From assembly GCA_023665085.1 (NCBI GenBank), contig JAMPEQ010000002.1, positions 1 to 64,000 on the forward strand: 64,000 bases of DNA, read 5' to 3'. Positions 1 to 64,000 of this stretch are shown here, piece by piece. The notes beneath the pieces are model-generated. The model was not told the origin of the DNA. It saw nothing but the letters and a program-made list of their open reading frames with translations, and ran no database searches. The DNA comes from Bacteroides sp. GTDB lineage: Bacteria > Bacillota > Clostridia > Oscillospirales > Acutalibacteraceae. Within the stretch, counting starts at the first letter, position 1; every line of letters starts with the position of its first letter. The position numbers and the translations under genes are program-made.

Positions 1-48
1 ATTGATGACATCCAAAAGGGTGATACTGACTTGGATTTTGGTGACTAA
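1..48 (+). CDS. C-terminal end of an upstream gene (partial)
   Basis: An open frame enters from the left edge and stops at TAA (46-48). The 15 visible residues are acidic (many Asp) and show no recognisable motif. The stop overlaps the next gene's ATG by one base (TAATG), which suggests co-transcription and translational coupling with the lipoprotein gene. Function cannot be judged from this fragment. Confidence 0.6.
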   Translation: MDDIQKGDTDLDFGD

Positions 49-590
49 TGAAAAAGCAAATACTTATAATTTCAGTATTCGTTATTATAGTCAGTATTTT
101 TGTGTCCTGTTCTGCTAACAGCAGTAGTGAAAGTATTTCAACTACTGCTGTTACGGACAGTAAAGGCACAACGCATTATTACGAACCTGTTACAGATAAT
201 AATGGTAATGTATCAACAACAGAAAAGGAACAAGGTGTTTTTGCTGAAATTGAAACACAATCAAACGGCAAGGCAGTTACCAAGAAAAATGGTACATATG
301 TTACAAATGAACATACAACAGTTCTTCCGATTGAAAGCACAGCAAACAGCACAACTACCTCAACAACACAAAAATCAACATCTGATACCACAACGGATAT
401 TGGTGATGCTGATAACGAGGTTGAATTTGAGCCTGATAAAACCACATCAAACTCAAGACCGACTATAACAACTACTACTGAAAAAGAAACAACAAATACA
501 ACAAATACAACAAATACAACAAAAACTACTACAAAAAAAGAAACGCAACCAGCTACTGATAAAGACGGCTGGATTACAAAGTGGTATTAA
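48..590 (+). CDS. Thr/Ser-rich secreted lipoprotein, unknown function
   Basis: 180 residues. The N-terminus has a basic start, a hydrophobic stretch (about 5-20) and a lipobox ending VSC at Cys21, so it should be a lipoprotein anchored on the outer face of the membrane. Residues 22-95 contain a loosely repeated pattern of the type TDSKGTTHYYEPV / KNGTYVTNEHTTV. Residues 95-170 are a low-complexity Thr/Ser/Asn/Lys linker. The protein ends in a short aromatic tail (DGWITKWY). The start is fixed by the TAATG overlap with the preceding gene. I do not recognise a family. Thr-rich linkers recur in four other proteins of this window (DUF5050-type, small lipoprotein, efflux adaptor, DUF3048), so this is a lineage habit. 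A bidirectional terminator follows. Confidence 0.8.
   Translation: MKKQILIISVFVIIVSIFVSCSANSSSESISTTAVTDSKGTTHYYEPVTDNNGNVSTTEKEQGVFAEIETQSNGKAVTKKNGTYVTNEHTTVLPIESTANSTTTSTTQKSTSDTTTDIGDADNEVEFEPDKTTSNSRPTITTTTEKETTNTTNTTNTTKTTTKKETQPATDKDGWITKWY
489..524 (+). repeat. 9-bp tandem repeat in the Thr-rich coding region
   Basis: Four head-to-tail copies of ACAACAAAT, the last one ending in A, encode Thr-Asn-Thr triplets inside the lipoprotein. The unit is a multiple of three, so slippage would lengthen or shorten the linker without breaking the frame. Confidence 0.85.
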
Positions 591-607
591 AAACAAATTT
601 ACAACAT

Positions 608-648
608 AAAAAATCACTCATTTATTCGTTAAATGGGTGATTTTTTAT
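608..648. terminator. Bidirectional terminator between convergent genes
   Basis: A long stem (AAAATCACTCATTT with its near-complement, one G-T pair) has an A-run on one side and a T-run on the other. It can therefore end both the lipoprotein transcript (+) and the spoVAD-region transcript (-). Confidence 0.85.
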
Positions 649-684
649 TGTCAGACAATTCTTATTTTGTTCGACTTTATTTAG

Positions 685-843
685 CTATGATTTATTAATA
701 TCCTTCGCATTTTTTAATACTAATATTCCTTGTATTATCATAAGTGCTATTGCAAAAATTCTTACAACACCTGAAATAATATCAAGAGCATTTGATATTT
801 CACGAAAAGAACCTGCCAACTTAAGATTATTTAAAATTTTCAT
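685..843 (-). CDS. 52-residue single-span membrane protein coupled to spoVAD
   Basis: I chose the ATG at 843 because it follows the spoVAD stop by one base (TAG-T-ATG) and has GGAGGTG upstream. A longer reading from 936 would only overlap spoVAD. The peptide has a charged N-terminus (about 1-18), one hydrophobic helix (about 20-42) and a short Lys/Asp tail. In Bacillus-type operons spoVAD is followed by spoVAE, a multi-span protein over 100 residues long. This product is far too short for that and I see no SpoVAE match. Its position suggests a role next to SpoVAD in the spore membrane, but that is an inference from context only. Confidence 0.65.
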   Translation of the reverse strand: MKILNNLKLAGSFREISNALDIISGVVRIFAIALMIIQGILVLKNAKDINKS

Positions 844-844
844 A

Positions 845-1855
845 CTACACCTCCAGCCATACTGCATGAGCAATACCAGGAATAGAATTACCCTGCTTGC
901 TGGAGGTTGGCGACATAAGCGCACCGGTTGCAACAAAAAGCAATTTTTTCAGTTTTCCCTGTTCCATCTGCTTAAGAATATGAGAGCAAAGCACTGACGC
1001 ACTGCAGCCGCAGCCTGATCCGCCTGAATTTACATCCTGCTCTGCAAGATCAAATATCATCAAGCCACAGTCCTTATGATTATTTTTTATATCAATGCTA
1101 TGCTCTTTCTTTAAAATTTCATAAAGAAGATTACTTCCTGTAAAGCCTAGATCACCTGTCAGAATCATATCAAAGTCAGCGGGTTTTGTTCCTGTATCCA
1201 TAAAAAAGCTATACAAAGTATCAGCGCATGCAGGTGCCATTGCCGCACCCATATTGTTAGCATCGGTAATACCATAGTCAACAATTTTTCCTATATGTGC
1301 TGCTTTGACCTTAATTTCATTTTCAGCATTTTTACTTTTTTCAACAACTGCACTTCCTGCACCTGTAACAGTCCACTGAGCTGTTGGAGGGCGCTGACCG
1401 CCGTATTCAAGAGGAAAACGAAATTGCCTTTCACTTGAGCAGAAGTGACTTGATGTGCCTGCAACAATACAGTCTGCACCACTATCAACCAACATAGAAC
1501 CTACCGAGAGCGACAAAGCCATTGTAGAACACGCACCAAACAAACCGATTGAGGATATATTCAAGTCCTTAAGTGCAAAGGCTGATCCCATACACTGATC
1601 AAGCAAATCACCGCTAAGGATATAGTCCACCTCAGAAGGACTTTTAGAAGCACTTGCCATGGCTCTTATAATTGCATCATGAAGCATTGCTGATTCTGCA
1701 AGTTCATATGACTGCTGTCCCATAGAAGTATCTTCAAAAATCGCATCAAAATTCTTTGCCAGAGGTCCTTCTCCCTCTTTTTTACCAACAACGCCTGCAT
1801 GACCTGTAATAACAGGCGGAGTATCAAAAATCATTGTTTTTCCTTTTTTGTGCAT
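845..1855 (-). CDS. spoVAD: Stage V sporulation protein AD
   Basis: 336 residues, close to family length. SpoVAD has a thiolase-like fold. In Bacillus it binds dipicolinic acid and works with the other SpoVA proteins to load DPA into the forespore and release it at germination. Seen here: the family N-terminus (IFDTPPVITGHAGVVGKKEG), the FGACSTM segment at the thiolase nucleophile position, and the Gly/Cys-rich stretch SGGSGCGCSASV near the C-terminus. No spoVAC or spoVAE lies beside it; only a 52-residue membrane protein follows, coupled by one base. The start at 1855 has GAGGTG seven bases upstream, and that Shine-Dalgarno is the 3' arm of a hairpin (1863-1889). It indicates a sporulating organism. 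Confidence 0.93.
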   Translation of the reverse strand: MHKKGKTMIFDTPPVITGHAGVVGKKEGEGPLAKNFDAIFEDTSMGQQSYELAESAMLHDAIIRAMASASKSPSEVDYILSGDLLDQCMGSAFALKDLNISSIGLFGACSTMALSLSVGSMLVDSGADCIVAGTSSHFCSSERQFRFPLEYGGQRPPTAQWTVTGAGSAVVEKSKNAENEIKVKAAHIGKIVDYGITDANNMGAAMAPACADTLYSFFMDTGTKPADFDMILTGDLGFTGSNLLYEILKKEHSIDIKNNHKDCGLMIFDLAEQDVNSGGSGCGCSASVLCSHILKQMEQGKLKKLLFVATGALMSPTSSKQGNSIPGIAHAVWLEV

Positions 1856-1889
1856 AATAAAACACCTCGGTTATATTTTAACCGAAGTG
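1856..1889 (-). promoter_or_regulatory. Terminator-like hairpin that sequesters the spoVAD ribosome binding site
   Basis: In minus-strand RNA an 11-bp stem (5' arm CACUUCGGUUA, 3' arm UAACCGAGGUG, one U-G pair, 5-nt loop) is followed by UUUUAUU and then the spoVAD ATG. The 3' arm carries the GAGGUG Shine-Dalgarno. The structure could terminate transcripts from the upstream amylase gene, block spoVAD translation on read-through RNA, or both. The + strand version has a C-A mismatch where the minus RNA has the G-U pair, which fits function in the minus transcript. Confidence 0.7.
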
Positions 1890-1916
1890 CTTAAAATTAT
1901 TTATCAAAAATTTTTA

Positions 1917-3779
1917 TCAGCTGTTTATTCTTGACAACATTGTATATCTTTTCGGCGGAAGAGTTACTTTTCCGCTCTCACATGAAAAATCAAAAAAGCT
2001 GTATGAATTATTCCACTCATCACCGACAGTTATTGTAACAGGCAAATCATCATTATTAACAGCCACAAGAACTGAGCCGTTTTCATTATCTCTTGTATAT
2101 GCTATAGACGAATTTTCACTATAGAAAATATTAAGTTCACCGTCAGCAAGTGCTTTTGTTCCGCGTCTTATTTCACCAAGACGTTTATACCATTTCAAAA
2201 GCTCATTATTGATATTATCCCAATCCATACAAGCTCTGTTAAAGGGATCTTTCATGCCCTGCATACCAATTTCATCACCATAATATATTGACGGCACTCC
2301 CGGCAGAGTAAACTGAATAAGCGAAGCCATTTTCAGCATAGAAACACCCTTGAGATAATCATATGCAGACAGAGTATTATGTTCATATTGCCAATGTCTG
2401 TCCTTACCTTCACTATCAGCTCCTGCAAGGCGGGTAATTGCTCTTTCGGTATCATGTGTTCCGATATGATTCATCAGCACATTAAGCACCTGCGGAGGAT
2501 AGTTCTCAACAATACTCATAACACTGTCAGCGAAGTAACTGCTGTTGCCATAACGAACAAAATTGAGCACAGCATCTGCAAATGGATAATTCATGACAGA
2601 ATCAAGTTCTTCTCCAAGAAGATATTTTCTGCGTTCCCCATAAGCAAATTTATTTGTGGCATCCTCCCAAACCTCGCCAATAATTATAGCATCACTGTTC
2701 TCCTCTTTAACAGCTTTTCGCAAATCATCAAGAAAAACATCAGGGAGTTCATCAGCAACATCAAGTCTCCATCCGCTTATTCCGCATCTAAGCCATTTGC
2801 GTAGAATGCCGTTTTTACCGCAGATATACTCACGATAACTTTCATCCTCTTCTATAATTTCAGGAAGAAGCTTTATTCCCCACCATGCATGGTAATTATC
2901 AGGATAATCTATAAATTTGTACCATGAATAATATGGACTGTTTTTGCTGTTATATGCACCGACATCATCATATCTGCCATACATATTAAAATATCTGCTG
3001 TCACAGCCTGTATGGCTGAATACACCGTCAAGTATAACTGATATTCCATATTTCTCTTTTGCGGTTTTACAAAGGCTCTTCAGGTCATTTTCATTTCCTG
3101 CGAGACTGTCAATTTTTTCATAATCGGCAGTATCATACCTGTGATTTGAGTGTGCCTCAAAAATAGGATTTATATATATACAGCTGACTCCAAGCTCTGC
3201 AATATATGGAAGTTTTTCTTCAATTCCCTTAATATCACCGCCGAAGAAATCATTATTCCATATACCATTCATCTGCTCTTCACACCAAAATGGATCTTCT
3301 CCCCATCTGCGCATTACACGCTGATCAGGAACATTGCTCTTCTTCTTTTTTGAATTATAAAACCTATCAGGAAATATCTGATAAATAATGCCGCCTTTAA
3401 GAAAATCAGGCGTCTTGAAATTTTCGTCATAAACAGTCTGCTGAAAATCACTGCCGTCATAGGAAAAATCCCCTATACCCGATCCGATATTCTTTATCAT
3501 GCTTTTACCCCAAGGAGTATCAAGCTCAAAATGATAAAAGTACAAACCAGCAGTATCAGCACTGAAATGAAGTTCCCAATACTCTCGGTCGTTTCCGCAC
3601 ATACCTGCCCAGAACATACCATAATATGCTGTTTCTTCGCCCTCCTTAGTTATTGCAAGAGTTGCAGAAGAACAGCGGCAGTCTCTCGGAACGCAAAGTC
3701 TGAACTTGCATTTTTCATTAGTTGCCAATGCCGAAATTATTGACTTGTAGGATTTATTTCGTGAATTAAATACCTGCAT
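1917..3779 (-). CDS. GH13 alpha-glucan hydrolase, neopullulanase / cyclomaltodextrinase type
   Basis: 620 residues with no signal peptide, so intracellular. It probably hydrolyses alpha-1,4 bonds of imported maltodextrins, cyclodextrins or pullulan fragments. An N-terminal beta domain (about 1-120, CBM34-like) precedes the barrel, which opens at GGIIYQIFPDRF (129-140). The conserved GH13 regions are present: DGVFSH (251-256), GWRLD with nucleophile Asp340, GEVWED with acid/base Glu369, and NHIGTHD with Asp443. The long N-terminal domain and the MNGIW..FFGGD segment (about 170-182) point to the GH13_20 group, but exact substrate preference cannot be read from sequence. GlgP lies just upstream on the same strand, separated by a terminator. 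A weak promoter (TTTATG-N17-TATAAT, 3816-3844) may serve this gene alone. Confidence 0.9.
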   Translation of the reverse strand: MQVFNSRNKSYKSIISALATNEKCKFRLCVPRDCRCSSATLAITKEGEETAYYGMFWAGMCGNDREYWELHFSADTAGLYFYHFELDTPWGKSMIKNIGSGIGDFSYDGSDFQQTVYDENFKTPDFLKGGIIYQIFPDRFYNSKKKKSNVPDQRVMRRWGEDPFWCEEQMNGIWNNDFFGGDIKGIEEKLPYIAELGVSCIYINPIFEAHSNHRYDTADYEKIDSLAGNENDLKSLCKTAKEKYGISVILDGVFSHTGCDSRYFNMYGRYDDVGAYNSKNSPYYSWYKFIDYPDNYHAWWGIKLLPEIIEEDESYREYICGKNGILRKWLRCGISGWRLDVADELPDVFLDDLRKAVKEENSDAIIIGEVWEDATNKFAYGERRKYLLGEELDSVMNYPFADAVLNFVRYGNSSYFADSVMSIVENYPPQVLNVLMNHIGTHDTERAITRLAGADSEGKDRHWQYEHNTLSAYDYLKGVSMLKMASLIQFTLPGVPSIYYGDEIGMQGMKDPFNRACMDWDNINNELLKWYKRLGEIRRGTKALADGELNIFYSENSSIAYTRDNENGSVLVAVNNDDLPVTITVGDEWNNSYSFFDFSCESGKVTLPPKRYTMLSRINS

Positions 3780-3860
3780 AAATATCCCCTATTCAGTCAA
3801 TGAGCAGAACCCAATATTATAAAAAATAGTTTTCTGCACATAAAATCGTTTTTCTCTAAT

Positions 3861-3890
3861 AAAAGACACGGCATCATTTCCGTGTCTTTT
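3861..3890 (-). terminator. Terminator after glgP
   Basis: A perfect 11-bp stem AAAAGACACGG / CCGTGTCTTTT with an 8-nt loop. The T-run on the minus strand ends the glgP transcript before the amylase gene. Confidence 0.9.
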
Positions 3891-3911
3891 ATATTTATTA
3901 TAATAATTAAA

Positions 3912-6416
3912 TTACTTTGATTTTTTTGCAGTCTTTTTAACTGACTTTTTCTTATTATCTGTCTTTTTCTCTGCCATTGGCGCAGGCTTTTTTGATGACT
4001 TAGGCTTATCTGAAGCAAAGCTTACAGGCTTTGTATTCCAGATATCATTAGCATAGTCCATTATTGAACGATCCGCACTGAATATACCTGCTCCGCTTAT
4101 GTTCATCAGTGACATTTTAGCAAAACGCTCCTTGTCTCTGAATGCATCTGCAGAAATCTGCTGCGCCTTCTGATAATCAGCAAAATCAGCAAGCGCCATA
4201 TACTGATCAACATTTGTAAGAGAAGATGTAATTTCGCCAAACTGCTTTCCGTTCACACCCTGATTGATAAAATCAATTGCACCCTTTAACGCAGGATTAT
4301 TATTGATATACTGCATAGGGTTATAGCCGTCTCTTCTGAGATTATCAACCTCAGGAGTAGTCATACCAAAGATAAAGATATTATCTTCACCCACTGCATC
4401 ATAAATTTCAACATTAGCACCATCCATTGTACCAAGAGTAACAGCACCGTTGAGCATAAGCTTCATGTTACCTGTACCTGATGCCTCTGTTCCGGCAAGT
4501 GAAATCTGCTCACTGATATCTGCTGCAGGCATAAGAGCCTCTGCAAGAGATACGCTGTAATCTTCCATAAATACAATCTTAATTCTGCCCTTGATTTCAG
4601 GATCATTATTAACTACCTTTGCAAGTGCATCAATAAGCTCAATAATCTTTTTCGCCATAAAGTAACCGGGAGCAGCCTTTGAAGCAAATATATATGTTCT
4701 TGGCTGGAAGTCCATGTTCGGATTAGCCTTGAGCATCTGATACTGTGCGATAATATTAAGCACATTGAGCTGCTGTCTTTTATATTCATGAAGACGCTTA
4801 ACCTGAACATCAAAAATTGATGTAGGATCAATCTCAATGCCATTTTTCTTTTTTACAATTTCAGCAAAATGCTCTTTATTAGCAAGCTTTATACCGCTGA
4901 TTGTATCAAGCACCTGCTTATCGTCCTTATAATCACGAAGTTTGAGAAGCTCGTCACTCTTCGTGATAAATTCATCACCTATAAGTTCTGTAATAAGCTT
5001 TGTAAGCTTAGGGTTTGACTGGCAAATCCATCTTCTGAAAGCAATACCATTTGTTACATTCTTGAACTTATCGGGTGTAATTGTATAAAAATCATTAAAC
5101 ACTGTATCTTTAAGAATTTCTGAATGAAGAGCAGAAACACCGTTGACAGAATGAGAGCCTGCAACACAGAGGTTTGCCATTCTGACAACACCGCCTGAAA
5201 TGATAGCCATTCTCTCAACCTTATCGGCATCCTGAGTAGCACCCCATACATATGCTCTGAAACGATTGTCAATTTCCTTTGTAATTTCATGAATACGAGG
5301 AAGAAGTCGTCTGTATAAATCCTCACTCCAGCACTCCAGAGCCTCTTTCATAACAGTATGATTTGTATATGCTACTGTCTTGGTGACAATATTCCAAGCA
5401 CTATCCCAGTCATAACCGCATTCATCAAGCATTATTCTCATAAGCTCAGGAATTGCCATTGTAGGATGAGTGTCATTAATATGAATTGCAACCTTTTCAG
5501 GAAGATTATCAAGAGTGCCGTATTTTGTAAGATGGCGCTGAATGATATCCTGAATTGATGCTGAAACAAGGAAATACTGCTGACGAAGACGAAGAGACTT
5601 ACCCTCAGGAGTGTTGTCAGCAGGATAAAGTATTTTTGAAATTGCCTCTGCCATAGCAGACTGCTCCATAGCCTTAACATATGAGCCTGAATTAAATAGT
5701 GCCATATCAAGCTCTGGCTTTCTTGCAGCCCAGAGACGAAGTCTTGAAACACCCTTACCCTTACCTGAAACATACATATCATAAGGGATAGCGGTAACTA
5801 CATTACAATCTCTCTGCTCAACATGGTGATAATCACCATCCCAGCTATCATCAATCCAGCCTTCAAACTTAACCTCAACAGCTCTTTCCTCTCTTGGAAC
5901 AAGCCATACTTCACCGCCCGGAAGCCAGAAATCAGGCAGCTCCGTCTGCCAGCCATCTACAAGCTTCTGTTTGAAGATACCTGCCTCATAGCGAATAGAA
6001 TAGCCCATTGACTGAAAGCCGTTTGTTGCAAGTCCGTCAAGATAACAAGCTGCAAGTCGTCCGAGTCCACCGTTACCAAGACCTGCATCAGGCTCTTTTT
6101 CATAAAGCCAATCAAGCTTAACATCAAAAGAAGATAATGCTTCTTCAAATACATCTGTTAAATCAAGATTGTATAAATTGTTTTTTAAAGAACGGCCCAT
6201 AAGAAATTCCATACATAAATAGTAAATTTCTTTTGAATCCTGTCCTTTTGCTTCATCTCTGAATTCACCGTTCATTTCAGAGAGCATATCTCTGACTATC
6301 ATTGCAACGGCTTTATAATATTGCTCATTAGTAGCATTTTTAGGATCAACACCGAAGAAATGGCTCAGCTTGTTGCTGATGGCTTTCTTAGCCTGTGCAA
6401 CTGTCAATTTTTTCAT
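3912..6416 (-). CDS. glgP: Glycogen/starch phosphorylase with a Lys-rich C-terminal tail
   Basis: 834 residues. It removes glucose from the non-reducing ends of glycogen or maltodextrin as glucose-1-phosphate, using PLP, in the cytoplasm. Seen: the N-terminal GLGNGGLGRLAACYLDG motif, HINDTHPT, the PLP-site segment GTGNMK with Lys652, and NGAVTLGTMDGANVEI directly after it. Normal family homology ends near residue 798 (NDIWNTKPV). The last 36 residues are a basic, disordered tail with 14 Lys plus Ala, Pro and Ser, which is not part of the family. A GGAGG site precedes the ATG. The downstream products fit the phosphohexomutase at 27 kb and the GH13 enzyme next door. Confidence 0.97.
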   Translation of the reverse strand: MKKLTVAQAKKAISNKLSHFFGVDPKNATNEQYYKAVAMIVRDMLSEMNGEFRDEAKGQDSKEIYYLCMEFLMGRSLKNNLYNLDLTDVFEEALSSFDVKLDWLYEKEPDAGLGNGGLGRLAACYLDGLATNGFQSMGYSIRYEAGIFKQKLVDGWQTELPDFWLPGGEVWLVPREERAVEVKFEGWIDDSWDGDYHHVEQRDCNVVTAIPYDMYVSGKGKGVSRLRLWAARKPELDMALFNSGSYVKAMEQSAMAEAISKILYPADNTPEGKSLRLRQQYFLVSASIQDIIQRHLTKYGTLDNLPEKVAIHINDTHPTMAIPELMRIMLDECGYDWDSAWNIVTKTVAYTNHTVMKEALECWSEDLYRRLLPRIHEITKEIDNRFRAYVWGATQDADKVERMAIISGGVVRMANLCVAGSHSVNGVSALHSEILKDTVFNDFYTITPDKFKNVTNGIAFRRWICQSNPKLTKLITELIGDEFITKSDELLKLRDYKDDKQVLDTISGIKLANKEHFAEIVKKKNGIEIDPTSIFDVQVKRLHEYKRQQLNVLNIIAQYQMLKANPNMDFQPRTYIFASKAAPGYFMAKKIIELIDALAKVVNNDPEIKGRIKIVFMEDYSVSLAEALMPAADISEQISLAGTEASGTGNMKLMLNGAVTLGTMDGANVEIYDAVGEDNIFIFGMTTPEVDNLRRDGYNPMQYINNNPALKGAIDFINQGVNGKQFGEITSSLTNVDQYMALADFADYQKAQQISADAFRDKERFAKMSLMNISGAGIFSADRSIMDYANDIWNTKPVSFASDKPKSSKKPAPMAEKKTDNKKKSVKKTAKKSK

Positions 6417-6471
6417 ACAAATCCTCCAAAAATTATAATATTTATTATCTGTTTTTATATCTGCTTTGTTA

Positions 6472-6500
6472 ATTATATACTAAAATGTCAAATATTGCAA
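6472..6500 (-). promoter_or_regulatory. Predicted sigma-A promoter of glgP
   Basis: Minus strand TTGCAA-N17-TATAAT, with the -10 box at 6472-6477, about 55 nt before the glgP ATG. No terminator is visible after the flippase gene, so glgP may also receive read-through. Confidence 0.6.
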
Positions 6501-6542
6501 TAGTAACAACAGATAATAGAATGATATATAATATTATTATGC

Positions 6543-7970
6543 CTAATTTCGCTTTTTCTTTAAAAATTTTCCTAAAATCAAATGTAAAAGTTCTTTAATC
6601 TGATTTATATTTGCCAATACCATAAAGGCTAACAGAATTGCTTCGACAGCATAAAGTACAATTCCCGATTTAAGCCACAGCATCATGGCACTCTGAGCTA
6701 TAAGAATTGCGGTTTCCAGAATCAAAGTAGGCATCTGGAAATTAATCTTTACATATTTTCTGGTGTTTATTCCCCTGGTAACAAATACCACAAGAAATGC
6801 ACAAACAGTTGCAATTGCTGCACCATTTGCACCCATTCTTGGTATAAATATAATATTAAGGACTACATTTGTAACTGCACCTGACATGGCAGTAAGCAGT
6901 GCCATAAGTGACTTCTTCTCCGCCATATAAACTGATGCAAGGAAATTAACAATACATGAATATGTTGTAGCAATGATAAGAATAGGAACAAATTTCCACG
7001 AATCATAATATGACGGGGCAACAAGAATTTTAGTAAACAGCTGACAGAACAGGATAAGAGCTGATGCAACTGAAAATACACCGCCGCTGTAAACAGAAAA
7101 TACCTTTGAAAAAAATCTTGCCTTTTTCTTATCTCCGTATTCATCAACAGCAGAAAGCTGCCATGCATCAATAAATATCTGTGAAAACAGTATTACAAAA
7201 TTCGGTATTTTTGATGCCGCTGTATATAATCCGTTAGCAGATGAGCCTATAAAATAAGTTACCATATACCTGTCAGACACATTTATTATCCACCACAAAA
7301 TAACAGTAGGAATAAGAGGAACGCAATATTTAAGCATCTGTCCCCAAATGCCTTTTTCAATAAGTCTTGGTTTTACATACTTATACAGTTTTGCCGATAT
7401 AATATAAAAGATTATTGAGCAGGCATCAGAAGCAATAATTGCAAGAATATAGCCTGTAACACCCATCTTCAGCGGACTGAGGAACAAAAATGTAAACAGG
7501 AGTGTTGTTGCAGTGGCAATTATACCGTCAACAGCATAAAGCTTGACTTTACCGCTTCCGCGGACAAACTGCTGGCAAAGCTGTCTGAAGCCCGAAACAA
7601 GAACAAATACATATATCAGTATAATATATTCGCCCAGCTTAAAATCATTAATCTTTATAAGACTTATAGGATAAGCAAAAAACAGAAATGCAATAAAGCC
7701 AAGCAAAGTAGTTCTTACACCTACAGTGAGAACATCCTCTTTGTTTTTCGCCTTATCTAAAGAAAACCTTAATGCCGCACTATTCACCTGCAGTGTAACA
7801 ATAGGTATAAGCACATTAACTGTCTGCTGTATAAGATCTGCCGAGCCGTAATCCGCTGTTGTCATCATGCGTGTAACAAACGGCATCAGCAAAAAGGATA
7901 GTGCCTTTGATGAAAATGTACCAATAGCAAATATTATTGTATTTGAAAACAGTTTTTTATACTTGTCCAA
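6543..7970 (-). CDS. Polysaccharide flippase (MOP/MVF superfamily, Wzx-like)
   Basis: 475 residues with about 12-14 hydrophobic segments and a basic cytoplasmic end (KFLKKKRN). Such proteins flip lipid-linked oligosaccharides or teichoic-acid precursors across the membrane. The N-terminus (FSNTIIFAIGTFSSKALSF) is typical of the family. The start is TTG (7970): an AAAGGAGATG site lies 10 nt upstream and no closer ATG exists. It sits 19 nt after the propeller-protein gene and is probably the last gene of the proB-proA operon, an odd partner for proline synthesis. The substrate cannot be inferred because no glycosyltransferases adjoin. Confidence 0.85.
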   Translation of the reverse strand: MDKYKKLFSNTIIFAIGTFSSKALSFLLMPFVTRMMTTADYGSADLIQQTVNVLIPIVTLQVNSAALRFSLDKAKNKEDVLTVGVRTTLLGFIAFLFFAYPISLIKINDFKLGEYIILIYVFVLVSGFRQLCQQFVRGSGKVKLYAVDGIIATATTLLFTFLFLSPLKMGVTGYILAIIASDACSIIFYIISAKLYKYVKPRLIEKGIWGQMLKYCVPLIPTVILWWIINVSDRYMVTYFIGSSANGLYTAASKIPNFVILFSQIFIDAWQLSAVDEYGDKKKARFFSKVFSVYSGGVFSVASALILFCQLFTKILVAPSYYDSWKFVPILIIATTYSCIVNFLASVYMAEKKSLMALLTAMSGAVTNVVLNIIFIPRMGANGAAIATVCAFLVVFVTRGINTRKYVKINFQMPTLILETAILIAQSAMMLWLKSGIVLYAVEAILLAFMVLANINQIKELLHLILGKFLKKKRN

Positions 7971-7989
7971 TTCAGTACATCTCCTTTAC

Positions 7990-9267
7990 TTAATATTTCC
8001 ACTTGCCTTTATTGAATTTAATAATATTGTCTGATGACGAGGAGGTATAAATGCAGCTTCCTCTGTAGCTTACATCACTGTCTGCTTTAGCCTTGCCGAA
8101 TAAAAATACATACTGATAGCCATAGCCTACACCGATAGTGGAGGTGCTGTCAGCCTTTGAGGTATAAAGCATTGTTTTGGTTTGCATAGAGTTCATATTA
8201 AGCTCTTTTGCATACATTGTGCCGCCGCTGAGCTCTGTATAATAAAGACGGTTATTATACACAACAGGATAATCTGTTAAAGAACACTTTTCTATAAGAG
8301 TTACTGTTTTTTCAGAGCCGAATTTCTGGCGAATTAAGTTATAGCTTCCGTCCTGCTGCTTTTGGTAATAATAAAAATAACCGCATTCCATATAAAGATT
8401 TACTATTTCATCATTCTTAGTATCATCTTTAAAATAACGCTTACTTCCATTCTTCATATCAACAGTAATGTATTCGGTATATTTTGCAACCTCATCATAC
8501 TGAGTTACAAAAATTCTTGAAAGTGAAATACCCGCAAGCCTAACCTTTTTATCAACAGGTGCAGTATAAATCACATTTTTTTCAAAATCATTTGTTGTAA
8601 TATATCCGACAGAGTTATCCGTTCCTACAAAATAAATCTTATCATTATACAGATACGCAAAAGATATATTATCACATACCGCTATTGCTCCTCCGCCTGA
8701 AACAGCACATCTCTTTAGCTTATTTGTATCTGTATCAATAAAATAAATATAATCACCTAAAACATTAAGACATGCATATTTATAATTGCTGACATCAACA
8801 TCGCTGTTTACTTCTGCATTAGGCTCAAATCTGTAAATACCTTTTCCGGATATACTATAATAAATATAGTTTGAACTATAAGTTATTGCACCATTGGTTT
8901 TATTAAGCAGATTTCCAAGCTGATTTCCCTGAAGAGACGTGTCAAATGCAAAGTCATCAAACTCACTGTAATCGTAATTTTCTCTCCTAGTTGTAGAAGG
9001 TTTTGTAGTAGTTGTTGATGAAGTCGGCTTAGAAGTAGTCTGCCCCAGCACATCCTCTTTAACAAACACCATAACCTGTTCAACCTTATCCTGAGGAATG
9101 ATGCTTTTTATATCATAGTCAGGATCACAGATTTTCATTGTAATTAAAAAAGCTGCAAATGCAACAGCAACTACGCCTATTATCAATAATATCGTTTTAA
9201 AAAAGCTTTTTCTGCGTCTTGCCCTGGCTCTCTTCTTTCTTTCTTTTGCTCTTTTCTTATCATCCAT
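7990..9267 (-). CDS. Membrane-anchored beta-propeller-like protein (DUF5050 type)
   Basis: 425 residues. Residues 1-20 are very basic (Lys/Arg), about 21-44 form a transmembrane anchor, and about 75-95 are a Thr/Ser/Pro linker. The extracellular part carries repeats of the pattern (Y/I)YF-x-(S/D)..(K/R)-(L/I)-(Y/C)-R, such as YIYYSISGKGIYRF, YIYFIDTDTNKLKRC and RLYYTELSGGTMYAKEL. This suggests a beta-propeller of the DUF5050 kind. The role is unknown; such domains usually bind or sense something at the cell surface. Its ATG overlaps the proA stop by one base (TAATG), so it is translationally coupled to proline biosynthesis genes. Confidence 0.7.
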   Translation of the reverse strand: MDDKKRAKERKKRARARRRKSFFKTILLIIGVVAVAFAAFLITMKICDPDYDIKSIIPQDKVEQVMVFVKEDVLGQTTSKPTSSTTTTKPSTTRRENYDYSEFDDFAFDTSLQGNQLGNLLNKTNGAITYSSNYIYYSISGKGIYRFEPNAEVNSDVDVSNYKYACLNVLGDYIYFIDTDTNKLKRCAVSGGGAIAVCDNISFAYLYNDKIYFVGTDNSVGYITTNDFEKNVIYTAPVDKKVRLAGISLSRIFVTQYDEVAKYTEYITVDMKNGSKRYFKDDTKNDEIVNLYMECGYFYYYQKQQDGSYNLIRQKFGSEKTVTLIEKCSLTDYPVVYNNRLYYTELSGGTMYAKELNMNSMQTKTMLYTSKADSTSTIGVGYGYQYVFLFGKAKADSDVSYRGSCIYTSSSSDNIIKFNKGKWKY

Positions 9268-10505
9268 TATCTAATCTGTCCGTTTCCAAAAATCAAATAC
9301 TTTGTCGTTGTCATTTCTTTTAATCCCATAGGTCCTCTCGCATGAAGCTTCTGGGTAGAAATACCAATTTCCGCACCAAGACCGAATTCGCCGCCATCAG
9401 TAAATCTTGTCGACGCATTATGGTATACAGAAGAGCTGTCTATTTTTTGCATAAAAATTCTTGCATTATCGATATTTTCAGTAATAATAGCTTCTGAATG
9501 ACCTGTTGAATTATGATTAATATGATTAATAGCCTCATCAAGACTGTCAACAGTTTTCACACTGATAATATAATCAAGATATTCCATTGAAAAATCAATT
9601 TCATCCGCTGTTTTTATATCAGGGCAAACAGCTCTGGCACGTTCGTCACCGCGAATTTCAACATTTTTTTCATCAAGCCTTGCTTTTATTTCCGGAAGTG
9701 CCTTATCAATAATACCGCTATGAATTACAAGACTTTCGCATGCATTGCACACACCTATGCGCTGAGTTTTAGCATTAAATATTATATTTGCAGCCATATC
9801 AACATCTGCGGTCTCATCAACATAAACATGGCAGTTACCCGAGCCTGTTTCAATTACAGGAACAGTTGAATTTTCAACAACCGCCTGAATTAATGCCTTA
9901 CTTCCTCTTGGAATAAGGCAGTCAAGATATTCTTTCATAGACATAAGTGCTATTGATGAGGCTCTTGACGTATCCTCAACAAGCTGGATTACGTCTTTGG
10001 GCAAGCCTGCCTTTTCTACGGCATTTCTCATGGTTTCTGCTATTGCCTTGTTTGAATTAATAGCTTCCTTGCCGCCACGAAGAATTACGGCATTTCCGCT
10101 TTTAAGGCAAAGACATGCAGCATCAGCTGTAACATTCGGTCTTGCCTCATAAATAATACCTATAACACCCATAGGGCAGGACACCTTTTCTATTTTCAGC
10201 CCATTTGGTCTTTCAACTGTTTCAAGTACTGCACCGCAGGGATCATCCAGCTTTATAACATCATAACAGCTGTCGGAAATACCTTTTATACGTTCCTCGT
10301 TAAGCATTAGTCTGTCAAGAAGTCCCTCGCTCAAGCCTGCTTTTTCACCGTTTTCCAAATCAATTTTATTCTGTTCAATTATATATGCCGAATTCTTTAA
10401 AAGAGCTTTTCCTATTTCAGCAAGTGCTTCATTTTTCTTTTCTGTTGTAACAGAAGTCAGAACTCCTGCTGCTTTTTTTGCTTTAATTCCTAATTCTCTT
10501 AACAT
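9267..10505 (-). CDS. proA: Gamma-glutamyl phosphate reductase
   Basis: 412 residues. It reduces gamma-glutamyl phosphate to glutamate-5-semialdehyde with NADPH, the second step of proline synthesis. Seen: the aldehyde dehydrogenase fold with PMGVIGIIYEARPNVT, SGNAVILRGGKEA, the catalytic Cys in QRIGVCNACESLVIH, and a typical C-terminus (TTTKYLIFGNGQIR). I use the ATG at 10505 because AAGGAAGG lies six bases upstream; the longer reading from 10526 starts inside proB. It follows the proB stop by two bases. Confidence 0.97.
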   Translation of the reverse strand: MLRELGIKAKKAAGVLTSVTTEKKNEALAEIGKALLKNSAYIIEQNKIDLENGEKAGLSEGLLDRLMLNEERIKGISDSCYDVIKLDDPCGAVLETVERPNGLKIEKVSCPMGVIGIIYEARPNVTADAACLCLKSGNAVILRGGKEAINSNKAIAETMRNAVEKAGLPKDVIQLVEDTSRASSIALMSMKEYLDCLIPRGSKALIQAVVENSTVPVIETGSGNCHVYVDETADVDMAANIIFNAKTQRIGVCNACESLVIHSGIIDKALPEIKARLDEKNVEIRGDERARAVCPDIKTADEIDFSMEYLDYIISVKTVDSLDEAINHINHNSTGHSEAIITENIDNARIFMQKIDSSSVYHNASTRFTDGGEFGLGAEIGISTQKLHARGPMGLKEMTTTKYLIFGNGQIR

Positions 10506-10507
10506 AA

Positions 10508-11296
10508 TTAACCTTCCTTTGCACAAAAGTATGTACCGATTCTTTCTCCTGATAAAGCTTTATAAATTGATGTAGGCTTCTCGCCGTTCATAATAATTAC
10601 GGGTATTCCTGAATCATTTGCAATACCGGCTGCCTTTATTTTGGTAACAAAACCGCCTGTTCCCTTTTCACCGGCATCTCCTGCAACCTTATATATACTG
10701 TCATCAATTTGTTCTACAACCGAAATAAGCTCGGCATTAGGATTTTTACTTGGATTATCGTTATAGAGTCCGTCAGTATCAGTCAATAATATAAGCAGGT
10801 CAGCATTTATCAGCTGAGCCACCGAAGCACTGAGACAATCGTTGTCACCATTCAAAAGCTCCTCAACATAAACAGAGTCATTTTCGTTTACAATCGGAAG
10901 AGAATCGTAATCAAGAAGCTGATTAAATGTATCAAGCAAGTGATTTTTTTCTATAGGATGATCAAGAGTATCTGCAGTAAGAAGAATCTGACTTACAGTT
11001 ATACCGTATTCAGAGAACAATTTATCATAAAGAAACATCAGCTCACACTGCCCTATTGCAGCGGATGCCTGAAGTCCCGGAGTTGTGGACGGCTTTCTTG
11101 CAAAGCCAAGCTTAACCGCACCAACAGCAATAGCTCCGCTGGAAACCAGCACAATTTCGTGACCTTCATTTTTTAAATCAGAAAGCACGGATACAAGCTT
11201 TGCCATTCGTGCAATATTTGTTTTCCCTGTTTTATGAGTAAGAGTTGATGTGCCAACTTTAACTACAATTCGTTTTTTTCCTTCGACCTTCGCCAT
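10508..11296 (-). CDS. proB: Glutamate 5-kinase, short form without PUA domain
   Basis: 262 residues from the ATG at 11296. A GGAG lies about 9 nt upstream, and the longer reading from 11380 has a hydrophobic extension not typical of the family. It phosphorylates glutamate, the committed and usually proline-inhibited step. Seen: the amino acid kinase fold with RIVVKVGTSTL, LVSSGAIAVG, NENDSVYVEEL, LTDTDGLYNDNP and GTGGFVTKIKAA. Many bacterial ProB proteins are about 365 residues with a C-terminal PUA domain; here the protein ends after the kinase. First gene of the operon, divergent from ypeB. A weak promoter, TTGTGC-N17-TAATAA, lies upstream. Confidence 0.95.
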   Translation of the reverse strand: MAKVEGKKRIVVKVGTSTLTHKTGKTNIARMAKLVSVLSDLKNEGHEIVLVSSGAIAVGAVKLGFARKPSTTPGLQASAAIGQCELMFLYDKLFSEYGITVSQILLTADTLDHPIEKNHLLDTFNQLLDYDSLPIVNENDSVYVEELLNGDNDCLSASVAQLINADLLILLTDTDGLYNDNPSKNPNAELISVVEQIDDSIYKVAGDAGEKGTGGFVTKIKAAGIANDSGIPVIIMNGEKPTSIYKALSGERIGTYFCAKEG

Positions 11297-11413
11297 AACA
11301 TACTGCTCCATTGTAATATAATTATTAGTATTGTAACACATAACGCACAACAATAAAATATTTTTTTGTATATTTTTCAAAAAAACAGTAAAAATAGTCT
11401 AGGGTGAACAATT

Positions 11414-12739
11414 ATGACTAAACGATCTTATGTAAGAATAATATCTTTTTCACTGGCAATAGTATTAACGCTGGGCTCGCTTGCTTTAATTAATATGACT
11501 ACAGCAACCAGCTATAAAGCACAGCTTGAAAATTCTTATCAGCAAAGTCTTAATGAATTATCGGAAAATTTGGATTCAATAGAAACTAATCTGAAAAAAA
11601 GTATATATTCATCATCAGACAAAATGCTGCTTGAAATAAGCTCTGATTTGTATGCCGAATGCAGCGAAGCCAAAGAAGCATTATCAAGACTGCCTGTATC
11701 ACAAATGAATTTAGGCTCAACATACAAATTCATCAGTCAGGCAAGCGACTATGCAAATTTCATTGCGCAAAAAATTGCATCGGGAGAAAAAATAAGTGAC
11801 GAAGAGCATAAAAATCTTTGTACTCTTATGAATTATTCAGAAAAGCTAAACGACTCAGTAAGTGCAATGGCAACAGTTGCAAATAATGGAGGCGTTATTA
11901 CAAACAGCAACCTTAAAGCAAGTGAAATAGAGGTAAAAACGCTTTCGACCAACATGTCAACAGCTGAAGATGCATTTAAGGATTATCCTACTCTTCTTTA
12001 TGACGGACCGTTTGCCGATGCTGTGTTAAACAGAGAGGCCGCCTTAATTAAGGACAAGGACACTTTCAGTAAAAATGAAGCACAGGACATTGCTGCAAAT
12101 GCTATTGGTGTATCAAGTAAAGAAATCAGCTTTGAATCCGAAGAAAAGGGCTCTATTCCCTGCTACGTATTCACCTATGGTCAACGAACAATAGGGGTTA
12201 CAAAAAAGGGCGGATATATAGCATATATTCTTTATTCAGGCAAAATCACTAAGTCAACTATCAACGAGGACAATGCTGTTAATCTTGCAAAAAACTATCT
12301 GTCAGGGCTGGGATATGAAAACATGACACCAAGCTATCATATGACTGCGGATAATATTTGCATAATTAACTTTGCATATAAAACCGGAAACACAATCTAT
12401 TACAGTGATTTAATTAAAGTCGGCGTTGCAATGAGCAACGGCAAGATTGTATCACTGGAGGCAGAAGGATATATAACAAACCATTTAAACAGATCAGATT
12501 TTAAGCCGTCTGTTTCAGAGGGAAAGGCAAAACAGCTTGTAAGCTCATATCTTACAGTTATTGACAGCAAGCAATGTGTGATTCCTAAAAACAACGGAAC
12601 AGAAAAGAAGTGTATCGAGCTTCACTGTGAAAGCAAGGACACAAATGAAGAGGTACTTGTATATCTTAATGCAGATACAGGTGTCGAAGAGGACATTATG
12701 CTGCTGCTCTACAGTGACGGAGGAACTCTTACAAAATAA
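11414..12739 (+). CDS. ypeB: Spore germination protein YpeB
   Basis: 441 residues. In Bacillus YpeB accompanies and protects the cortex-lytic enzyme SleB in the dormant spore. Seen: an N-terminal membrane anchor (about 7-27), a helical region (about 30-190), and C-terminal PepSY-like repeats, including the DAVNLAKNYLSGLGYENMTPSY and SEGKAKQLVSSYL helices. AGGGTGA precedes the ATG. No sleB is visible in the window, so the usual partner must be elsewhere. A TGTATA...AAATAGT pair upstream only loosely resembles a forespore promoter. The small lipoprotein gene follows 53 nt downstream. Confidence 0.88.
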   Translation: MTKRSYVRIISFSLAIVLTLGSLALINMTTATSYKAQLENSYQQSLNELSENLDSIETNLKKSIYSSSDKMLLEISSDLYAECSEAKEALSRLPVSQMNLGSTYKFISQASDYANFIAQKIASGEKISDEEHKNLCTLMNYSEKLNDSVSAMATVANNGGVITNSNLKASEIEVKTLSTNMSTAEDAFKDYPTLLYDGPFADAVLNREAALIKDKDTFSKNEAQDIAANAIGVSSKEISFESEEKGSIPCYVFTYGQRTIGVTKKGGYIAYILYSGKITKSTINEDNAVNLAKNYLSGLGYENMTPSYHMTADNICIINFAYKTGNTIYYSDLIKVGVAMSNGKIVSLEAEGYITNHLNRSDFKPSVSEGKAKQLVSSYLTVIDSKQCVIPKNNGTEKKCIELHCESKDTNEEVLVYLNADTGVEEDIMLLLYSDGGTLTK

Positions 12740-12792
12740 ATGTATAAAATAATTAAAAACAGACAAACTATATTTTGAAAGGAAGTAACATT

Positions 12793-13131
12793 ATGAAAAA
12801 CAAAATTTTTATTATTGCAATGGCTGTTGCTGTAATTGCAACTGTCTTTATGGGATGTTCAAAGGATGACGGAAAAATTACTACAAATGACACTACAGTA
12901 ACCACATCTACAACAAGAAGGGATACAACCAACAATACAGCAAATGACACAACCAATAATGATGATAACCAAGCCACTGACAGAAACGGAAATACTGATA
13001 CTACAAACGAAATGGAATCACGAGCTGACAAAGTTGGTGATGACATTGGCCAGGGTGCAGACGACGTTGCTGACGGTGTCGGCGGAGCTGTAGATGAAGC
13101 AGGCAACGCTGTAAAAGACGCGCTGGATTAA
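12793..13131 (+). CDS. Small secreted lipoprotein
   Basis: 112 residues from the ATG at 12793, chosen for AAAGGAAG just upstream; an ATG at 12775 would remove the clean signal peptide. There is a signal with lipobox FMGC (Cys near residue 20), a Thr/Asn/Asp-rich linker (about 25-70), and a C-terminal amphipathic segment rich in Asp, Gly and Ala (DDIGQGADDVADGVGGAV), predicted helical. No family is recognised. It may be co-transcribed with ypeB (53 nt gap), so a spore-surface role is possible but unproven. Confidence 0.75.
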   Translation: MKNKIFIIAMAVAVIATVFMGCSKDDGKITTNDTTVTTSTTRRDTTNNTANDTTNNDDNQATDRNGNTDTTNEMESRADKVGDDIGQGADDVADGVGGAVDEAGNAVKDALD

Positions 13132-13161
13132 AATTAAATAAATATGAGAAAATATAAAAAA

Positions 13162-13200
13162 TATGCACCCCGAAAGCCGTCTGACTTTTGGGGTGCATAA
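13162..13200. terminator. Strong bidirectional terminator
   Basis: A 15-bp stem (TATGCACCCCGAAAG with CTTTTGGGGTGCATA, one G-T pair) and 7-nt loop. The best T-run is on the minus strand (kinase gene), and the convergent lipoprotein gene also ends here. Confidence 0.9.
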
Positions 13201-13208
13201 AACTTTTA

Positions 13209-14303
13209 TTATAAAGATTTTATAATTTCTTTCATCTCGTCCATATGAACTTCCATATCAGCTACTAGTGCAAATTGATTTTTTGCTCTTACTAGATTGT
13301 GTTCAGGATAAACTGTTTTAAAATATGTATCACCGTTAATATAATCTGTCAAAAATCTCATACCGCACTCAAATGTCATGAGCTTGGCTGAAAATGCAAG
13401 ATTGTCAATTTCACACTGATTAAAGCTTTCTCCCGCCTGACTTAAAAAGCCTTTTGCATAAGCCTTAAAATAATCAAGATTTATTTTAACCTTATCAAAA
13501 TTATCATCATCTTCTGCACAGGTATTTGCTCCGAAACGAATCGAGTCACCAAAGTCATACAAGGCAAGACCGGGCATTACAGTATCAAGATCAATAACAC
13601 AGATTGCGTCATCCGTATCCTTATCAAACATAACATTATTAAGCTTAGTATCATTATGAGTAACCCTGATAGGAAGCTTACCGCTGTTAATCAAATCAAC
13701 AAGCACACGGCAATCATTTTTACGAGCTTTGACAAACTCTATTTCATCAGCACATAAAGCTGCTCTCCCGCTTAAATTGTTTTCGACAGCAGGAATAAAT
13801 TCATTTTCATATCTCCAAATTGTGTTATGAAAATCAGGAATTGTTTCTGATAATGTTGTTGCAGGAAAGTCAGAAAGATAACGCTGAAATTTGCCGAAGG
13901 CAATTCCGCTTTTTTCAAAAATTTCAGGTGTGTCAACACTGTCATGACTTATGCTGTTATCAACAAATATATATGCACGGTAACAAGCACCATCATTATC
14001 CTTAAAATACTTATTGCCGTCTACAGTTCTTATATAATGCAGTGTTTCTCTATTTGGATCACCATTATTGGCTTTTATCTTTTCTCTTAGAAATGAGGTA
14101 ACAGCAAATACATTATCCATCAGTGCATCAATATTTTTAAATACATTTGTATTTATCTGCTGAATTATATACTTATTTTCTTTACCATTATCATCGAAAA
14201 AAGCAATATATGTTGTATTAATATGACCGGAGCCAAAAATTTTATAATGTACAAGATTGCCTTGGAAACAAAAATTCTCAATAATACTTTTTACATTATC
14301 CAT
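13209..14303 (-). CDS. Phosphotransferase-family sugar kinase, NahK-like
   Basis: 364 residues from the ATG at 14303 (AAAGGAG seven bases upstream; the ATG at 14333 lacks a site). It belongs to the APH/choline kinase fold: an ATP-binding N-lobe with GSGHINTTYIA (about 24-34), the catalytic loop THNDTKLNN (His216, Asp218, Asn222) and the metal site VIDLDTV (Asp238, Asp240). The catalytic loop and overall layout resemble N-acetylhexosamine 1-kinase, which makes GlcNAc/GalNAc-1-phosphate in mucin sugar salvage. No lacto-N-biose phosphorylase gene is adjacent, so the substrate is an inference. It stands alone between terminators. Confidence 0.75.
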   Translation of the reverse strand: MDNVKSIIENFCFQGNLVHYKIFGSGHINTTYIAFFDDNGKENKYIIQQINTNVFKNIDALMDNVFAVTSFLREKIKANNGDPNRETLHYIRTVDGNKYFKDNDGACYRAYIFVDNSISHDSVDTPEIFEKSGIAFGKFQRYLSDFPATTLSETIPDFHNTIWRYENEFIPAVENNLSGRAALCADEIEFVKARKNDCRVLVDLINSGKLPIRVTHNDTKLNNVMFDKDTDDAICVIDLDTVMPGLALYDFGDSIRFGANTCAEDDDNFDKVKINLDYFKAYAKGFLSQAGESFNQCEIDNLAFSAKLMTFECGMRFLTDYINGDTYFKTVYPEHNLVRAKNQFALVADMEVHMDEMKEIIKSL

Positions 14304-14349
14304 ACCAATTCTCCTTTGGATAAATTTTAACACAATTATAATAAATATG

Positions 14350-14391
14350 CAACAAAAAATCCCATAAGGCTGGCCATATAGGATTTTTAAG
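14350..14391 (-). terminator. Terminator of the export operon
   Basis: An imperfect stem with AAAAATCC / GGATTTTT outer and TGGC / GCC inner pairs, with a T-run on the minus strand, located 26 nt after the permease stop. Confidence 0.75.
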
Positions 14392-14416
14392 ATATTATAT
14401 ACTTAATCTATAGAAT

Positions 14417-15670
14417 TTATTCACTTCTAAGTGCATCAATCGGACTCATCTGTGCTGCCTTTTTAGCAGGATAAATTCCGAAGAACAATCCTACACCGCT
14501 GGAGAACATAAGTGCAACAAGAATAAGCCACCATGTTATATTAGGAGTTATATCAATAATTGAGCAAGCTGCAAATGCACCCGCTACTCCAATTGCAACA
14601 CCTATTAAACCGCCAATAAGGCAAAGTATAATTGATTCAGTCAAAAACTGCATTGTTATTACTCTTGTTTTTGCACCAAGTGATTTTCTGATACCGATTT
14701 CCCTTGTTCGTTCAGTTACGGAAACAAGCATAATATTCATTACACCTATACCGCCAACAATAAGTGAAATTGCACCTACACAGGCAATAAACGCAGTAAG
14801 TACAGAAACAATTACATCAACAATTTCAATATATGTTGCCATATTCTGTGCTGTATACATATTATTTGAAAAATTTCCGTGAGCTGATTTAAGATAGTTT
14901 ACAGTCGCATTTCCCACTGCATCATAATCCTGTCCTTCTTCAGCAATAACAAACACACTGCTGAGTTTTGCATCAGCACCTGTAATTTCAGTAAGCGTTG
15001 TACATGGCATAAATAATGCTACTATAACCTCATCCGTACCTGTAGAAAACATCTGTGACATCATATCATTTCCGCCGCCCATAGAGCCTGCCATTGCATC
15101 AATATTTGCCACTCCGCAAATCTTAATCTTCATTGACTTACCGCTTGAGCTGACAGTCACATATTCATTTGTAACATCCTGATAGCCAAATGCATTTTCT
15201 GCAGATGTTGTACCTATTACCGCAACCGGAGCATTAGCATCATATTCTTCATCAGTAAAAAATCTGCCGTAAGAAACATTGCTGGTCATAGCAAACTGAA
15301 CATCACTGTTTACACCGATCAGCATTGCAGTTGCATCTTTAGCTGTTTTATCAATTGTTGCTCTGCCGAAGCCCATAAGCATTGGTGAGCAATGCTCAAC
15401 ACCATTAACCTTTTCCTTGATATTTTGAACATCATTAAGTGTAATATAATCACTATCAGCGGCAGAGGCAGCATCAACGCTGACCATAACTGCATTAGAG
15501 CCCATATCTTCAATAAGGCCGACAATGTAATCTCTTACACCTGTACCCGCACCGATAATCATAATTACAGAGCTGATACCGATAATTATACCCAGCATTG
15601 TAAGAAGACTGCGCATCCAGTTTGCTTTTATACACTTTATAGCGATTTTCAAACTTTCATTAATATTCAC
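14417..15670 (-). CDS. MacB/FtsX-type ABC transporter permease
   Basis: 417 residues. An N-terminal transmembrane helix (about 18-42, RSLLTMLGIIIGISSVIMI) is followed by an extracytoplasmic MacB core domain (about 45-270) and three C-terminal helices of the FtsX domain, with MNIMLVSVTERTREIGIRKSLGA between the first and second. Such permeases act with an adaptor protein and a separate ATPase to export peptides or antibiotics, or to transmit signals. The adaptor gene is 15 nt upstream, but no ATPase gene is present in this operon. Confidence 0.92.
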   Translation of the reverse strand: MNINESLKIAIKCIKANWMRSLLTMLGIIIGISSVIMIIGAGTGVRDYIVGLIEDMGSNAVMVSVDAASAADSDYITLNDVQNIKEKVNGVEHCSPMLMGFGRATIDKTAKDATAMLIGVNSDVQFAMTSNVSYGRFFTDEEYDANAPVAVIGTTSAENAFGYQDVTNEYVTVSSSGKSMKIKICGVANIDAMAGSMGGGNDMMSQMFSTGTDEVIVALFMPCTTLTEITGADAKLSSVFVIAEEGQDYDAVGNATVNYLKSAHGNFSNNMYTAQNMATYIEIVDVIVSVLTAFIACVGAISLIVGGIGVMNIMLVSVTERTREIGIRKSLGAKTRVITMQFLTESIILCLIGGLIGVAIGVAGAFAACSIIDITPNITWWLILVALMFSSGVGLFFGIYPAKKAAQMSPIDALRSE

Positions 15671-15685
15671 TCTAAAGTCTCCTTA

Positions 15686-17482
15686 CTATTTATCTGCTGC
15701 AACCTTTACTTTGAAAGTATCATCTTCATATGTGCTTTCAGGAGCAGAAATAATCTTGTCTCCTATCTTAAGACCTGAAATAACCTGATAGCTTGTATCA
15801 GATGTAGCACCGATTTCAATCTGAGTCTTTGTAACAGTGCTTTCTTCATCATTATAAAGATATACATAAGAGCCTGTTTTCTCAAGCTTTATTGATTCAA
15901 TAGGCACTACTGTTACGCCAATATATTCGCCTGTTTTAATCTGAACACTTGCAGTAAATCCTGGTATAATGTTTTCATCAGTGTCCTTAATTTCAATTTG
16001 ACACTTTACACCTGCTCCTGAAGAAGTAAGACTTGAAAGACCGCTGATACCTGCCATTGAACCAACGCTGTCAAGAATTGATCCCTCTGAGCCTCCTGTT
16101 GCAGTAGGTGCAACAGAAACAACCTCACCGTCATACTCTCCGTAAGCTGTCTTGATATCAACGGACATACCAACCTTAACCTTATGAACATCATGCTCGC
16201 TGAGACTTACCTCAGCAATCATAGTATCAAGATTTTCAAGAGTAATTCCTGACTGAAGCATAGTAGCCTGTGTCTCAGGAGTTACATCAACTTTTGTAAT
16301 TGTGCCGTCAAAAGCAGCAGTCCAGCCTGCTTCAAGATCAGCCTTCTGCTTTGTTAAAATATCCAATGCTTTTTTAGAGGCATCAACAGCTGTTTTCTGA
16401 GTTGAAAGTACAGTATCATTAGACTGAACACTAAATACAGCATACTGCGCATACTTAGCAGCAAGCTGAATTTCTGCAGAAGTAAGAGTAACATTTTTTG
16501 AATTTAATGCTGTGTCTGTTATAGCCTGAAAATCTATAGAAGCTACTGCAGCTTCAACCATCTTTACAGCCATATCACTTTCAATAAGAAGGTTTGCAGC
16601 GTCAATAACGCCCTCCTTCATTGCTTCAGACAAAGCATCTCCTACCTGCTTTGCGATTGCATTGCTGTCAGTTTCACCGTTGCCGAGTGCTTTTGAAATT
16701 GTATCTGCAATGATTTCAGTTGTTTTAGTAAGAGTACTTAGATCATTTGTAATCTGAGCAAGTGTTTTATTAAGATTTTCAAGCTCTTCTGCGAGACCGC
16801 CCAAATTAGAACCTGCCGAAGTAGTAGGGATAGTTACAGACGGCAAAGTAGAATTATCGTTTGAAACACTTGGTAAAGACGGCTGAGTCGGCTTTTCGGT
16901 TGATTCAGAAGGTTTAACTGTACTGCTTGCAACCTGTGTAGTTGTCTTAGCAGTAGTTTTTTTAGCTGTTGTTGAATTTTTTGCTGTAGTTTTCTTAATT
17001 GTTGTTTTCTTTGTAGTTGTAGTTTTTTCCAGCTTAGCTATCTTCTTTTCAAGAGAAGCAATTTCTTTTTTGAGCTGCTTAGCGTTGTTCTTTGCCGTAT
17101 TATGACTTTTTTCTGCCGAATTATACTCTTTGAGAGCAGCACTGTAGCTTGACTGAAGCGAGCTTATTTCACCGTCAAGATTTGAAACATCAAAGGTTGC
17201 AAGAACATCACCCTTTTTCACTGTATCGCCAACCTTGACAAATACTTCTTTAACAGTTGCCACAGTACCAGCTTTATATTCTTTTACTGCACCTGATGTT
17301 ACATCACCTGTAAGTGAAACAGTTTCGTAAATATCACCTGTTGTAATAGTATGTAATTTCTTTACCTGTACAACATCGCCTGAGCCTGCGAAAGCAAAAA
17401 TTGCTCCGGCAAGAATTGCAATAACAAGTACAATACAAATCGGTATTATTACCTTTTTCTTACTCTTTTTTACTGTTGCCAT
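15686..17482 (-). CDS. Membrane fusion (adaptor) protein of an export system
   Basis: 598 residues: membrane anchor (about 12-32), biotinyl-lipoyl-like half motif (VKVGDTVKKGDVLATFD, about 80-96), coiled coil (about 110-155), a Lys/Thr-rich linker (TTTKKTTIKKTTAKNSTTA), a long helical insert, then the second lipoyl half and a beta-barrel (LSEHDVHKVKVGMSVDIKT). This is the HlyD/MacA-type adaptor of Gram-positive MacB systems. The Thr/Lys linker and extra helical insert make it longer than usual MacA-like proteins (about 400). It is first in a two-gene operon with the permease and has its own strong promoter. Confidence 0.88.
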   Translation of the reverse strand: MATVKKSKKKVIIPICIVLVIAILAGAIFAFAGSGDVVQVKKLHTITTGDIYETVSLTGDVTSGAVKEYKAGTVATVKEVFVKVGDTVKKGDVLATFDVSNLDGEISSLQSSYSAALKEYNSAEKSHNTAKNNAKQLKKEIASLEKKIAKLEKTTTTKKTTIKKTTAKNSTTAKKTTAKTTTQVASSTVKPSESTEKPTQPSLPSVSNDNSTLPSVTIPTTSAGSNLGGLAEELENLNKTLAQITNDLSTLTKTTEIIADTISKALGNGETDSNAIAKQVGDALSEAMKEGVIDAANLLIESDMAVKMVEAAVASIDFQAITDTALNSKNVTLTSAEIQLAAKYAQYAVFSVQSNDTVLSTQKTAVDASKKALDILTKQKADLEAGWTAAFDGTITKVDVTPETQATMLQSGITLENLDTMIAEVSLSEHDVHKVKVGMSVDIKTAYGEYDGEVVSVAPTATGGSEGSILDSVGSMAGISGLSSLTSSGAGVKCQIEIKDTDENIIPGFTASVQIKTGEYIGVTVVPIESIKLEKTGSYVYLYNDEESTVTKTQIEIGATSDTSYQVISGLKIGDKIISAPESTYEDDTFKVKVAADK

Positions 17483-17533
17483 AAAAATAACCTCTGCTTT
17501 TATAAATTTTTCTTTTTTATAATTTGCAAGTCA

Positions 17534-17562
17534 AGTATAATTCCATTTTGTATAATTGTCAA
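17534..17562 (-). promoter_or_regulatory. Consensus sigma-A promoter of the adaptor/permease operon
   Basis: Minus strand TTGACA-N17-TATACT, with -35 at 17557-17562 and -10 at 17534-17539, about 50 nt before the start codon. It matches consensus at 11 of 12 positions. Confidence 0.85.
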
Positions 17563-17601
17563 CAACAAATTGTAATTATTAAAAAATTATTCATGAATTT
17601 A

Positions 17602-18873
17602 TTATGCATTCAGCGCCTTCTGTCCTATATCTTTTCTGTAATGTGCATTTTTAAAGCAAATATTATCAACAGCTTTATATGATTTCTCAAGCGCTTCCTC
17701 AAGAGTTGAGCCTAAAGCAGTTACGCCAAGCACTCTTCCTCCTGATGTAACCAGCTTATTGTCAGCTATTGCAGTGCCTGCATGATAAACTGTTACACCT
17801 TCGAGCTGGCCTTCAGTTAATCCTGTAATTTCAATTCCCTTTGGATATGATTTAGGATATCCGCCTGATGCCATGATAACACATGTGCATGCATCATCAG
17901 ACCATTCTATGTTTAAATCGCCAAGAGTTTCATTGTTGATTGCCTCAAAGATTTCCATAATATCTGTTTTAAGTCTCGGAAGAACAACCTGTGTTTCAGG
18001 ATCACCGAAACGGCAGTTATATTCAATTACCTTTGGTCCTTTTGGTGTAATCATCAAACCGAAATACAGACAACCTTTAAAGGTTCTTCCCTCTTTATTC
18101 ATTGCCTCAATTGTAGGAATAAAGATTTTTTCCATACATTCCTTTGCAACTTCATCCGTATAATATGGATTTGGTGAAACTGTACCCATACCGCCTGTAT
18201 TAAGACCTTTATCGCCGTCAAGTGCACGCTTATGATCCATAGAAGAAACCATAGGCTTAACACATTTTCCGTCAGTAAACGCAAGAACAGAAACTTCCGG
18301 TCCTGTGAGAAATTCTTCAACAACAACATTGTTTCCGGAAGCACCGAAGATTTTGTCTTCCATAATTTCCTTAACTCCTGCAACTGCCTCATCAATTGTT
18401 TCAGGAATAATTACTCCCTTTCCTAGTGCAAGACCATCTGCCTTAATAACGGTTGGAAATTCATTCTTTTCTTTAATATATTCAATAACATCCTCGGCAT
18501 TGTCAAAAACCTTGTATTCAGCAGTAGGAATATTGTATTTTTCCATTAAATCTTTTGAAAATACTTTTGAGCCTTCAATAATTGCAGCATTAGCTTTCGG
18601 ACCAAATGTTGCAAAACCGGCATCGTTAAGTGCATCAACCATACCTGCAACAAGCGGATCATCAGGTGCTACAACAACAAAATCAGCCTTGATTTCTTTA
18701 GCAAGATTTACAACTCCGTTGATATCAGTTGCTGAAACATTATAGCAATCAGCATCGTAAGAAATACCGCCATTACCGGGACAGCATGCAATACTGTCAA
18801 CCTTTTTTGATTCTTTTATTTTTCTGATGAGTGCGTGTTCTCTTCCGCCTCCGCCTACAACTAAAACTTTCAT
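17602..18873 (-). CDS. purD: Phosphoribosylamine-glycine ligase
   Basis: 423 residues. ATP-grasp enzyme that joins glycine to phosphoribosylamine (GAR synthetase, step 2 of purine synthesis). Seen: MKVLVVGGGGREHAL at the N-terminus, the ATP-grasp loop KADGLALGKGVII, and the metal-binding region NCRFGDPETQVVLPRL. GGAGGTAAAAT precedes the ATG. Last gene of the pur operon, 56 nt after purO; that gap holds an 8-bp hairpin. No convincing terminator follows it. Confidence 0.98.
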   Translation of the reverse strand: MKVLVVGGGGREHALIRKIKESKKVDSIACCPGNGGISYDADCYNVSATDINGVVNLAKEIKADFVVVAPDDPLVAGMVDALNDAGFATFGPKANAAIIEGSKVFSKDLMEKYNIPTAEYKVFDNAEDVIEYIKEKNEFPTVIKADGLALGKGVIIPETIDEAVAGVKEIMEDKIFGASGNNVVVEEFLTGPEVSVLAFTDGKCVKPMVSSMDHKRALDGDKGLNTGGMGTVSPNPYYTDEVAKECMEKIFIPTIEAMNKEGRTFKGCLYFGLMITPKGPKVIEYNCRFGDPETQVVLPRLKTDIMEIFEAINNETLGDLNIEWSDDACTCVIMASGGYPKSYPKGIEITGLTEGQLEGVTVYHAGTAIADNKLVTSGGRVLGVTALGSTLEEALEKSYKAVDNICFKNAHYRKDIGQKALNA

Positions 18874-18894
18874 ATTTTACCTCCAAACAGCTTA

Positions 18895-18924
18895 TTAGGG
18901 ATGACAAAAATCATCATCCCTTAA
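18895..18924 (-). other. Intercistronic hairpin between purO and purD
   Basis: AGGGATGA / TCATCCCT, an 8-bp stem, with no T-run on the minus strand. It is more likely an mRNA-stabilising or weak attenuating element than a terminator. Confidence 0.6.
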
Positions 18925-18929
18925 ATTAA

Positions 18930-19631
18930 CTACATATTTTTATTTATTATTCTGGTCTGCTCTTCACCTGTTTCAAGGTTAATAAAACGAGTAAAAAGAG
19001 AAACCTTATTCTCTTCGTTGAGATTTTCCCAAACCATAGCAGTAAAGCTGTCAATATCACCGTCAATCTCAACAGGAGTCGGCTCGCCTTCAAAAGAAGG
19101 AATCGGATCACCGTCACACTTATAAGTATGAATAAAATGACCTAAGCCTGCTTCTGCAGGATATTCAAAGAAATATCTTACGCACTGAGGCTTGCCGTTG
19201 TTTGACTTAAGAATAGACATATTATAGTCACCATTCGGCTTTACCACCGCAGAAATTCTTGGTGTATAATTTGGTGCATCAGGCTCAAACTCACGTGTAA
19301 GCAATGCATGACGATAGCAATGACCGTCTTTCATAAAATCATAGATTGTATCTGTCTGATCACCATTGGTAACAATCGTTACATCATCAAGCTTAAGAAC
19401 AGGATTATAGATGATAAGTGACGGATCTTCCATCTTGCTTTCATCAAATGCCTTTGTGCGAATACCGCCTCTGTCATTTTCTTCAAAAATTCTGTTTCTG
19501 CTGTTAACACTTCTTCCCATAATGAAATAAGCAATAACAACATTCTTGTTGTCCTTTGATTTGCCGATAACTATACCGCGTCCCGGATAGCTGTTTGTAT
19601 TTAATTCGGCTGCAAGTGATTTAATTTCCAT
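18930..19631 (-). CDS. purO: IMP cyclohydrolase, archaeal PurO type
   Basis: 233 residues. It closes FAICAR to IMP, the last step of de novo purine synthesis, usually done by the C-terminal cyclohydrolase half of bifunctional PurH together with formyl transfer. Seen: the PurO signature region NTNSYPGRGIVIG near the N-terminus, IAYFIMGRSVNSRNRIF, and a family-size chain. Position inside a pur operon supports the call. A separate AICAR formyltransferase must be supplied elsewhere, since no purH lies in the window. It lies 9 nt after purN. Confidence 0.9.
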   Translation of the reverse strand: MEIKSLAAELNTNSYPGRGIVIGKSKDNKNVVIAYFIMGRSVNSRNRIFEENDRGGIRTKAFDESKMEDPSLIIYNPVLKLDDVTIVTNGDQTDTIYDFMKDGHCYRHALLTREFEPDAPNYTPRISAVVKPNGDYNMSILKSNNGKPQCVRYFFEYPAEAGLGHFIHTYKCDGDPIPSFEGEPTPVEIDGDIDSFTAMVWENLNEENKVSLFTRFINLETGEEQTRIINKNM

Positions 19632-19640
19632 ATTTTCACC

Positions 19641-20264
19641 TCATACAATTTCAGTTTTATTTCCAACTACTTTAATTCTTCCCTCGCAGAAAAGTGAAAC
19701 TGCTCTAGGAAGTATTTTCCATTCACATTCTTCCATAACTCTTTTTTGCAGAATTTCAGAAGTATCATCATTTTTAACCTCAACGGCTTTTTGAATGATA
19801 ATCGGACCTGCATCACAATCCTCAGTTACAAAATGAACAGTAGCACCTGTAAGCTTTACACCGCTTTTAAGAACAGCATCATGAACATGAAGTCCGTAAA
19901 AGCCCTTGCCGCAGAAAGACGGAATAAGTGCAGGATGAACGTTCATCATTTTATAAGGAAATGCTTCAACAATCTGAGCATCAAGTATTGTCATAAATCC
20001 TGCATAAACCACAAGATCTGCCTCGGCGTCAATCAGTGCATCTCTTACGGCAGCGGTATATGTATGAACATCATCATATTCCTTACGTGCAATTACTTTT
20101 GTATTTATATTATTTTTCTTTGCTCTTTCAAGGGCATATGCATCAGGCTTTGATGCTATAACAAGGGTGATTTTTCCGTTTTTAATCTCTCCTCTGTTTT
20201 GAGCATCAATAAGGGCCTGAAGATTTGTTCCGCCGCCTGAAACAAGAACAGCTATATTCATCAT
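19641..20264 (-). CDS. purN: Phosphoribosylglycinamide formyltransferase
   Basis: 207 residues. It transfers the formyl group from 10-formyl-THF to GAR. Seen: [19 protein letters not shown] at the N-terminus, the catalytic pattern [19 protein letters not shown] with the active-site His, and [16 protein letters not shown]. Two adjacent ATG codons overlap the purM stop (GTATGATG); either gives tight translational coupling to purM. Confidence 0.97.
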
Positions 20265-21298
20265 ACAAGCTCTACACCCTTTTCACCGTTTTTAATTTCT
20301 CCGACAACAGCAGCCTTTTCGCCGTTTGCATTAAGAATAGCAACAGCTTCATCTGCCTTGTCACTGTCAACAGCAATAATCAATCCGTTGCCCATATTAA
20401 AGGTGTTGTACATGTCGTGTTCGCTGATATTGCCTGTTTTCTGAATCAAATCAAATATTGGCAGTTTAAAACACTTATCTTTTTCAATAACGGCCAATGC
20501 ATCATTATTGAGCATTCTCGGCACATTCTCATAAAAACCACCGCCTGTGATATGGCTGATAGCATTAACTCTTACGCTGTCCATAAGTGCAAGAAGAGGT
20601 TTAACATAAATTCTTGTAGGTGTCAAAAGCTCTTCGCCAAGTGTTTTGCCAAGCTCATCATATTTTACGGCAATTGTTTTCTCGTTTACATCAAATACTT
20701 TTCTTACAAGTGAGAAACCATTTGAATGAACACCTGATGATGCAACAGCAATAAGTGCATCACCTGCTTTAAGATTTTCACCTGATACAAGCTTGTCCTT
20801 TTCACCGATACCAACAGTGAATCCTGCAAGGTCATACTCTTCATTAGGCATAAGACCGGGATGCTCTGCTGTTTCTCCGCCTACTAGTGCACAACCGGAC
20901 TGAACACAGCCCTCTGCAACACCTGCAACTATTTGTGCAATTTTTTCAGGATAGTTCTTACCGCAGGCAATATAATCAAGGAAAAATAATGGCTTTGCAC
21001 CTGAACAAGCAACATCATTTACACACATTGCCACACAATCAATTCCGATTGTATCATGCTTATCCAGCAAATATGCAAGTTTAAGCTTTGTACCTACGCC
21101 ATCAGTTCCTGATACAAGAACAGGATTTTTATATTCATTTGCAGCAATTTCAAACATACCGCCGAAACCGCCTATACCACCAATTACACCCGGGATATTT
21201 GTTCTTTTTACATGTGATTTAATAAGCTCAACAGACTCATAGCCCGCAGTTACATCGACGCCTGCTGCTGCATAGCTTTCACTAAAACTTTTTTCCAT
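20261..21298 (-). CDS. purM: Phosphoribosylformylglycinamidine cyclo-ligase
   Basis: 345 residues. AIR synthetase: ATP-dependent ring closure of FGAM. Seen: [18 protein letters not shown] at the N-terminus, [46 protein letters not shown] and the [15 protein letters not shown] segment. The stop overlaps purN. It starts 2 nt after the purE stop. Confidence 0.98.
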
Positions 21299-21300
21299 AA

Positions 21301-21798
21301 TTATATCTCCTTCAGCTTTTTCTGCAATGCAGCATCCTTATCACGAACCTGCTGTGCCATTTCTTTTCTCATATTCTGTAACTTTGCCATAAGCTCATCA
21401 TCACCCACTGCAATGATTTGTGCGGCCAAAATTGCAGCATTCTTAGCACCGTTCACTCCAACAGTTGCTACCGGAATTCCCGGAGGCATCATAACAGTTG
21501 CAAGCATTGCATCCATACCATCAAGTACCTTTGATGAGCATGGAATACCGATAACAGGCAGTGTTGTTGAAGCAGCAAGAACTCCTCCAAGATGTGCCGC
21601 CATACCTGCTGCAGCAATGATTACACCAAAGCCGTTTTCAATTGCCTTTGAAGAAAAATCATTAGCCTCTTCAGGTGTTCTGTGGGCACTTATAACCCTT
21701 CCCTCTGTTTCGATACCAAGCTCTCTAAGCTGTTTTATTGCCGGAGTAACGATAGGTAAATCGCTATCAGAACCCATTATAATTGCAACCTTTTTCAT
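21301..21798 (-). CDS. purE: N5-carboxyaminoimidazole ribonucleotide mutase
   Basis: 165 residues from the ATG at 21798 (AAGGAGAG upstream; the longer reading from 21852 runs into the promoter). It interconverts N5-CAIR and CAIR. Seen: [40 protein letters not shown], and [21 protein letters not shown]. First gene of purE-purM-purN-purO-purD. Its leader holds the operon promoter and a palindrome at the predicted transcription start. Confidence 0.97.
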
Positions 21799-21830
21799 AG
21801 ATGCTCTCCTTACATAGTCAATTTTATTAT

Positions 21831-21847
21831 GACAAAAGTGTTTTGTC
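21831..21847. promoter_or_regulatory. Operator-like palindrome at the +1 of the pur operon
   Basis: GACAAAAGTGTTTTGTC is a perfect 7-bp inverted repeat with a 3-nt centre, placed from about +1 to +17 of the predicted transcript. That is the classic position for a repressor. The regulator is not in the window. Confidence 0.7.
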
Positions 21848-21853
21848 GCCAAT

Positions 21854-21882
21854 ATTATATATTATAATCACTATATTTTCAA
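21854..21882 (-). promoter_or_regulatory. Sigma-A promoter of the pur operon
   Basis: Minus strand TTGAAA-N17-TATAAT, with -35 at 21877-21882 and -10 at 21854-21859, about 60 nt before purE. Confidence 0.8.
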
Positions 21883-21899
21883 TAAAAAATGTGCATAAT

Positions 21900-23843
21900 T
21901 TATTTTACAGTATCATATATTCTTTCATCAATTTTACCATAAGCTGCAAAATTCATGGCGTATTTCCAATCTTCGTCATCAATAATCTCATCGTTATTTA
22001 TATCATAGATATTAAAACCTCTGTAATCCTCCTCGTCACTATCTCCGTAATATCCGTAAATAGTTCTGAACAACGCATAATCCTTGGCATTAATATAATT
22101 GTCCTCATTAAAATCACAGGATATTAAAGGAACATCCCCGAGATTATGATTTCCTTTCTGCACCTCAACAATTCTGTCAGGTCCTGCAAAATTTTCAATT
22201 CTTATTGTCTGATATGATGTAACATAAAAATAACCATTTTCATCGGTAGTAGCAGCAGCCCTTCCGTTGCAGTCATAAATAGTCACATCAGGAACAGGCT
22301 TTGATGAGAAACCCTTTCCGCCTATTTTATCAAGAATAACTACTCTTCCGTAGAAATCAGATGAAAGGCAGTCTTTAAAATCACTTGTATATTCAACTGC
22401 ACAAAGAACGCAGGTATGTGTTGTATAACCACCTTCATTAAAGGTAGGCTCAAATACATTGACAACATAGCTATGCTCAATACTTATGGTGAATGCAAAT
22501 TCCTTATCTCCTACAGTAATATAATCTGTATTTTCACCGCATGTAACTATTGAGTCCAGTCTGCTTTGATAGCTCATTTTATATCCTGCATATACTTTAT
22601 TTTCGCTGAAAGGAACACTCTCAACATATCCGCTTTTATAAATAAAATCAATTGTTTCATTATTTATTATGGAAGCAATATCAAGTCTGCCCTCTTTGAC
22701 AGCATCTGCTGAAAGATTAAAATTCCAGTCAACCCTGATACTTTCAAGCTCAGTACCCAGCGAAACACTGAAAACACCTGCAGAATTATTGCTGCTTACA
22801 ATAAAGCAGTATCGCTCGCCTGCTGCAAGCTCATTGCTGACAGAAAAATTCAAGTCATCCTCAGATATGTCCAAACATTTTTTTATTATATTTCCATGAG
22901 CATCAGTCAAGGTGCAGTCAACATCAACATCACCCGATGAAGAAAATGTATAATAAGATGTATCTGAAGGCGTAAAATAGAATTTCATATTATCATCAAT
23001 ATTTCTGTCACTTCCGCTGTTGAAATATTCACGTGAAATTGTATTACCCTCAAATATTTCCATACTGTCAAGAAGTCTGTAAGCAAATCCATTAATCTTA
23101 ACATACGTATAAGCAGGAGAATCTCTGTAAACGCCTATAGAAATATCATTTTTAGAATTCTGATCAGCTGAAGAAAAGCCTAAAGTAAAATTGCCCATAT
23201 CCGAAAATGTAATATTTTTAGGCAAATCTATTACTTTTAACTCATCACACGCCAGAAAAGCCCTGTTATTTACAATCACATTCATATTCATACTTTCAAA
23301 TTTAATACTGCTCAATGAAAGACATTTTTCAAAAGCAGATACACCAATATAATTTACAGATGCAGGTATATTTACACTTTTCAGTTTTATACATGAATAA
23401 AACGCATTATTTGAAATGGTTGTAATATTTTCACTCAAAGTAATTTTTTCTGCCATATTATTTCCGGATAAGGCAAAACTGCTTATTCTTATAAGTGATG
23501 ATGGAAGTGAAATATTCTTTGCACATACGCAGTAGAGAAAATAATCTCCGAGACCTGTAATGCCTTCCTCTACAACAACATTTTCTACGGAGCCGTTACT
23601 GCGCCATTTATACCATGGCTGTGATACTGAATCATTTATATAGTTAGGAGTTTCGCCGGTACCGCTTATTGTAAGTGTTTTTGATGATGAATTGAATTCA
23701 TAATACGTATTGCTTGTACCAAGACGTGTTCTGGCTATGTCGGTTTTCTGTTCACTTGCAAAAGAAATCACATTACATGAAAACAGCATCAGCAATGTTA
23801 TAATACTCAGAAAACACGATATAATCTTTCTTATAGTACTCAC
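21900..23843 (-). CDS. Secreted BspA-type LRR protein with C-terminal dockerin
   Basis: 647 residues. Signal peptide at about 1-29 (ending FASEQ). Then come leucine-rich repeats of the LRR_5/BspA type (about 80-215: ENVVVEEGITGLGDYFLYC, AEKITLSENITTISNNAFYSC, KSVNIPASVNYIGVSAFEKC). A beta-sandwich region follows, with a carboxypeptidase-regulatory-like segment (about 515-570: VPDVTIYDCNGRAAATTDENG). From 576 to the end are two EF-hand-like repeats (DFNEDNYINAKDY and DINNDEIIDDEDW) typical of type I dockerins. Dockerins plug enzymes or adhesins into cohesin scaffolds. This one carries no catalytic domain, so an adhesive or structural role is likely. No cohesin gene is in the window. Confidence 0.85.
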   Translation of the reverse strand: MSTIRKIISCFLSIITLLMLFSCNVISFASEQKTDIARTRLGTSNTYYEFNSSSKTLTISGTGETPNYINDSVSQPWYKWRSNGSVENVVVEEGITGLGDYFLYCVCAKNISLPSSLIRISSFALSGNNMAEKITLSENITTISNNAFYSCIKLKSVNIPASVNYIGVSAFEKCLSLSSIKFESMNMNVIVNNRAFLACDELKVIDLPKNITFSDMGNFTLGFSSADQNSKNDISIGVYRDSPAYTYVKINGFAYRLLDSMEIFEGNTISREYFNSGSDRNIDDNMKFYFTPSDTSYYTFSSSGDVDVDCTLTDAHGNIIKKCLDISEDDLNFSVSNELAAGERYCFIVSSNNSAGVFSVSLGTELESIRVDWNFNLSADAVKEGRLDIASIINNETIDFIYKSGYVESVPFSENKVYAGYKMSYQSRLDSIVTCGENTDYITVGDKEFAFTISIEHSYVVNVFEPTFNEGGYTTHTCVLCAVEYTSDFKDCLSSDFYGRVVILDKIGGKGFSSKPVPDVTIYDCNGRAAATTDENGYFYVTSYQTIRIENFAGPDRIVEVQKGNHNLGDVPLISCDFNEDNYINAKDYALFRTIYGYYGDSDEEDYRGFNIYDINNDEIIDDEDWKYAMNFAAYGKIDERIYDTVK

Positions 23844-23918
23844 TCCCTTTACATATAATTACCTACTATTATAATATCATATTAATCAAACTAATACAAC
23901 ACACTTATATTTACAAAA

Positions 23919-23936
23919 AGTTAGATTTGACTAACT
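23919..23936. promoter_or_regulatory. Inverted repeat overlapping a -35 box
   Basis: AGTTAG-N6-CTAACT, a 6-bp perfect inverted repeat, covers most of the -35 hexamer of the promoter at 23927. The TTAG-N6-CTAA core resembles operators of MarR-family repressors. That link is by pattern only. Confidence 0.55.
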
Positions 23937-23955
23937 CATTGTTTTATGATAATAT
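23927..23955 (+). promoter_or_regulatory. Sigma-A promoter of the gene at 24129
   Basis: TTGACT-N17-TAATAT. The predicted start near 23962 leaves a leader of about 165 nt. Confidence 0.75.
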
Positions 23956-24128
23956 ACGCAAGTAAAAATTTAATAGACACATAAACGACACAAGTTTTGC
24001 AAAAAGCATATAAATCTGATTACGGCAGCTATGTGAAAATCAATCAATTCTATTGAATGGTTAGGCAGTAAATGATTTGTATATGTTTTTCACAGCTTGT
24101 GTTTTTTGTGTGCGAAAAGGAGAAAATT
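23956..24128 (+). other. Long 5' leader with possible structure
   Basis: No credible gene. ACACAAG (near 23989) can pair with CTTGTGT just before the Shine-Dalgarno, closing about 100 nt that include smaller hairpins (CATA/TATG, TCAAT/ATTGA). I could not match it to any riboswitch class I know. Confidence 0.4.
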
Positions 24129-24695
24129 ATGCCAAGAAATCAATTTCAGAGAATGGTTTTTGCCTTTCTCACAGTAGTAGTAACAGTTCACGCCTATGTT
24201 TTTTACAGCCTTTACGTTGTAAACGGCAGTACACTCATGGAAGTTACCGGTCAGAACAGCGTACTCGGTGCAATAAATGCACAGGGCGGAGTATACATGT
24301 TCGGCAGAATGCTTCCGATATGGGCTGTAATTCTGATTGAGTTTGCATGTGCTTATCTGTTAGAGTGCGTAATGGGAAGTCCATGCTCATTCAAGCTTGC
24401 CTGCAAGAACTTCAATCCTGAAAAAACTAATCCGGTTTTATTTGAAACAGCAATAATTTGTGCCACCGTAGCATTAATGTGCCCTGCAATGAGCCTGCTT
24501 GCAGCATTTATGTACTATCCATATTATAATGGCTTTAATGTATGGACATTGCTTGCCAACTGGTTAAAGCTGGTATGCTTTAATCTGCCATTTGCATATT
24601 TTTCACAATTATTCTTTATTCAGCCTTTAATAAGAACAGTTTTCAAATTTTTGTTCAGAAAAGATATAAAGAAAAGACAGCTCGTAAATCAATAA
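24129..24695 (+). CDS. Four-span membrane protein, possibly a double DUF2798 domain
   Basis: 188 residues from the ATG at 24129, which has AAAGGAG six bases upstream; the upstream ATG at 24072 lacks a site. Four hydrophobic segments (about 10-30, 55-78, 103-128, 138-160). It is arranged as two similar halves, the second with NWLKLVCFNLPFAYFSQLFFIQPLIRTVFKFLF, which resembles the NW...P....GPLVR end of DUF2798 proteins. Function unknown. The promoter carries an inverted repeat over its -35 box, so expression is probably repressor controlled. Confidence 0.65.
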   Translation: MPRNQFQRMVFAFLTVVVTVHAYVFYSLYVVNGSTLMEVTGQNSVLGAINAQGGVYMFGRMLPIWAVILIEFACAYLLECVMGSPCSFKLACKNFNPEKTNPVLFETAIICATVALMCPAMSLLAAFMYYPYYNGFNVWTLLANWLKLVCFNLPFAYFSQLFFIQPLIRTVFKFLFRKDIKKRQLVNQ

Positions 24696-24701
24696 ATTAT
24701 G

Positions 24702-24740
24702 AAACCGCAGAGAACTATACATAAAGCTCTCTGCGGTTTT
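24702..24740. terminator. Bidirectional terminator
   Basis: AAACCGCAGAGA / TCTCTGCGGTTT stem with a 14-nt loop, followed by TT on + and preceded by AA. It separates the convergent membrane-protein and LUD genes. Confidence 0.9.
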
Positions 24741-24756
24741 GATTTATAATATTATA

Positions 24757-25395
24757 TCAATATCCAAGATTTTCGTTTACGATGATAATTTTTATTCTAT
24801 CCTTATGACGCTGTTTTGCAGATATAACATAGTTACAGCAAATTCTGGTATCTCCTTGGCAACCCTGACATATTTCAGGATTATCGGATTTCAATGAAAC
24901 ACACTCACCTGTAACACTGCACGGAGTTGAAATATTCAATCTCCTTGTGTTAGGCGGAGCGGCTTTGCACTTCACCCTCTTAACAGCTTCATCAATATTT
25001 TTTACAATCTTGTTGATACCTACAACCATAATAACCTGCCTTGGACCATATACAATACAAGCTACTCTGTTTGAATTTCCGTCAACATTATAAAGCTCAC
25101 CATTTTCAGTAACAGCATTTGAAGAACAAAAATAAGTATCGCATCCAAAAGCTTTTATGTAAGAATTGCGCAATTCTTCGCCCTGCAGACCTGTGCGGTC
25201 AATAAAATCATAGTCACCATTAGTAATAAGCTCAAAGATTCCCGTCTCTTTAATACTTTCGCTTCCGCCATTTGAAACACTCTCACCTTTTTTAAGAAGA
25301 GACTTTACAATAGGGAGAACCTCCTGCTTAGTTTCAACATAATAAGGCTTAAAGCCATTTTTTTCTAAATTTTTTAATACTTTTTCAATATCCAT
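24757..25395 (-). CDS. LUD-domain protein (LutC/YkgG-like, DUF162)
   Basis: 212 residues. Seen: SVSNGGSESIKETGIFELI, the D-R-T-G segment and the GINKIVKNIDEAVKRVK stretch. These are hallmarks of stand-alone LUD proteins often labelled lactate utilization, which share a fold with LutC. It also has a Cys cluster near the C-terminus (CSVTGEC.....CQGCQ...CC, about 158-188) that could hold an Fe-S centre. No lutA/lutB lies nearby, so participation in lactate oxidation is not established. Starts 2 nt after comM. Confidence 0.8.
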   Translation of the reverse strand: MDIEKVLKNLEKNGFKPYYVETKQEVLPIVKSLLKKGESVSNGGSESIKETGIFELITNGDYDFIDRTGLQGEELRNSYIKAFGCDTYFCSSNAVTENGELYNVDGNSNRVACIVYGPRQVIMVVGINKIVKNIDEAVKRVKCKAAPPNTRRLNISTPCSVTGECVSLKSDNPEICQGCQGDTRICCNYVISAKQRHKDRIKIIIVNENLGY

Positions 25396-25397
25396 AA

Positions 25398-26930
25398 TTA
25401 CTCCTCATTATTCCAATATTTTCTGTCAAGCGAACGATACTGAAGTGCTTCAAAAATATGTTCAAGCTCAATATCAGCGCTCTCATCAAGATCCGCAATC
25501 GTTCTTGCAATTCTCAAAATTTTATCGTATGCTCTTGCAGAAAGTCCAAGACGCTCAAAGCTTTCTTTCAGCATAAGATTAGCGTCATCAGAAAGGATGC
25601 AATATTCCTTGGTCATTTTAGCAGTCATTTTTGCATTACAGCTTATGTTGGTTCCTTCAAATCTTTTTGCCTGTATTTCTCTTGCCCTGTCAACTCTCTT
25701 TTTTATTTCACAGCTGGATTCCTCCTGTCCCTTGTCAGCAAGCTGATCATACTCTACAGGTGAAACCTCTATATGAATATCAATTCTGTCAAGAATCGGA
25801 CCTGATACCTTGTCCATATACCTTTTCTTCGACGCAGGTGTACAAGTACATTCTTTTGACGGATGACCGTTAAATCCGCAGGGACACGGATTCATAGCTG
25901 CCACCAGCATTATATTTGACGGGTATGTATATGATCCTGATGTTCTTGAAATATTAACCAATCCATCCTCCAGCGGCTGTCTTAAAGATTCCTTTGCACG
26001 CCTGTCAAATTCAGGAAATTCGTCCATAAAAATCACACCATTATGAGCAAGACTGATTTCACCCGGTCTGGGATTTGTTCCCCCACCTGTTAAAGCCTGT
26101 GCTGAAACAGTGTGGTGGGGTGAACGAAAAGGTCTGTTGCTGATAATTGCTTTACCCTTGGGAATTGCTCCGGCTATTGAATAAATCTTTGTTGTCTCCA
26201 GCTTTTCATCAAAAGTCATCTGAGGTAAAATCGTCGGCAGACGTTTGGCAAGCATTGATTTACCAGCACCGGGAGGTCCTACCATAATGCAGTTGTGGCC
26301 GCCTGCTGCGGCAATTTCCAAAGCTCTTTTAGCCTCATGCTGACCTTTAACATCTGAGAAATCAATATTATATTCAATTTTTTCATCTATGATTGCCGAA
26401 TTGTAACATCCGTTAATTTCCTTTTCGCCTGATATGTGCTTCATAACCTCAAACACATTCTTTACAGGCAAAACATTTATACCGTCAAGCACACTTCCCT
26501 CAAGCAAATTGTCAAATGGTATAAAAACATTTTTTATATCATTTTCTTTTGCAAGCAAAAGCATTGGCAAAACACCTGTTACTGACCTTATTTCACCATC
26601 CAGTGAAAGCTCGCCTATAAAAGCATAATCATCTATGTTGCCCTTAAGCTGACCGCTTGCCTTAAGCATAGCTATAAATACCGGAAGATCATACAACGCT
26701 CCCTCTTTTTTTATATCGGCAGGAGCAATATTAACAGTTATTCTTGAAACCGGGAAATCAAGATGACAGTTTTTTACAGATGCCCTAACACGCTCTCTGC
26801 TTTCCTTAACACTGGCATCGGGAAGTCCTACAATGTCAAATCTCGGCAGTCCTTGACTTATATCGCATTCAACAGTAACCTCGAAGGCATTAAGACCGAT
26901 GATACCAAGACTTTTTACTTTTGCAAACAT
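25398..26930 (-). CDS. comM: YifB/ComM family AAA+ ATPase (Mg-chelatase-like)
   Basis: 510 residues. ComM is a hexameric branch-migration helicase that promotes integration of transformed DNA in several bacteria. Seen: the N-terminal Lon-S5-like domain (FAKVKSLGIIGLNAFEVTVE), Walker A VGPPGAGKSMLAKRLP (about 214-230), Walker B IFMDEFPEF, a Cys cluster (CPCGFNGHPSKECTC) in the Mg-chelatase domain, and the C-terminal segment YDKILRIARTIADLDES. Divergent from the phosphohexomutase, with overlapping -35 boxes. No dprA lies beside it here. Confidence 0.92.
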   Translation of the reverse strand: MFAKVKSLGIIGLNAFEVTVECDISQGLPRFDIVGLPDASVKESRERVRASVKNCHLDFPVSRITVNIAPADIKKEGALYDLPVFIAMLKASGQLKGNIDDYAFIGELSLDGEIRSVTGVLPMLLLAKENDIKNVFIPFDNLLEGSVLDGINVLPVKNVFEVMKHISGEKEINGCYNSAIIDEKIEYNIDFSDVKGQHEAKRALEIAAAGGHNCIMVGPPGAGKSMLAKRLPTILPQMTFDEKLETTKIYSIAGAIPKGKAIISNRPFRSPHHTVSAQALTGGGTNPRPGEISLAHNGVIFMDEFPEFDRRAKESLRQPLEDGLVNISRTSGSYTYPSNIMLVAAMNPCPCGFNGHPSKECTCTPASKKRYMDKVSGPILDRIDIHIEVSPVEYDQLADKGQEESSCEIKKRVDRAREIQAKRFEGTNISCNAKMTAKMTKEYCILSDDANLMLKESFERLGLSARAYDKILRIARTIADLDESADIELEHIFEALQYRSLDRKYWNNEE

Positions 26931-26947
26931 ATTTCATCACCATTTTA

Positions 26948-26976
26948 ATTATAACAATTAATGTCATTATTGACAA
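26948..26976 (-). promoter_or_regulatory. Promoter of comM
   Basis: Minus strand TTGTCA-N17-TATAAT. The -35 box (26971-26976) overlaps the -35 box of the divergent phosphohexomutase promoter. Confidence 0.7.
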
Positions 26977-26998
26977 TACATTTTATAAGGTTTAAAAT
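26970..26998 (+). promoter_or_regulatory. Promoter of the phosphohexomutase gene
   Basis: TTGACA-N17-TAAAAT, with -35 at 26970-26975 and -10 at 26993-26998, about 35 nt before the start. Confidence 0.8.
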
Positions 26999-27032
26999 AT
27001 AATAAATCTATAATTTAAAGGATGTGTTTTCT

Positions 27033-28748
27033 TTGGATATCAACGCACTATATAATGAATGGCTTGAAAAAGCTGTTGAGGACGCCGACTTAAAGGCAGA
27101 ACTTGAGGCAATTAAAGGCAATGAAGAAGAAATATTAGACAGATTTTACCGTTCACTTGAATTCGGTACTGCAGGTCTTCGAGGTGTAATAGGTGCCGGC
27201 ACAAACAGAATGAATTACTACACTGTCTGCCGTGCAACACAGGGACTTGCCGATTTTTTAAATAAGCATTTTGAAAATCCCACAATTGCTATAGGCTATG
27301 ATTCCCGAATAAAATCAGATTATTTTTCAATCGAGGCGGCAAAGGTGCTTGCTGCAAACGGAGTAAAGGTATATCTTTATAAAGAACTGCAGCCTACACC
27401 ATGCCTTTCATTTGCTATCAGATATTTTCATACATCAAGCGGTATTATTTTGACAGCATCACATAATCCTGCAAAATACAACGGCTACAAATGCTATAAC
27501 TCAAATGGTTATCAGATGACTGACGAAGAGGCTGCAGAAACATATGAATTTATCCAAAAGGTTGATTATTTCACAGGAATAAAATCAATGAACTTTGACG
27601 AGGCGGTATCAAATGGTCTTATTGAATACATGGGTGATGAAATAATCGAAAAATTCCTTGATGAAGTTCAGAAGCAGTGCATAAATCCCGAGGTCTGTGC
27701 AAATGCTGATCTGAAGGTTATATATTCTCCTCTTAATGGCACCGGAAACAAGCCTGTAAGAAAAATATTAGACAGAATAGGCGTAAAAAATGTTCACGTT
27801 GTTCCTGAACAGGAATTACCGGATGGTAACTTTCCTACCTGTCCGTTCCCTAATCCTGAAATAAAGCAGGCATTTGAATGCGGTCTGAAAATGGCTGAGG
27901 AAATCAAGCCTGATCTTCTTCTTGCAACTGATCCGGACTGTGACCGAGTAGGAATTGCAGTTGCTGACGGAAACGGCGGTTACAAGCTTATGAGCGGTAA
28001 CGAGGTCGGTGCTATGCTTCTTAACTACATACTCTCACAAAAAGCTGAAAAAGGCACTCTTTCAGCCGAAAGCATTGCTGTAAAATCATTTGTATCAACT
28101 GATCTTGCAGAGGTAATTGCAAAGAAATACAACTGCACCTTTAAAAATCTTCTGACAGGCTTCAAATACATCGGTGAGCTTATAACAGAGCTTGAGGCTA
28201 AAGGCAAGTCAGAAAATTTTGTTATGGGATTTGAAGAGTCCTATGGTTATCTGGCAGGAACTCATGCCAGGGATAAGGACGCAGTAGTTGCCTCTATGCT
28301 GATATGTGAAATGGCAGCATACTACAAAACTCAAGGCAAAAGTCTTGCCAAGATTATGGATGAAATATACAGCGAATTCGGATACTATTATAATCATGTT
28401 GCAAGCTACACATTTGAAGGTGCTGCAGGAATGGAAAAAATGGGTGAAATTATGGACAGTCTCCGCAGCAATGCACCTGATTCATTCGCTGGAATGCCTG
28501 TGACAAAAATTGACGACTACAAAACATCTGTGTCAACATGCACTGAAGATAACAATACAAGTGTAATTGAGCTTCCTAAATCAAATGTACTTGCTTACAC
28601 TTTAACAAACGGGAACAAAATTATTGTTCGACCGTCAGGAACAGAGCCAAAAATTAAAGCATATATCACTGCTATCGGTACAGATAAAGAAAAGGCTCAG
28701 GCTATTGCTGAAAAGCTTCTTGCGGAAGCTGACAAAATCATGAAATAA
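27033..28748 (+). CDS. Alpha-D-phosphohexomutase (phosphoglucomutase / phosphomannomutase)
   Basis: 571 residues. It converts glucose-1-phosphate (for example from GlgP) to glucose-6-phosphate through a phosphoserine. Seen: GTAGLRGVIGAGTNRMN, the active-site TASHNPAKYNG (phospho-Ser), the metal loop DPDCDRVGIA, the sugar-binding GFEESYG, and the phosphate-binding RPSGTEPKIKAY near the C-terminus. I chose TTG at 27033: AAAGGATG lies 8-10 nt upstream, while the GTG at 27024 overlaps that site. Length fits the PgcA group of Firmicutes. Confidence 0.95.
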   Translation: MDINALYNEWLEKAVEDADLKAELEAIKGNEEEILDRFYRSLEFGTAGLRGVIGAGTNRMNYYTVCRATQGLADFLNKHFENPTIAIGYDSRIKSDYFSIEAAKVLAANGVKVYLYKELQPTPCLSFAIRYFHTSSGIILTASHNPAKYNGYKCYNSNGYQMTDEEAAETYEFIQKVDYFTGIKSMNFDEAVSNGLIEYMGDEIIEKFLDEVQKQCINPEVCANADLKVIYSPLNGTGNKPVRKILDRIGVKNVHVVPEQELPDGNFPTCPFPNPEIKQAFECGLKMAEEIKPDLLLATDPDCDRVGIAVADGNGGYKLMSGNEVGAMLLNYILSQKAEKGTLSAESIAVKSFVSTDLAEVIAKKYNCTFKNLLTGFKYIGELITELEAKGKSENFVMGFEESYGYLAGTHARDKDAVVASMLICEMAAYYKTQGKSLAKIMDEIYSEFGYYYNHVASYTFEGAAGMEKMGEIMDSLRSNAPDSFAGMPVTKIDDYKTSVSTCTEDNNTSVIELPKSNVLAYTLTNGNKIIVRPSGTEPKIKAYITAIGTDKEKAQAIAEKLLAEADKIMK

Positions 28749-28806
28749 AATCAGCAAAAGAAGAAACACCCAGCATAACAATTTTCAGTTAGGAAAGGTC
28801 GGTACA

Positions 28807-28905
28807 ATGAATCAAAGGAAATGGGTTAAAATAACAGCAATCATTATGGCTGCATTGATGGCTGTAAGCGGTCTTGGAGTAGGAATTGCTGCATTCATCA
28901 AATAA
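28807..28905 (+). CDS. 32-residue membrane peptide
   Basis: ATG at 28807 with AGGAAAGG eight bases upstream, stop TAA at 28903-28905. The product has a basic start (NQRKWVK) and then one hydrophobic helix rich in Ala, Gly, Ile and Met that ends in Lys. It follows the phosphohexomutase by 58 nt and precedes a terminator, so it is probably the second gene of that transcript. I do not recognise a family. Confidence 0.65.
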   Translation: MNQRKWVKITAIIMAALMAVSGLGVGIAAFIK

Positions 28906-28945
28906 CCATACAGAAATCAATTCTTATTTGACAAATAAAAAAATC

Positions 28946-28990
28946 AAATGTGCTCTGCAATCATTACAGGATTTGCAGAGCATTTTACTT
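28946..28990 (+). terminator. Terminator after the phosphohexomutase/peptide unit
   Basis: TGCTCTGCAA / TTGCAGAGCA stem flanked by AAA and TTTT, with a T-rich tail. Confidence 0.85.
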
Positions 28991-29029
28991 TTTCTGAAAA
29001 AGCACGGTATAATGCCTGTTTCAAGGATA

Positions 29030-29053
29030 TTCCACGATGCGTGGAACAGTTCC
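29030..29053. promoter_or_regulatory. Two overlapping palindromes upstream of the XRE regulator
   Basis: TTCCACG-ATG-CGTGGAA (29030-29046) shares its right arm with GGAAC-A-GTTCC (29043-29053), placing three TTCC/GGAA half-sites in a row just upstream of the -35 box at 29066. An operator for the adjacent regulator is the simplest reading. Confidence 0.6.
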
Positions 29054-29065
29054 GACAAGCGTACA

Positions 29066-29094
29066 TTGTGTTTTTTTCTGCAATGTGTTAGAAT
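29066..29094 (+). promoter_or_regulatory. Possible promoter of the XRE/YdcF unit
   Basis: TTGTGT-N17-TAGAAT, ending 32 nt before the ATG. A second TATAAT at 29008-29013 has only a weak -35. Confidence 0.5.
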
Positions 29095-29126
29095 GAAATC
29101 AGCAAAAACAAGGATGTGATAATGCT

Positions 29127-29840
29127 ATGGACACAAAGCTGACAGGAAAAATTATTGCTGCCAAACGAAAAGAAAAAGGCCTTACACAAATTCAGCTTGG
29201 CGAACTGCTGAATGTAAGCAATCGAACAATATCAAAATGGGAAAAAGGTGACGGTCTTCCGGACATTGCAATTCTGCCTGAGCTTTCGCAGGTGCTTGAA
29301 ATTACAATCGATGAACTGCTTACAGGTCAGGCTCCGCCGGCAAAGGAAATTCTTATTGAAAAAAGGGACACTAATAAGCTGATAAGGAATTTCAGAGGCT
29401 TCTATACTGTTTCACTCTTTTTTGCACTATTTGCTGCTTTTCTGGGAACAATTACCGAGGTTTATTGCATATGGGCATTTCCGATTTTATTTTATACCCA
29501 CTGGGAGATTATGTTCGTTGCAGTATCATTTTGTGCAATGGTGGCAAGCGGTCTTGTCTATGCACTGGGACTGAATAATCTGCACTTTGAATACAGCAAA
29601 AAAGAGCTTGCTGTTATTGCAGGTAAAAGAAGTCTGGTACTTTATGCTATACTTTCACCCTTTCCGATAAGCTTTCTTGCAAGGATAATTGATTTTTCAA
29701 GATACGGAACATTCACGCCATACATTATCTCAATCATCCTAATTGCACTTATTATCTGCTTTGTTTTCGCAGTCAAAAATTTGAAGGAGATTACTAATGA
29801 AAAAGCCATCAAAAAAGATAACGATAAAAATGCTGATTAA
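29127..29840 (+). CDS. XRE-family regulator with membrane segments
   Basis: 237 residues. Residues 1-66 form a Cro/CI-type helix-turn-helix (IIAAKRKEKGLTQIQLGELLNVSNRTISKWEKG). Residues 67-90 are a charged linker. The rest contains four hydrophobic segments (about 92-112, 120-145, 168-190, 197-220), so it is a membrane-tethered DNA-binding protein. Such proteins usually respond to envelope signals or sense through the membrane part; the ligand is unknown. AGGATG lies upstream of the ATG. It overlaps the YdcF gene by 44 nt, so the two are one unit. Confidence 0.88.
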   Translation: MDTKLTGKIIAAKRKEKGLTQIQLGELLNVSNRTISKWEKGDGLPDIAILPELSQVLEITIDELLTGQAPPAKEILIEKRDTNKLIRNFRGFYTVSLFFALFAAFLGTITEVYCIWAFPILFYTHWEIMFVAVSFCAMVASGLVYALGLNNLHFEYSKKELAVIAGKRSLVLYAILSPFPISFLARIIDFSRYGTFTPYIISIILIALIICFVFAVKNLKEITNEKAIKKDNDKNAD

Positions 29841-30585
29841 AATAATATTAATTCTGCCTGTTATATATTTATTAATTACATTTGTTTTACCTATTCGACT
29901 GCACATTTTGAATATCGGAAATATGGCAGGAATAGTCATTTGTGCCGTTTTAATCGCTGTTATTATATTCTTTGACAGTATTATTAAATTCTTAAAAAGT
30001 CACTGGAACAACAAGAAGAACAAAACATTAATAAGTTCTGCTCTATGTATATTAGTTGTTGGCATAACATGCTTCAGTGCTGCACTTGGCAGTGTAATAA
30101 TCGAATCAAAGGGCAGTGCCGACAAACAGGAAACTATAATCGTGCTGGGATGTGCTGTAAGAGGAAGCAGGCCAAGTGCTGCATTAAAAGCAAGAGTGAA
30201 CGCTGCATACAAGTACCTCGAAGCTAATCCTGAAAGCGTTGCTGTATTATCAGGCGGTCAGGGAAAAGATGAAGATTTGAGCGAAGCTCAGTGTATGTTT
30301 AATCTGCTTACAGAAAAGGGAATTGATGAAAGCAGACTTTACATGGAGGATAAAAGTGTAAACACCTCCACAAATATAGAATACTCCAAAAAAATTATTG
30401 AAGATAATAATTTAAGTGAAAATGTTGCCGTAGTTTCCTCCTGCTATCATTTAAAAAGAGCGAAAATGATAAGTAAAAAACAAGGACTTGATGTGGCAAC
30501 AATATCTGCACCATGCTCTTATTTGGACAAGTCAACGTTTTATTTAAGAGAAGTATTTGGTGTAGCAAAAGAATTTATATTTTGA
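29797..30585 (+). CDS. YdcF/SanA-family membrane protein (DUF218)
   Basis: 262 residues. Three N-terminal transmembrane helices (about 10-32, 40-62, 78-98), then a DUF218 domain with TIIVLGCAVRGSRPSAALKARVNAAYKYL, VLSGGQGKDEDLSEAQCM, SVNTSTNIEYSKKII and SSCYHLKRAKMI. The conserved SGG, acidic and His positions match the family. SanA/YdcF proteins are linked to envelope integrity, possibly acting on lipid-linked sugars. AAGGAGATT precedes the ATG. It overlaps the XRE gene, which may regulate it. Confidence 0.88.
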   Translation: MKKPSKKITIKMLIKIILILPVIYLLITFVLPIRLHILNIGNMAGIVICAVLIAVIIFFDSIIKFLKSHWNNKKNKTLISSALCILVVGITCFSAALGSVIIESKGSADKQETIIVLGCAVRGSRPSAALKARVNAAYKYLEANPESVAVLSGGQGKDEDLSEAQCMFNLLTEKGIDESRLYMEDKSVNTSTNIEYSKKIIEDNNLSENVAVVSSCYHLKRAKMISKKQGLDVATISAPCSYLDKSTFYLREVFGVAKEFIF

Positions 30586-30600
30586 TATTTGGAGAAAATC

Positions 30601-31281
30601 ATGAAAATCATTGCAAAAATATATACAGACCTGCCCGAAAAATTCGGTGCGCCAAGGCAGTCAGGTCTGGTTAAAGAGCTAAAGGGCAAAATAGTATTTG
30701 AGCCTGAATACAGAATGCCTGAAGCACTTGATGGAATAGAGGAATTTTCGCATTTGTGGATTTTGTGGCAGTTCAGTAAGAATATAAGAGAAGAATTTTC
30801 ACCAACTGTCAGACCGCCGAGACTTGGCGGAGAAAAGCGCAAAGGCGTATTTGCCACACGTTCACCTTTCAGACCAAATCCTATAGGCATGTCCTGTGTA
30901 AAACTTGAAAAGACTGAATGCACAAAAAATGAGGGCACTGTACTATGGGTGTCTGGTGTAGATATGATAGACGACACACCGATATATGACATCAAGCCCT
31001 ATGTTACATATACTGACAGCATACCTGAGGCAGTGCAGGGCTTTGCCGAAGAATTTGTCGGCTACTCACTTAATATTGATTTTCCTGAAAATCTGCTGAA
31101 AATAATCCCAAAGGAAAAACAGGCAGGAATTATCGGAATACTTAAACAAGATCCAAGACCTGCATATCAAAATGACAGCGAGCGGATTTACGGTGTAAAA
31201 TATTCAGACTATGACATTCATTTTACAGTAAACGAAAACCGGCTGACTGTAATTGATATAAAAAAATTACAGATACAATAA
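30601..31281 (+). CDS. trmO: tRNA m6t6A37 methyltransferase TrmO
   Basis: 226 residues. It adds an N6-methyl group to t6A37 of a subset of tRNAs using SAM. Seen: the N-terminal beta-barrel with EDGI-type segment IEEFSHLWILWQF, the signature KRKGVFATRSPFRPNPIGMS, and the C-terminal region QDPRPAYQNDSERIYGV. The ATG at 30601 has GGAG seven bases upstream; the earlier TTG at 30589 does not. Starts 15 nt after the YdcF gene. Confidence 0.93.
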   Translation: MKIIAKIYTDLPEKFGAPRQSGLVKELKGKIVFEPEYRMPEALDGIEEFSHLWILWQFSKNIREEFSPTVRPPRLGGEKRKGVFATRSPFRPNPIGMSCVKLEKTECTKNEGTVLWVSGVDMIDDTPIYDIKPYVTYTDSIPEAVQGFAEEFVGYSLNIDFPENLLKIIPKEKQAGIIGILKQDPRPAYQNDSERIYGVKYSDYDIHFTVNENRLTVIDIKKLQIQ

Positions 31282-31311
31282 AAAGGCTTTAAAATTCGGC
31301 AATAAAAAATG

Positions 31312-31351
31312 AAAGTGTGTAAGTTATTTTTTCTAACCTACACACTTTTAT
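31312..31351. terminator. Bidirectional terminator
   Basis: AAAGTGTGTA-GTTA / TAAC-TACACACTTT stem, one mismatch region, with A- and T-runs on both sides. It separates convergent trmO and the DUF3048 gene. Confidence 0.88.
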
Positions 31352-31378
31352 TTTTTATTCTAAGTATATTTTTAATAA

Positions 31379-32881
31379 TCACCCAATGGCTACAGAGCCG
31401 TTATTGTTTTTTGAGCCCCAGCCTATCCATGTTTTACCCGGGTTAAGTGAAATTGCTTTGCCGTTTTCATCCTTAACAACAAGCATACCGTTTTCTACAG
31501 TCCATGTAATATCAATAACAGTGCCAAGGCTTGCAAGCTTACCATTTCCGCCTGAAAGTCCGTAATCACAATATGTTTCTGACTTGCCTGAACCTTTATA
31601 ATTTTCTTTTACAACATAGTTTGTATTATCAAACAGTACAAGCAAATTTTTTCTTGCAACATCTGAAAAACCGATATTTGAATTAGAAAAATCTTCTGTA
31701 TGATACATTTTATCTTCAGCAGAATATTTCCAGTCTCTTGTAGAACTCCTGCTTGAAAAGGTTAATCCAAGAGTATTACAAGGAGTATCACTTACCTTTT
31801 GATCTTTGGCATTAAAATTGAACTTAGTGTATCTGTTTCCTGCTTCTGTTCTGAAGCCCTTATCCTTAATAGCCTGTGCAAGCTTATCACCGTTTAAAAC
31901 ACCTGTATGCTCTACGCCATAAGAATTTCTTGAGCTGTCACGGCTGAAAAGATATGAAACATTTGATGATGTCATCTGATTGATATGGTCTACATCATCC
32001 TGCTTGAATACAGTGTTAGCACCAACATAGTTTCCCTTGCTGGAGCTCTGTCCCCAATGGATAAAAATAGCATCAAACATTTCGCTGAATCTGATAAAAG
32101 GAGGTCTTGCACTTCTCATAGGACCAATCTGTTCAGGAACATTGGTATAATCAGCATAGAACCAGAGCATTCTTGTCTCTCCGCCCTCAACTTCACCTTC
32201 AAGAATAATGTCAGGTGATTTTTTATCATCAATACCCCACTGCGGTCTTGCATAATAAGAATTTTCTACAACGCATGCCACAGGACGTACATCAACAGCT
32301 GAAGCATTGTAGCCCTCTTCGCCTGTAAGCGGATTTGTTATAACTACAGGTGCTTCGGTTGTAGTTGATGTTGTGGTTGATGCAGTTGTTGAAGGCTCTT
32401 CCTTGCCATTACCTTTTATTGCTATAACAGCAACAATCACAGCTATAACAACAACTAATATCACAGCTGCTATAATAATTATCTTCTTTTTGCTCTTGCC
32501 TTTCATTTCATCTGCCTCCTCATAATCATCAATGTCCGCCAATACCTCATTCTGATATTCAGACGGAGTATCATCAATTGTACCTATTACACCTGAAGCA
32601 TCAAAGCTTTCTTCAACGGGCTTGTCCCTATCAATTGTAATACTGTCGATTTCTTCAGCAGGCTTGACAATTTCTTTTTCAATAAATACTTCGTCAGTTT
32701 CCGGCTCTGACGTATTTGGCTCTTCTTTTTCAAAGGTAAATGTAAGCTCAGGCTCTTCTGTACGCTTAGATGAAGAGTCTGAATTTGTATAAAAATCTTC
32801 GTAAGACTCTTTCCTGTCGATTTGCTTATTTTTATTTCTTATTTCTTTTATAATATCATCAATTTCATTGTTATCGCTCAT
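31379..32881 (-). CDS. Membrane-anchored DUF3048 protein (YerB-like)
   Basis: 500 residues. A long acidic cytoplasmic region (1-130, rich in Glu/Asp) is followed by KGKSKKK, a transmembrane helix (about 134-155), a Thr-rich linker (about 160-178), and two DUF3048 lobes (about 180-500) containing NPLTGEEG, RPVACVVENSYYARPQWGI, GPMRSARPPFIRF, FIHWGQSS and EHTGVLNGDKLA. Homologues in Bacillus (YerB) are surface lipoproteins of unknown function; here the anchor is a helix. It stands alone. Confidence 0.85.
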   Translation of the reverse strand: MSDNNEIDDIIKEIRNKNKQIDRKESYEDFYTNSDSSSKRTEEPELTFTFEKEEPNTSEPETDEVFIEKEIVKPAEEIDSITIDRDKPVEESFDASGVIGTIDDTPSEYQNEVLADIDDYEEADEMKGKSKKKIIIIAAVILVVVIAVIVAVIAIKGNGKEEPSTTASTTTSTTTEAPVVITNPLTGEEGYNASAVDVRPVACVVENSYYARPQWGIDDKKSPDIILEGEVEGGETRMLWFYADYTNVPEQIGPMRSARPPFIRFSEMFDAIFIHWGQSSSKGNYVGANTVFKQDDVDHINQMTSSNVSYLFSRDSSRNSYGVEHTGVLNGDKLAQAIKDKGFRTEAGNRYTKFNFNAKDQKVSDTPCNTLGLTFSSRSSTRDWKYSAEDKMYHTEDFSNSNIGFSDVARKNLLVLFDNTNYVVKENYKGSGKSETYCDYGLSGGNGKLASLGTVIDITWTVENGMLVVKDENGKAISLNPGKTWIGWGSKNNNGSVAIG

Positions 32882-32993
32882 ATTTTTTACTCCCTAATTA
32901 TCACATAATCATCAAGATATAGAATAATCTTTTTATTATTTTACCATATATCGCAATACATTTCACTATATTTTTTGAAAAATTCAAATTTTA

Positions 32994-33022
32994 TTGATTT
33001 AAAAACTGCTATGTAGTAAAAT
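32994..33022 (+). promoter_or_regulatory. Promoter of the actin-like orphan
   Basis: TTGATT-N17-TAAAAT, about 30 nt before the ATG at 33052. Confidence 0.6.
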
Positions 33023-33051
33023 AATATTAATAAACAATGAGAGGTATAAAA

Positions 33052-33675
33052 ATGGCAAAAACAATTCCTATGATTATAACAAACAGTAAAATACTTGTTA
33101 AAGCAAAAGACTCTGATGAGTTCAAGCCCTTTTCAATGCCTGCAATATGTCCGTCTCCAAACATTCCTTTTTATCATGAATTTGCAGAAAAAATTGCCGA
33201 AGGGCAATATTATTTTAAAGAATTCATGAAAAAGCTTTACGGAAATAAGCTTTCAAAATACATTTTTGCTATTATTGTGCCTGACGACACCAGCAAGCTT
33301 GAGTCAATATTTATAAACGAATTTTTCGTAAATTCAGGTGCTTGCAAGGCGGTGGCACAAATGCCTATGGCTCTGGCACTTTCAAAGGAAGAAGACAAAT
33401 ACATTTCCATATCAAAGTCTCAGAGGAATGTCACACTTGAATATGTCAGAAACAATGAAACGGTTGTAAAAAAATATTATGACATACACACCTGCTTACC
33501 TGAAAAAGTAATTGAAGATTCAAGCGTACTCCATATTGATGTTGAATATAACGACATACCGATATTTGTAAATAATTTTAATCAAAATATGGATGAATTT
33601 CTTGAATTCGGCGAGATAATAACCCCTAAGCAATTTTTGGACAAAATATCAGTTATAGATGTTGAAAAAATTTAA
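33052..33675 (+). CDS. Uncharacterised protein with an actin/MreB-like segment
   Basis: 207 residues from the ATG at 33052 (GAGAGG upstream; the ATG at 33037 overlaps that site). I do not recognise a family. Residues about 75-125 run IFAIIVPDDTSKLESIFINEFFVNSGACKAVAQMPMALAL, then DKYISISKSQRNVTLEYV. The order resembles MreB/FtsA: a hydrophobic strand followed by V-P-x-D/S, a helix, a gap, then a helix ending P-M-A-x-A-L, then a strand. It lacks visible phosphate-binding loops (no DxG at the N-terminus), so nucleotide binding is doubtful. The gene stands alone; its 3' end runs into the terminator-like hairpin at 33685. Confidence 0.6.
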   Translation: MAKTIPMIITNSKILVKAKDSDEFKPFSMPAICPSPNIPFYHEFAEKIAEGQYYFKEFMKKLYGNKLSKYIFAIIVPDDTSKLESIFINEFFVNSGACKAVAQMPMALALSKEEDKYISISKSQRNVTLEYVRNNETVVKKYYDIHTCLPEKVIEDSSVLHIDVEYNDIPIFVNNFNQNMDEFLEFGEIITPKQFLDKISVIDVEKI

Positions 33676-33684
33676 ATAAACAGA

Positions 33685-33721
33685 CACCTCCTGCAAAAAC
33701 TATTGCAGGAGGTGATTTTTT
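33685..33721 (+). promoter_or_regulatory. Perfect 12-bp hairpin plus U-run containing the next gene's Shine-Dalgarno
   Basis: Arms CACCTCCTGCAA / TTGCAGGAGGTG with a 6-nt loop, then A and six T, then the ATG of the 58-residue gene at 33722. The 3' arm is a near-ideal ribosome binding site and the 5' arm is its exact complement. As DNA it is also a textbook terminator for the gene at 33052. Confidence 0.85.
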
Positions 33722-33898
33722 ATGCCAAATAAAAAAGATAAGAAACAAGACAAGAAAAAGCCTGTAATTGATTTAACATCATATCTCAGTCCTGAAATAG
33801 TCAATGCTGATATAAACGGCAGTTATACAGGTGTTCCTGCTGAAACGTATTATAATGACGAATTGGTTGAACCAATACAGGATGCTGACGACTTATAA
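33722..33898 (+). CDS. 58-residue protein, Lys-rich head and acidic tail
   Basis: ATG at 33722, stop TAA at 33896-33898, with GGAGGTG exactly seven bases upstream inside a hairpin. Residues 1-15 are Lys/Asp rich (KKDKKQDKKK). The middle reads PVIDLTSYLSPEIVNADINGSYTGVP, and the C-terminus is acidic, ending PIQDADDL. No signal peptide or membrane segment. The strong ribosome site, biased composition and bracketing hairpins argue for a real small gene. No function can be given. Confidence 0.7.
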   Translation: MPNKKDKKQDKKKPVIDLTSYLSPEIVNADINGSYTGVPAETYYNDELVEPIQDADDL

Positions 33899-33903
33899 TT
33901 CAT

Positions 33904-33953
33904 TGTGTATATCAGAAGCATTACTGAATAGTTTGATGCTTCTGATATACACA
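33904..33953. repeat. Perfect 18-bp inverted repeat
   Basis: The arm starting TGTGTATATCAGAAGCAT at 33904 and its exact complement ending at 33953 flank a 14-nt loop. No T-run follows on either strand, so it is not a standard terminator. It sits between the 58-residue gene (6 nt after its stop) and the ribosome site of the oxidoreductase (9 nt later). Confidence 0.85.
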
Positions 33954-33975
33954 CTACACAAATAGGAGTAATAAA

Positions 33976-35274
33976 ATGAAATCATTATGGGAAAACAATG
34001 TAAAAATGCCTGCATTTAAAAAGCTTGACAGAGATATCAAAACAGATGTACTTATAATTGGCGGAGGTATAGCAGGTATCCTCTGTGCCTACATGCTTAA
34101 TAATGCAAACATTAATTATATTCTTGCAGAAGCGGATACAATATGCAGTAAAACCACAAAAAATACCACTGCAAAAATCACCTCTCAGCACGGACTTATC
34201 TACAGCAAGCTTGAAAAGGAATTCGGACTGGACTATGCCAAGCTGTATCTGAAAGCTAACGAAGAGGCAGTCAAAAGCTACAGAGATCTTTGCAAAAATA
34301 TTGACTGTGATTTTGAAACAAAAGATAATTATGTTTACTATTCTCAAAATCAGTATAAACTTGATAAGGAAATTTCTACATTAAATAAACTGAACAGTTC
34401 TGCTGTATACGTTAATAACATTCCTGTACCTGTAAAAAATTTCGGTGCAATAAAGTTTGAAAATCAGGCTCAGTTTAATCCGCTTAAATTTATATCATCA
34501 ATATCAAAAAATCTGAATATCTATGAGCACACACGAATTCTTGAGATAGATAATGGCATTGCAAAAACAGATAAATTTTCAATCAAAGCCGATAAAATCA
34601 TTGTTGCCACACATTTTCCATTCATCAATAAACACGGCTTGTATTTCATGAAAATGTATCAGCACCGTTCGTATGTCATTGCTCTTGAAAACGCTGTACA
34701 AATTGACGGAATGTATGTTGATGACGATGATAAAGGAATGTCCTTCAGAAACTACAATAATTTTCTTCTTGTTGGCGGAGGAGGACATCGAACCGGCAAA
34801 TCCGGAGGAAATTTTAACGAGCTTGTCGAATTTAAAAAAAGCCATTTTCCAAATGCAGATATCAAATATCAGTGGGCAACACAGGACTGCATGACTTTGG
34901 ACGGTTCACAATATATAGGTCAGTATTCAAAAAACACACCAAATCTTTTCACGGCAACAGGATTTAATAAATGGGGAATGACCTCCTCTATGCTTGCAGC
35001 AAATATTCTGACTGATTTAATAATGGAAAAAGATAATGAATACGCAGAAATTTTTTCACCAAGCAGAACGATGATAAGACCCCAGCTTGCACTTAATTCA
35101 ATTGAAACAATAACAAATATGATTTACCCTACAGTAAAAAGATGTTCTCATATGGGATGTGCATTAAAATGGAATAATGCCGAGCATACATGGGACTGCA
35201 GCTGTCACGGATCAAGATTTGACCGGCACGGAAATTTAATTGATAACCCTGCAAATAAAAATGCAGATGTTTAA
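33976..35274 (+). CDS. FAD-dependent oxidoreductase with C-terminal Rieske centre
   Basis: 432 residues. N-terminal Rossmann FAD site VLIIGGGIAGILCAYML (about 25-41), a DAO-type oxidase body with ENQAQFNPLKFI, and the second FAD contact TATGFNKWGMTSS (about 332-344). The C-terminus is a compact Rieske [2Fe-2S] motif: Cys390-x-His392-x-x-Cys395 and Cys408-x-Cys410-His411 (RCSHMGCALKW / WDCSCHGSRF). The iron ligands are Cys390, His392, Cys408 and His411, with Cys395 and Cys410 as the likely disulfide. Substrate unknown; gly3-like amine or sarcosine oxidases with this layout exist in Firmicutes. AGGAG lies upstream of the ATG. Confidence 0.88.
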   Translation: MKSLWENNVKMPAFKKLDRDIKTDVLIIGGGIAGILCAYMLNNANINYILAEADTICSKTTKNTTAKITSQHGLIYSKLEKEFGLDYAKLYLKANEEAVKSYRDLCKNIDCDFETKDNYVYYSQNQYKLDKEISTLNKLNSSAVYVNNIPVPVKNFGAIKFENQAQFNPLKFISSISKNLNIYEHTRILEIDNGIAKTDKFSIKADKIIVATHFPFINKHGLYFMKMYQHRSYVIALENAVQIDGMYVDDDDKGMSFRNYNNFLLVGGGGHRTGKSGGNFNELVEFKKSHFPNADIKYQWATQDCMTLDGSQYIGQYSKNTPNLFTATGFNKWGMTSSMLAANILTDLIMEKDNEYAEIFSPSRTMIRPQLALNSIETITNMIYPTVKRCSHMGCALKWNNAEHTWDCSCHGSRFDRHGNLIDNPANKNADV

Positions 35275-35281
35275 CTGCATA

Positions 35282-35316
35282 AAAAAAGAGCAAGAGAAAT
35301 TTTCTCTTGCTCTTTT
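35282..35316. terminator. Bidirectional terminator
   Basis: AAAAGAGCAAGAGAAA / TTTCTCTTGCTCTTTT near-perfect stem between the convergent oxidoreductase and dnaJ. Confidence 0.92.
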
Positions 35317-35342
35317 ACTGTTTGTGTCAAATTCACGTATAA

Positions 35343-36509
35343 TTATTTCTTTTTAAACTTGTCAAAAAAGCCTTCTTTACCATTATGCTTTGGTGCAACA
35401 TAGTTTTTATCGAACTGCTTAAGTAAATCCTTTTGTTCTTCTGTTACGGACTTTGGAATATCAACAACTATTCGTACATACTGCTCGCCTTTGCCATATC
35501 CGTTTAGCCGCTGAATACCCTTGTTGCCTTTTAAGGTAATTACATCACCTGGCTGTGTCCCTGCAGCAATAGTCAAATAAACATCACCGTCAAGCGTAGG
35601 TATTTTAGCGTCAGTGCCTAATGTTGCCTCAACAAAAGATATATGCTTATCGTACCAAACATCATATCCATTACGCTTAAAATATGGATGTGGTTTTATT
35701 GTAACAGCAACCTTCAAATCACCTGACGGCCCGCCGTTCAAGCCTGTATTACCCTGTCCTCTGACATTAAGCACCTGATTATTGTCAACACCTGCAGGAA
35801 TATCAATTGTAGATGTTTTCTTAACTCTTACCTTACCTTTTCCATTACACTTTTTACATGGAGTTGCAATAATCTTACCGCTGCCTCCGCAATGTGTACA
35901 AGGTCTTTGAGAGCTCATTACACCGAATGCAGTACGCTTTTGAACATTTATAACACCACTGCCGTGACATTCAGGACATGTGGTAGGAGATGTGCCCTTT
36001 GCAGCACCTGTTCCGCCGCAGTCACTGCAGTCAACAACCCTCATAACCTCTACATTCTTTTTACAGCCCTTTGCAGCCTCTTCAAAAGTGAGCGAAACAG
36101 CAGCCTGCAAATCTCGCCCGCGCTGTGGTGCATTTGGATTTCTTCCTCCTGAGCTGAAGCCGCCGCCGAAAATAGATGAAAAGATATCTCCAAGATCAAT
36201 ATCTCCGCCGTCAAATCCGAAACCTCCGCCAAAACCACCGCCGAAGCCTCCATTCCCTGCTCCTGCACTATAATTAGGATCAACACCGGCAAAACCAAAC
36301 TGGTCGTAGCGTGCTTTTTTCTGTGCATCAGACAAAACCTCATATGCTTCGTTGCATTCCTTGAATTTTGCCTCTGCTTCAGGATTATCCGGATTAAGAT
36401 CAGGATGATATTTTTTTGCCGTTTTTCTGTATGCTTTTTTTATTTCATCTTCACTTGCGCCCTTACTTACACCAAGGACCTCGTAATAATCTCGCTTATT
36501 CTCAGGCAT
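35343..36509 (-). CDS. dnaJ: Chaperone DnaJ
   Basis: 388 residues. Co-chaperone that delivers clients to DnaK and stimulates its ATPase. Seen: J domain (about 5-70) with [10 protein letters not shown], a Gly/Phe-rich linker (about 76-125), four CxxCxGxG zinc-finger repeats (about 150-215: [32 protein letters not shown]), and the C-terminal substrate-binding domains. Last gene of hrcA-grpE-dnaK-dnaJ. The 94-nt gap from dnaK holds a hairpin without a T-run. Confidence 0.98.
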
Positions 36510-36530
36510 ATTCTGCCCCCTTATCTTGCT

Positions 36531-36562
36531 AATAGCCTGCCTCTATTCGAGACAGGCTTATA
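36531..36562 (-). other. Intercistronic hairpin between dnaK and dnaJ
   Basis: AGCCTG-x-CTC / GAG-x-CAGGCT stem with a 5-nt loop and no T-run on the minus strand. It probably affects mRNA processing or stability and the DnaK:DnaJ ratio. Confidence 0.6.
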
Positions 36563-36603
36563 GTTTTTCAATGATTTATATTTTTGTAATTATACTACAC
36601 AGA

Positions 36604-39000
<2,397 letters not shown>

Positions 39001-39008
<8 letters not shown>

Positions 39009-40035
39009 TTCGTACCTCCTTAGAGATTAATTTATCTACTGTTTCAAAAATATATCTTACTATAGGAATTATTTTTTTATAATTAATTCTGGTTGATCCA
39101 ATCAGTCCCAAGCATGCTTTCTGATTATTACCATAAGTAAACTGTGAAACTATTGTCGATGTGTTTTTCATTTCATAAAAGGGATTTTCATCACCAATCA
39201 AAATCGTTGATTTCACTTTGTTGTTACTGAATTCCTTCAACAGTTTTTTCATCTGTCCTTTGTCTGCTAAGAAAGACAGGAGCTTGTAAACATCTGTTCC
39301 CAGCTCTTCATGAGAAAGAAGATTAGTTTCACCATCTATATTAAGAGTAGTATTTGAGGCTTCTCTGCATAATGAACAAAGTGAAACCAGAACAGGAAGT
39401 AAATCAAATACTCTTTCGCCTGCAATGAGCACTGAACTTTGAACTAAAGCAGGATTCACATCAATAAGCGGAGTGCCGATAAATAATCTTTGCATGACTT
39501 CGTAGAACAAATATCTGAAATTATCATCTATTCTGCAGGGCATATTAATCAAAGAGGATTTTATTTTACTTCCAAGAGTAAGCATAACCAGCATAGCCTT
39601 TGAGCTGCCTGCCGGAATCAAATCCACACCTTGTATACAGTCAAGATTATCTTCCATAACACAGCTGAAGCCTGCACAATGGGTATATTGACTGATAAGC
39701 TTTGAAGCATCTGAAAAGAGTCTTTCAGGATCTCCTGCATTTACAGAAAGAATTTCATTGATATTATTTGCATAATAAGCTGATATCGGATATTCCTCCA
39801 TCAAATTATCAATATAATATCTGTAACAGGCTTTGCTGGGAACTCTTCCGCCGCTGGTATGACGCTGTTCCAGAAAACCTAGCTCAGACAGGTATGCCAT
39901 CTCGTTTCGTATAGTAGCACTTGAAACTGTATATGGAAGAAGACTGCATAGAGTTTTTGAGCCCATTGGCTCTCCTGTTTGGAGATAATGCTCAACTATT
40001 AGATTGAGTATCGCCAAACGTCTTTCACTAATCAT
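39001..40035 (-). CDS. hrcA: Heat-inducible transcription repressor HrcA
   Basis: 344 residues from the ATG at 40035 (GAGGTG eight bases upstream; a GTG at 40044 is less favourable). It binds CIRCE and is stabilised by GroEL. Seen: winged helix (RRLAILNLIVEHYLQTGEPMGSKTL, SSATIRNEMAYLSELGFLEQRHTSGGRVPS), the GAF-like dimer region, and the C-terminal SQFTYGNNQKACLGLIGSTRINYKKIIPIV. First gene of the operon. Its upstream DNA holds a perfect CIRCE and a consensus promoter. Confidence 0.98.
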
Positions 40036-40060
40036 CCCTTCCACACCTCTTTTACATCAA

Positions 40061-40087
40061 TTAGCACTCTGAAGCTCTGAGTGCTAA
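40061..40087. promoter_or_regulatory. CIRCE operator (HrcA binding site)
   Basis: TTAGCACTC-N9-GAGTGCTAA, identical to the CIRCE consensus in both arms and the spacing. It lies between the promoter and hrcA. Confidence 0.98.
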
Positions 40088-40097
40088 CTCTGTATTT

Positions 40098-40126
40098 ATA
40101 TTATATCCAAAATTTCATTTTGTCAA
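40098..40126 (-). promoter_or_regulatory. Sigma-A promoter of the hrcA operon
   Basis: Minus strand TTGACA-N17-TAATAT (TATAAT with 15-nt spacing is the alternative -10), directly upstream of CIRCE. Confidence 0.85.
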
Positions 40127-40229
40127 CACTTTTTTCAACAAATTCCAAAAAATTCATTATTAGGAAATAATATCTCATATATTTGCTATATATTATTTGC
40201 AGATATATCAAAAATAATATAAAAATAAA

Positions 40230-40286
40230 AAAAGCAAATTGTCTTAGCTGATGTGTAACAACACAGCTTTAAACAACTTGCTTTAA
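40230..40286 (-). terminator. Terminator of the CHAP-protein gene
   Basis: A long, slightly bulged stem (AAAGCAA..TTGT..GCTG / AGC..ACAA..TTGCTTT) with T-runs on the minus strand, downstream of the gene ending at 40309. Confidence 0.7.
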
Positions 40287-40308
40287 TTTTAATATTAATA
40301 TACATAAA

Positions 40309-40956
40309 TTATACATTCATAAGAGGATTTTTTTCAGGACTCATGATTGAATTACTGTTTGTAGCAAATTCCAATACAGAAAAGCATGTTTTTTCCTGAG
40401 CTTCAAAATATGCATCCTCAACCATAAACTTCGGCTCAGGCTCTTCTGACGTTAGTTCAACAGGTTCATTATAAGCATATATATATCCATAAAAGGCCTG
40501 TCCGTAATGATATGCTACATTTCCATAAGACTTAGTATTAAAATATGTTCCGCCCCAGTGCGATTCAGAGATTGTTACTGTGCCGTCATCATCGATATCC
40601 TCAACAACTGCAACATGATTTGACCAGCATGCAACAGCACCGAGCTTCGCCTCTTGTCCGTATTCATAATAATCATTGTTTTTGTTAATGAACCACCACT
40701 CACCTGCATTGCCTCTGTTAATTTTAGGAGCTTCGCCATTAAGCTCATAAATTCTTCCATAAGCATATGCAACACAATTTGGCATTCCGTACCCCGTCTG
40801 TGAATAAACATTCAAAGCACTGGTATAATAAGGCTCTCCATTAGGTGCATTTAATCTTGGCTCATATTCTTCTGCAAATACTGTTGTAGGGAAAACTGTT
40901 AATATGATAATGGTAAATAAAACGGTTATAAAGCTGTTTTTTACGAAATTCTTCAT
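40309..40956 (-). CDS. Secreted CHAP-domain amidase/peptidase
   Basis: 215 residues from the ATG at 40956 (AAAGGAGGT upstream). Signal peptide at about 1-29 (TVFAEE). The CHAP domain spans about 40-165, with catalytic Cys in MPNCVAYAYGR and His in CWSNHVAVVEDI, and the ISESHWGG strand. Such enzymes cut peptidoglycan cross-bridges or stem peptides, or glutathionylspermidine in some families. After the CHAP there is a 50-residue acidic tail of unknown function. It stands alone; two pairs of direct repeats lie just upstream. Confidence 0.85.
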   Translation of the reverse strand: MKNFVKNSFITVLFTIIILTVFPTTVFAEEYEPRLNAPNGEPYYTSALNVYSQTGYGMPNCVAYAYGRIYELNGEAPKINRGNAGEWWFINKNNDYYEYGQEAKLGAVACWSNHVAVVEDIDDDGTVTISESHWGGTYFNTKSYGNVAYHYGQAFYGYIYAYNEPVELTSEEPEPKFMVEDAYFEAQEKTCFSVLEFATNSNSIMSPEKNPLMNV

Positions 40957-41088
40957 AAGTACCTCCTTTTCCACAACGATTTGCATTTTAACATATTGAA
41001 TGCATTTTAATCTATGGGAAATGTGACCAACAGTTTTGTAACCTTTTTGTCATATTTGTAACTTATCAACAAAATTTGACATTTGCCC

Positions 41089-41116
41089 TTGACAAAAATT
41101 AAGATTTTAATAAACT
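41089..41116 (+). promoter_or_regulatory. Orphan promoter-like sequence
   Basis: TTGACA-N16-TAAACT reading to the right. The next + strand feature is the terminator hairpin at 41288-41336, so any transcript would be a non-coding RNA of about 210 nt. It may equally be chance in AT-rich DNA. Confidence 0.35.
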
Positions 41117-41287
41117 TCAGTACATTATCAAACGATTAAATAATAAAATCTTACTTTTATTTTGTGCAATATTTACACAAGTCAGAGTCTTATAAAGCAG
41201 GTATTTATAAAAAATATATCAAAGCTATGGTTAGACAATTAATAATAAATAATTATATAATATCAAACTCTTCATAACTTCATCATA

Positions 41288-41336
41288 TATAAATAATAAA
41301 GACGGCTGAATTTCTTCGCCGTCTTTATTATTTATA
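41288..41336. terminator. Very strong terminator
   Basis: A 19-bp perfect stem (outer TATAAATAATAAAG, inner GACGGC and complements) with an 11-nt loop. It ends the MFS/membrane-protein transcript. Confidence 0.9.
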
Positions 41337-41352
41337 AAATTTATTTTACAGA

Positions 41353-42450
41353 TTAAACAAGTGCTGTATCACTATTTGCAAGATAAAGAGATGATGTATC
41401 AACGTTTGTTTCGTCAACATACCAACTATTGCCGATTTGTACAACATAAACCTCCTGTGTTGCTACAACCTTACCATCATCAAGGGCAACCTCAACAACG
41501 CACTTATTTACATCAGTGATATCTGATGATAAATCAAGCTTTTCAAAAGCACTAATCATATTTGATTTAGGAGTAACCTTTTCTTCTTTAGTAAAGAATA
41601 AAATTTTCTTTTCCTTAGTAGTATCTTCCAAACCAAAGCCATCAGCCTTTGACTCACCTGACTTTGCAAGAACTGCAGCTCTTTGTGCATACTCGTCAAT
41701 ATAAGCCTTAACCTCATCCTCGCTGAGAGCAACTGTATCCTTAACAGTTGTAGTGAATCTGTAAACAAGCTTATTTTCCTTAACAGTTACTTTCTTGCCG
41801 TCAACAACATTCTCTGATTCAACCTCGGTCTCAACACCGAACATCTCCTGATATTTACCAACTGTTTCTTCCTGAAGAATTGTTTTTCCGTCGGAAGCAA
41901 TTGATCTGCTTGTGCCGGTAAGAGAAGCACCATAGCTGGATACGTTTGATTCAAATGCACCGAACATAAAGTCAGTATCCATATAATCATCCTTATATAC
42001 AGTCTTTCTAACCTCTGCAAGATTTGCAAAATAGTTAGAAAATACAGCATCATAATTATCAAGACCATATGTATCAAGCAGTTCTACATAATAATCATAC
42101 ATTGTTTCATAAACTTCATCAATAGCAGCCATTTCTTCTTCAGTACCTGTACCTACAAATTCTGCCTGCTTTGCATCCTCATTTACGTAAGGAGACATAT
42201 ACGCATTTCTAATAAAGTCACCAAACTTCTGATTTTTTGAAACAAGTGCATTCTTGTATGCATTATATCCATCACCGGTCTGCACAATAGTATCAACATA
42301 TGCCTGAGCAACCTTAGATGGTGAAAAAGCAGTGTATCTTGTTGTGAAAGCAAAAATTGTAATAACAACAAGGATAACAGCTACGAAAACTCCGGCAAAT
42401 ACAGCGTATGCACCGGCTTTGAAGCCTTTTTTCTCTTTTGTTTCAGTCAT
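41353..42450 (-). CDS. Membrane-anchored protein of unknown function
   Basis: 365 residues. A short Lys-rich start, one transmembrane helix (about 12-36), then an acidic, mostly helical extracellular region (37-365) with many Tyr, Asp and Glu. The last 60 residues contain VVEVALDDGKVVATQEVYVVQIGNSWYVDET, reminiscent of an NTF2-like/DUF4878 domain fold where the protein ends in a W-Y-V strand. I do not recognise the rest. It lies 14 nt after the MFS symporter and is co-transcribed with it, so it may assist transport. Confidence 0.7.
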   Translation of the reverse strand: MTETKEKKGFKAGAYAVFAGVFVAVILVVITIFAFTTRYTAFSPSKVAQAYVDTIVQTGDGYNAYKNALVSKNQKFGDFIRNAYMSPYVNEDAKQAEFVGTGTEEEMAAIDEVYETMYDYYVELLDTYGLDNYDAVFSNYFANLAEVRKTVYKDDYMDTDFMFGAFESNVSSYGASLTGTSRSIASDGKTILQEETVGKYQEMFGVETEVESENVVDGKKVTVKENKLVYRFTTTVKDTVALSEDEVKAYIDEYAQRAAVLAKSGESKADGFGLEDTTKEKKILFFTKEEKVTPKSNMISAFEKLDLSSDITDVNKCVVEVALDDGKVVATQEVYVVQIGNSWYVDETNVDTSSLYLANSDTALV

Positions 42451-42464
42451 TTTTACCTTCCTCC

Positions 42465-43988
42465 TTACTCTGCAATTTGCTCTGCTGAATCATTATTGCC
42501 TTTAGCTTCTTCAGCCGCTCTCTTTTCTGCAAGAGCAGCAGTAATTCTTTCCTTCTTTTCACCAACCATATCATAGAAAAGGATAGGAACGAACTGAAGA
42601 ACAACGAAGATAGCAGGAACTATTGTATAAATCATCAGGAAACGTGACAATACAGTGTCATTCTGTGATGCATATGCAACGTTAGGATCTTGTGAGAACT
42701 GATACTGTGACCATGTGTACACAAGCCATGGGCCAAGGAACTTTGTGAATGCAGATGCAATCTTTGAGAAAAGTCCGTAACCCGCATAAGCAAGACCTTC
42801 CTGTCGTTTGCCTGTTTTATATTCCATTTCGTCAACACAGTCGGCAATCATAATATTAGGTGTAACATTTGTATTACCATGCTGAATACCGCAGAAGAAG
42901 TTGAGAACTAAGAACGGAACAATAAGTGTTGAGTTAAATCCAATTCCTTTTGAAACAAGGAACAGAATTGCAAGTGACGATGCACCATAGCAGCAGAACA
43001 AAATAAATGTTTTCTTTGTTGAGAATTTTTTGAGTACAAAATTAACAAGCAAAGTACCAACTGCTGTACCAATACCCATTGGAAGCATGAGGGCAAGCTT
43101 CAAGCCCTTTGATCCAAGAAGGTAAATAGCTATGTAAAGTGATACTGTACCGTAAACACCACGTCCAAAGCCAAAGAGCTTTGTAAGCGATACCATAAGC
43201 AGATTCTTGTTTGTGAAAACAAGCTTGATTGACTCAACAAGTGATACCTTCTCTGATGTATAAGGAACACGCTCTTTGTTATTTGCAAAGAAAATCATAA
43301 CAAAGATGATCATACCAAGTGCACAGATAGCTGTTGAAACGATAAGATCAAGGCCCTGACCTTCAGCGTTTTTGAACTGCTGAGAGCCCATAAGAGCTTT
43401 CATAACAGCACCTACAACAATTATAACAACCTGACCGCCTGACTGACCTACTGAACGCAGGAATGAAGCAATTGAAATTGCGGTTGATCTTTCTTTAGGA
43501 TTAGGTGAACAAAGTGCACCGAAACAGTTTGAAGGTGATTCAACTGCACAGGAAACAGCTGTATAAAGACAATAAATTACAATCATCCATACAGCAGCAA
43601 CACCAAGTGATGTTGTATTAGGAGCAACAAAAACAAGCATTGAAATAATTGCAAGCGGAATTGCACCAAATCCAATCCAAGGCTTTACCTTACCAAGCTT
43701 TGTCTTTGTTCTGTCTACAAGGACACCGATTATAAGCTCACAAATTGCACCGACAAATCCGGCAATCAAAAATACAGTCTCAACTATATGAGACAGTGAA
43801 GCTGAGTCAAATCCCTTGCCCTTGAATGCAAAGTCAGCAAAGAATGTTGTGGTATAGTCCGGCATCCATCCGGTGAGCAGGGCAACGCCGAAAAGTCCGA
43901 TACCGAAGGTAACAATCTCTGATGGCTTCATGTACTTCTTTTCTGTTGAAACTGCTTTAGTTTCAGCAGAGGCTTTAGTCTTTGCCAT
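42465..43988 (-). CDS. MFS sugar:cation symporter (GPH family)
   Basis: 507 residues with about 12 transmembrane helices. Seen: the loop DRTKTKLGKVKPWIG (about 90-105), a match to the GPH/MelB pattern D-R-T-x-(5)-G-(K/R)-x-(R/K)-P-(W/Y), and the central DCVDEMEYKTGKRQEGLAYAG, a second GPH hallmark. GPH proteins import glycosides with H+, Na+ or Li+. The substrate is not predictable. Consensus promoter upstream. Confidence 0.85.
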   Translation of the reverse strand: MAKTKASAETKAVSTEKKYMKPSEIVTFGIGLFGVALLTGWMPDYTTTFFADFAFKGKGFDSASLSHIVETVFLIAGFVGAICELIIGVLVDRTKTKLGKVKPWIGFGAIPLAIISMLVFVAPNTTSLGVAAVWMIVIYCLYTAVSCAVESPSNCFGALCSPNPKERSTAISIASFLRSVGQSGGQVVIIVVGAVMKALMGSQQFKNAEGQGLDLIVSTAICALGMIIFVMIFFANNKERVPYTSEKVSLVESIKLVFTNKNLLMVSLTKLFGFGRGVYGTVSLYIAIYLLGSKGLKLALMLPMGIGTAVGTLLVNFVLKKFSTKKTFILFCCYGASSLAILFLVSKGIGFNSTLIVPFLVLNFFCGIQHGNTNVTPNIMIADCVDEMEYKTGKRQEGLAYAGYGLFSKIASAFTKFLGPWLVYTWSQYQFSQDPNVAYASQNDTVLSRFLMIYTIVPAIFVVLQFVPILFYDMVGEKKERITAALAEKRAAEEAKGNNDSAEQIAE

Positions 43989-44023
43989 AAGAATACCTCT
44001 CTTTTTAATAAATTTTTCACTTC

Positions 44024-44052
44024 ATTATAGCACTATTAATATTATAAAACAA
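44024..44052 (-). promoter_or_regulatory. Promoter of the MFS symporter operon
   Basis: Minus strand TTGTTT-N17-TATAAT, about 36 nt before the start. Confidence 0.75.
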
Positions 44053-44090
44053 CATATTTTTCATTTTATTTATACAAATTTTATATGTAC

Positions 44091-44146
44091 TATTTGTCAG
44101 ATATCACAGCATAAATCGACAAATAAAATCAGCAAATTTGACAAAT
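44091..44146. promoter_or_regulatory. Three GACAAAT half-sites between divergent promoters
   Basis: TATTTGTC (44091-44098) and GACAAATA (44118-44125) form an inverted repeat. A third copy, GACAAAT (44140-44146), overlaps the -35 box at 44138. This suggests a dimeric or multimeric regulator controlling one or both promoters. Confidence 0.5.
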
Positions 44147-44166
44147 TGCTTTCTTTGTATTATTAT
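44138..44166 (+). promoter_or_regulatory. Promoter of the mini-amidohydrolase / ldh unit
   Basis: TTGACA-N17-TATTAT, ending 31 nt before the TTG start. Confidence 0.8.
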
Positions 44167-44197
44167 TGCAGAGAAGTGATAAAAGGGAGCTGATTAG

Positions 44198-44527
44198 TTG
44201 ACAACTGTCTTTTTAAATGCAGATTTTATTTCTCTTAATGAAGAGAACGATATATATTCTGTTATGGTAACTCATGGTAAAAAAATCGAATACATTGGTT
44301 TCAGCACACCATTGTGCTATGACAGCGAAAAGATAATTGATCTCGGCGGAGCTGCTGTTTTACCGCTGATATGCGACAAGGTTTTGGATGAATACAAGCA
44401 TTCCCAATGCTCTGTGCTTTCTGCGGGAGAACAGGCAGATTTTGTTGTATTTGACAAAAATCCATATAAATTTGATGATGCAAAAATCATTGATATTTTT
44501 GTAAAATCCAAGAAACAAAAAATATAG
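44198..44527 (+). pseudogene. Amidohydrolase reduced to its N- and C-terminal ends
   Basis: 109 residues from TTG at 44198 (GGGAG upstream). Residues 1-55 match the N-terminal beta region of YtcJ-like amidohydrolases (NADFISLNEENDIYSVMVTHGKKIEYIG ... KIIDLGGAAVLP). Residues about 70-105 match their extreme C-terminus (LSAGEQADFVVFDKNPYKFDDAKIIDI). About 400 residues of TIM barrel, with all metal-binding His and Asp, are missing. The two ends are joined in frame with no stop. A strong promoter and intact ribosome site remain. It is probably a deletion remnant, though a retained small beta-sandwich protein cannot be excluded. ldh follows 43 nt later. Confidence 0.75.
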
Positions 44528-44570
44528 GCAACTATGTTTTTAATATAATTCATAAAACGAGGTAGATAAT

Positions 44571-45521
44571 ATGCTTAATAAAAGAAAAGTTGTTATCATC
44601 GGTGCAGGTCACGTTGGATCACACGTAGCAATGGCACTTTGTTTTCAGGGCACTTGTGATGAAATAGTTTTCATTGACAAGGATCATGAAAAAGCGATTG
44701 CCAACTGCTTTGATGTTGCCGATGCATGTCTTTTTTTAGGAACAACAACAAAAATCAGTGTTGGTGATTACAATGACTGCAAGGATGCCGATATCATTGT
44801 TATATCTATAGGTATGCCGAGAAAACCAGGTCAAACAAGACTTGATATGCTTGATGATTCTATTGTTATGTTAAAAGATGTTATTGATAACCTCAAGCCT
44901 GTTAACTACAAGGGTATCATCGTTTCAATTACAAATCCTGCAGATGTTATAGCTGACTATACAAGAAAGCATTTAGGCTTGCCGAGAGAAAGATGCTTCT
45001 CTACAGGCACTTCACTTGACACAGCAAGATTAAAAAGAACTGTAAGCGAACTTGCAGATATTGACAGGAGAAGCGTAACCACATGTGCAATCGGAGAACA
45101 TGGCGATTCTTCCTTCGTTCCTTTCTCATCATTAACAATAGGCGGTCAGCATTATAAAAAGCTGCAGGAGGATAAGCCTGAAAAATACAATAAACTTACA
45201 GAAGAGTTTGTACTTGAAAGAACACGTTATATAGGTTATGACATAATAAATGGTAAAGGCTCAACTGAATTCGGTATCGGTGCGGCTTGTGCTGATATCT
45301 GCAAAGCAATCTTTCATGACGAAAAAAGAGTTATTCCGGCATCTGTTCTGCTTGAAAGAGAATATGGTATAAGAGGCACTGCCTGCGGAGTTCCATGCGT
45401 AATCGGAAGAAACGGTATTGAGGATATAATAGAGCTTCCTTTGAACGACAAAGAAAAAGAGCAAATGGCTCATACCTGCCAAGTTATTAAAGAATACTGT
45501 GAAAGAGCAGAAAAAGTTTAG
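44571..45521 (+). CDS. ldh: L-lactate/malate dehydrogenase family enzyme
   Basis: 316 residues. NAD-dependent 2-hydroxyacid dehydrogenase. Seen: [14 protein letters not shown] (6-19) for NAD, mobile loop [11 protein letters not shown] with Arg90 (equivalent to Arg109), TNPADV, Asp150 and Arg153 in SLDTARL, and catalytic His177 in GEHGDSSF. Overall it looks like LDH, including the STEFGI segment that aligns with Thr246. However, the residue six before Arg90 is Arg84, where LDHs have Gln102 and malate dehydrogenases have Arg. The name is therefore provisional. AGGTAG precedes the ATG. Confidence 0.85.
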
Positions 45522-45567
45522 AAAAAGATACTGTAAGTACAAGAAATTATGATATATAGTACTATAA

Positions 45568-45602
45568 TTGGACGGTACAGCTTAAAAGCTGTGCCGTCCA
45601 AT
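45568..45602 (+). terminator. Terminator after ldh
   Basis: TTGGACGG-T-ACAGCTT / AAGCTGT-G-CCGTCCAA stem, followed by a T-rich tract. Confidence 0.88.
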
Positions 45603-45699
45603 TTGTATTTTGCTCTTAATATTCAAGACATACTTTCATACTGAACACAAATAAATGTAAATCTCTTATAGTATTATAAGACTTTAAATAAATTTCGGG

Positions 45700-46560
45700 C
45701 TAATTATAATTTTTGTCAGCAAGTTTTGAAAAAACAGCACTGCCAATTATTAAAACAGCACCAATAATTTGTAATGGCAGCATCGTTTCCTTCAAAAATA
45801 AAACAGAAAACACAACAGCAGACAGAGGCTCTAAATATCCGCATATTGCAACTATTTGAACTGGCAGATCGTTAATAGATGAAAAATATAAATAACATCC
45901 AAGTCCGGTATTGATTAATCCGAGAATTATTATCGGCATTATATTTTCTTTACCAATATTAATATTGAATCCTTGTTTTATTCCAACAAATACCATAACA
46001 GTCAGAAAGCTGATAAACAGTTGCAGCATAGAGTTTTCAATCCCCGTAATAGTCTTTGCTTTCTTATTGAATATTACCATTAATGAATACATTATTGCTG
46101 ACAGCAGTCCGCAGAAAATTCCCCACATATTTCTGCTGGTCTCCACTGCCTGATTGTTAACAAGAATGATACCGATTATTACAACTATAAAACTTGCAAT
46201 TTTGTTTTTTGTCATTTTTTCATTAAATATAAGTGGTGACAATATCATGACTATAATCGGGCCGCAATAATAGCAAAGAGATGAAATACTTACACCGATT
46301 TGCTGATAAGCTTCATAAAGAAACATCCAGCTTGCACCCATTGCAATTCCTGATATGCAAAGAGAAACAAAATCCTTTTTATGCTTATAAAAAGTCAATT
46401 TGTTTTTTGACAGCACAAATAACAGTATCAAAAACAGACTGCCTGTAAATGTTCTCCATAACACAATTTCGCTGCTGTTCAAACTTATTCGGCTTGCAAT
46501 TATTCCATTGCTGCCAAAAAGCAGCAAAGCAAATATGTATTTAATAAACGATTTTTTCAT
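45700..46560 (-). CDS. EamA/DMT-family transporter
   Basis: 286 residues from the ATG at 46560 (GGAG seven bases upstream; the ATG at 46635 lies beyond the shared control region). Ten hydrophobic helices in two EamA repeats. The first repeat contains GISISSLCYYCGPIIVMILSPLIFNEKM-type sequence and the second contains ICGYLEPLSAVVFSVLFLKETMLPLQIIGAVLIIGSA. DMT proteins export or import small metabolites such as amino acids. It is divergent from a LysR regulator, its probable controller. Confidence 0.9.
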   Translation of the reverse strand: MKKSFIKYIFALLLFGSNGIIASRISLNSSEIVLWRTFTGSLFLILLFVLSKNKLTFYKHKKDFVSLCISGIAMGASWMFLYEAYQQIGVSISSLCYYCGPIIVMILSPLIFNEKMTKNKIASFIVVIIGIILVNNQAVETSRNMWGIFCGLLSAIMYSLMVIFNKKAKTITGIENSMLQLFISFLTVMVFVGIKQGFNINIGKENIMPIIILGLINTGLGCYLYFSSINDLPVQIVAICGYLEPLSAVVFSVLFLKETMLPLQIIGAVLIIGSAVFSKLADKNYN

Positions 46561-46619
46561 TTCACTTCTCCATTGATTTTTTTCATTGAATAGTATATCA
46601 TAAATATATAGATAACAAA

Positions 46620-46639
46620 AACGAATATTTATCATCGTT
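46620..46639. promoter_or_regulatory. LysR-type operator candidate
   Basis: AACGA-N10-TCGTT in the divergent gap between the EamA and LysR genes, a position expected for the T-N11-A type box of a LysR regulator. Confidence 0.5.
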
Positions 46640-46681
46640 ATTATTACAAAATCAGATATTAAGAGGTGTTATTTTATAGAT

Positions 46682-47542
46682 ATGAATATACAAAAATATA
46701 TGGCTTTTGTTAAAACCGTTGAATACGGCAGCTTTACAAAAGCGGCAGAAATGCTTGACTATTCACAATCAGGCATCAGCAGAATGATTAATGATCTTGA
46801 AAGGGAGTGGAAAGTAATACTGCTTGAAAGAGGTAAGGCAGGTATTAAACTTACAAGTGACGGACTCGAACTTTTGCCTTATGCAAAAAATATTTGCAAT
46901 GAATATGAAAAACTTCAGATAAAGGTTAGTGAACTTAACGGCCTGCAGTCAGGAATTATACGCATAGGTGTTTTTTCAAGCGTTGCAACTCATTGGCTGC
47001 CAAATATTATTAAAGAATTTCAAAAAGATTATCCTAACATTGATTATGAATTGCTTCTTGGTGATTATACAGAAATAGAGGATTGGATTAACGAGGGCAG
47101 AGTTGACTGCGGATTTCTTCGTTTGCCCACAAAATCCGAATTTGAAACCATATTTTTGAAGCGCGACAAACTTATGGCAATAATTCCCGAAAATCATCCC
47201 TTAGTTAATTATGATAAATTTCCTGTCACTGCACTATGTAATGAACCTTTTATGTTGCTTGAAAAAGGTACAAAAACTGAAATTTCAGAAATATTTGAAC
47301 GATACAATCTTAAACCTAATGTTCATTTTACAACTTGGGACGATTATGCAATTATGTCCATGGTTGAAAGCGGACTTGGAATCAGCATCCTGCCGCAGCT
47401 TATTCTAAAAAGAATACCATACAAGATCATTGCAAAGGAGCTTGACATTCCTGCATACAGAAATATTGGTCTCGCAATAAAAAACACAAAAAACTCATCA
47501 CTTGCAGTAAAGCGCTTTATTGAATATCTAAAATACAGATAG
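46682..47542 (+). CDS. LysR-family transcriptional regulator
   Basis: 286 residues. N-terminal winged helix (about 1-65: MAFVKTVEYGSFTKAAEMLDYSQSGISRMINDLEREW), then the two-lobed effector domain (about 90-286: GIIRIGVFSSVATHWLPNIIKEFQKDYPNI, and AIMSMVESGLGISILPQLIL). It probably controls the divergent EamA gene; the effector is unknown. The spacing from GAGGTG to the ATG is long (about 14 nt), so the start is less certain than others. Confidence 0.92.
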   Translation: MNIQKYMAFVKTVEYGSFTKAAEMLDYSQSGISRMINDLEREWKVILLERGKAGIKLTSDGLELLPYAKNICNEYEKLQIKVSELNGLQSGIIRIGVFSSVATHWLPNIIKEFQKDYPNIDYELLLGDYTEIEDWINEGRVDCGFLRLPTKSEFETIFLKRDKLMAIIPENHPLVNYDKFPVTALCNEPFMLLEKGTKTEISEIFERYNLKPNVHFTTWDDYAIMSMVESGLGISILPQLILKRIPYKIIAKELDIPAYRNIGLAIKNTKNSSLAVKRFIEYLKYR

Positions 47543-47636
47543 TTTGAAAACTTTGTAAAAGACTCAAAAAGTGAATTTCGTTTTTATATTTTCTGTTTAT
47601 TTTAAGTGGTCTTATATATCACTTTTTAAATTATTG

Positions 47637-47665
47637 TTGACTTTAACGCTTTTATGTGTTAAACT
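47637..47665 (+). promoter_or_regulatory. Promoter of the ABC import operon
   Basis: TTGACT-N17-TAAACT. The leader is only about 35 nt, too short for a T-box or riboswitch. Confidence 0.75.
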
Positions 47666-47707
47666 AGAATTATCAGATACATAAAATAATTTAGGAGAGG
47701 TATTTTT

Positions 47708-48709
47708 ATGAACAAACTTGTAAAAAAGATCACAGCCGTTGCTCTTTCAGCACTGATGATCGGAGGAGTATTTGCAGGATGCTCAAGCGGCGAAAATGCA
47801 GATACCAAAACAGATGAAAACAAAACATATACAGTCGGCATTTGTCAGCTTATGAAGCATGATGCACTCGACAAGGCAACACAGGGATTTCAGGATGCAC
47901 TTAAAGAAAAGCTTGGCGACAAGATTACATTTGACCTTCAGGTTGCAGGTGAGCCTAAGAACTGTACTCCTATAGCAGAAAAGTTCGTTGCTGCAAAATA
48001 TGATTTAATTATGGCCAACGCTACACCTGCTCTTTCAGCTTGTTACACAAAAACAGCTGAAATTCCGATTGTAGCAACATCAATCACAAACTTTGCTACA
48101 GCATTAAATCTTGACTTTGAACCGGAAGGACAAAGCGGTGTTAATGTAACAGGTACACACGACCTTGCTCCGCTTGAAAAGCAGGCTGAACAGCTTACTT
48201 ATTTCTTCCCTGATGCAAAGAATGTTGGTATTTTCTACTGCACTGCAGAGGCTAACTCAAAATATCAGGCTGACGGAATGAAATCACTTCTTGAAGCTGA
48301 AGATAAAACAGTAACTTACTACACCTTCAAGGACGCATCAGATATTCAGTCAGTTATCATCAAGGCTGCTAATGATTCAGATGTAATTTATATCCCTACA
48401 GATAATACTGCTGCTAAGAACGGTCCTGTAATCAAGGCTGCATGCGAGGATGCAAAGACACCTATAATTGCAGGTGAAACAGATATTGCAAAGAACACAA
48501 ATGCGGTTGCAACATTCTCTATTGATTTCTATGACATCGGTTATGATGCAGGCTTAATGGCTTATGAAATTCTTGTAAACGGCAAAAATCCTGCTGAGAT
48601 GAACATTCAGGCTCCTAAGAAGCTTACAGCACAGTACAACAAGGATGCTGTTGAAAAATACGGAGTAGCTGACAAGGTCACATCGGATTATGTTGAAATA
48701 ACAGAGTAA
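47708..48709 (+). CDS. ABC substrate-binding lipoprotein (TrpX-like)
   Basis: 333 residues. Lipobox FAGC at about Cys25 (GGVFAGCSS). The rest is an ABC_sub_bind (periplasmic-binding fold) protein: YTVGICQLMKHDALDKATQGFQDAL at the N-lobe, AKYDLIMANATPALSACYTKTAEIPIVATSITN, TGTHDLAPLEKQAEQL and FSIDFYDIGYDAGLMAYEIL. This family includes tryptophan/tyrosine binding proteins; the ligand here is inferred, not shown. GAGAGGT precedes the ATG. First gene of a three-gene importer. Confidence 0.9.
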   Translation: MNKLVKKITAVALSALMIGGVFAGCSSGENADTKTDENKTYTVGICQLMKHDALDKATQGFQDALKEKLGDKITFDLQVAGEPKNCTPIAEKFVAAKYDLIMANATPALSACYTKTAEIPIVATSITNFATALNLDFEPEGQSGVNVTGTHDLAPLEKQAEQLTYFFPDAKNVGIFYCTAEANSKYQADGMKSLLEAEDKTVTYYTFKDASDIQSVIIKAANDSDVIYIPTDNTAAKNGPVIKAACEDAKTPIIAGETDIAKNTNAVATFSIDFYDIGYDAGLMAYEILVNGKNPAEMNIQAPKKLTAQYNKDAVEKYGVADKVTSDYVEITE

Positions 48710-48756
48710 GATTTTTGTGTTGACATTAATAATATAAAAACTTATAATAAAGATAG

Positions 48757-48789
48757 TTTAAAGAGCAATAGTTAATATTGCTCTTTAAA
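48757..48789 (+). other. Intercistronic hairpin 1 (14-bp perfect stem)
   Basis: TTTAAAGAGCAATA / TATTGCTCTTTAAA with a 5-nt loop, after the binding-protein gene. It is typical of 3' stabilising or partial-termination hairpins that raise the level of the binding protein relative to the permease. Confidence 0.8.
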
Positions 48790-48804
48790 ATTATCATTAA
48801 AGAA

Positions 48805-48834
48805 ATTAGCCAAGCTAAATATAATTTGGCTAAT
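48805..48834 (+). other. Intercistronic hairpin 2
   Basis: ATTAGCCAA / TTGGCTAAT, a 9-bp stem with a 12-nt loop, just before the permease ribosome site. Confidence 0.75.
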
Positions 48835-48849
48835 CAGTGGAGAATACAT

Positions 48850-49806
48850 ATGGGAATTGATTTTAACTTATTTTTGACATCGCTGCCAGGAGCTGTAGCA
48901 ACAGGTGCAATCTGGGGCATAATGGCAATCGGACTTTATATCAGCTACAAAATTCTTGATTTTGCTGATTTGTCAGTTGACGGATCATTTACAACAGGCG
49001 GTGCAGTATTTGTAATATCTGTTTTAAACGGACAGAATATTTTTGTTGCAATGATATTTGCATTCCTTTCAGGATGTGCAGCAGGACTTGCAACAGGTAT
49101 ATTCAATACAAAATTCGGTATTCCGCCGATACTTGCAGGTATTTTGACTCAGCTTGGATTATACTCAATAAATCTTAGAATTATCGGACAGGATTTCACC
49201 ATTGCAGGTATTGATGTTAAAGCACTGGAAACTATTCCCAGAGGATTATACACACCGATTATCAGCAGTATGTACACAAACAGATCTCTGATTTCATTGG
49301 CAATTCTTGTAATTATGATTATTTTAGTTCTGTACTGGTTCTTTGCTACAGAGCTTGGTCACTCAATAAGAGCAACAGGCTCAAACAAGAATATGGCAAA
49401 AGCAAACGGTATTAATATTGACCTAACTACTATTATTGCTCTTGTAATTTCAAACGGTATTGTTGCTTTGTCGGGTGCAGCATTTGCACAGTATCAAGGC
49501 TCAGCAGAGGTTTCTATGGGGCAGGGTGCAATTGTTATCGGTCTCGCAGCAATAATTATCGGTGAAGTATTATTTAGTAAAATATTCAAGAACTTCGCGC
49601 TCAAGCTTCTTGGTGCCGGTCTCGGCGGTGTAGTTTACTATATTGTAATTCAGAGTGTAATAAATGTAGGCTTTAATACAAATGATATGAAGCTTCTTAC
49701 CGCTCTTGTTGTTGGTCTGTTCCTTGGAATTCCCTATTGGAAATCACATGTTGACCAGAAAAAAGCAGGAAGCAGCAAGGCTAAAAATAAGGAGGTTAAA
49801 GAATAA
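48850..49806 (+). CDS. ABC importer permease (TrpY-like)
   Basis: 318 residues from the ATG at 48850 (GTGGAGAA upstream; the earlier in-frame start at 48778 falls in hairpin 1). About eight to nine transmembrane helices of the branched-chain-permease superfamily. Seen: SYKILDFADLSVDGSFTTGGAV and GHSIRATGSNKNMAKANGI (the ATPase-contact loop), then IALVISNGIVALSGAAFAQYQGSAEVSMGQGAIVIGLAAIIIG. Middle gene of the import operon. Confidence 0.93.
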   Translation: MGIDFNLFLTSLPGAVATGAIWGIMAIGLYISYKILDFADLSVDGSFTTGGAVFVISVLNGQNIFVAMIFAFLSGCAAGLATGIFNTKFGIPPILAGILTQLGLYSINLRIIGQDFTIAGIDVKALETIPRGLYTPIISSMYTNRSLISLAILVIMIILVLYWFFATELGHSIRATGSNKNMAKANGINIDLTTIIALVISNGIVALSGAAFAQYQGSAEVSMGQGAIVIGLAAIIIGEVLFSKIFKNFALKLLGAGLGGVVYYIVIQSVINVGFNTNDMKLLTALVVGLFLGIPYWKSHVDQKKAGSSKAKNKEVKE

Positions 49807-50609
49807 TGCTTGAAATAAAAAATGTTCATAAAACCTTTAACCCTAATACCATAAATGAGAAAAAAGCACTTAACGGAATTGATCTTGTTCTTAACGAAGG
49901 TGATTTCGTAACTGTAATCGGTGGTAATGGTGCAGGTAAATCTACAATGCTCAATATGATTGCAGGCGTTTATCCTGTAGACTGCGGAAGTATAGTCATT
50001 GACGGAACAAATGTAACAAAACTTCCCGAACACAAAAGAGCAAAATATATCGGAAGAGTTTTTCAGGATCCTATGAATGGAACTGCGGCAGACATGCAGA
50101 TTATTGAAAATCTGGCACTTGCATCACGCAGAGGAAAAAGAAGAACTCTTAAGCTGGGTGTAAATCACAAAGAAAAAGAAAGCTATTCAGAGCTTTTGAA
50201 ATCACTGGATCTCGGTCTCGAAACCAGACTTACATCAAAGGTAGGCTTGCTTTCAGGCGGACAGAGACAGGCTGTTACACTTCTTATGGCAACTCTCAAA
50301 AAACCTAAACTTCTATTGCTTGATGAACACACTGCTGCCCTTGATCCCAAAACAGCTAAAAAAGTTCTTGATCTTACAGAAAAAATTGTTGCAAGAGATA
50401 ATCTTACTACAATTATGATAACTCATAACATGAAAGATGCTATTGCAATAGGCAACAGACTTATCATGATGAATGACGGTAAAATCATTTATAATGTTTC
50501 AGGTGAGGAGAAAAAGTCGCTTACTACTGCTGATCTCCTTGCAAAGTTCAAGACAACATCAGGTGAAGAGCTTGATAACGACAGAATACTTCTTTCATCT
50601 GAGGACTAA
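49806..50609 (+). CDS. ABC importer ATP-binding protein (TrpZ-like)
   Basis: 267 residues. Walker A GGNGAGKSTM (about 38-47), Q-loop FQDPMNGT, signature LLSGGQRQAVTLLMA, Walker B LLLLDEHTAALDP, and the switch His in TIMITHNMKDA. It powers the permease encoded just upstream; its ATG overlaps that gene's stop by one base (TAATG). Confidence 0.97.
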   Translation: MLEIKNVHKTFNPNTINEKKALNGIDLVLNEGDFVTVIGGNGAGKSTMLNMIAGVYPVDCGSIVIDGTNVTKLPEHKRAKYIGRVFQDPMNGTAADMQIIENLALASRRGKRRTLKLGVNHKEKESYSELLKSLDLGLETRLTSKVGLLSGGQRQAVTLLMATLKKPKLLLLDEHTAALDPKTAKKVLDLTEKIVARDNLTTIMITHNMKDAIAIGNRLIMMNDGKIIYNVSGEEKKSLTTADLLAKFKTTSGEELDNDRILLSSED

Positions 50610-50630
50610 ATCAAAATAATGCTATATATC

Positions 50631-50672
50631 AAAGCGGATACTGAATTAACTTTCAGTATCCGTTTTATTTTT
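50631..50672 (+). terminator. Terminator of the import operon
   Basis: CGGATACTGAA / TTCAGTATCCG stem flanked by AAA and TTTT, with a further T-run. Confidence 0.9.
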
Positions 50673-50736
50673 TGAAGATATTATACAAGAAATTCAAAAA
50701 TCAGTATATTATAATTATTAAGAGGGAGAGATAAAA

Positions 50737-51576
50737 TTGAAAAACACAGTAAAAGAAATTAAATATGATAATTCGCTTAATGTTGAGGCATATCGCTTTG
50801 ACGGCATTGTTCAGCCTTTTCCAAACCACTTTCACAACTACTATGTTATCGGATTTATAGAAAAAGGTTCACGATTTCTTTCATGCAAAAATACAGAATA
50901 CATCATAAAGCCAAATGATATTTTATTGTTCAATCCAAACGACAATCATTCATGTACACAAAGCAATACTGAAATCTTTAATTACAGTGCAATTAACATT
51001 CCTATCAGCACAATGATGTCTTTAACGAAAGAAATCGTTGGCAAACAAACTTTAATAAATTTTTCGCAAAATGTAATAAATGATACCGATTTACTTATAA
51101 ATTTAAAATCACTTCATCAAATGATTATGAATAATAATGAGCATCTTGAAAAGGAAGAAAAAATGCTGATACTTGTGTCTATGCTCATTGAAAAATACTG
51201 TAAGCCATCTGAAAAATATATCCCCGAATATAAGAATGAAATTGAAAAAACTTGTTCATTTATACAAAAGCATTTTACCGAGCACATTTCACTTGAAGAA
51301 TTATGCAGACACAGTAATCTCAGCAAGTCCACCCTAATTCGTGCCTTTACAAAAGCAAAAGGAGTGACACCATACCGTTATCTTCAGTCTATACGGATTA
51401 GCAAATCAAAATCTCTTCTGCAAAACGGAGTAAATTCGATAGATGCTTCTCAGCAAACAGGTTTTTCGGATCAAAGTCATTTTACAAATTATTTTAATAT
51501 GTATATCGGTCTCTCTCCGGCTATGTACAAGAAAATTTTTACAAAATCAAGTAAGGAAAATAAGAATGAAAAGTAA
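50737..51576 (+). CDS. AraC-family transcriptional regulator
   Basis: 279 residues from TTG at 50737 (AGAGGGAGAG upstream). The N-terminal cupin sensor (about 20-95) has FPNHFHNYYVIGFIEKGSRF and IIKPNDILLFNPNDNHSC, with His residues that could bind a ligand or metal. The C-terminal double HTH (about 170-272) has ISLEELCRHSNLSKSTLIRAFTKAKGVTPYRYLQSIRI and DASQQTGFSDQSHFTNYFNMYIGLSPAMYKK. It overlaps the interrupted EamA gene by 11 nt. Confidence 0.94.
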   Translation: MKNTVKEIKYDNSLNVEAYRFDGIVQPFPNHFHNYYVIGFIEKGSRFLSCKNTEYIIKPNDILLFNPNDNHSCTQSNTEIFNYSAINIPISTMMSLTKEIVGKQTLINFSQNVINDTDLLINLKSLHQMIMNNNEHLEKEEKMLILVSMLIEKYCKPSEKYIPEYKNEIEKTCSFIQKHFTEHISLEELCRHSNLSKSTLIRAFTKAKGVTPYRYLQSIRISKSKSLLQNGVNSIDASQQTGFSDQSHFTNYFNMYIGLSPAMYKKIFTKSSKENKNEK

Positions 51577-52492
51577 TAATTTATCCGGTCACATATCTGC
51601 ACTTATTACTATATTTATATGGGGAACAACATTCATTTCAACTAAAATTCTGTTAAACAGCTTTCAGCCTATTGAAATTCTGTTCTTTCGCTTTGTTCTG
51701 GGATTAATTATTTTGACGATAGCCTATCCAAAAAAGCTTAGGCTAACAACTATAAATCAGGAATTAACATTTGCCGCTGCCGGTCTTTGCGGAATAACAC
51801 TATATTATCTGCTGGAAAATATTTCACTTACATATACAATGGCGTCAAATGTAGGTGTTATTATTTCTATATCACCTTTTTTCACCGCGATTTTATCATA
51901 TTTGATCTCAAAAAAAGGAAATAAACTTCATCTGAATTTCTTTATCGGATTTGTAATAGCAATTTCAGGCATATATCTTATCAGCTTTAAAAATTCACAA
52001 CTTGAAATAAACCCTGCAGGAGATATTTTAGCGGTTGTTGCCGCACTGATATGGTCGGTATATTCAATTCTTTCAAAAAAAATATCAGACTTCGGATTTA
52101 ATATAATACAGACAACACGGCGAATATTTACATATGGTATTATTTTTATGATACCAACACTATTTTTCTTTGATTTTTAATTGAATTTTTCCGGATTTAC
52201 CGAAATGAACAATATATTAAATATGCTCTTTTTAAGCATTGGTGCATCTGCTCTTTGTTTTGTTACATGGAACTATGCAGTAAAAAATCTGGGAGAATTA
52301 AAAACAAGCATTTATATCTATATAGTACCTGTCGTAACTGTTATTGCAGCAGCAGTAATTTTAAAAGAACAATTAACAATTTCCGCAATAATAGGAGCTG
52401 TACTGACACTTATGGGATTATTTGTTTCGCAAACCAAATTGACTATATTCAAACGAAAATCGAACAAAAGGAGTAATTCAAATGAACATTGA
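51566..52492 (+). pseudogene. EamA/DMT transporter gene split by one in-frame TAA
   Basis: The ATG at 51566 (AAGGAAA upstream) opens an EamA reading frame whose first part (204 residues, helices 1 to about 7) ends FFFDF and TAA at 52178-52180. The very next codon continues, in the same frame, with a typical second half (SIGASALCFVTWNYAVKNLGELKTSIYIYIVPVVTVIAAAVILKEQLT) to 52492. A single nonsense codon (for example CAA to TAA) is the simplest cause. The whole chain would be about 308 residues, the normal EamA length. A TTG follows the stop at once and could restart translation, giving two half-transporters. Confidence 0.85.
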
Positions 52493-52904
52493 AAATAAAA
52501 AATGTGTTATGATTATTGACGAAAACCTTCCTGTTGGCATTATAGCAAACACATCCGCAATACTGGGCATTACAATGGGTATGAAACTGCCTGATGTTGT
52601 CGGTGATGATATTAAGGACTTAGATTGTAATATCCATAACGGAATAATAAAAATTCCTATTCCTGTTTTAAAAGGAGATACCGAAGCAATACATAATATA
52701 CGAAAGAAGTTATTTTCAAAAGAATACTCAGACCTGACAGTTGTTGATTTTTCTGACTTGGCACAAGGCTGCAAAACCTATGATGAGTACATAGCGAAAA
52801 TGGCAAAGACTTTTGAAAACAAATTAAAATATATCGGTATCGCTATCTGCGGAAGTAAGAAAAAAGTAAACAAACTGACCGGTAATATGCCGTTACTGAG
52901 ATAA
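52482..52904 (+). CDS. DUF2000 family protein
   Basis: 140 residues. Seen: CVMIIDENLPVGIIANTSAILGITMG, the conserved N-terminal DUF2000 stretch, and LTVVDFSDLAQGCKTYDEYIAKM. The fold is related to peptidyl-tRNA hydrolase 2, but the function is unknown. AAAAGGAG lies within the end of the EamA gene. Transcribed with the AraC and EamA genes; a terminator follows. Confidence 0.88.
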   Translation: MNIENKKCVMIIDENLPVGIIANTSAILGITMGMKLPDVVGDDIKDLDCNIHNGIIKIPIPVLKGDTEAIHNIRKKLFSKEYSDLTVVDFSDLAQGCKTYDEYIAKMAKTFENKLKYIGIAICGSKKKVNKLTGNMPLLR

Positions 52905-52910
52905 ATTATA

Positions 52911-52950
52911 AAGCACTGATATCCGGCTAATGATATCAGTGCTTGTTGTT
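52911..52950. terminator. Bidirectional terminator
   Basis: AAGCACTGATATC / GATATCAGTGCTT, a 13-bp perfect stem with an 8-nt loop and T-rich tail, between convergent DUF2000 and feo genes. Confidence 0.9.
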
Positions 52951-53094
52951 TTATTTATTTCTACCGCAATTAGCACAATCGCCATTGCATTCATTACAAT
53001 AAAATATTTTATTTTGATTTTTTATAATATATATCAATACAAAAATTGATATTACAGCTATTAAAATAAGTACAGTTATACTTTGTCTATTCAT
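52951..53094 (-). CDS. FeoB-associated Cys-rich membrane protein
   Basis: 47 residues from the ATG at 53094, which overlaps the feoB stop (TAATG). One transmembrane helix (about 6-27) is followed by a Cys cluster C-x2-C-x3-C-x2-C (CNECNGDCANC) and a basic end. This matches the small Cys-rich membrane proteins often found after feoB. The Cys motif could bind ferrous iron passing through FeoB, but that role is an inference. Confidence 0.88.
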   Translation of the reverse strand: MNRQSITVLILIAVISIFVLIYIIKNQNKIFYCNECNGDCANCGRNK

Positions 53095-55445
53095 TACACT
53101 ACCCCCAGCAATGCAAGAACACCACGTACAATAAATGATGCAATCCATGCAATAACGCACTGCATTACAACCATAGAAAAAGCCCACTTTCCGCCCAGTT
53201 CACGCTTTACAGAAGCAACAGCGGCAACACACGGTGTATATAACAGGCAAAATACAAGAAGGCTTATTGCACCAAGCGGAGTAATAACCCCTGCAAGTGC
53301 TGATGTAGAGCCAAACAGCACAGATAAAGTAGAAACAACACTTTCCTTTGCCATAAAGCCTGTAATGAGAGCAGTGGAAATTCTCCAATCTCCAAAACCT
53401 AAGGGACTAAATATCGGAGCAATTACACCCGCAAAAGTCGCCAGCATACTATCCTTGGAATCCGAAACAATATTGAAGCGAATATCAAATGTCTGCAAAA
53501 ACCATATAACTATTGATGCTATAAAAATAATAGTGAATGCTCTCTGGATGAAATCCTTTGCCTTTTCCCAAAGAAGCTGACCAACGTTTTTTACACTTGG
53601 CATACGATAATTCGGAAGTTCCATAACAAAAGGTACAGGCTCACCCTTAAACATTGTACCTTTCATAATACAAGCCATAATAATACCGCTGATAATTCCC
53701 AGAGCATACAATCCCGTCATAACCAAAGCCTTATAGCTTTGAAAGAATGCTGCGGTAAAAAACGCATAAATAGGAAGCTTTGCCGAACAGCTCATAAATG
53801 GTGTCAGCATTATTGTCATTTTTCTGTCACGCTCGGAAGAAAGTGTACGGCTTGCCATAACACCGGGGACAGTACATCCAAATCCTATCAGCATAGGGAC
53901 AATACTTCTGCCTGACAAACCGATTTTTCTAAGAAGCTTATCCATAACAAAAGCCACTCTTGCCATATATCCGCTGTCCTCAAGTATTGATAAAAAGAAA
54001 AATAATGTAACAATTATTGGCAGAAAACTCAGAACACTGCCTACGCCGTTAAATACACCATCAATAATCAGAGAATGAACGACCTCATTTACATTAGCTG
54101 CTAAAAGAGCTTTATCGGCTGCATCTGTTAATAAGTTCACACCTATTTCAAGAAGTCTTGAAAGTCCTTCACCGATAACATTAAAAGTAAGCCAGAACAC
54201 TAATCCCATAATTCCGATAAAAGCAGGAATTGCAGTATATTTGCCTGTAAGGAATTTATCTATCTTTCTGCTTCTTACATGCTCCTTGCTTTCTCTAGGC
54301 TTAATAACAGTCGCATTACATACTTTTTTTATAAATGTAAATCGCATATCTGCTATGGCAGCAGAACGGTCAAGTCCCCTCTCCTGCTCCATCTGAAGAA
54401 TTATGTGCTCTATCATCTCCTGTTCATTTCGACTGAGCTGAAGCTTGTCGAGAACAAGAGCATCACCCTCTACAAGTTTGCTTGCCGCAAACCGAACAGG
54501 TATACCTGCTGCAGCTGCGTGATCTTCTACAAGGTGCATTATACCGTGTATACATCTGTGTATTGCACTGTCTCTTTCGTTATCCTCACAAAAATCACGT
54601 CTTCCCGGTCTTTCCTGATACTTGGCAATATGTACAGCGTGATCCACCAATTCACTGATACCTTCATTTTTAGAGGCTGAAATCGGAATAACAGGAACAC
54701 CTAATATTGCCTCCATTTCATTAACCAGAATTGAGCCTCCGTTTTCTCTTACCTCGTCCATCATATTAAGGGCTATAACCATCGGCATATCCAGTTCCAT
54801 AAGCTGCATGGTAAGATACATATTTCTCTCAATATTTGAAGCATCAATTATATTGATAATACCTTTGGGTTTGTCTCCCAGCAGAAACTCTCTTGTAACT
54901 ATTTCTTCACTGCTGTAGGGTGACATTGAATATATACCCGGCAAATCTGTTATAAGAGTATTTTTTCGCCCTGTAATAGCGCCATCCTTGCGGTCAACAG
55001 TTACACCCGGGAAATTTCCTACATGCTGATTAGATCCTGTCAATCTGTTAAACAAAGTAGTTTTTCCGCAGTTTTGATTACCTACAAGGGCATATGTAAG
55101 AGTTTCACTATCAGGCAAAGGATTTTCATCTGCTTTAGTATGAAATTTTCCGCCCTCACCAAGACCGGGATGACAAATATCTGATTTTCGTCTGCCATCG
55201 TCTTTCACTGCATCAAGCTCGTATTCAGCACTTATCTCAATTTTATCAGCATCTGCAATACGAAGTGTAAGCTCGTATCCATGAATACGCAGCTGAACAG
55301 GATCACCCATTGGTGCATACTTAACCATAGTAACCTCTGCACCGGGTATTAATCCCATATCGAGAAAATGCTGTCTTAATGCACCTTCACCGCCGACCTT
55401 AAGAATAACGGCAGTTTTTCCTATCTGTAAATCTTTTAAAGTCAT
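53094..55445 (-). CDS. feoB: FeoA-FeoB fusion ferrous iron transporter
   Basis: 783 residues. Residues 1-75 are an FeoA (SH3-like) domain (MTLKDLQIGKTAVILKVGG, MGLIPGAEVTMV). A linker of about 40 residues leads to the G domain: P-loop GNQNCGKTT (122-130), switch region TVDRKDG (149-155), DLPGIYS (167-173) and NMMD (227-230). The C-terminal membrane part has two Gate motifs (GVGSVLSFLPIIVTLFFFL and the SCSAKLPIY core). FeoB imports Fe2+; fusion to FeoA fixes a 1:1 ratio. No Fur or DtxR-type box is evident in the 125-nt upstream gap. Confidence 0.95.
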   Translation of the reverse strand: MTLKDLQIGKTAVILKVGGEGALRQHFLDMGLIPGAEVTMVKYAPMGDPVQLRIHGYELTLRIADADKIEISAEYELDAVKDDGRRKSDICHPGLGEGGKFHTKADENPLPDSETLTYALVGNQNCGKTTLFNRLTGSNQHVGNFPGVTVDRKDGAITGRKNTLITDLPGIYSMSPYSSEEIVTREFLLGDKPKGIINIIDASNIERNMYLTMQLMELDMPMVIALNMMDEVRENGGSILVNEMEAILGVPVIPISASKNEGISELVDHAVHIAKYQERPGRRDFCEDNERDSAIHRCIHGIMHLVEDHAAAAGIPVRFAASKLVEGDALVLDKLQLSRNEQEMIEHIILQMEQERGLDRSAAIADMRFTFIKKVCNATVIKPRESKEHVRSRKIDKFLTGKYTAIPAFIGIMGLVFWLTFNVIGEGLSRLLEIGVNLLTDAADKALLAANVNEVVHSLIIDGVFNGVGSVLSFLPIIVTLFFFLSILEDSGYMARVAFVMDKLLRKIGLSGRSIVPMLIGFGCTVPGVMASRTLSSERDRKMTIMLTPFMSCSAKLPIYAFFTAAFFQSYKALVMTGLYALGIISGIIMACIMKGTMFKGEPVPFVMELPNYRMPSVKNVGQLLWEKAKDFIQRAFTIIFIASIVIWFLQTFDIRFNIVSDSKDSMLATFAGVIAPIFSPLGFGDWRISTALITGFMAKESVVSTLSVLFGSTSALAGVITPLGAISLLVFCLLYTPCVAAVASVKRELGGKWAFSMVVMQCVIAWIASFIVRGVLALLGVV

Positions 55446-55570
55446 AATTTTACCTGCATCTTTAATTGAACAAAATAATATAGTTTAGTATTTTTAACAT
55501 ATATAATATATCTATTCAATAGTATAAAAATTATTATTGACCTATGAAATCAGCTTATCTAAATCTTGCT

Positions 55571-58333
55571 CTACTGCTGTCTAATATAGCTTCCGTTTGC
55601 ATAATCTTTTGTAACAATAATCTGCTTATCAATACGTTCCTTTAATTGCGGTACATGAGATATTATGCCAACCAGTCTGTTACTTCCGCCTATTCCTACA
55701 AGAGTTTTAATTGCCTGTTCAAGTGATTCCTCATCAAGTGAGCCGAAGCCTTCATCAATAAACATTGTGTCAATTTTGATTCCGCCTGATTCTGACTGCA
55801 CTTCATCAGAAAGCCCTAATGCAAGGGATAACGACGCCTTAAACGACTCACCTCCTGATAATGTTTTTATACTTCTCACAGTACCATTATAGTGGTCGAT
55901 AACATCAAGCTCAAGTCCGCTCTGAATCTTGTTGTTTTCGGCCTGCGTACTTCGTACAAGCTCATATTGACCGTCACTCATTTTCATAAATCTTGTATTA
56001 GCTTTCTTTATAATATCATCAAAATAACTCATCTGAACATAAGTTTCGAGCATAATCTTCTCCTTGCCCTGAACCTTTCCGTTTGCAGTATTATCAAGAG
56101 CATTAAGCCAGTTACGCTTTTTTTCGAGTTCACTGAAACCTTTATATTTTTTAAAAATATTAGTTTTAACATTATTATTGTTTGAGAGTCTAATATTAAT
56201 TTTTTGCCTTTCATTATCCAGTACAGAGTATTTTTCAGTAAAATCTTTAAGTTGTAATTGTATTTCATCAATATCAAGCTCTTTTGAATTTTCAAGTTGA
56301 CGAATCAGCTCTGCCTGCTTTCCCTGAAGTTCTGCAAGCTGATTGTTAAGGCTGTTCAGCCCTTCACATGATTTTTCTACAGCGCTGTTTTTTTCAGATA
56401 CAATGTTATTCAGACTGTTGATTTTTTCAGAAAGCTGAGCCTTGCTGTCAAATTCAAGCTTTTTACTAAGTTTCTTTATTGTTTCTCCAACAGCTCTTAT
56501 TTCCGTATTCAGTGCAGTAATTTCCAAATTATTTTTATTGAATTTAATTTTGTTTTCATCTATATTTTTTTCAAGTTCCGGAAGAATTTTACTGATTACC
56601 GCCTTTTCTTTTTTCAGCCTTTCACTTTCCGTAAGTATATCTTCAGCACTTGCTAAAGACTTCATTACGCTATTTTTAATAATTCTTATACTGTTTTCAG
56701 CATTATCAAAATTGCTGATTTCAAAATCATTTGCAAGCATTTCATTAAGATTTTCAAAAGTGCTTTCCTTTTGCACATTTATCTCTCTTGCTTTATTTCC
56801 TGCTGACTCTCTTGCACTGCGAGCTTTTTCATCTTCATTCTTTTTTGCATCAAGCTCAGCTTTTGTGGGAGCTTTATCAGGTGCTTTTGCAGGATTTGGA
56901 TGATGAACCGAACCACACACCGAACAAGGTTCACCTTCCTTAAGTGAACTCGCCAGCAAGCCTGCCTGTGAATCAAGATACAGCTGATACTGTATCTCAT
57001 ATTCATTATGCACTATATTATATGTATCACTTTTTGCTTTAAAATCATCTTGAGCTGATTTTAATTTTTCTTTTATAGTCTTGAGATCTGAAAATTTCAC
57101 TTCGGCCATTTCGATTTTCTTCAAAATCTGCTCTTCATTTTCTTTTTTTGCTGTGCATTCAGCAATAACTGTCTCAGGGCTGCCTATAATATTTAATCTG
57201 CCGTTATATTTAGCAATTTTCTTTTCAATGCTTTCACAATTTTCCTTTAGAACAGTATTATCTCTTTCAAGCCCCTCCAGCTTTTTCTGCAAACTATTCA
57301 AATGCTTTTTCTTATCCTCAAGTTCATCATAATCCACCATACTCTGCTGGAGAATAGTTACTTTTTCCTTTGTGCTTTCAACATCTTCAGCGAAATCCTT
57401 TGCCTGCTTTAATAAACTTTCTGCAGCAGTTTTTTTATCGTCAAGTATTTTCAGAGCTTTATTATTTTCATCATATTTCTTTTTGTTTTCATTTGCCTTA
57501 GCTGCTTCATTTTTTTGTGTTTTCAGCTCATCAAGCCGATTATTATATTCGGATAATTTAGAATAAGCCTCTTCCTGCTTTACGCTGTCATAATCAATCA
57601 GCTTATCAAGAAAAGCTAAAATTTCTGCAACAGGCTTACCGTTTTTCTTTATATCCTCTAATGCAACAATCATCGGATTGTCTGAAGCACACTCTATACC
57701 GACAGCATACTGCCTTATGCTGTCGCTGTATTCCTTGCACTTTTTATTTACATCAATTGCTTCATTTTTTATTTTATACTGCATTTTTTCATAAAACTGG
57801 GTTTTAAATATTTCTCTGAATATTGCTTGACGCTCTGTAGTTTTAGCTAAAATGAGTTTCAAAAAATCACCCTGTGCAATCATTGCTATCTGTGAAAATT
57901 GATTTTTGTTAACTCCGATAATATCAATAATTTTATCATTAACTTCCTTTGGCTTTGTAATTACTGCTTTATCAGGCATTATCATCTCCGCCTCAGCGGA
58001 CTGCTTAACTGTGCCGTTTCCACGCTTTGCAGGTCTATCATACTCAGGAACACGCTTAACAAAATATCTCTCGCCATTATTATCAAAGGTCAGCTCGACA
58101 AAGGTTTTAGTATCTTCCTTTGCATATTTTGAACGGAACATATTAGCTTTTCTGTTATCACCGCTCGGCTCACCGAAAAGAGCATAGGTTATTGCATCGA
58201 AAATTGTTGTCTTGCCTGCACCTGTATCACCTGTTATCAAATAAATTCCATTATTTCCAAAAATCTCAAAATTAACAGTCTCCTCATTAGCATATGGTCC
58301 GAATGCAGACATTACCAGTTTAACAGGTCTCAT
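55571..58333 (-). CDS. sbcC: Exonuclease subunit SbcC
   Basis: 920 residues. SMC-like ATPase partner of SbcD, cleaving hairpin and palindromic DNA ends. Seen: N-terminal FGPYANEETVNF and Walker A TGDTGAGKTTIFDAI (about 34-48), two long coiled coils (about 180-440 and 490-720), the zinc-hook EGEPCSVCGSVHHP between them, the signature LSGGESFKASLSLALGL and Walker B MFIDEGFGSLDEESL near the C-terminus. The ATG follows the sbcD TAA with no gap. Confidence 0.97.
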   Translation of the reverse strand: MRPVKLVMSAFGPYANEETVNFEIFGNNGIYLITGDTGAGKTTIFDAITYALFGEPSGDNRKANMFRSKYAKEDTKTFVELTFDNNGERYFVKRVPEYDRPAKRGNGTVKQSAEAEMIMPDKAVITKPKEVNDKIIDIIGVNKNQFSQIAMIAQGDFLKLILAKTTERQAIFREIFKTQFYEKMQYKIKNEAIDVNKKCKEYSDSIRQYAVGIECASDNPMIVALEDIKKNGKPVAEILAFLDKLIDYDSVKQEEAYSKLSEYNNRLDELKTQKNEAAKANENKKKYDENNKALKILDDKKTAAESLLKQAKDFAEDVESTKEKVTILQQSMVDYDELEDKKKHLNSLQKKLEGLERDNTVLKENCESIEKKIAKYNGRLNIIGSPETVIAECTAKKENEEQILKKIEMAEVKFSDLKTIKEKLKSAQDDFKAKSDTYNIVHNEYEIQYQLYLDSQAGLLASSLKEGEPCSVCGSVHHPNPAKAPDKAPTKAELDAKKNEDEKARSARESAGNKAREINVQKESTFENLNEMLANDFEISNFDNAENSIRIIKNSVMKSLASAEDILTESERLKKEKAVISKILPELEKNIDENKIKFNKNNLEITALNTEIRAVGETIKKLSKKLEFDSKAQLSEKINSLNNIVSEKNSAVEKSCEGLNSLNNQLAELQGKQAELIRQLENSKELDIDEIQLQLKDFTEKYSVLDNERQKINIRLSNNNNVKTNIFKKYKGFSELEKKRNWLNALDNTANGKVQGKEKIMLETYVQMSYFDDIIKKANTRFMKMSDGQYELVRSTQAENNKIQSGLELDVIDHYNGTVRSIKTLSGGESFKASLSLALGLSDEVQSESGGIKIDTMFIDEGFGSLDEESLEQAIKTLVGIGGSNRLVGIISHVPQLKERIDKQIIVTKDYANGSYIRQQ

Positions 58334-59464
58334 TTATACTTCCCCCTTTTTAAGCTCGTCAATCAAATTTTCTATGAATACTCTCTGCTCGTCGCTCATT
58401 TCATCACCGTTTTGCTTAGCGTAAAGTTCTTCAAAATATTCTGATTCAGACTTTTTTATTTTACTTCCGTCTACCGTTTCATTGCTGTTAGTACGCCTAT
58501 TATTATAGTCGAGTTTCATGAGATTAGGATATACACAACGAAGTCTGTCAACAGCATCATAAACATCAAACTCATCTGTAAGTGTAATATGATAGTAGTC
58601 ATCCGTGTTTAAATTTTCATAAAACTTTTTGCTGACCAGCTCATCATATGTACCTGTTATTTCCTTCAAATCACGCTTAGGTATCAAAGGAATTTCACTA
58701 ATCTTAACATTTCTCTTTTCCTTAAAATCAACCACTGTTATTGATTTTTTATGATTAACCTCAGAAAAAGAGTATTTTAATGGTGTACCCGAATATCTAA
58801 CAACATCTCTTCCGACTGACTGCGGTGAATGAAGATGACCTAATGCAACATAGTCAAAATCATCAAAAACATTTACAGCAACATTATCACTTCCGCCTAC
58901 AGAAATTTCTTCAGAATCGCAGGAGGATGCACCTGCAACAAACTGATGTGTTACAAGTATATTTCTCTCCTCTGCATTTATTTGCATATTCTCAACAGCT
59001 GCTTTTACAGCATCGGTATAGCTGTCAATTTTTGCATTATTGAAAACCGCTCTTGCATTAGCTGGCTTAATAAACGGAAGCATATAAATATTCAGAACAC
59101 CATATTTATCTTTAAGGCAATTTGCCCTGCAATTTCCATCATAAACAGGGGAAAAGTATATTCCTGCTTTATTTATTAAATCTGACGCAAAGGCAAGACG
59201 CTGGGCACTGTCATGATTTCCGCTTATTATAAATGTCTTAATATTTCTTTCAGACAATCTGCATATAAAATCGTTAAAAAGCTCAACAGCTTCTGTAGAC
59301 GGCACGCTTTTATCATACACATCCCCTGCTATAACAACTCCGTCCGGATTGTGTTCATCAATAGCATTAAGAATTTTTATTAAAATATATTTTTGCTCTT
59401 CAATCATAGAAAAACCGTTTACTTTTTTACCTAAATGCAAATCAGCCAGATGAAAAATCTTCAT
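58334..59464 (-). CDS. sbcD: Exonuclease subunit SbcD
   Basis: 376 residues from the ATG at 59464 (AAGAGGTAG upstream; the ATG at 59533 lies in the promoter). Mre11-type metallophosphoesterase: FHLADLHLGK, VVIAGDVYDKSVP, ISGNHDSA, LVTHQFVAG and ALGHLHSPQ motifs bind two metals. It lies in an operon with sbcC. Confidence 0.97.
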   Translation of the reverse strand: MKIFHLADLHLGKKVNGFSMIEEQKYILIKILNAIDEHNPDGVVIAGDVYDKSVPSTEAVELFNDFICRLSERNIKTFIISGNHDSAQRLAFASDLINKAGIYFSPVYDGNCRANCLKDKYGVLNIYMLPFIKPANARAVFNNAKIDSYTDAVKAAVENMQINAEERNILVTHQFVAGASSCDSEEISVGGSDNVAVNVFDDFDYVALGHLHSPQSVGRDVVRYSGTPLKYSFSEVNHKKSITVVDFKEKRNVKISEIPLIPKRDLKEITGTYDELVSKKFYENLNTDDYYHITLTDEFDVYDAVDRLRCVYPNLMKLDYNNRRTNSNETVDGSKIKKSESEYFEELYAKQNGDEMSDEQRVFIENLIDELKKGEV

Positions 59465-59504
59465 AACTACCTCTTTATCTTCCAAAACCATATAATGTAA
59501 AATA

Positions 59505-59533
59505 ATTATATAATATAAGTAAGACGTTTTCAA
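59505..59533 (-). promoter_or_regulatory. Promoter of sbcDC
   Basis: Minus strand TTGAAA-N17-TATAAT, about 40 nt before sbcD. Confidence 0.75.
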
Positions 59534-59574
59534 TCAGATCACATATCTTTTTATCAAATACACGCTTAAGATTG

Positions 59575-59603
59575 TTGCTTTTTTTCAATAAATTTGTTAT
59601 ATT
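59575..59603 (+). promoter_or_regulatory. Promoter of obg
   Basis: TTGCTT-N17-TATATT, about 32 nt before the obg ATG. Confidence 0.6.
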
Positions 59604-59635
59604 TCTATATAAGAATAAGAAAAGGAATTAAAATA

Positions 59636-60907
59636 ATGTTTGTAGATATTGCTAAAATAAAAATAAAAGCAGGTGACGGCGGTGCAGGTGCAGTTGCATT
59701 TCACAGAGAAAAATACGTAGCTGCAGGTGGTCCTGACGGCGGTGACGGCGGAAAAGGCGGAGATATAGTATTCGTTGTTGATGACAATCTTGCTACTCTT
59801 GCTGATTTCAGATACAAGAGAAAGTACGCTGCCAAAAACGGTGAAAACGGAAGAGGATGCCGTCAATACGGAAAAAAAGCTCCGGATTTTGAAATTAAAG
59901 TACCACGCGGAACTATTATAAAAGAAATAAACTCGGGTGCAGTTATGGCTGATATGAGCAAAACAGACAGATTTGTCGCTGCCAGAGGCGGAAAAGGTGG
60001 TTGGGGAAACATTCACTTTGCAACACCAACCAGACAAGTTCCTCGTTTTGCAAAACCCGGAATGCCCGGTGAAGAATGGGAAATATCCTTAGAATTGAAG
60101 CTCCTTGCTGATGTAGGCTTGCTTGGATATCCAAGTGTTGGAAAATCCAGCCTTATATCTGTTGTCAGCCAAGCTAAGCCAAAAATTGCTGACTATCATT
60201 TTACAACATTAGTTCCGAATCTTGGTGTTGTATCCATGGGTGAAGGCAGTTCATTTGTTATTGCAGATATCCCGGGTCTTATTGAGGGTGCAAGTGACGG
60301 AATTGGTCTTGGTCATGAATTTTTGCGTCATGTTGAGCGTTGCAGACTGTTAGTTCACATTGTTGATGTAAGCGGATTTGAGGGCAGAAATCCCATTGAC
60401 GATTTTAATAAAATAAACGAAGAGCTTGTTAAATTTAATCCTGAGCTTGCAAAACAGCCTCAGATTGTTGCAGGCAACAAAATCGACATGGCAGAGCCGG
60501 AACAAATTGAGGAATTCAAGAACTATGTTGAAAGTAAAGGCTTTGAATATTATTCAATCTGTGCACCTATAATGGAGGGTACTCAGGAGCTTATGAATGC
60601 AGTATGGAATAAGCTGCAAACTCTTCCGCCTATAAAGGAATACGAAGCTGAAGAAATACCTCTTGATGCTCTCATTAAGGACGACAAGGGCTTCAAAATA
60701 ACTGTTGAAGATGATAATTATTATATTGTTGAGGCTGACTGGTTTCCTAAAGTTCTCAAGGGTATTGATATAGAAGATTATGAGGCACTGCAGTATATGC
60801 AGAGAGTTCTTGAAAAAAGCGGTGTTTTTGATGCACTGCGTGAACGAGGAATACAGGAGGGCGACATAGTATCTATTTACGATATTGAGTTCGAATATAT
60901 ACCATAA
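59636..60907 (+). CDS. obg: GTPase Obg (CgtA)
   Basis: 423 residues from the ATG at 59636 (AAAGGAAT upstream). A ribosome-associated GTPase in 50S maturation and stress/sporulation control. Seen: the Gly-rich Obg domain (about 1-158: GDGGAGAVAFHREKYVAAGGPDGGDGG), G1 GYPSVGKSSL, switch DYHFTTLVPNLGVV, G3 DIPGLIEGA, G4 GNKIDM, and a C-terminal OCT domain (about 345-423). The stop overlaps the mrnC ATG (TAATG). Confidence 0.98.
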   Translation: MFVDIAKIKIKAGDGGAGAVAFHREKYVAAGGPDGGDGGKGGDIVFVVDDNLATLADFRYKRKYAAKNGENGRGCRQYGKKAPDFEIKVPRGTIIKEINSGAVMADMSKTDRFVAARGGKGGWGNIHFATPTRQVPRFAKPGMPGEEWEISLELKLLADVGLLGYPSVGKSSLISVVSQAKPKIADYHFTTLVPNLGVVSMGEGSSFVIADIPGLIEGASDGIGLGHEFLRHVERCRLLVHIVDVSGFEGRNPIDDFNKINEELVKFNPELAKQPQIVAGNKIDMAEPEQIEEFKNYVESKGFEYYSICAPIMEGTQELMNAVWNKLQTLPPIKEYEAEEIPLDALIKDDKGFKITVEDDNYYIVEADWFPKVLKGIDIEDYEALQYMQRVLEKSGVFDALRERGIQEGDIVSIYDIEFEYIP

Positions 60908-61293
60908 TGAGATTTGTTGATAAAGAAGTAAATCCGAAGCAGTTAAGCCCGCTTAACCTTGCATTCATCGGAGACGGAATATATGAAATCCTTGTAAGAG
61001 AAACACTTGTATGCAATGCTAACAGACCTGTCAATGATCTGCACAAGGAAAGTGTAAAATATGTTTCAGCAAAGGCACAGACATCTGCTTTTGAAAAAAT
61101 CAAAGATATTCTTACAGAAGAAGAAATGACCGTATTCAAAAGAGGCAGAAACTCCAAAGTCGGTCATTCGCCAAAAAGCGCCACTGAAGGCGAATACCAC
61201 TGTGCGACAGGAGTTGAGGCACTATTCGGATATTTGTACTTAAAGGATGATATAAACAGAATAAAAGAATTATTTTCTAAAATTAACTCTTGA
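60907..61293 (+). CDS. mrnC: Mini-ribonuclease 3
   Basis: 128 residues. RNase III domain without the dsRNA-binding domain; it processes 23S rRNA ends in Firmicutes. Seen: LNLAFIGDGIYEILVRE, with the catalytic acidic residues, KRGRNSK and EYHCATGVEALFGYLYL. Coupled to obg by TAATG. Its stop codon TGA (61291-61293) lies within the -35 box of the tRNA-Val promoter. Confidence 0.95.
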   Translation: MRFVDKEVNPKQLSPLNLAFIGDGIYEILVRETLVCNANRPVNDLHKESVKYVSAKAQTSAFEKIKDILTEEEMTVFKRGRNSKVGHSPKSATEGEYHCATGVEALFGYLYLKDDINRIKELFSKINS

Positions 61294-61318
61294 CAAATGC
61301 TCTGCTTTGTTATATAAT
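61290..61318 (+). promoter_or_regulatory. Consensus promoter of tRNA-Val
   Basis: TTGACA-N17-TATAAT, a perfect sigma-A promoter, 13 nt before the tRNA. Its -35 box includes the mrnC stop codon. Confidence 0.93.
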
Positions 61319-61331
61319 CATTCTTGCTGAT

Positions 61332-61407
61332 GGGAGCATAGCTCAGCTGGGAGAGCATCTGCCTTACAAGCAGAGGGTCACAGGTTCGAGCCCTGTTGTT
61401 CCCACCA
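61332..61407 (+). tRNA. tRNA-Val (anticodon TAC)
   Basis: A 76-nt cloverleaf: acceptor GGGAGCA / TGTTCCC (one G-T pair), D arm GCTC...GAGC, anticodon stem TCTGC / GCAGA with loop CTTACAA (anticodon TAC), T arm ACAGG-TTCGAGC-CCTGT, and an encoded 3' ACCA. It has its own promoter and terminator. Confidence 0.98.
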
Positions 61408-61408
61408 A

Positions 61409-61446
61409 AAAAAGACTTAACAGATATCACTGTTAGGTCTTTTCTT
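61409..61446 (+). terminator. Terminator of tRNA-Val
   Basis: AAAAGAC-TTAACAG / CTGTTAG-GTCTTTT stem followed by a T-rich tail. Confidence 0.88.
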
Positions 61447-61466
61447 TTTATCTGCTTATCCAAAAA

Positions 61467-61506
61467 TGATAGACTGTAACATCACTTCAATGATACAGTC
61501 TATTTT
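61467..61506 (-). terminator. Terminator of the rluD-HAD-nfo unit
   Basis: ATAGACTGTA / TACAGTCTAT stem with inner TCA/TGA pairs and T-runs on both sides. Confidence 0.82.
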
Positions 61507-62337
61507 TTATTTGTATAAACTTTTTAAAAGTGAAATTTCCTTTGCATATCCATCCAGTTCATTAGGAGTTTCAAGATAAAACGGAAGATTTTTCAGTAAC
61601 GGATGATTGATAATACGATCAAAAGCATCAATACCTATATACCCCTCACCTATTTTTTCATGCCTGTCCTTATGAGATCCTAAAGGATTTTTGGAATCAT
61701 TAAGATGTACTGCCTTAAGTCTTTCAATACCTATAACCCTGTCAAATTCTTCAAGCACACCATCAAGATTATTTATGATATCATAGCCCGCATCATTAAC
61801 ATGGCATGTATCAAGGCAAACACCAAGCTTTTCGTTAAGCTCAACCTTATCAATAATTGTCTTAATTTCTTCAAAGGTTTTTCCGATTTCCGAGCCTTTT
61901 CCTGCCATAGTTTCAAGCAAAACAGTCGTAGTCATTTCAGGAAACAAAACTTTATTTAAAACATCTGCAATCAAATCAATGCCTGCATCCTCACCCTGTC
62001 CAACATGAGAGCCCGGATGGAAATTATAAAGCTGATTCGGAGTATACTCCATTCGTTTTAAATCATCCGTAAAAACATTCAATGCAAATTCTCTTGTCTC
62101 TGCCTTTGCGCTGCAACAATTCAAAGTATATGGTGCATGTGCAAGAATAACCGAAAACCCCTCCGTTTTTGCCAAAGATAAAAAAGCTGCAATATCCTTT
62201 TCGTCAATATCTTTTGCACCGCTGCCTCTGGGATTTCTGGTGAAAAACTGAAAGGTATTAGCACCTATTTCCTTTGCCTGCTTAAGCATAGCTGTATATC
62301 CTTTTGAAGAGCTTAAATGAGCACCTATTGTCAACAT
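61507..62337 (-). CDS. nfo: Endonuclease IV
   Basis: 276 residues. AP endonuclease and 3'-repair enzyme of base excision repair, with three zinc ions. Seen: [95 protein letters not shown] and [16 protein letters not shown], which supply the metal ligands. It lies 4 nt after the HAD gene. Confidence 0.97.
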
Positions 62338-62341
62338 AAAA

Positions 62342-63208
62342 TCATCCTTGTTTTATAATTCCGTTTGCAATATCTTCGTCCGCCTTACCTGACATTATAT
62401 ATTCAAGCAAATCAGCAACACATCCGTTATTGCAATGGCAAGCCTCAAACTTACAAATATTATGTATTGCAGACGGAGCTTGACCTGCACAGGCAGGCAA
62501 TCCTACTGTTTTAAGCATATCCCAGTCATTATAATAATCACCGATAGCAGCAACATGACTTTTTTCTATGCCGAGAATATCAGCCAGCTTCATAATGCCG
62601 ACACCCTTATGAGTATCCTTTTGAAGCATTTCATAAGAAAACAGTGATGATGACATGAAATTAGCATCGGGATTTTCCATGCTTTCAACAAGCTTTTGAA
62701 GCTTATTAATTACAAGAGGATTTGACCAGAATATAACTTTCATCCAACCCTCTTCAGGAACATCATCAATAGATTTTACATATTCATGCTTCGCCTTGTC
62801 AAAATACATTGTACCCTTTGAAAAAAGTCCGCTTTTAACTATATAGACATAATCGGCAAAATATATGCCTATATCAACGCGTTTAAATATATCATCAAAT
62901 TCTTTGGAAATATATCTTACAAAATCCCTTCCTTTAGGACCTATCGTATTCTGCCAAAGCATTTTTCTTTTATTATAATCATAAATACCTGCACCATTCA
63001 AAATAACTGCAGGCTGGTTTGGGGTAATTCTATTATAGTTACGCTCAAGACTTGACTGAAGTCTGCCCGATGCAAGAGTAAAATTACCACCGCATTCAGT
63101 AAACTTTTTTATAGCATCATAATTTCTTTTAGGCAGTTTTCTGAATTTATTATTCAAAGTACCGTCAATATCAGAAACAACAAGCCAGTTTTCAAAGGTT
63201 TTTTCCAT
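62342..63208 (-). CDS. HAD-IIB (Cof-type) phosphatase
   Basis: 288 residues from the ATG at 63208 (GAGGAG upstream). Nucleophile motif [13 protein letters not shown] (two Asp), TLASGR (motif II), the C2B cap region in the middle, a Lys ([15 protein letters not shown]) and the metal motif [13 protein letters not shown]. Such enzymes hydrolyse sugar phosphates, PLP or similar; the substrate is unknown. It lies 27 nt after rluD, on the same strand. Confidence 0.9.
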
Positions 63209-63235
63209 ACCTTTTCTCCTCAAAAATATTTAAAT

Positions 63236-64000
63236 CTAGTTTTTGTTTTCAAGTTTTCTTAAAAATCCACTGAAATAATCGGGAAGTTCCGCTTTGAATT
63301 CCATATATTCATTAGTTCTGGGATGAACAAATCCGATTTCGCCTGCATGCAGACACTGTCCGTTTAATGAAGCTATAACCTTTTTCGGACCATAAACAGC
63401 ATCTCCGGCAAGAGAGTGACCGATATATGACATGTGAACTCTTATCTGATGTGTTCTGCCTGTTTCAAGAACGCATCTTATGTGAGTGAAATCGCCATAT
63501 CTTTTAAGCACCTCGTAGTGAGTTACTGCATTCTTTGAATTTCGATCAGTAACAGCCATCTTTTTTCTGTCTTTAGGACTTCTTCCGATTGGCTGATTTA
63601 CAGTACCGCTGTCATCTTTGAAATTACCATAGGCAACAGCCTGATATGCTCTGTGAAATGAATGTTCTTTAATCTGTTGTGCGAGATTAATATGCGACAT
63701 ATCATTCTTAGCAACAATCAAAAGTCCTGATGTATCCTTATCTATCCTATGAACAATTCCCGGCCTTATAACACCGTTTATTCCGCTAAGACTATCCTTG
63801 CAGTGATAAAGGAGTGCATTAACCAAAGTACCGTCATAATTATTTGCTGCAGGATGAACCACCATTCCCTTTGGCTTATTAACCACCAGCAAATCATCAT
63901 CTTCATACACAATATCAAGAGGAATATTCTCAGCTATAATATCAAGTGGTTTTGCATCAGGAACAATTATTTCGATTTCATCTCCTGCTCTGCTCTTATA
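63236..64000 (-). CDS. RluA-family pseudouridine synthase (partial, RluD-like)
   Basis: 254 residues visible; the frame runs through the right edge, so the N-terminus, with most of the S4 domain, is off the window. The visible start (AGDEIEIIVPDAKPLDIIAENIPLDIVYEDDD) continues to NKPKGMVVHPA and the catalytic GIVHRIDKDTSGLLIVAK, with the nucleophilic Asp in HRID (residue 87 of the visible part). RluD modifies 23S rRNA. The GTG at 63910 is not the true start because the homology extends upstream of it. Confidence 0.93.
   Translation of the reverse strand, partial: YKSRAGDEIEIIVPDAKPLDIIAENIPLDIVYEDDDLLVVNKPKGMVVHPAANNYDGTLVNALLYHCKDSLSGINGVIRPGIVHRIDKDTSGLLIVAKNDMSHINLAQQIKEHSFHRAYQAVAYGNFKDDSGTVNQPIGRSPKDRKKMAVTDRNSKNAVTHYEVLKRYGDFTHIRCVLETGRTHQIRVHMSYIGHSLAGDAVYGPKKVIASLNGQCLHAGEIGFVHPRTNEYMEFKAELPDYFSGFLRKLENKN

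Follow-up and report, generated by a model that had tools for sequence, protein, structure and literature searches.

In IS10 and IS50, an external read-through transcript hides the ribosome binding site (RBS) of the transposase. In Bacillus subtilis, a large hairpin is predicted to block translation of sigG from read-through of the spoIIG operon and cannot form from RNA of the sigG promoter (PMC5942855), and in phage T4 the RBS of the late genes e, soc, I-TevI and segB, as well as that of Aeh1 mobE, is sequestered in early or middle read-through RNA, the late promoter being placed so that the late transcript cannot form the hairpin (PMC2988022). A hairpin ahead of a 58-codon gene in the window (the whole 64,000-nucleotide stretch of DNA analysed) is probably an element of this sort, a compact read-through insulator for a forespore gene, with the promoter of that gene inside the hairpin. 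The features of this locus, and of another gene in the window that shares its layout, are:

33052..33675, + strand: co-directional upstream gene, 207 aa, found just upstream in nearly all orthologs
33674..33678, + strand: proposed forespore promoter -35, AAATA, overlapping the upstream stop codon, with ATA at -21
33685..33696, + strand: 5' arm (anti-SD), CACCTCCTGCAA, read directly from the sequence and covarying with the 3' arm in orthologs
33693..33702, + strand: proposed -10 region, GCAAAAACTA, whose core AAACTA is the hairpin loop; the loop motif is conserved
33697-33702, + strand: loop AAACTA, read directly
33703..33714, + strand: 3' arm, TTGCAGGAGGTG, holding the Shine-Dalgarno (SD), read directly
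33707..33715, + strand: SD, AGGAGGTGA, read directly
33716..33721, + strand: T6, both terminator-like U-tract and spacer between SD and start codon, found by scan and conserved
33722..33898, + strand: open reading frame of 58 codons, family ending P[VIE]QDADDL, proposed forespore gene
845..1855, - strand: spoVAD (TIGR02845 above cut-off), preceded by a hairpin
1856..1905, - strand: spoVAD leader, with -35 AAATA, -10 GGTTAAAATA in the hairpin loop and SD GAGGTG in the 3' arm

The two arms form a 12-bp hairpin (33685-33714) that begins 9 nt after the stop codon of the 207-aa gene (33673-33675) and buries a strong SD in its 3' arm, which is followed in order by A (33715), T6 (33716-33721) and ATG (33722). 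The predicted fold is -22.7 kcal/mol (z -6.6), equalled by none of 200 shuffles, and the stem is that of an intrinsic terminator: 12 bp with 7 G-C pairs, then A and T6. Sequence and folding thus bear out the earlier sequence-only reading, which had described a perfect anti-SD/SD hairpin followed by A, six T and the ATG of a 58-codon gene and had seen in it a combination of terminator and SD-sequestering features; both are present, as a stem with U-tract and as an SD in the 3' arm. An Rfam search returned tRNA elsewhere only, with no match for the hairpin.

That reading had also proposed a reusable module in this lineage, to be checked by a scan against shuffled regions. In 764 kb of the same genome, taken as stretches with 658 called genes, a strong hairpin was defined as one scoring at least 18 and ending 2-14 nt ahead of the start codon. 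Three of the 658 starts carry one (the 58-aa gene, spoVAD and a PBP gene), against 0.05 expected from dinucleotide-shuffled upstream regions. Of the 38 terminator-like hairpins between co-directional genes of this genome, the ones at these three genes stop 4-7 nt short of the start codon, and no other comes closer to it than 17 nt; a T-run of at least 4 just 5' of the start occurs in 8% of 656 genes, yet is usual at the hairpin loci. A covariance model built from the hairpin was used to find further copies in the same genome and in relatives. In the same genome these lie before a pdaA-like deacetylase gene (behind an MgtC-like gene), the PBP gene (behind a U32 peptidase) and spoVAD (behind a GH13-like enzyme), the upstream genes being named by eye, with weaker candidates before a TIGR04086-like gene (behind a YajC-like gene, also named by eye) and a lactate dehydrogenase gene; in relatives they precede spoVAD, pdaA-like, PBP, SpoIIQ-like M23, spoVAE and DUF378 genes. 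SpoVAD and SpoVAE pass the NCBIfam cut-offs, while PdaA and SpoIIQ are best or second-best matches below cut-off, and sporulation genes dominate the list. The proposal of a module therefore holds, in seven gene families counting the 58-aa gene and more often than in shuffles, as does the claim that two genes of the window share the design: spoVAD, presumably the other gene meant, has the hairpin AAGCACTTCGGTTA-AAATA-TAACCGAGGTGTTT with a 7-nt spacer between SD and start.

Several related arrangements were observed alongside these copies. Beyond the genus, genes distantly related to the 58-aa gene also have SD hairpins, at L219 and L256 (strong by fold) and at L248 (by eye), with loops resembling TATACT or ACACTA. 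In two other families of the order (L292, L294), DUF3298/PdaC-domain genes that immediately follow a co-directional gene have the SD of their start inside a hairpin. A repeat whose ends read CTGCCCAC...GTGGGCAGAAAGGCTATG sits just ahead of the spoVAD or pdaA-like start codon in several relatives (L106, L124, L129, L135); at L129 the former SD and T-run are found upstream of this repeat, which suggests an insertion supplying a new RBS. In relative G033, L285 and five more copies form a multi-copy repeat (MPRSYIHISQYEKEILDLKQ...) with a similar SD hairpin before the start, possibly a read-through-protected transposase. The sigG gene of the window's own genome (G000:C28:64366-65133, minus strand, L087) has a leader in which a forespore-like -10 is followed by an RBS hairpin that recalls the one of B. 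subtilis sigG; at -7.4 kcal/mol (z -1.1) it is, taken alone, within chance.

The 58-aa gene was found in 41 of the 98 relatives searched, all 41 within the genus. Eubacterium coprostanoligenes ATCC 51222 (L029, L205), where the hairpin before the gene is strong, is among the matches, and a family with a similar C-terminus, ending PVQDADDL, is widespread in Clostridia. The 58-aa protein has no Pfam, NCBIfam or meaningful PHROGs match; the 207-aa protein, conserved in the genus, fits no family of Pfam or NCBIfam, and comparison with PHROGs and the PDB gave no meaningful match. Downstream, a long perfect hairpin without a T-run (GTGTATATCAGAAGCAT...ATGCTTCTGATATACAC, 33905-33955) lies between the 58-aa gene and a FAD/Rieske oxidoreductase gene. 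Among these gut bacteria, relatives of E. coprostanoligenes, the hairpin is present in 37 of the 41 loci, and for 7 of its 10 pairs both partners vary. The covariation score is 0.321; shuffling gave 0.232, with 0/500 shuffles as high, and sliding gave no more than 0.145. The loop is unexpectedly constant.

The forespore sigma-F/G consensus is GNATA, about 15 nt, then GGNNANAHTR. Among the 41 orthologs of the 58-aa gene, 35 have a loop reading A-N-A-H-T-R, a motif shared by two unrelated families, and ATA stands exactly 21 nt upstream of it in 27/35 orthologs, 22/24 spoVAD and 12/23 pdaA-like loci, with counts of 0-8 at other offsets; G is at -4 in 23/24 spoVAD loci. Across families a bipartite motif results, xATA, 14 or 15 nt, GNNN-ANAHTR, whose -35 part immediately precedes the 5' arm and whose -10 part occupies the loop. 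In loci outside the model building, GNATA-N14/15-GNNNANAHTA occurs at 8/8 SpoIIQ-like starts and a looser -35 (GATTA, TAATA, AAATA or GAATA) at 10/11 PBP starts. The copy before the 58-aa gene deviates from the consensus in having AAATA, not GNATA, at -35 and GC, not GG, at -10. The loop motif and the ATA at -21 resemble forespore sigma-F/G promoters, and it is from this resemblance that a forespore sigma factor is suggested. A study of Clostridium difficile lists spoVAC-AE and pdaA as sigma-G genes (PMC3789822). Given the promoter motif and the companion genes, the 58-aa gene is proposed to be a sporulation gene expressed in the forespore.

A PWM scan of the 658 genes placed a GerA-family gene, a DUF421 gene and sigG, all outside the training set, in the top 17; as the scan includes two training loci, only such non-training matches count. 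The DUF421 and GerA genes, near the top of the ranking, form a divergent pair without hairpins. A loose promoter regex matches 68 of 658 ordinary gene starts (10%) at the same position, and a search of the same genome with the 15-nt-spacer pattern gave chance-level matches only, a result explained by the 14-nt spacer that the families here mostly use. In SASP genes, taken as a positive control, the motif was not clear. The alpha/beta SASP gene is itself split in this genome, its C-terminal half (G000:C26:154466-154582, L174) and N-terminal half (G000:C26:177498-177584, L179) lying about 23 kb apart on one strand; it is split likewise in G007, G001 has the N-terminal piece only, and a skin-like element in the ssp gene may be responsible. 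Two other candidates were rejected: a TATAAT-like sigma-A promoter just upstream of the hairpin has no consistent -35, and the GTATA there fits a forespore -35 better, while a pseudoknot between the A-rich loop and the U-run would leave a connecting nucleotide too short, by reasoning, to span the stem.

The overlap of hairpin and promoter suggests how the element could work. RNA entering from the upstream gene would fold the hairpin and stop at the U-tract and/or hide the SD, and with read-through blocked in this way the spore gene would stay silent in vegetative cells. Because read-through RNA contains both arms, with the U-tract after the stem, one would expect termination as well as masking of the SD; which of the two matters more cannot be told from sequence alone. 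The 5' arm (33685..33696) falls mostly within the spacer between -35 and -10, an economical geometry in which the 14 nt of promoter spacer double as the greater part of the anti-SD arm, and the position of the loop motif predicts that transcription starts within the 3' arm, beyond the 5' one. Forespore sigma-F/G RNA polymerase would thus start at about 33708-33710, judged by -10 spacing, and the resulting transcript, lacking the 5' arm, would not fold, would pass the U-tract and would be translated from an SD near its 5' end. In folding predictions the SD of the 58-aa gene is 88% paired in RNA from upstream, as in the T4 late and sigG type of arrangement, and its accessibility rises from 0.12 in read-through RNA to 0.55-0.60 in RNA starting in the 3' arm, the modelled start being 6-8 nt past the loop; for spoVAD the corresponding rise is from 0.0006 to 0.41. 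With a predicted length of only about 12-15 nt, the leader could lack part of the SD.

An element serving against read-through should be needed only where transcription arrives from upstream, again as expected of the T4 late and sigG type. The hairpin is kept at 76 of 78 loci with a co-directional upstream gene and at 3 of 13 otherwise (p 3e-9, shared ancestry ignored), with L119 counted as co-directional (the ORF called upstream is antisense) and L060 set by hand to 'no upstream gene'. For spoVAD alone the figures are 16/17 and 3/9. Of the 13 loci that have no co-directional gene upstream, in contrast, 12 still carry the promoter motif, compared with 68/658 ordinary starts, which indicates that the RNA arm is needed only against read-through and the promoter always. 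The gene upstream of spoVAD changes repeatedly (two GH13 types, GatB, RpiB, RlmH, ribosomal protein L20 and others, by eye), and 9 of 10 co-directional neighbour families keep the hairpin, whereas none of the 5 divergent families has a uniformly strong one, the hairpin being weak or absent in most members. Exceptions are HisF-spoVAD (L112), co-directional yet without a hairpin, and L061; hairpins are weak at L115, L125 and L126.

It is possible that the hairpin is an ordinary intrinsic terminator of the upstream gene, pushed against the next RBS by genome compactness and holding no dedicated internal promoter. The stem, U-tract and A-rich 5' flank are terminator-like, and the upstream stop is only 6-20 nt away in most orthologs of the 58-aa gene. 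However, this is improbable: the spoVAD hairpin stays across about ten upstream families, up to 358 nt away, and the conserved loop holds a -10 whose -35 lies a constant distance away, AATA being rare near ordinary terminator loops here (7/107). In translational coupling, ribosomes ending the upstream gene would open the hairpin and fix a protein ratio. This could account for the nearby stop in the 58-aa family and for loss of the hairpin where the two genes separate, but spoVAD and pdaA-like hairpins persist behind unrelated genes with 300-358 nt between stop and start, and of the explanations weighed here it is the least likely.

The fully buried SD and the conserved loop sequence would also suit a regulated leader, whose own transcript holds the whole hairpin until a factor, temperature or ligand opens it (a thermosensor, riboswitch or loop-binding protein). 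This was the sense of the sequence-only reading, in which expression is shut unless the stem is opened, and it fares poorly: most loci that lack a co-directional gene upstream have lost the hairpin but kept the loop motif, a conserved -10, a dependence on orientation that a sensor or switch on the gene's own transcript does not predict. The motif is, furthermore, common to the hairpin-less GerA and DUF421 gene starts, and neither an Rfam match to a known aptamer nor a hairpin kept whatever the upstream gene, as expected of a riboswitch or thermosensor, was found. A regulated leader is accordingly very unlikely, and it is more likely that transcription begins within the hairpin, bypassing the block, than that the stem is opened. 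For the read-through insulator preferred here, it is fairly likely, with less assurance than for the element itself, that a single stretch of about 50 bp combining -35, anti-SD arm and spacer, -10 and loop, SD and start site in the 3' arm, and U-tract shields forespore genes from read-through genus-wide and perhaps more widely in Clostridia (L219, L248, L256).

If this is true, small genomes could silence compartment-specific spore genes directly behind vegetative genes without DNA for a separate terminator. The arrangement would also give a signature by which forespore genes not yet known could be recognised from sequence, as here for the small protein ending PVQDADDL that is widespread in clostridia, and a caution that some predicted terminators hide promoters.

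The sigma-F and sigma-G promoters of B. subtilis and C. difficile share a similar motif and the targets spoVA and pdaA, and an overlap with hairpins is not described in the available parts of those sources (PMC3789822, PMC7438776). A literature search, with most matches judged by title and abstract, did not find the compact version or its recurrence described. B. subtilis sigG is likewise a forespore gene with a hairpin that is predicted to act against read-through and is absent from RNA of its own promoter, but it is a single gene with a hairpin of 20 or more bp, whereas here stems of 10-15 bp precede many genes, with the -10 as part of the loop and the anti-SD within the spacer between -35 and -10. 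The T4 late genes also hide the RBS in read-through RNA and escape the hairpin from their own promoter, using phage late promoters where sporulation sigma factors are suggested here; their hairpin is not known to be combined with a U-tract that itself separates the SD from the start codon. IS10 and IS50 differ in that the protected gene belongs to a mobile element; the 6-copy repeat of G033 has a similar hairpin. In summary, the principle is already known from B. subtilis sigG and phage T4 late genes, and the compact form that recurs here, in which the promoter spacer contains the anti-SD arm and the loop contains the -10, looks new.
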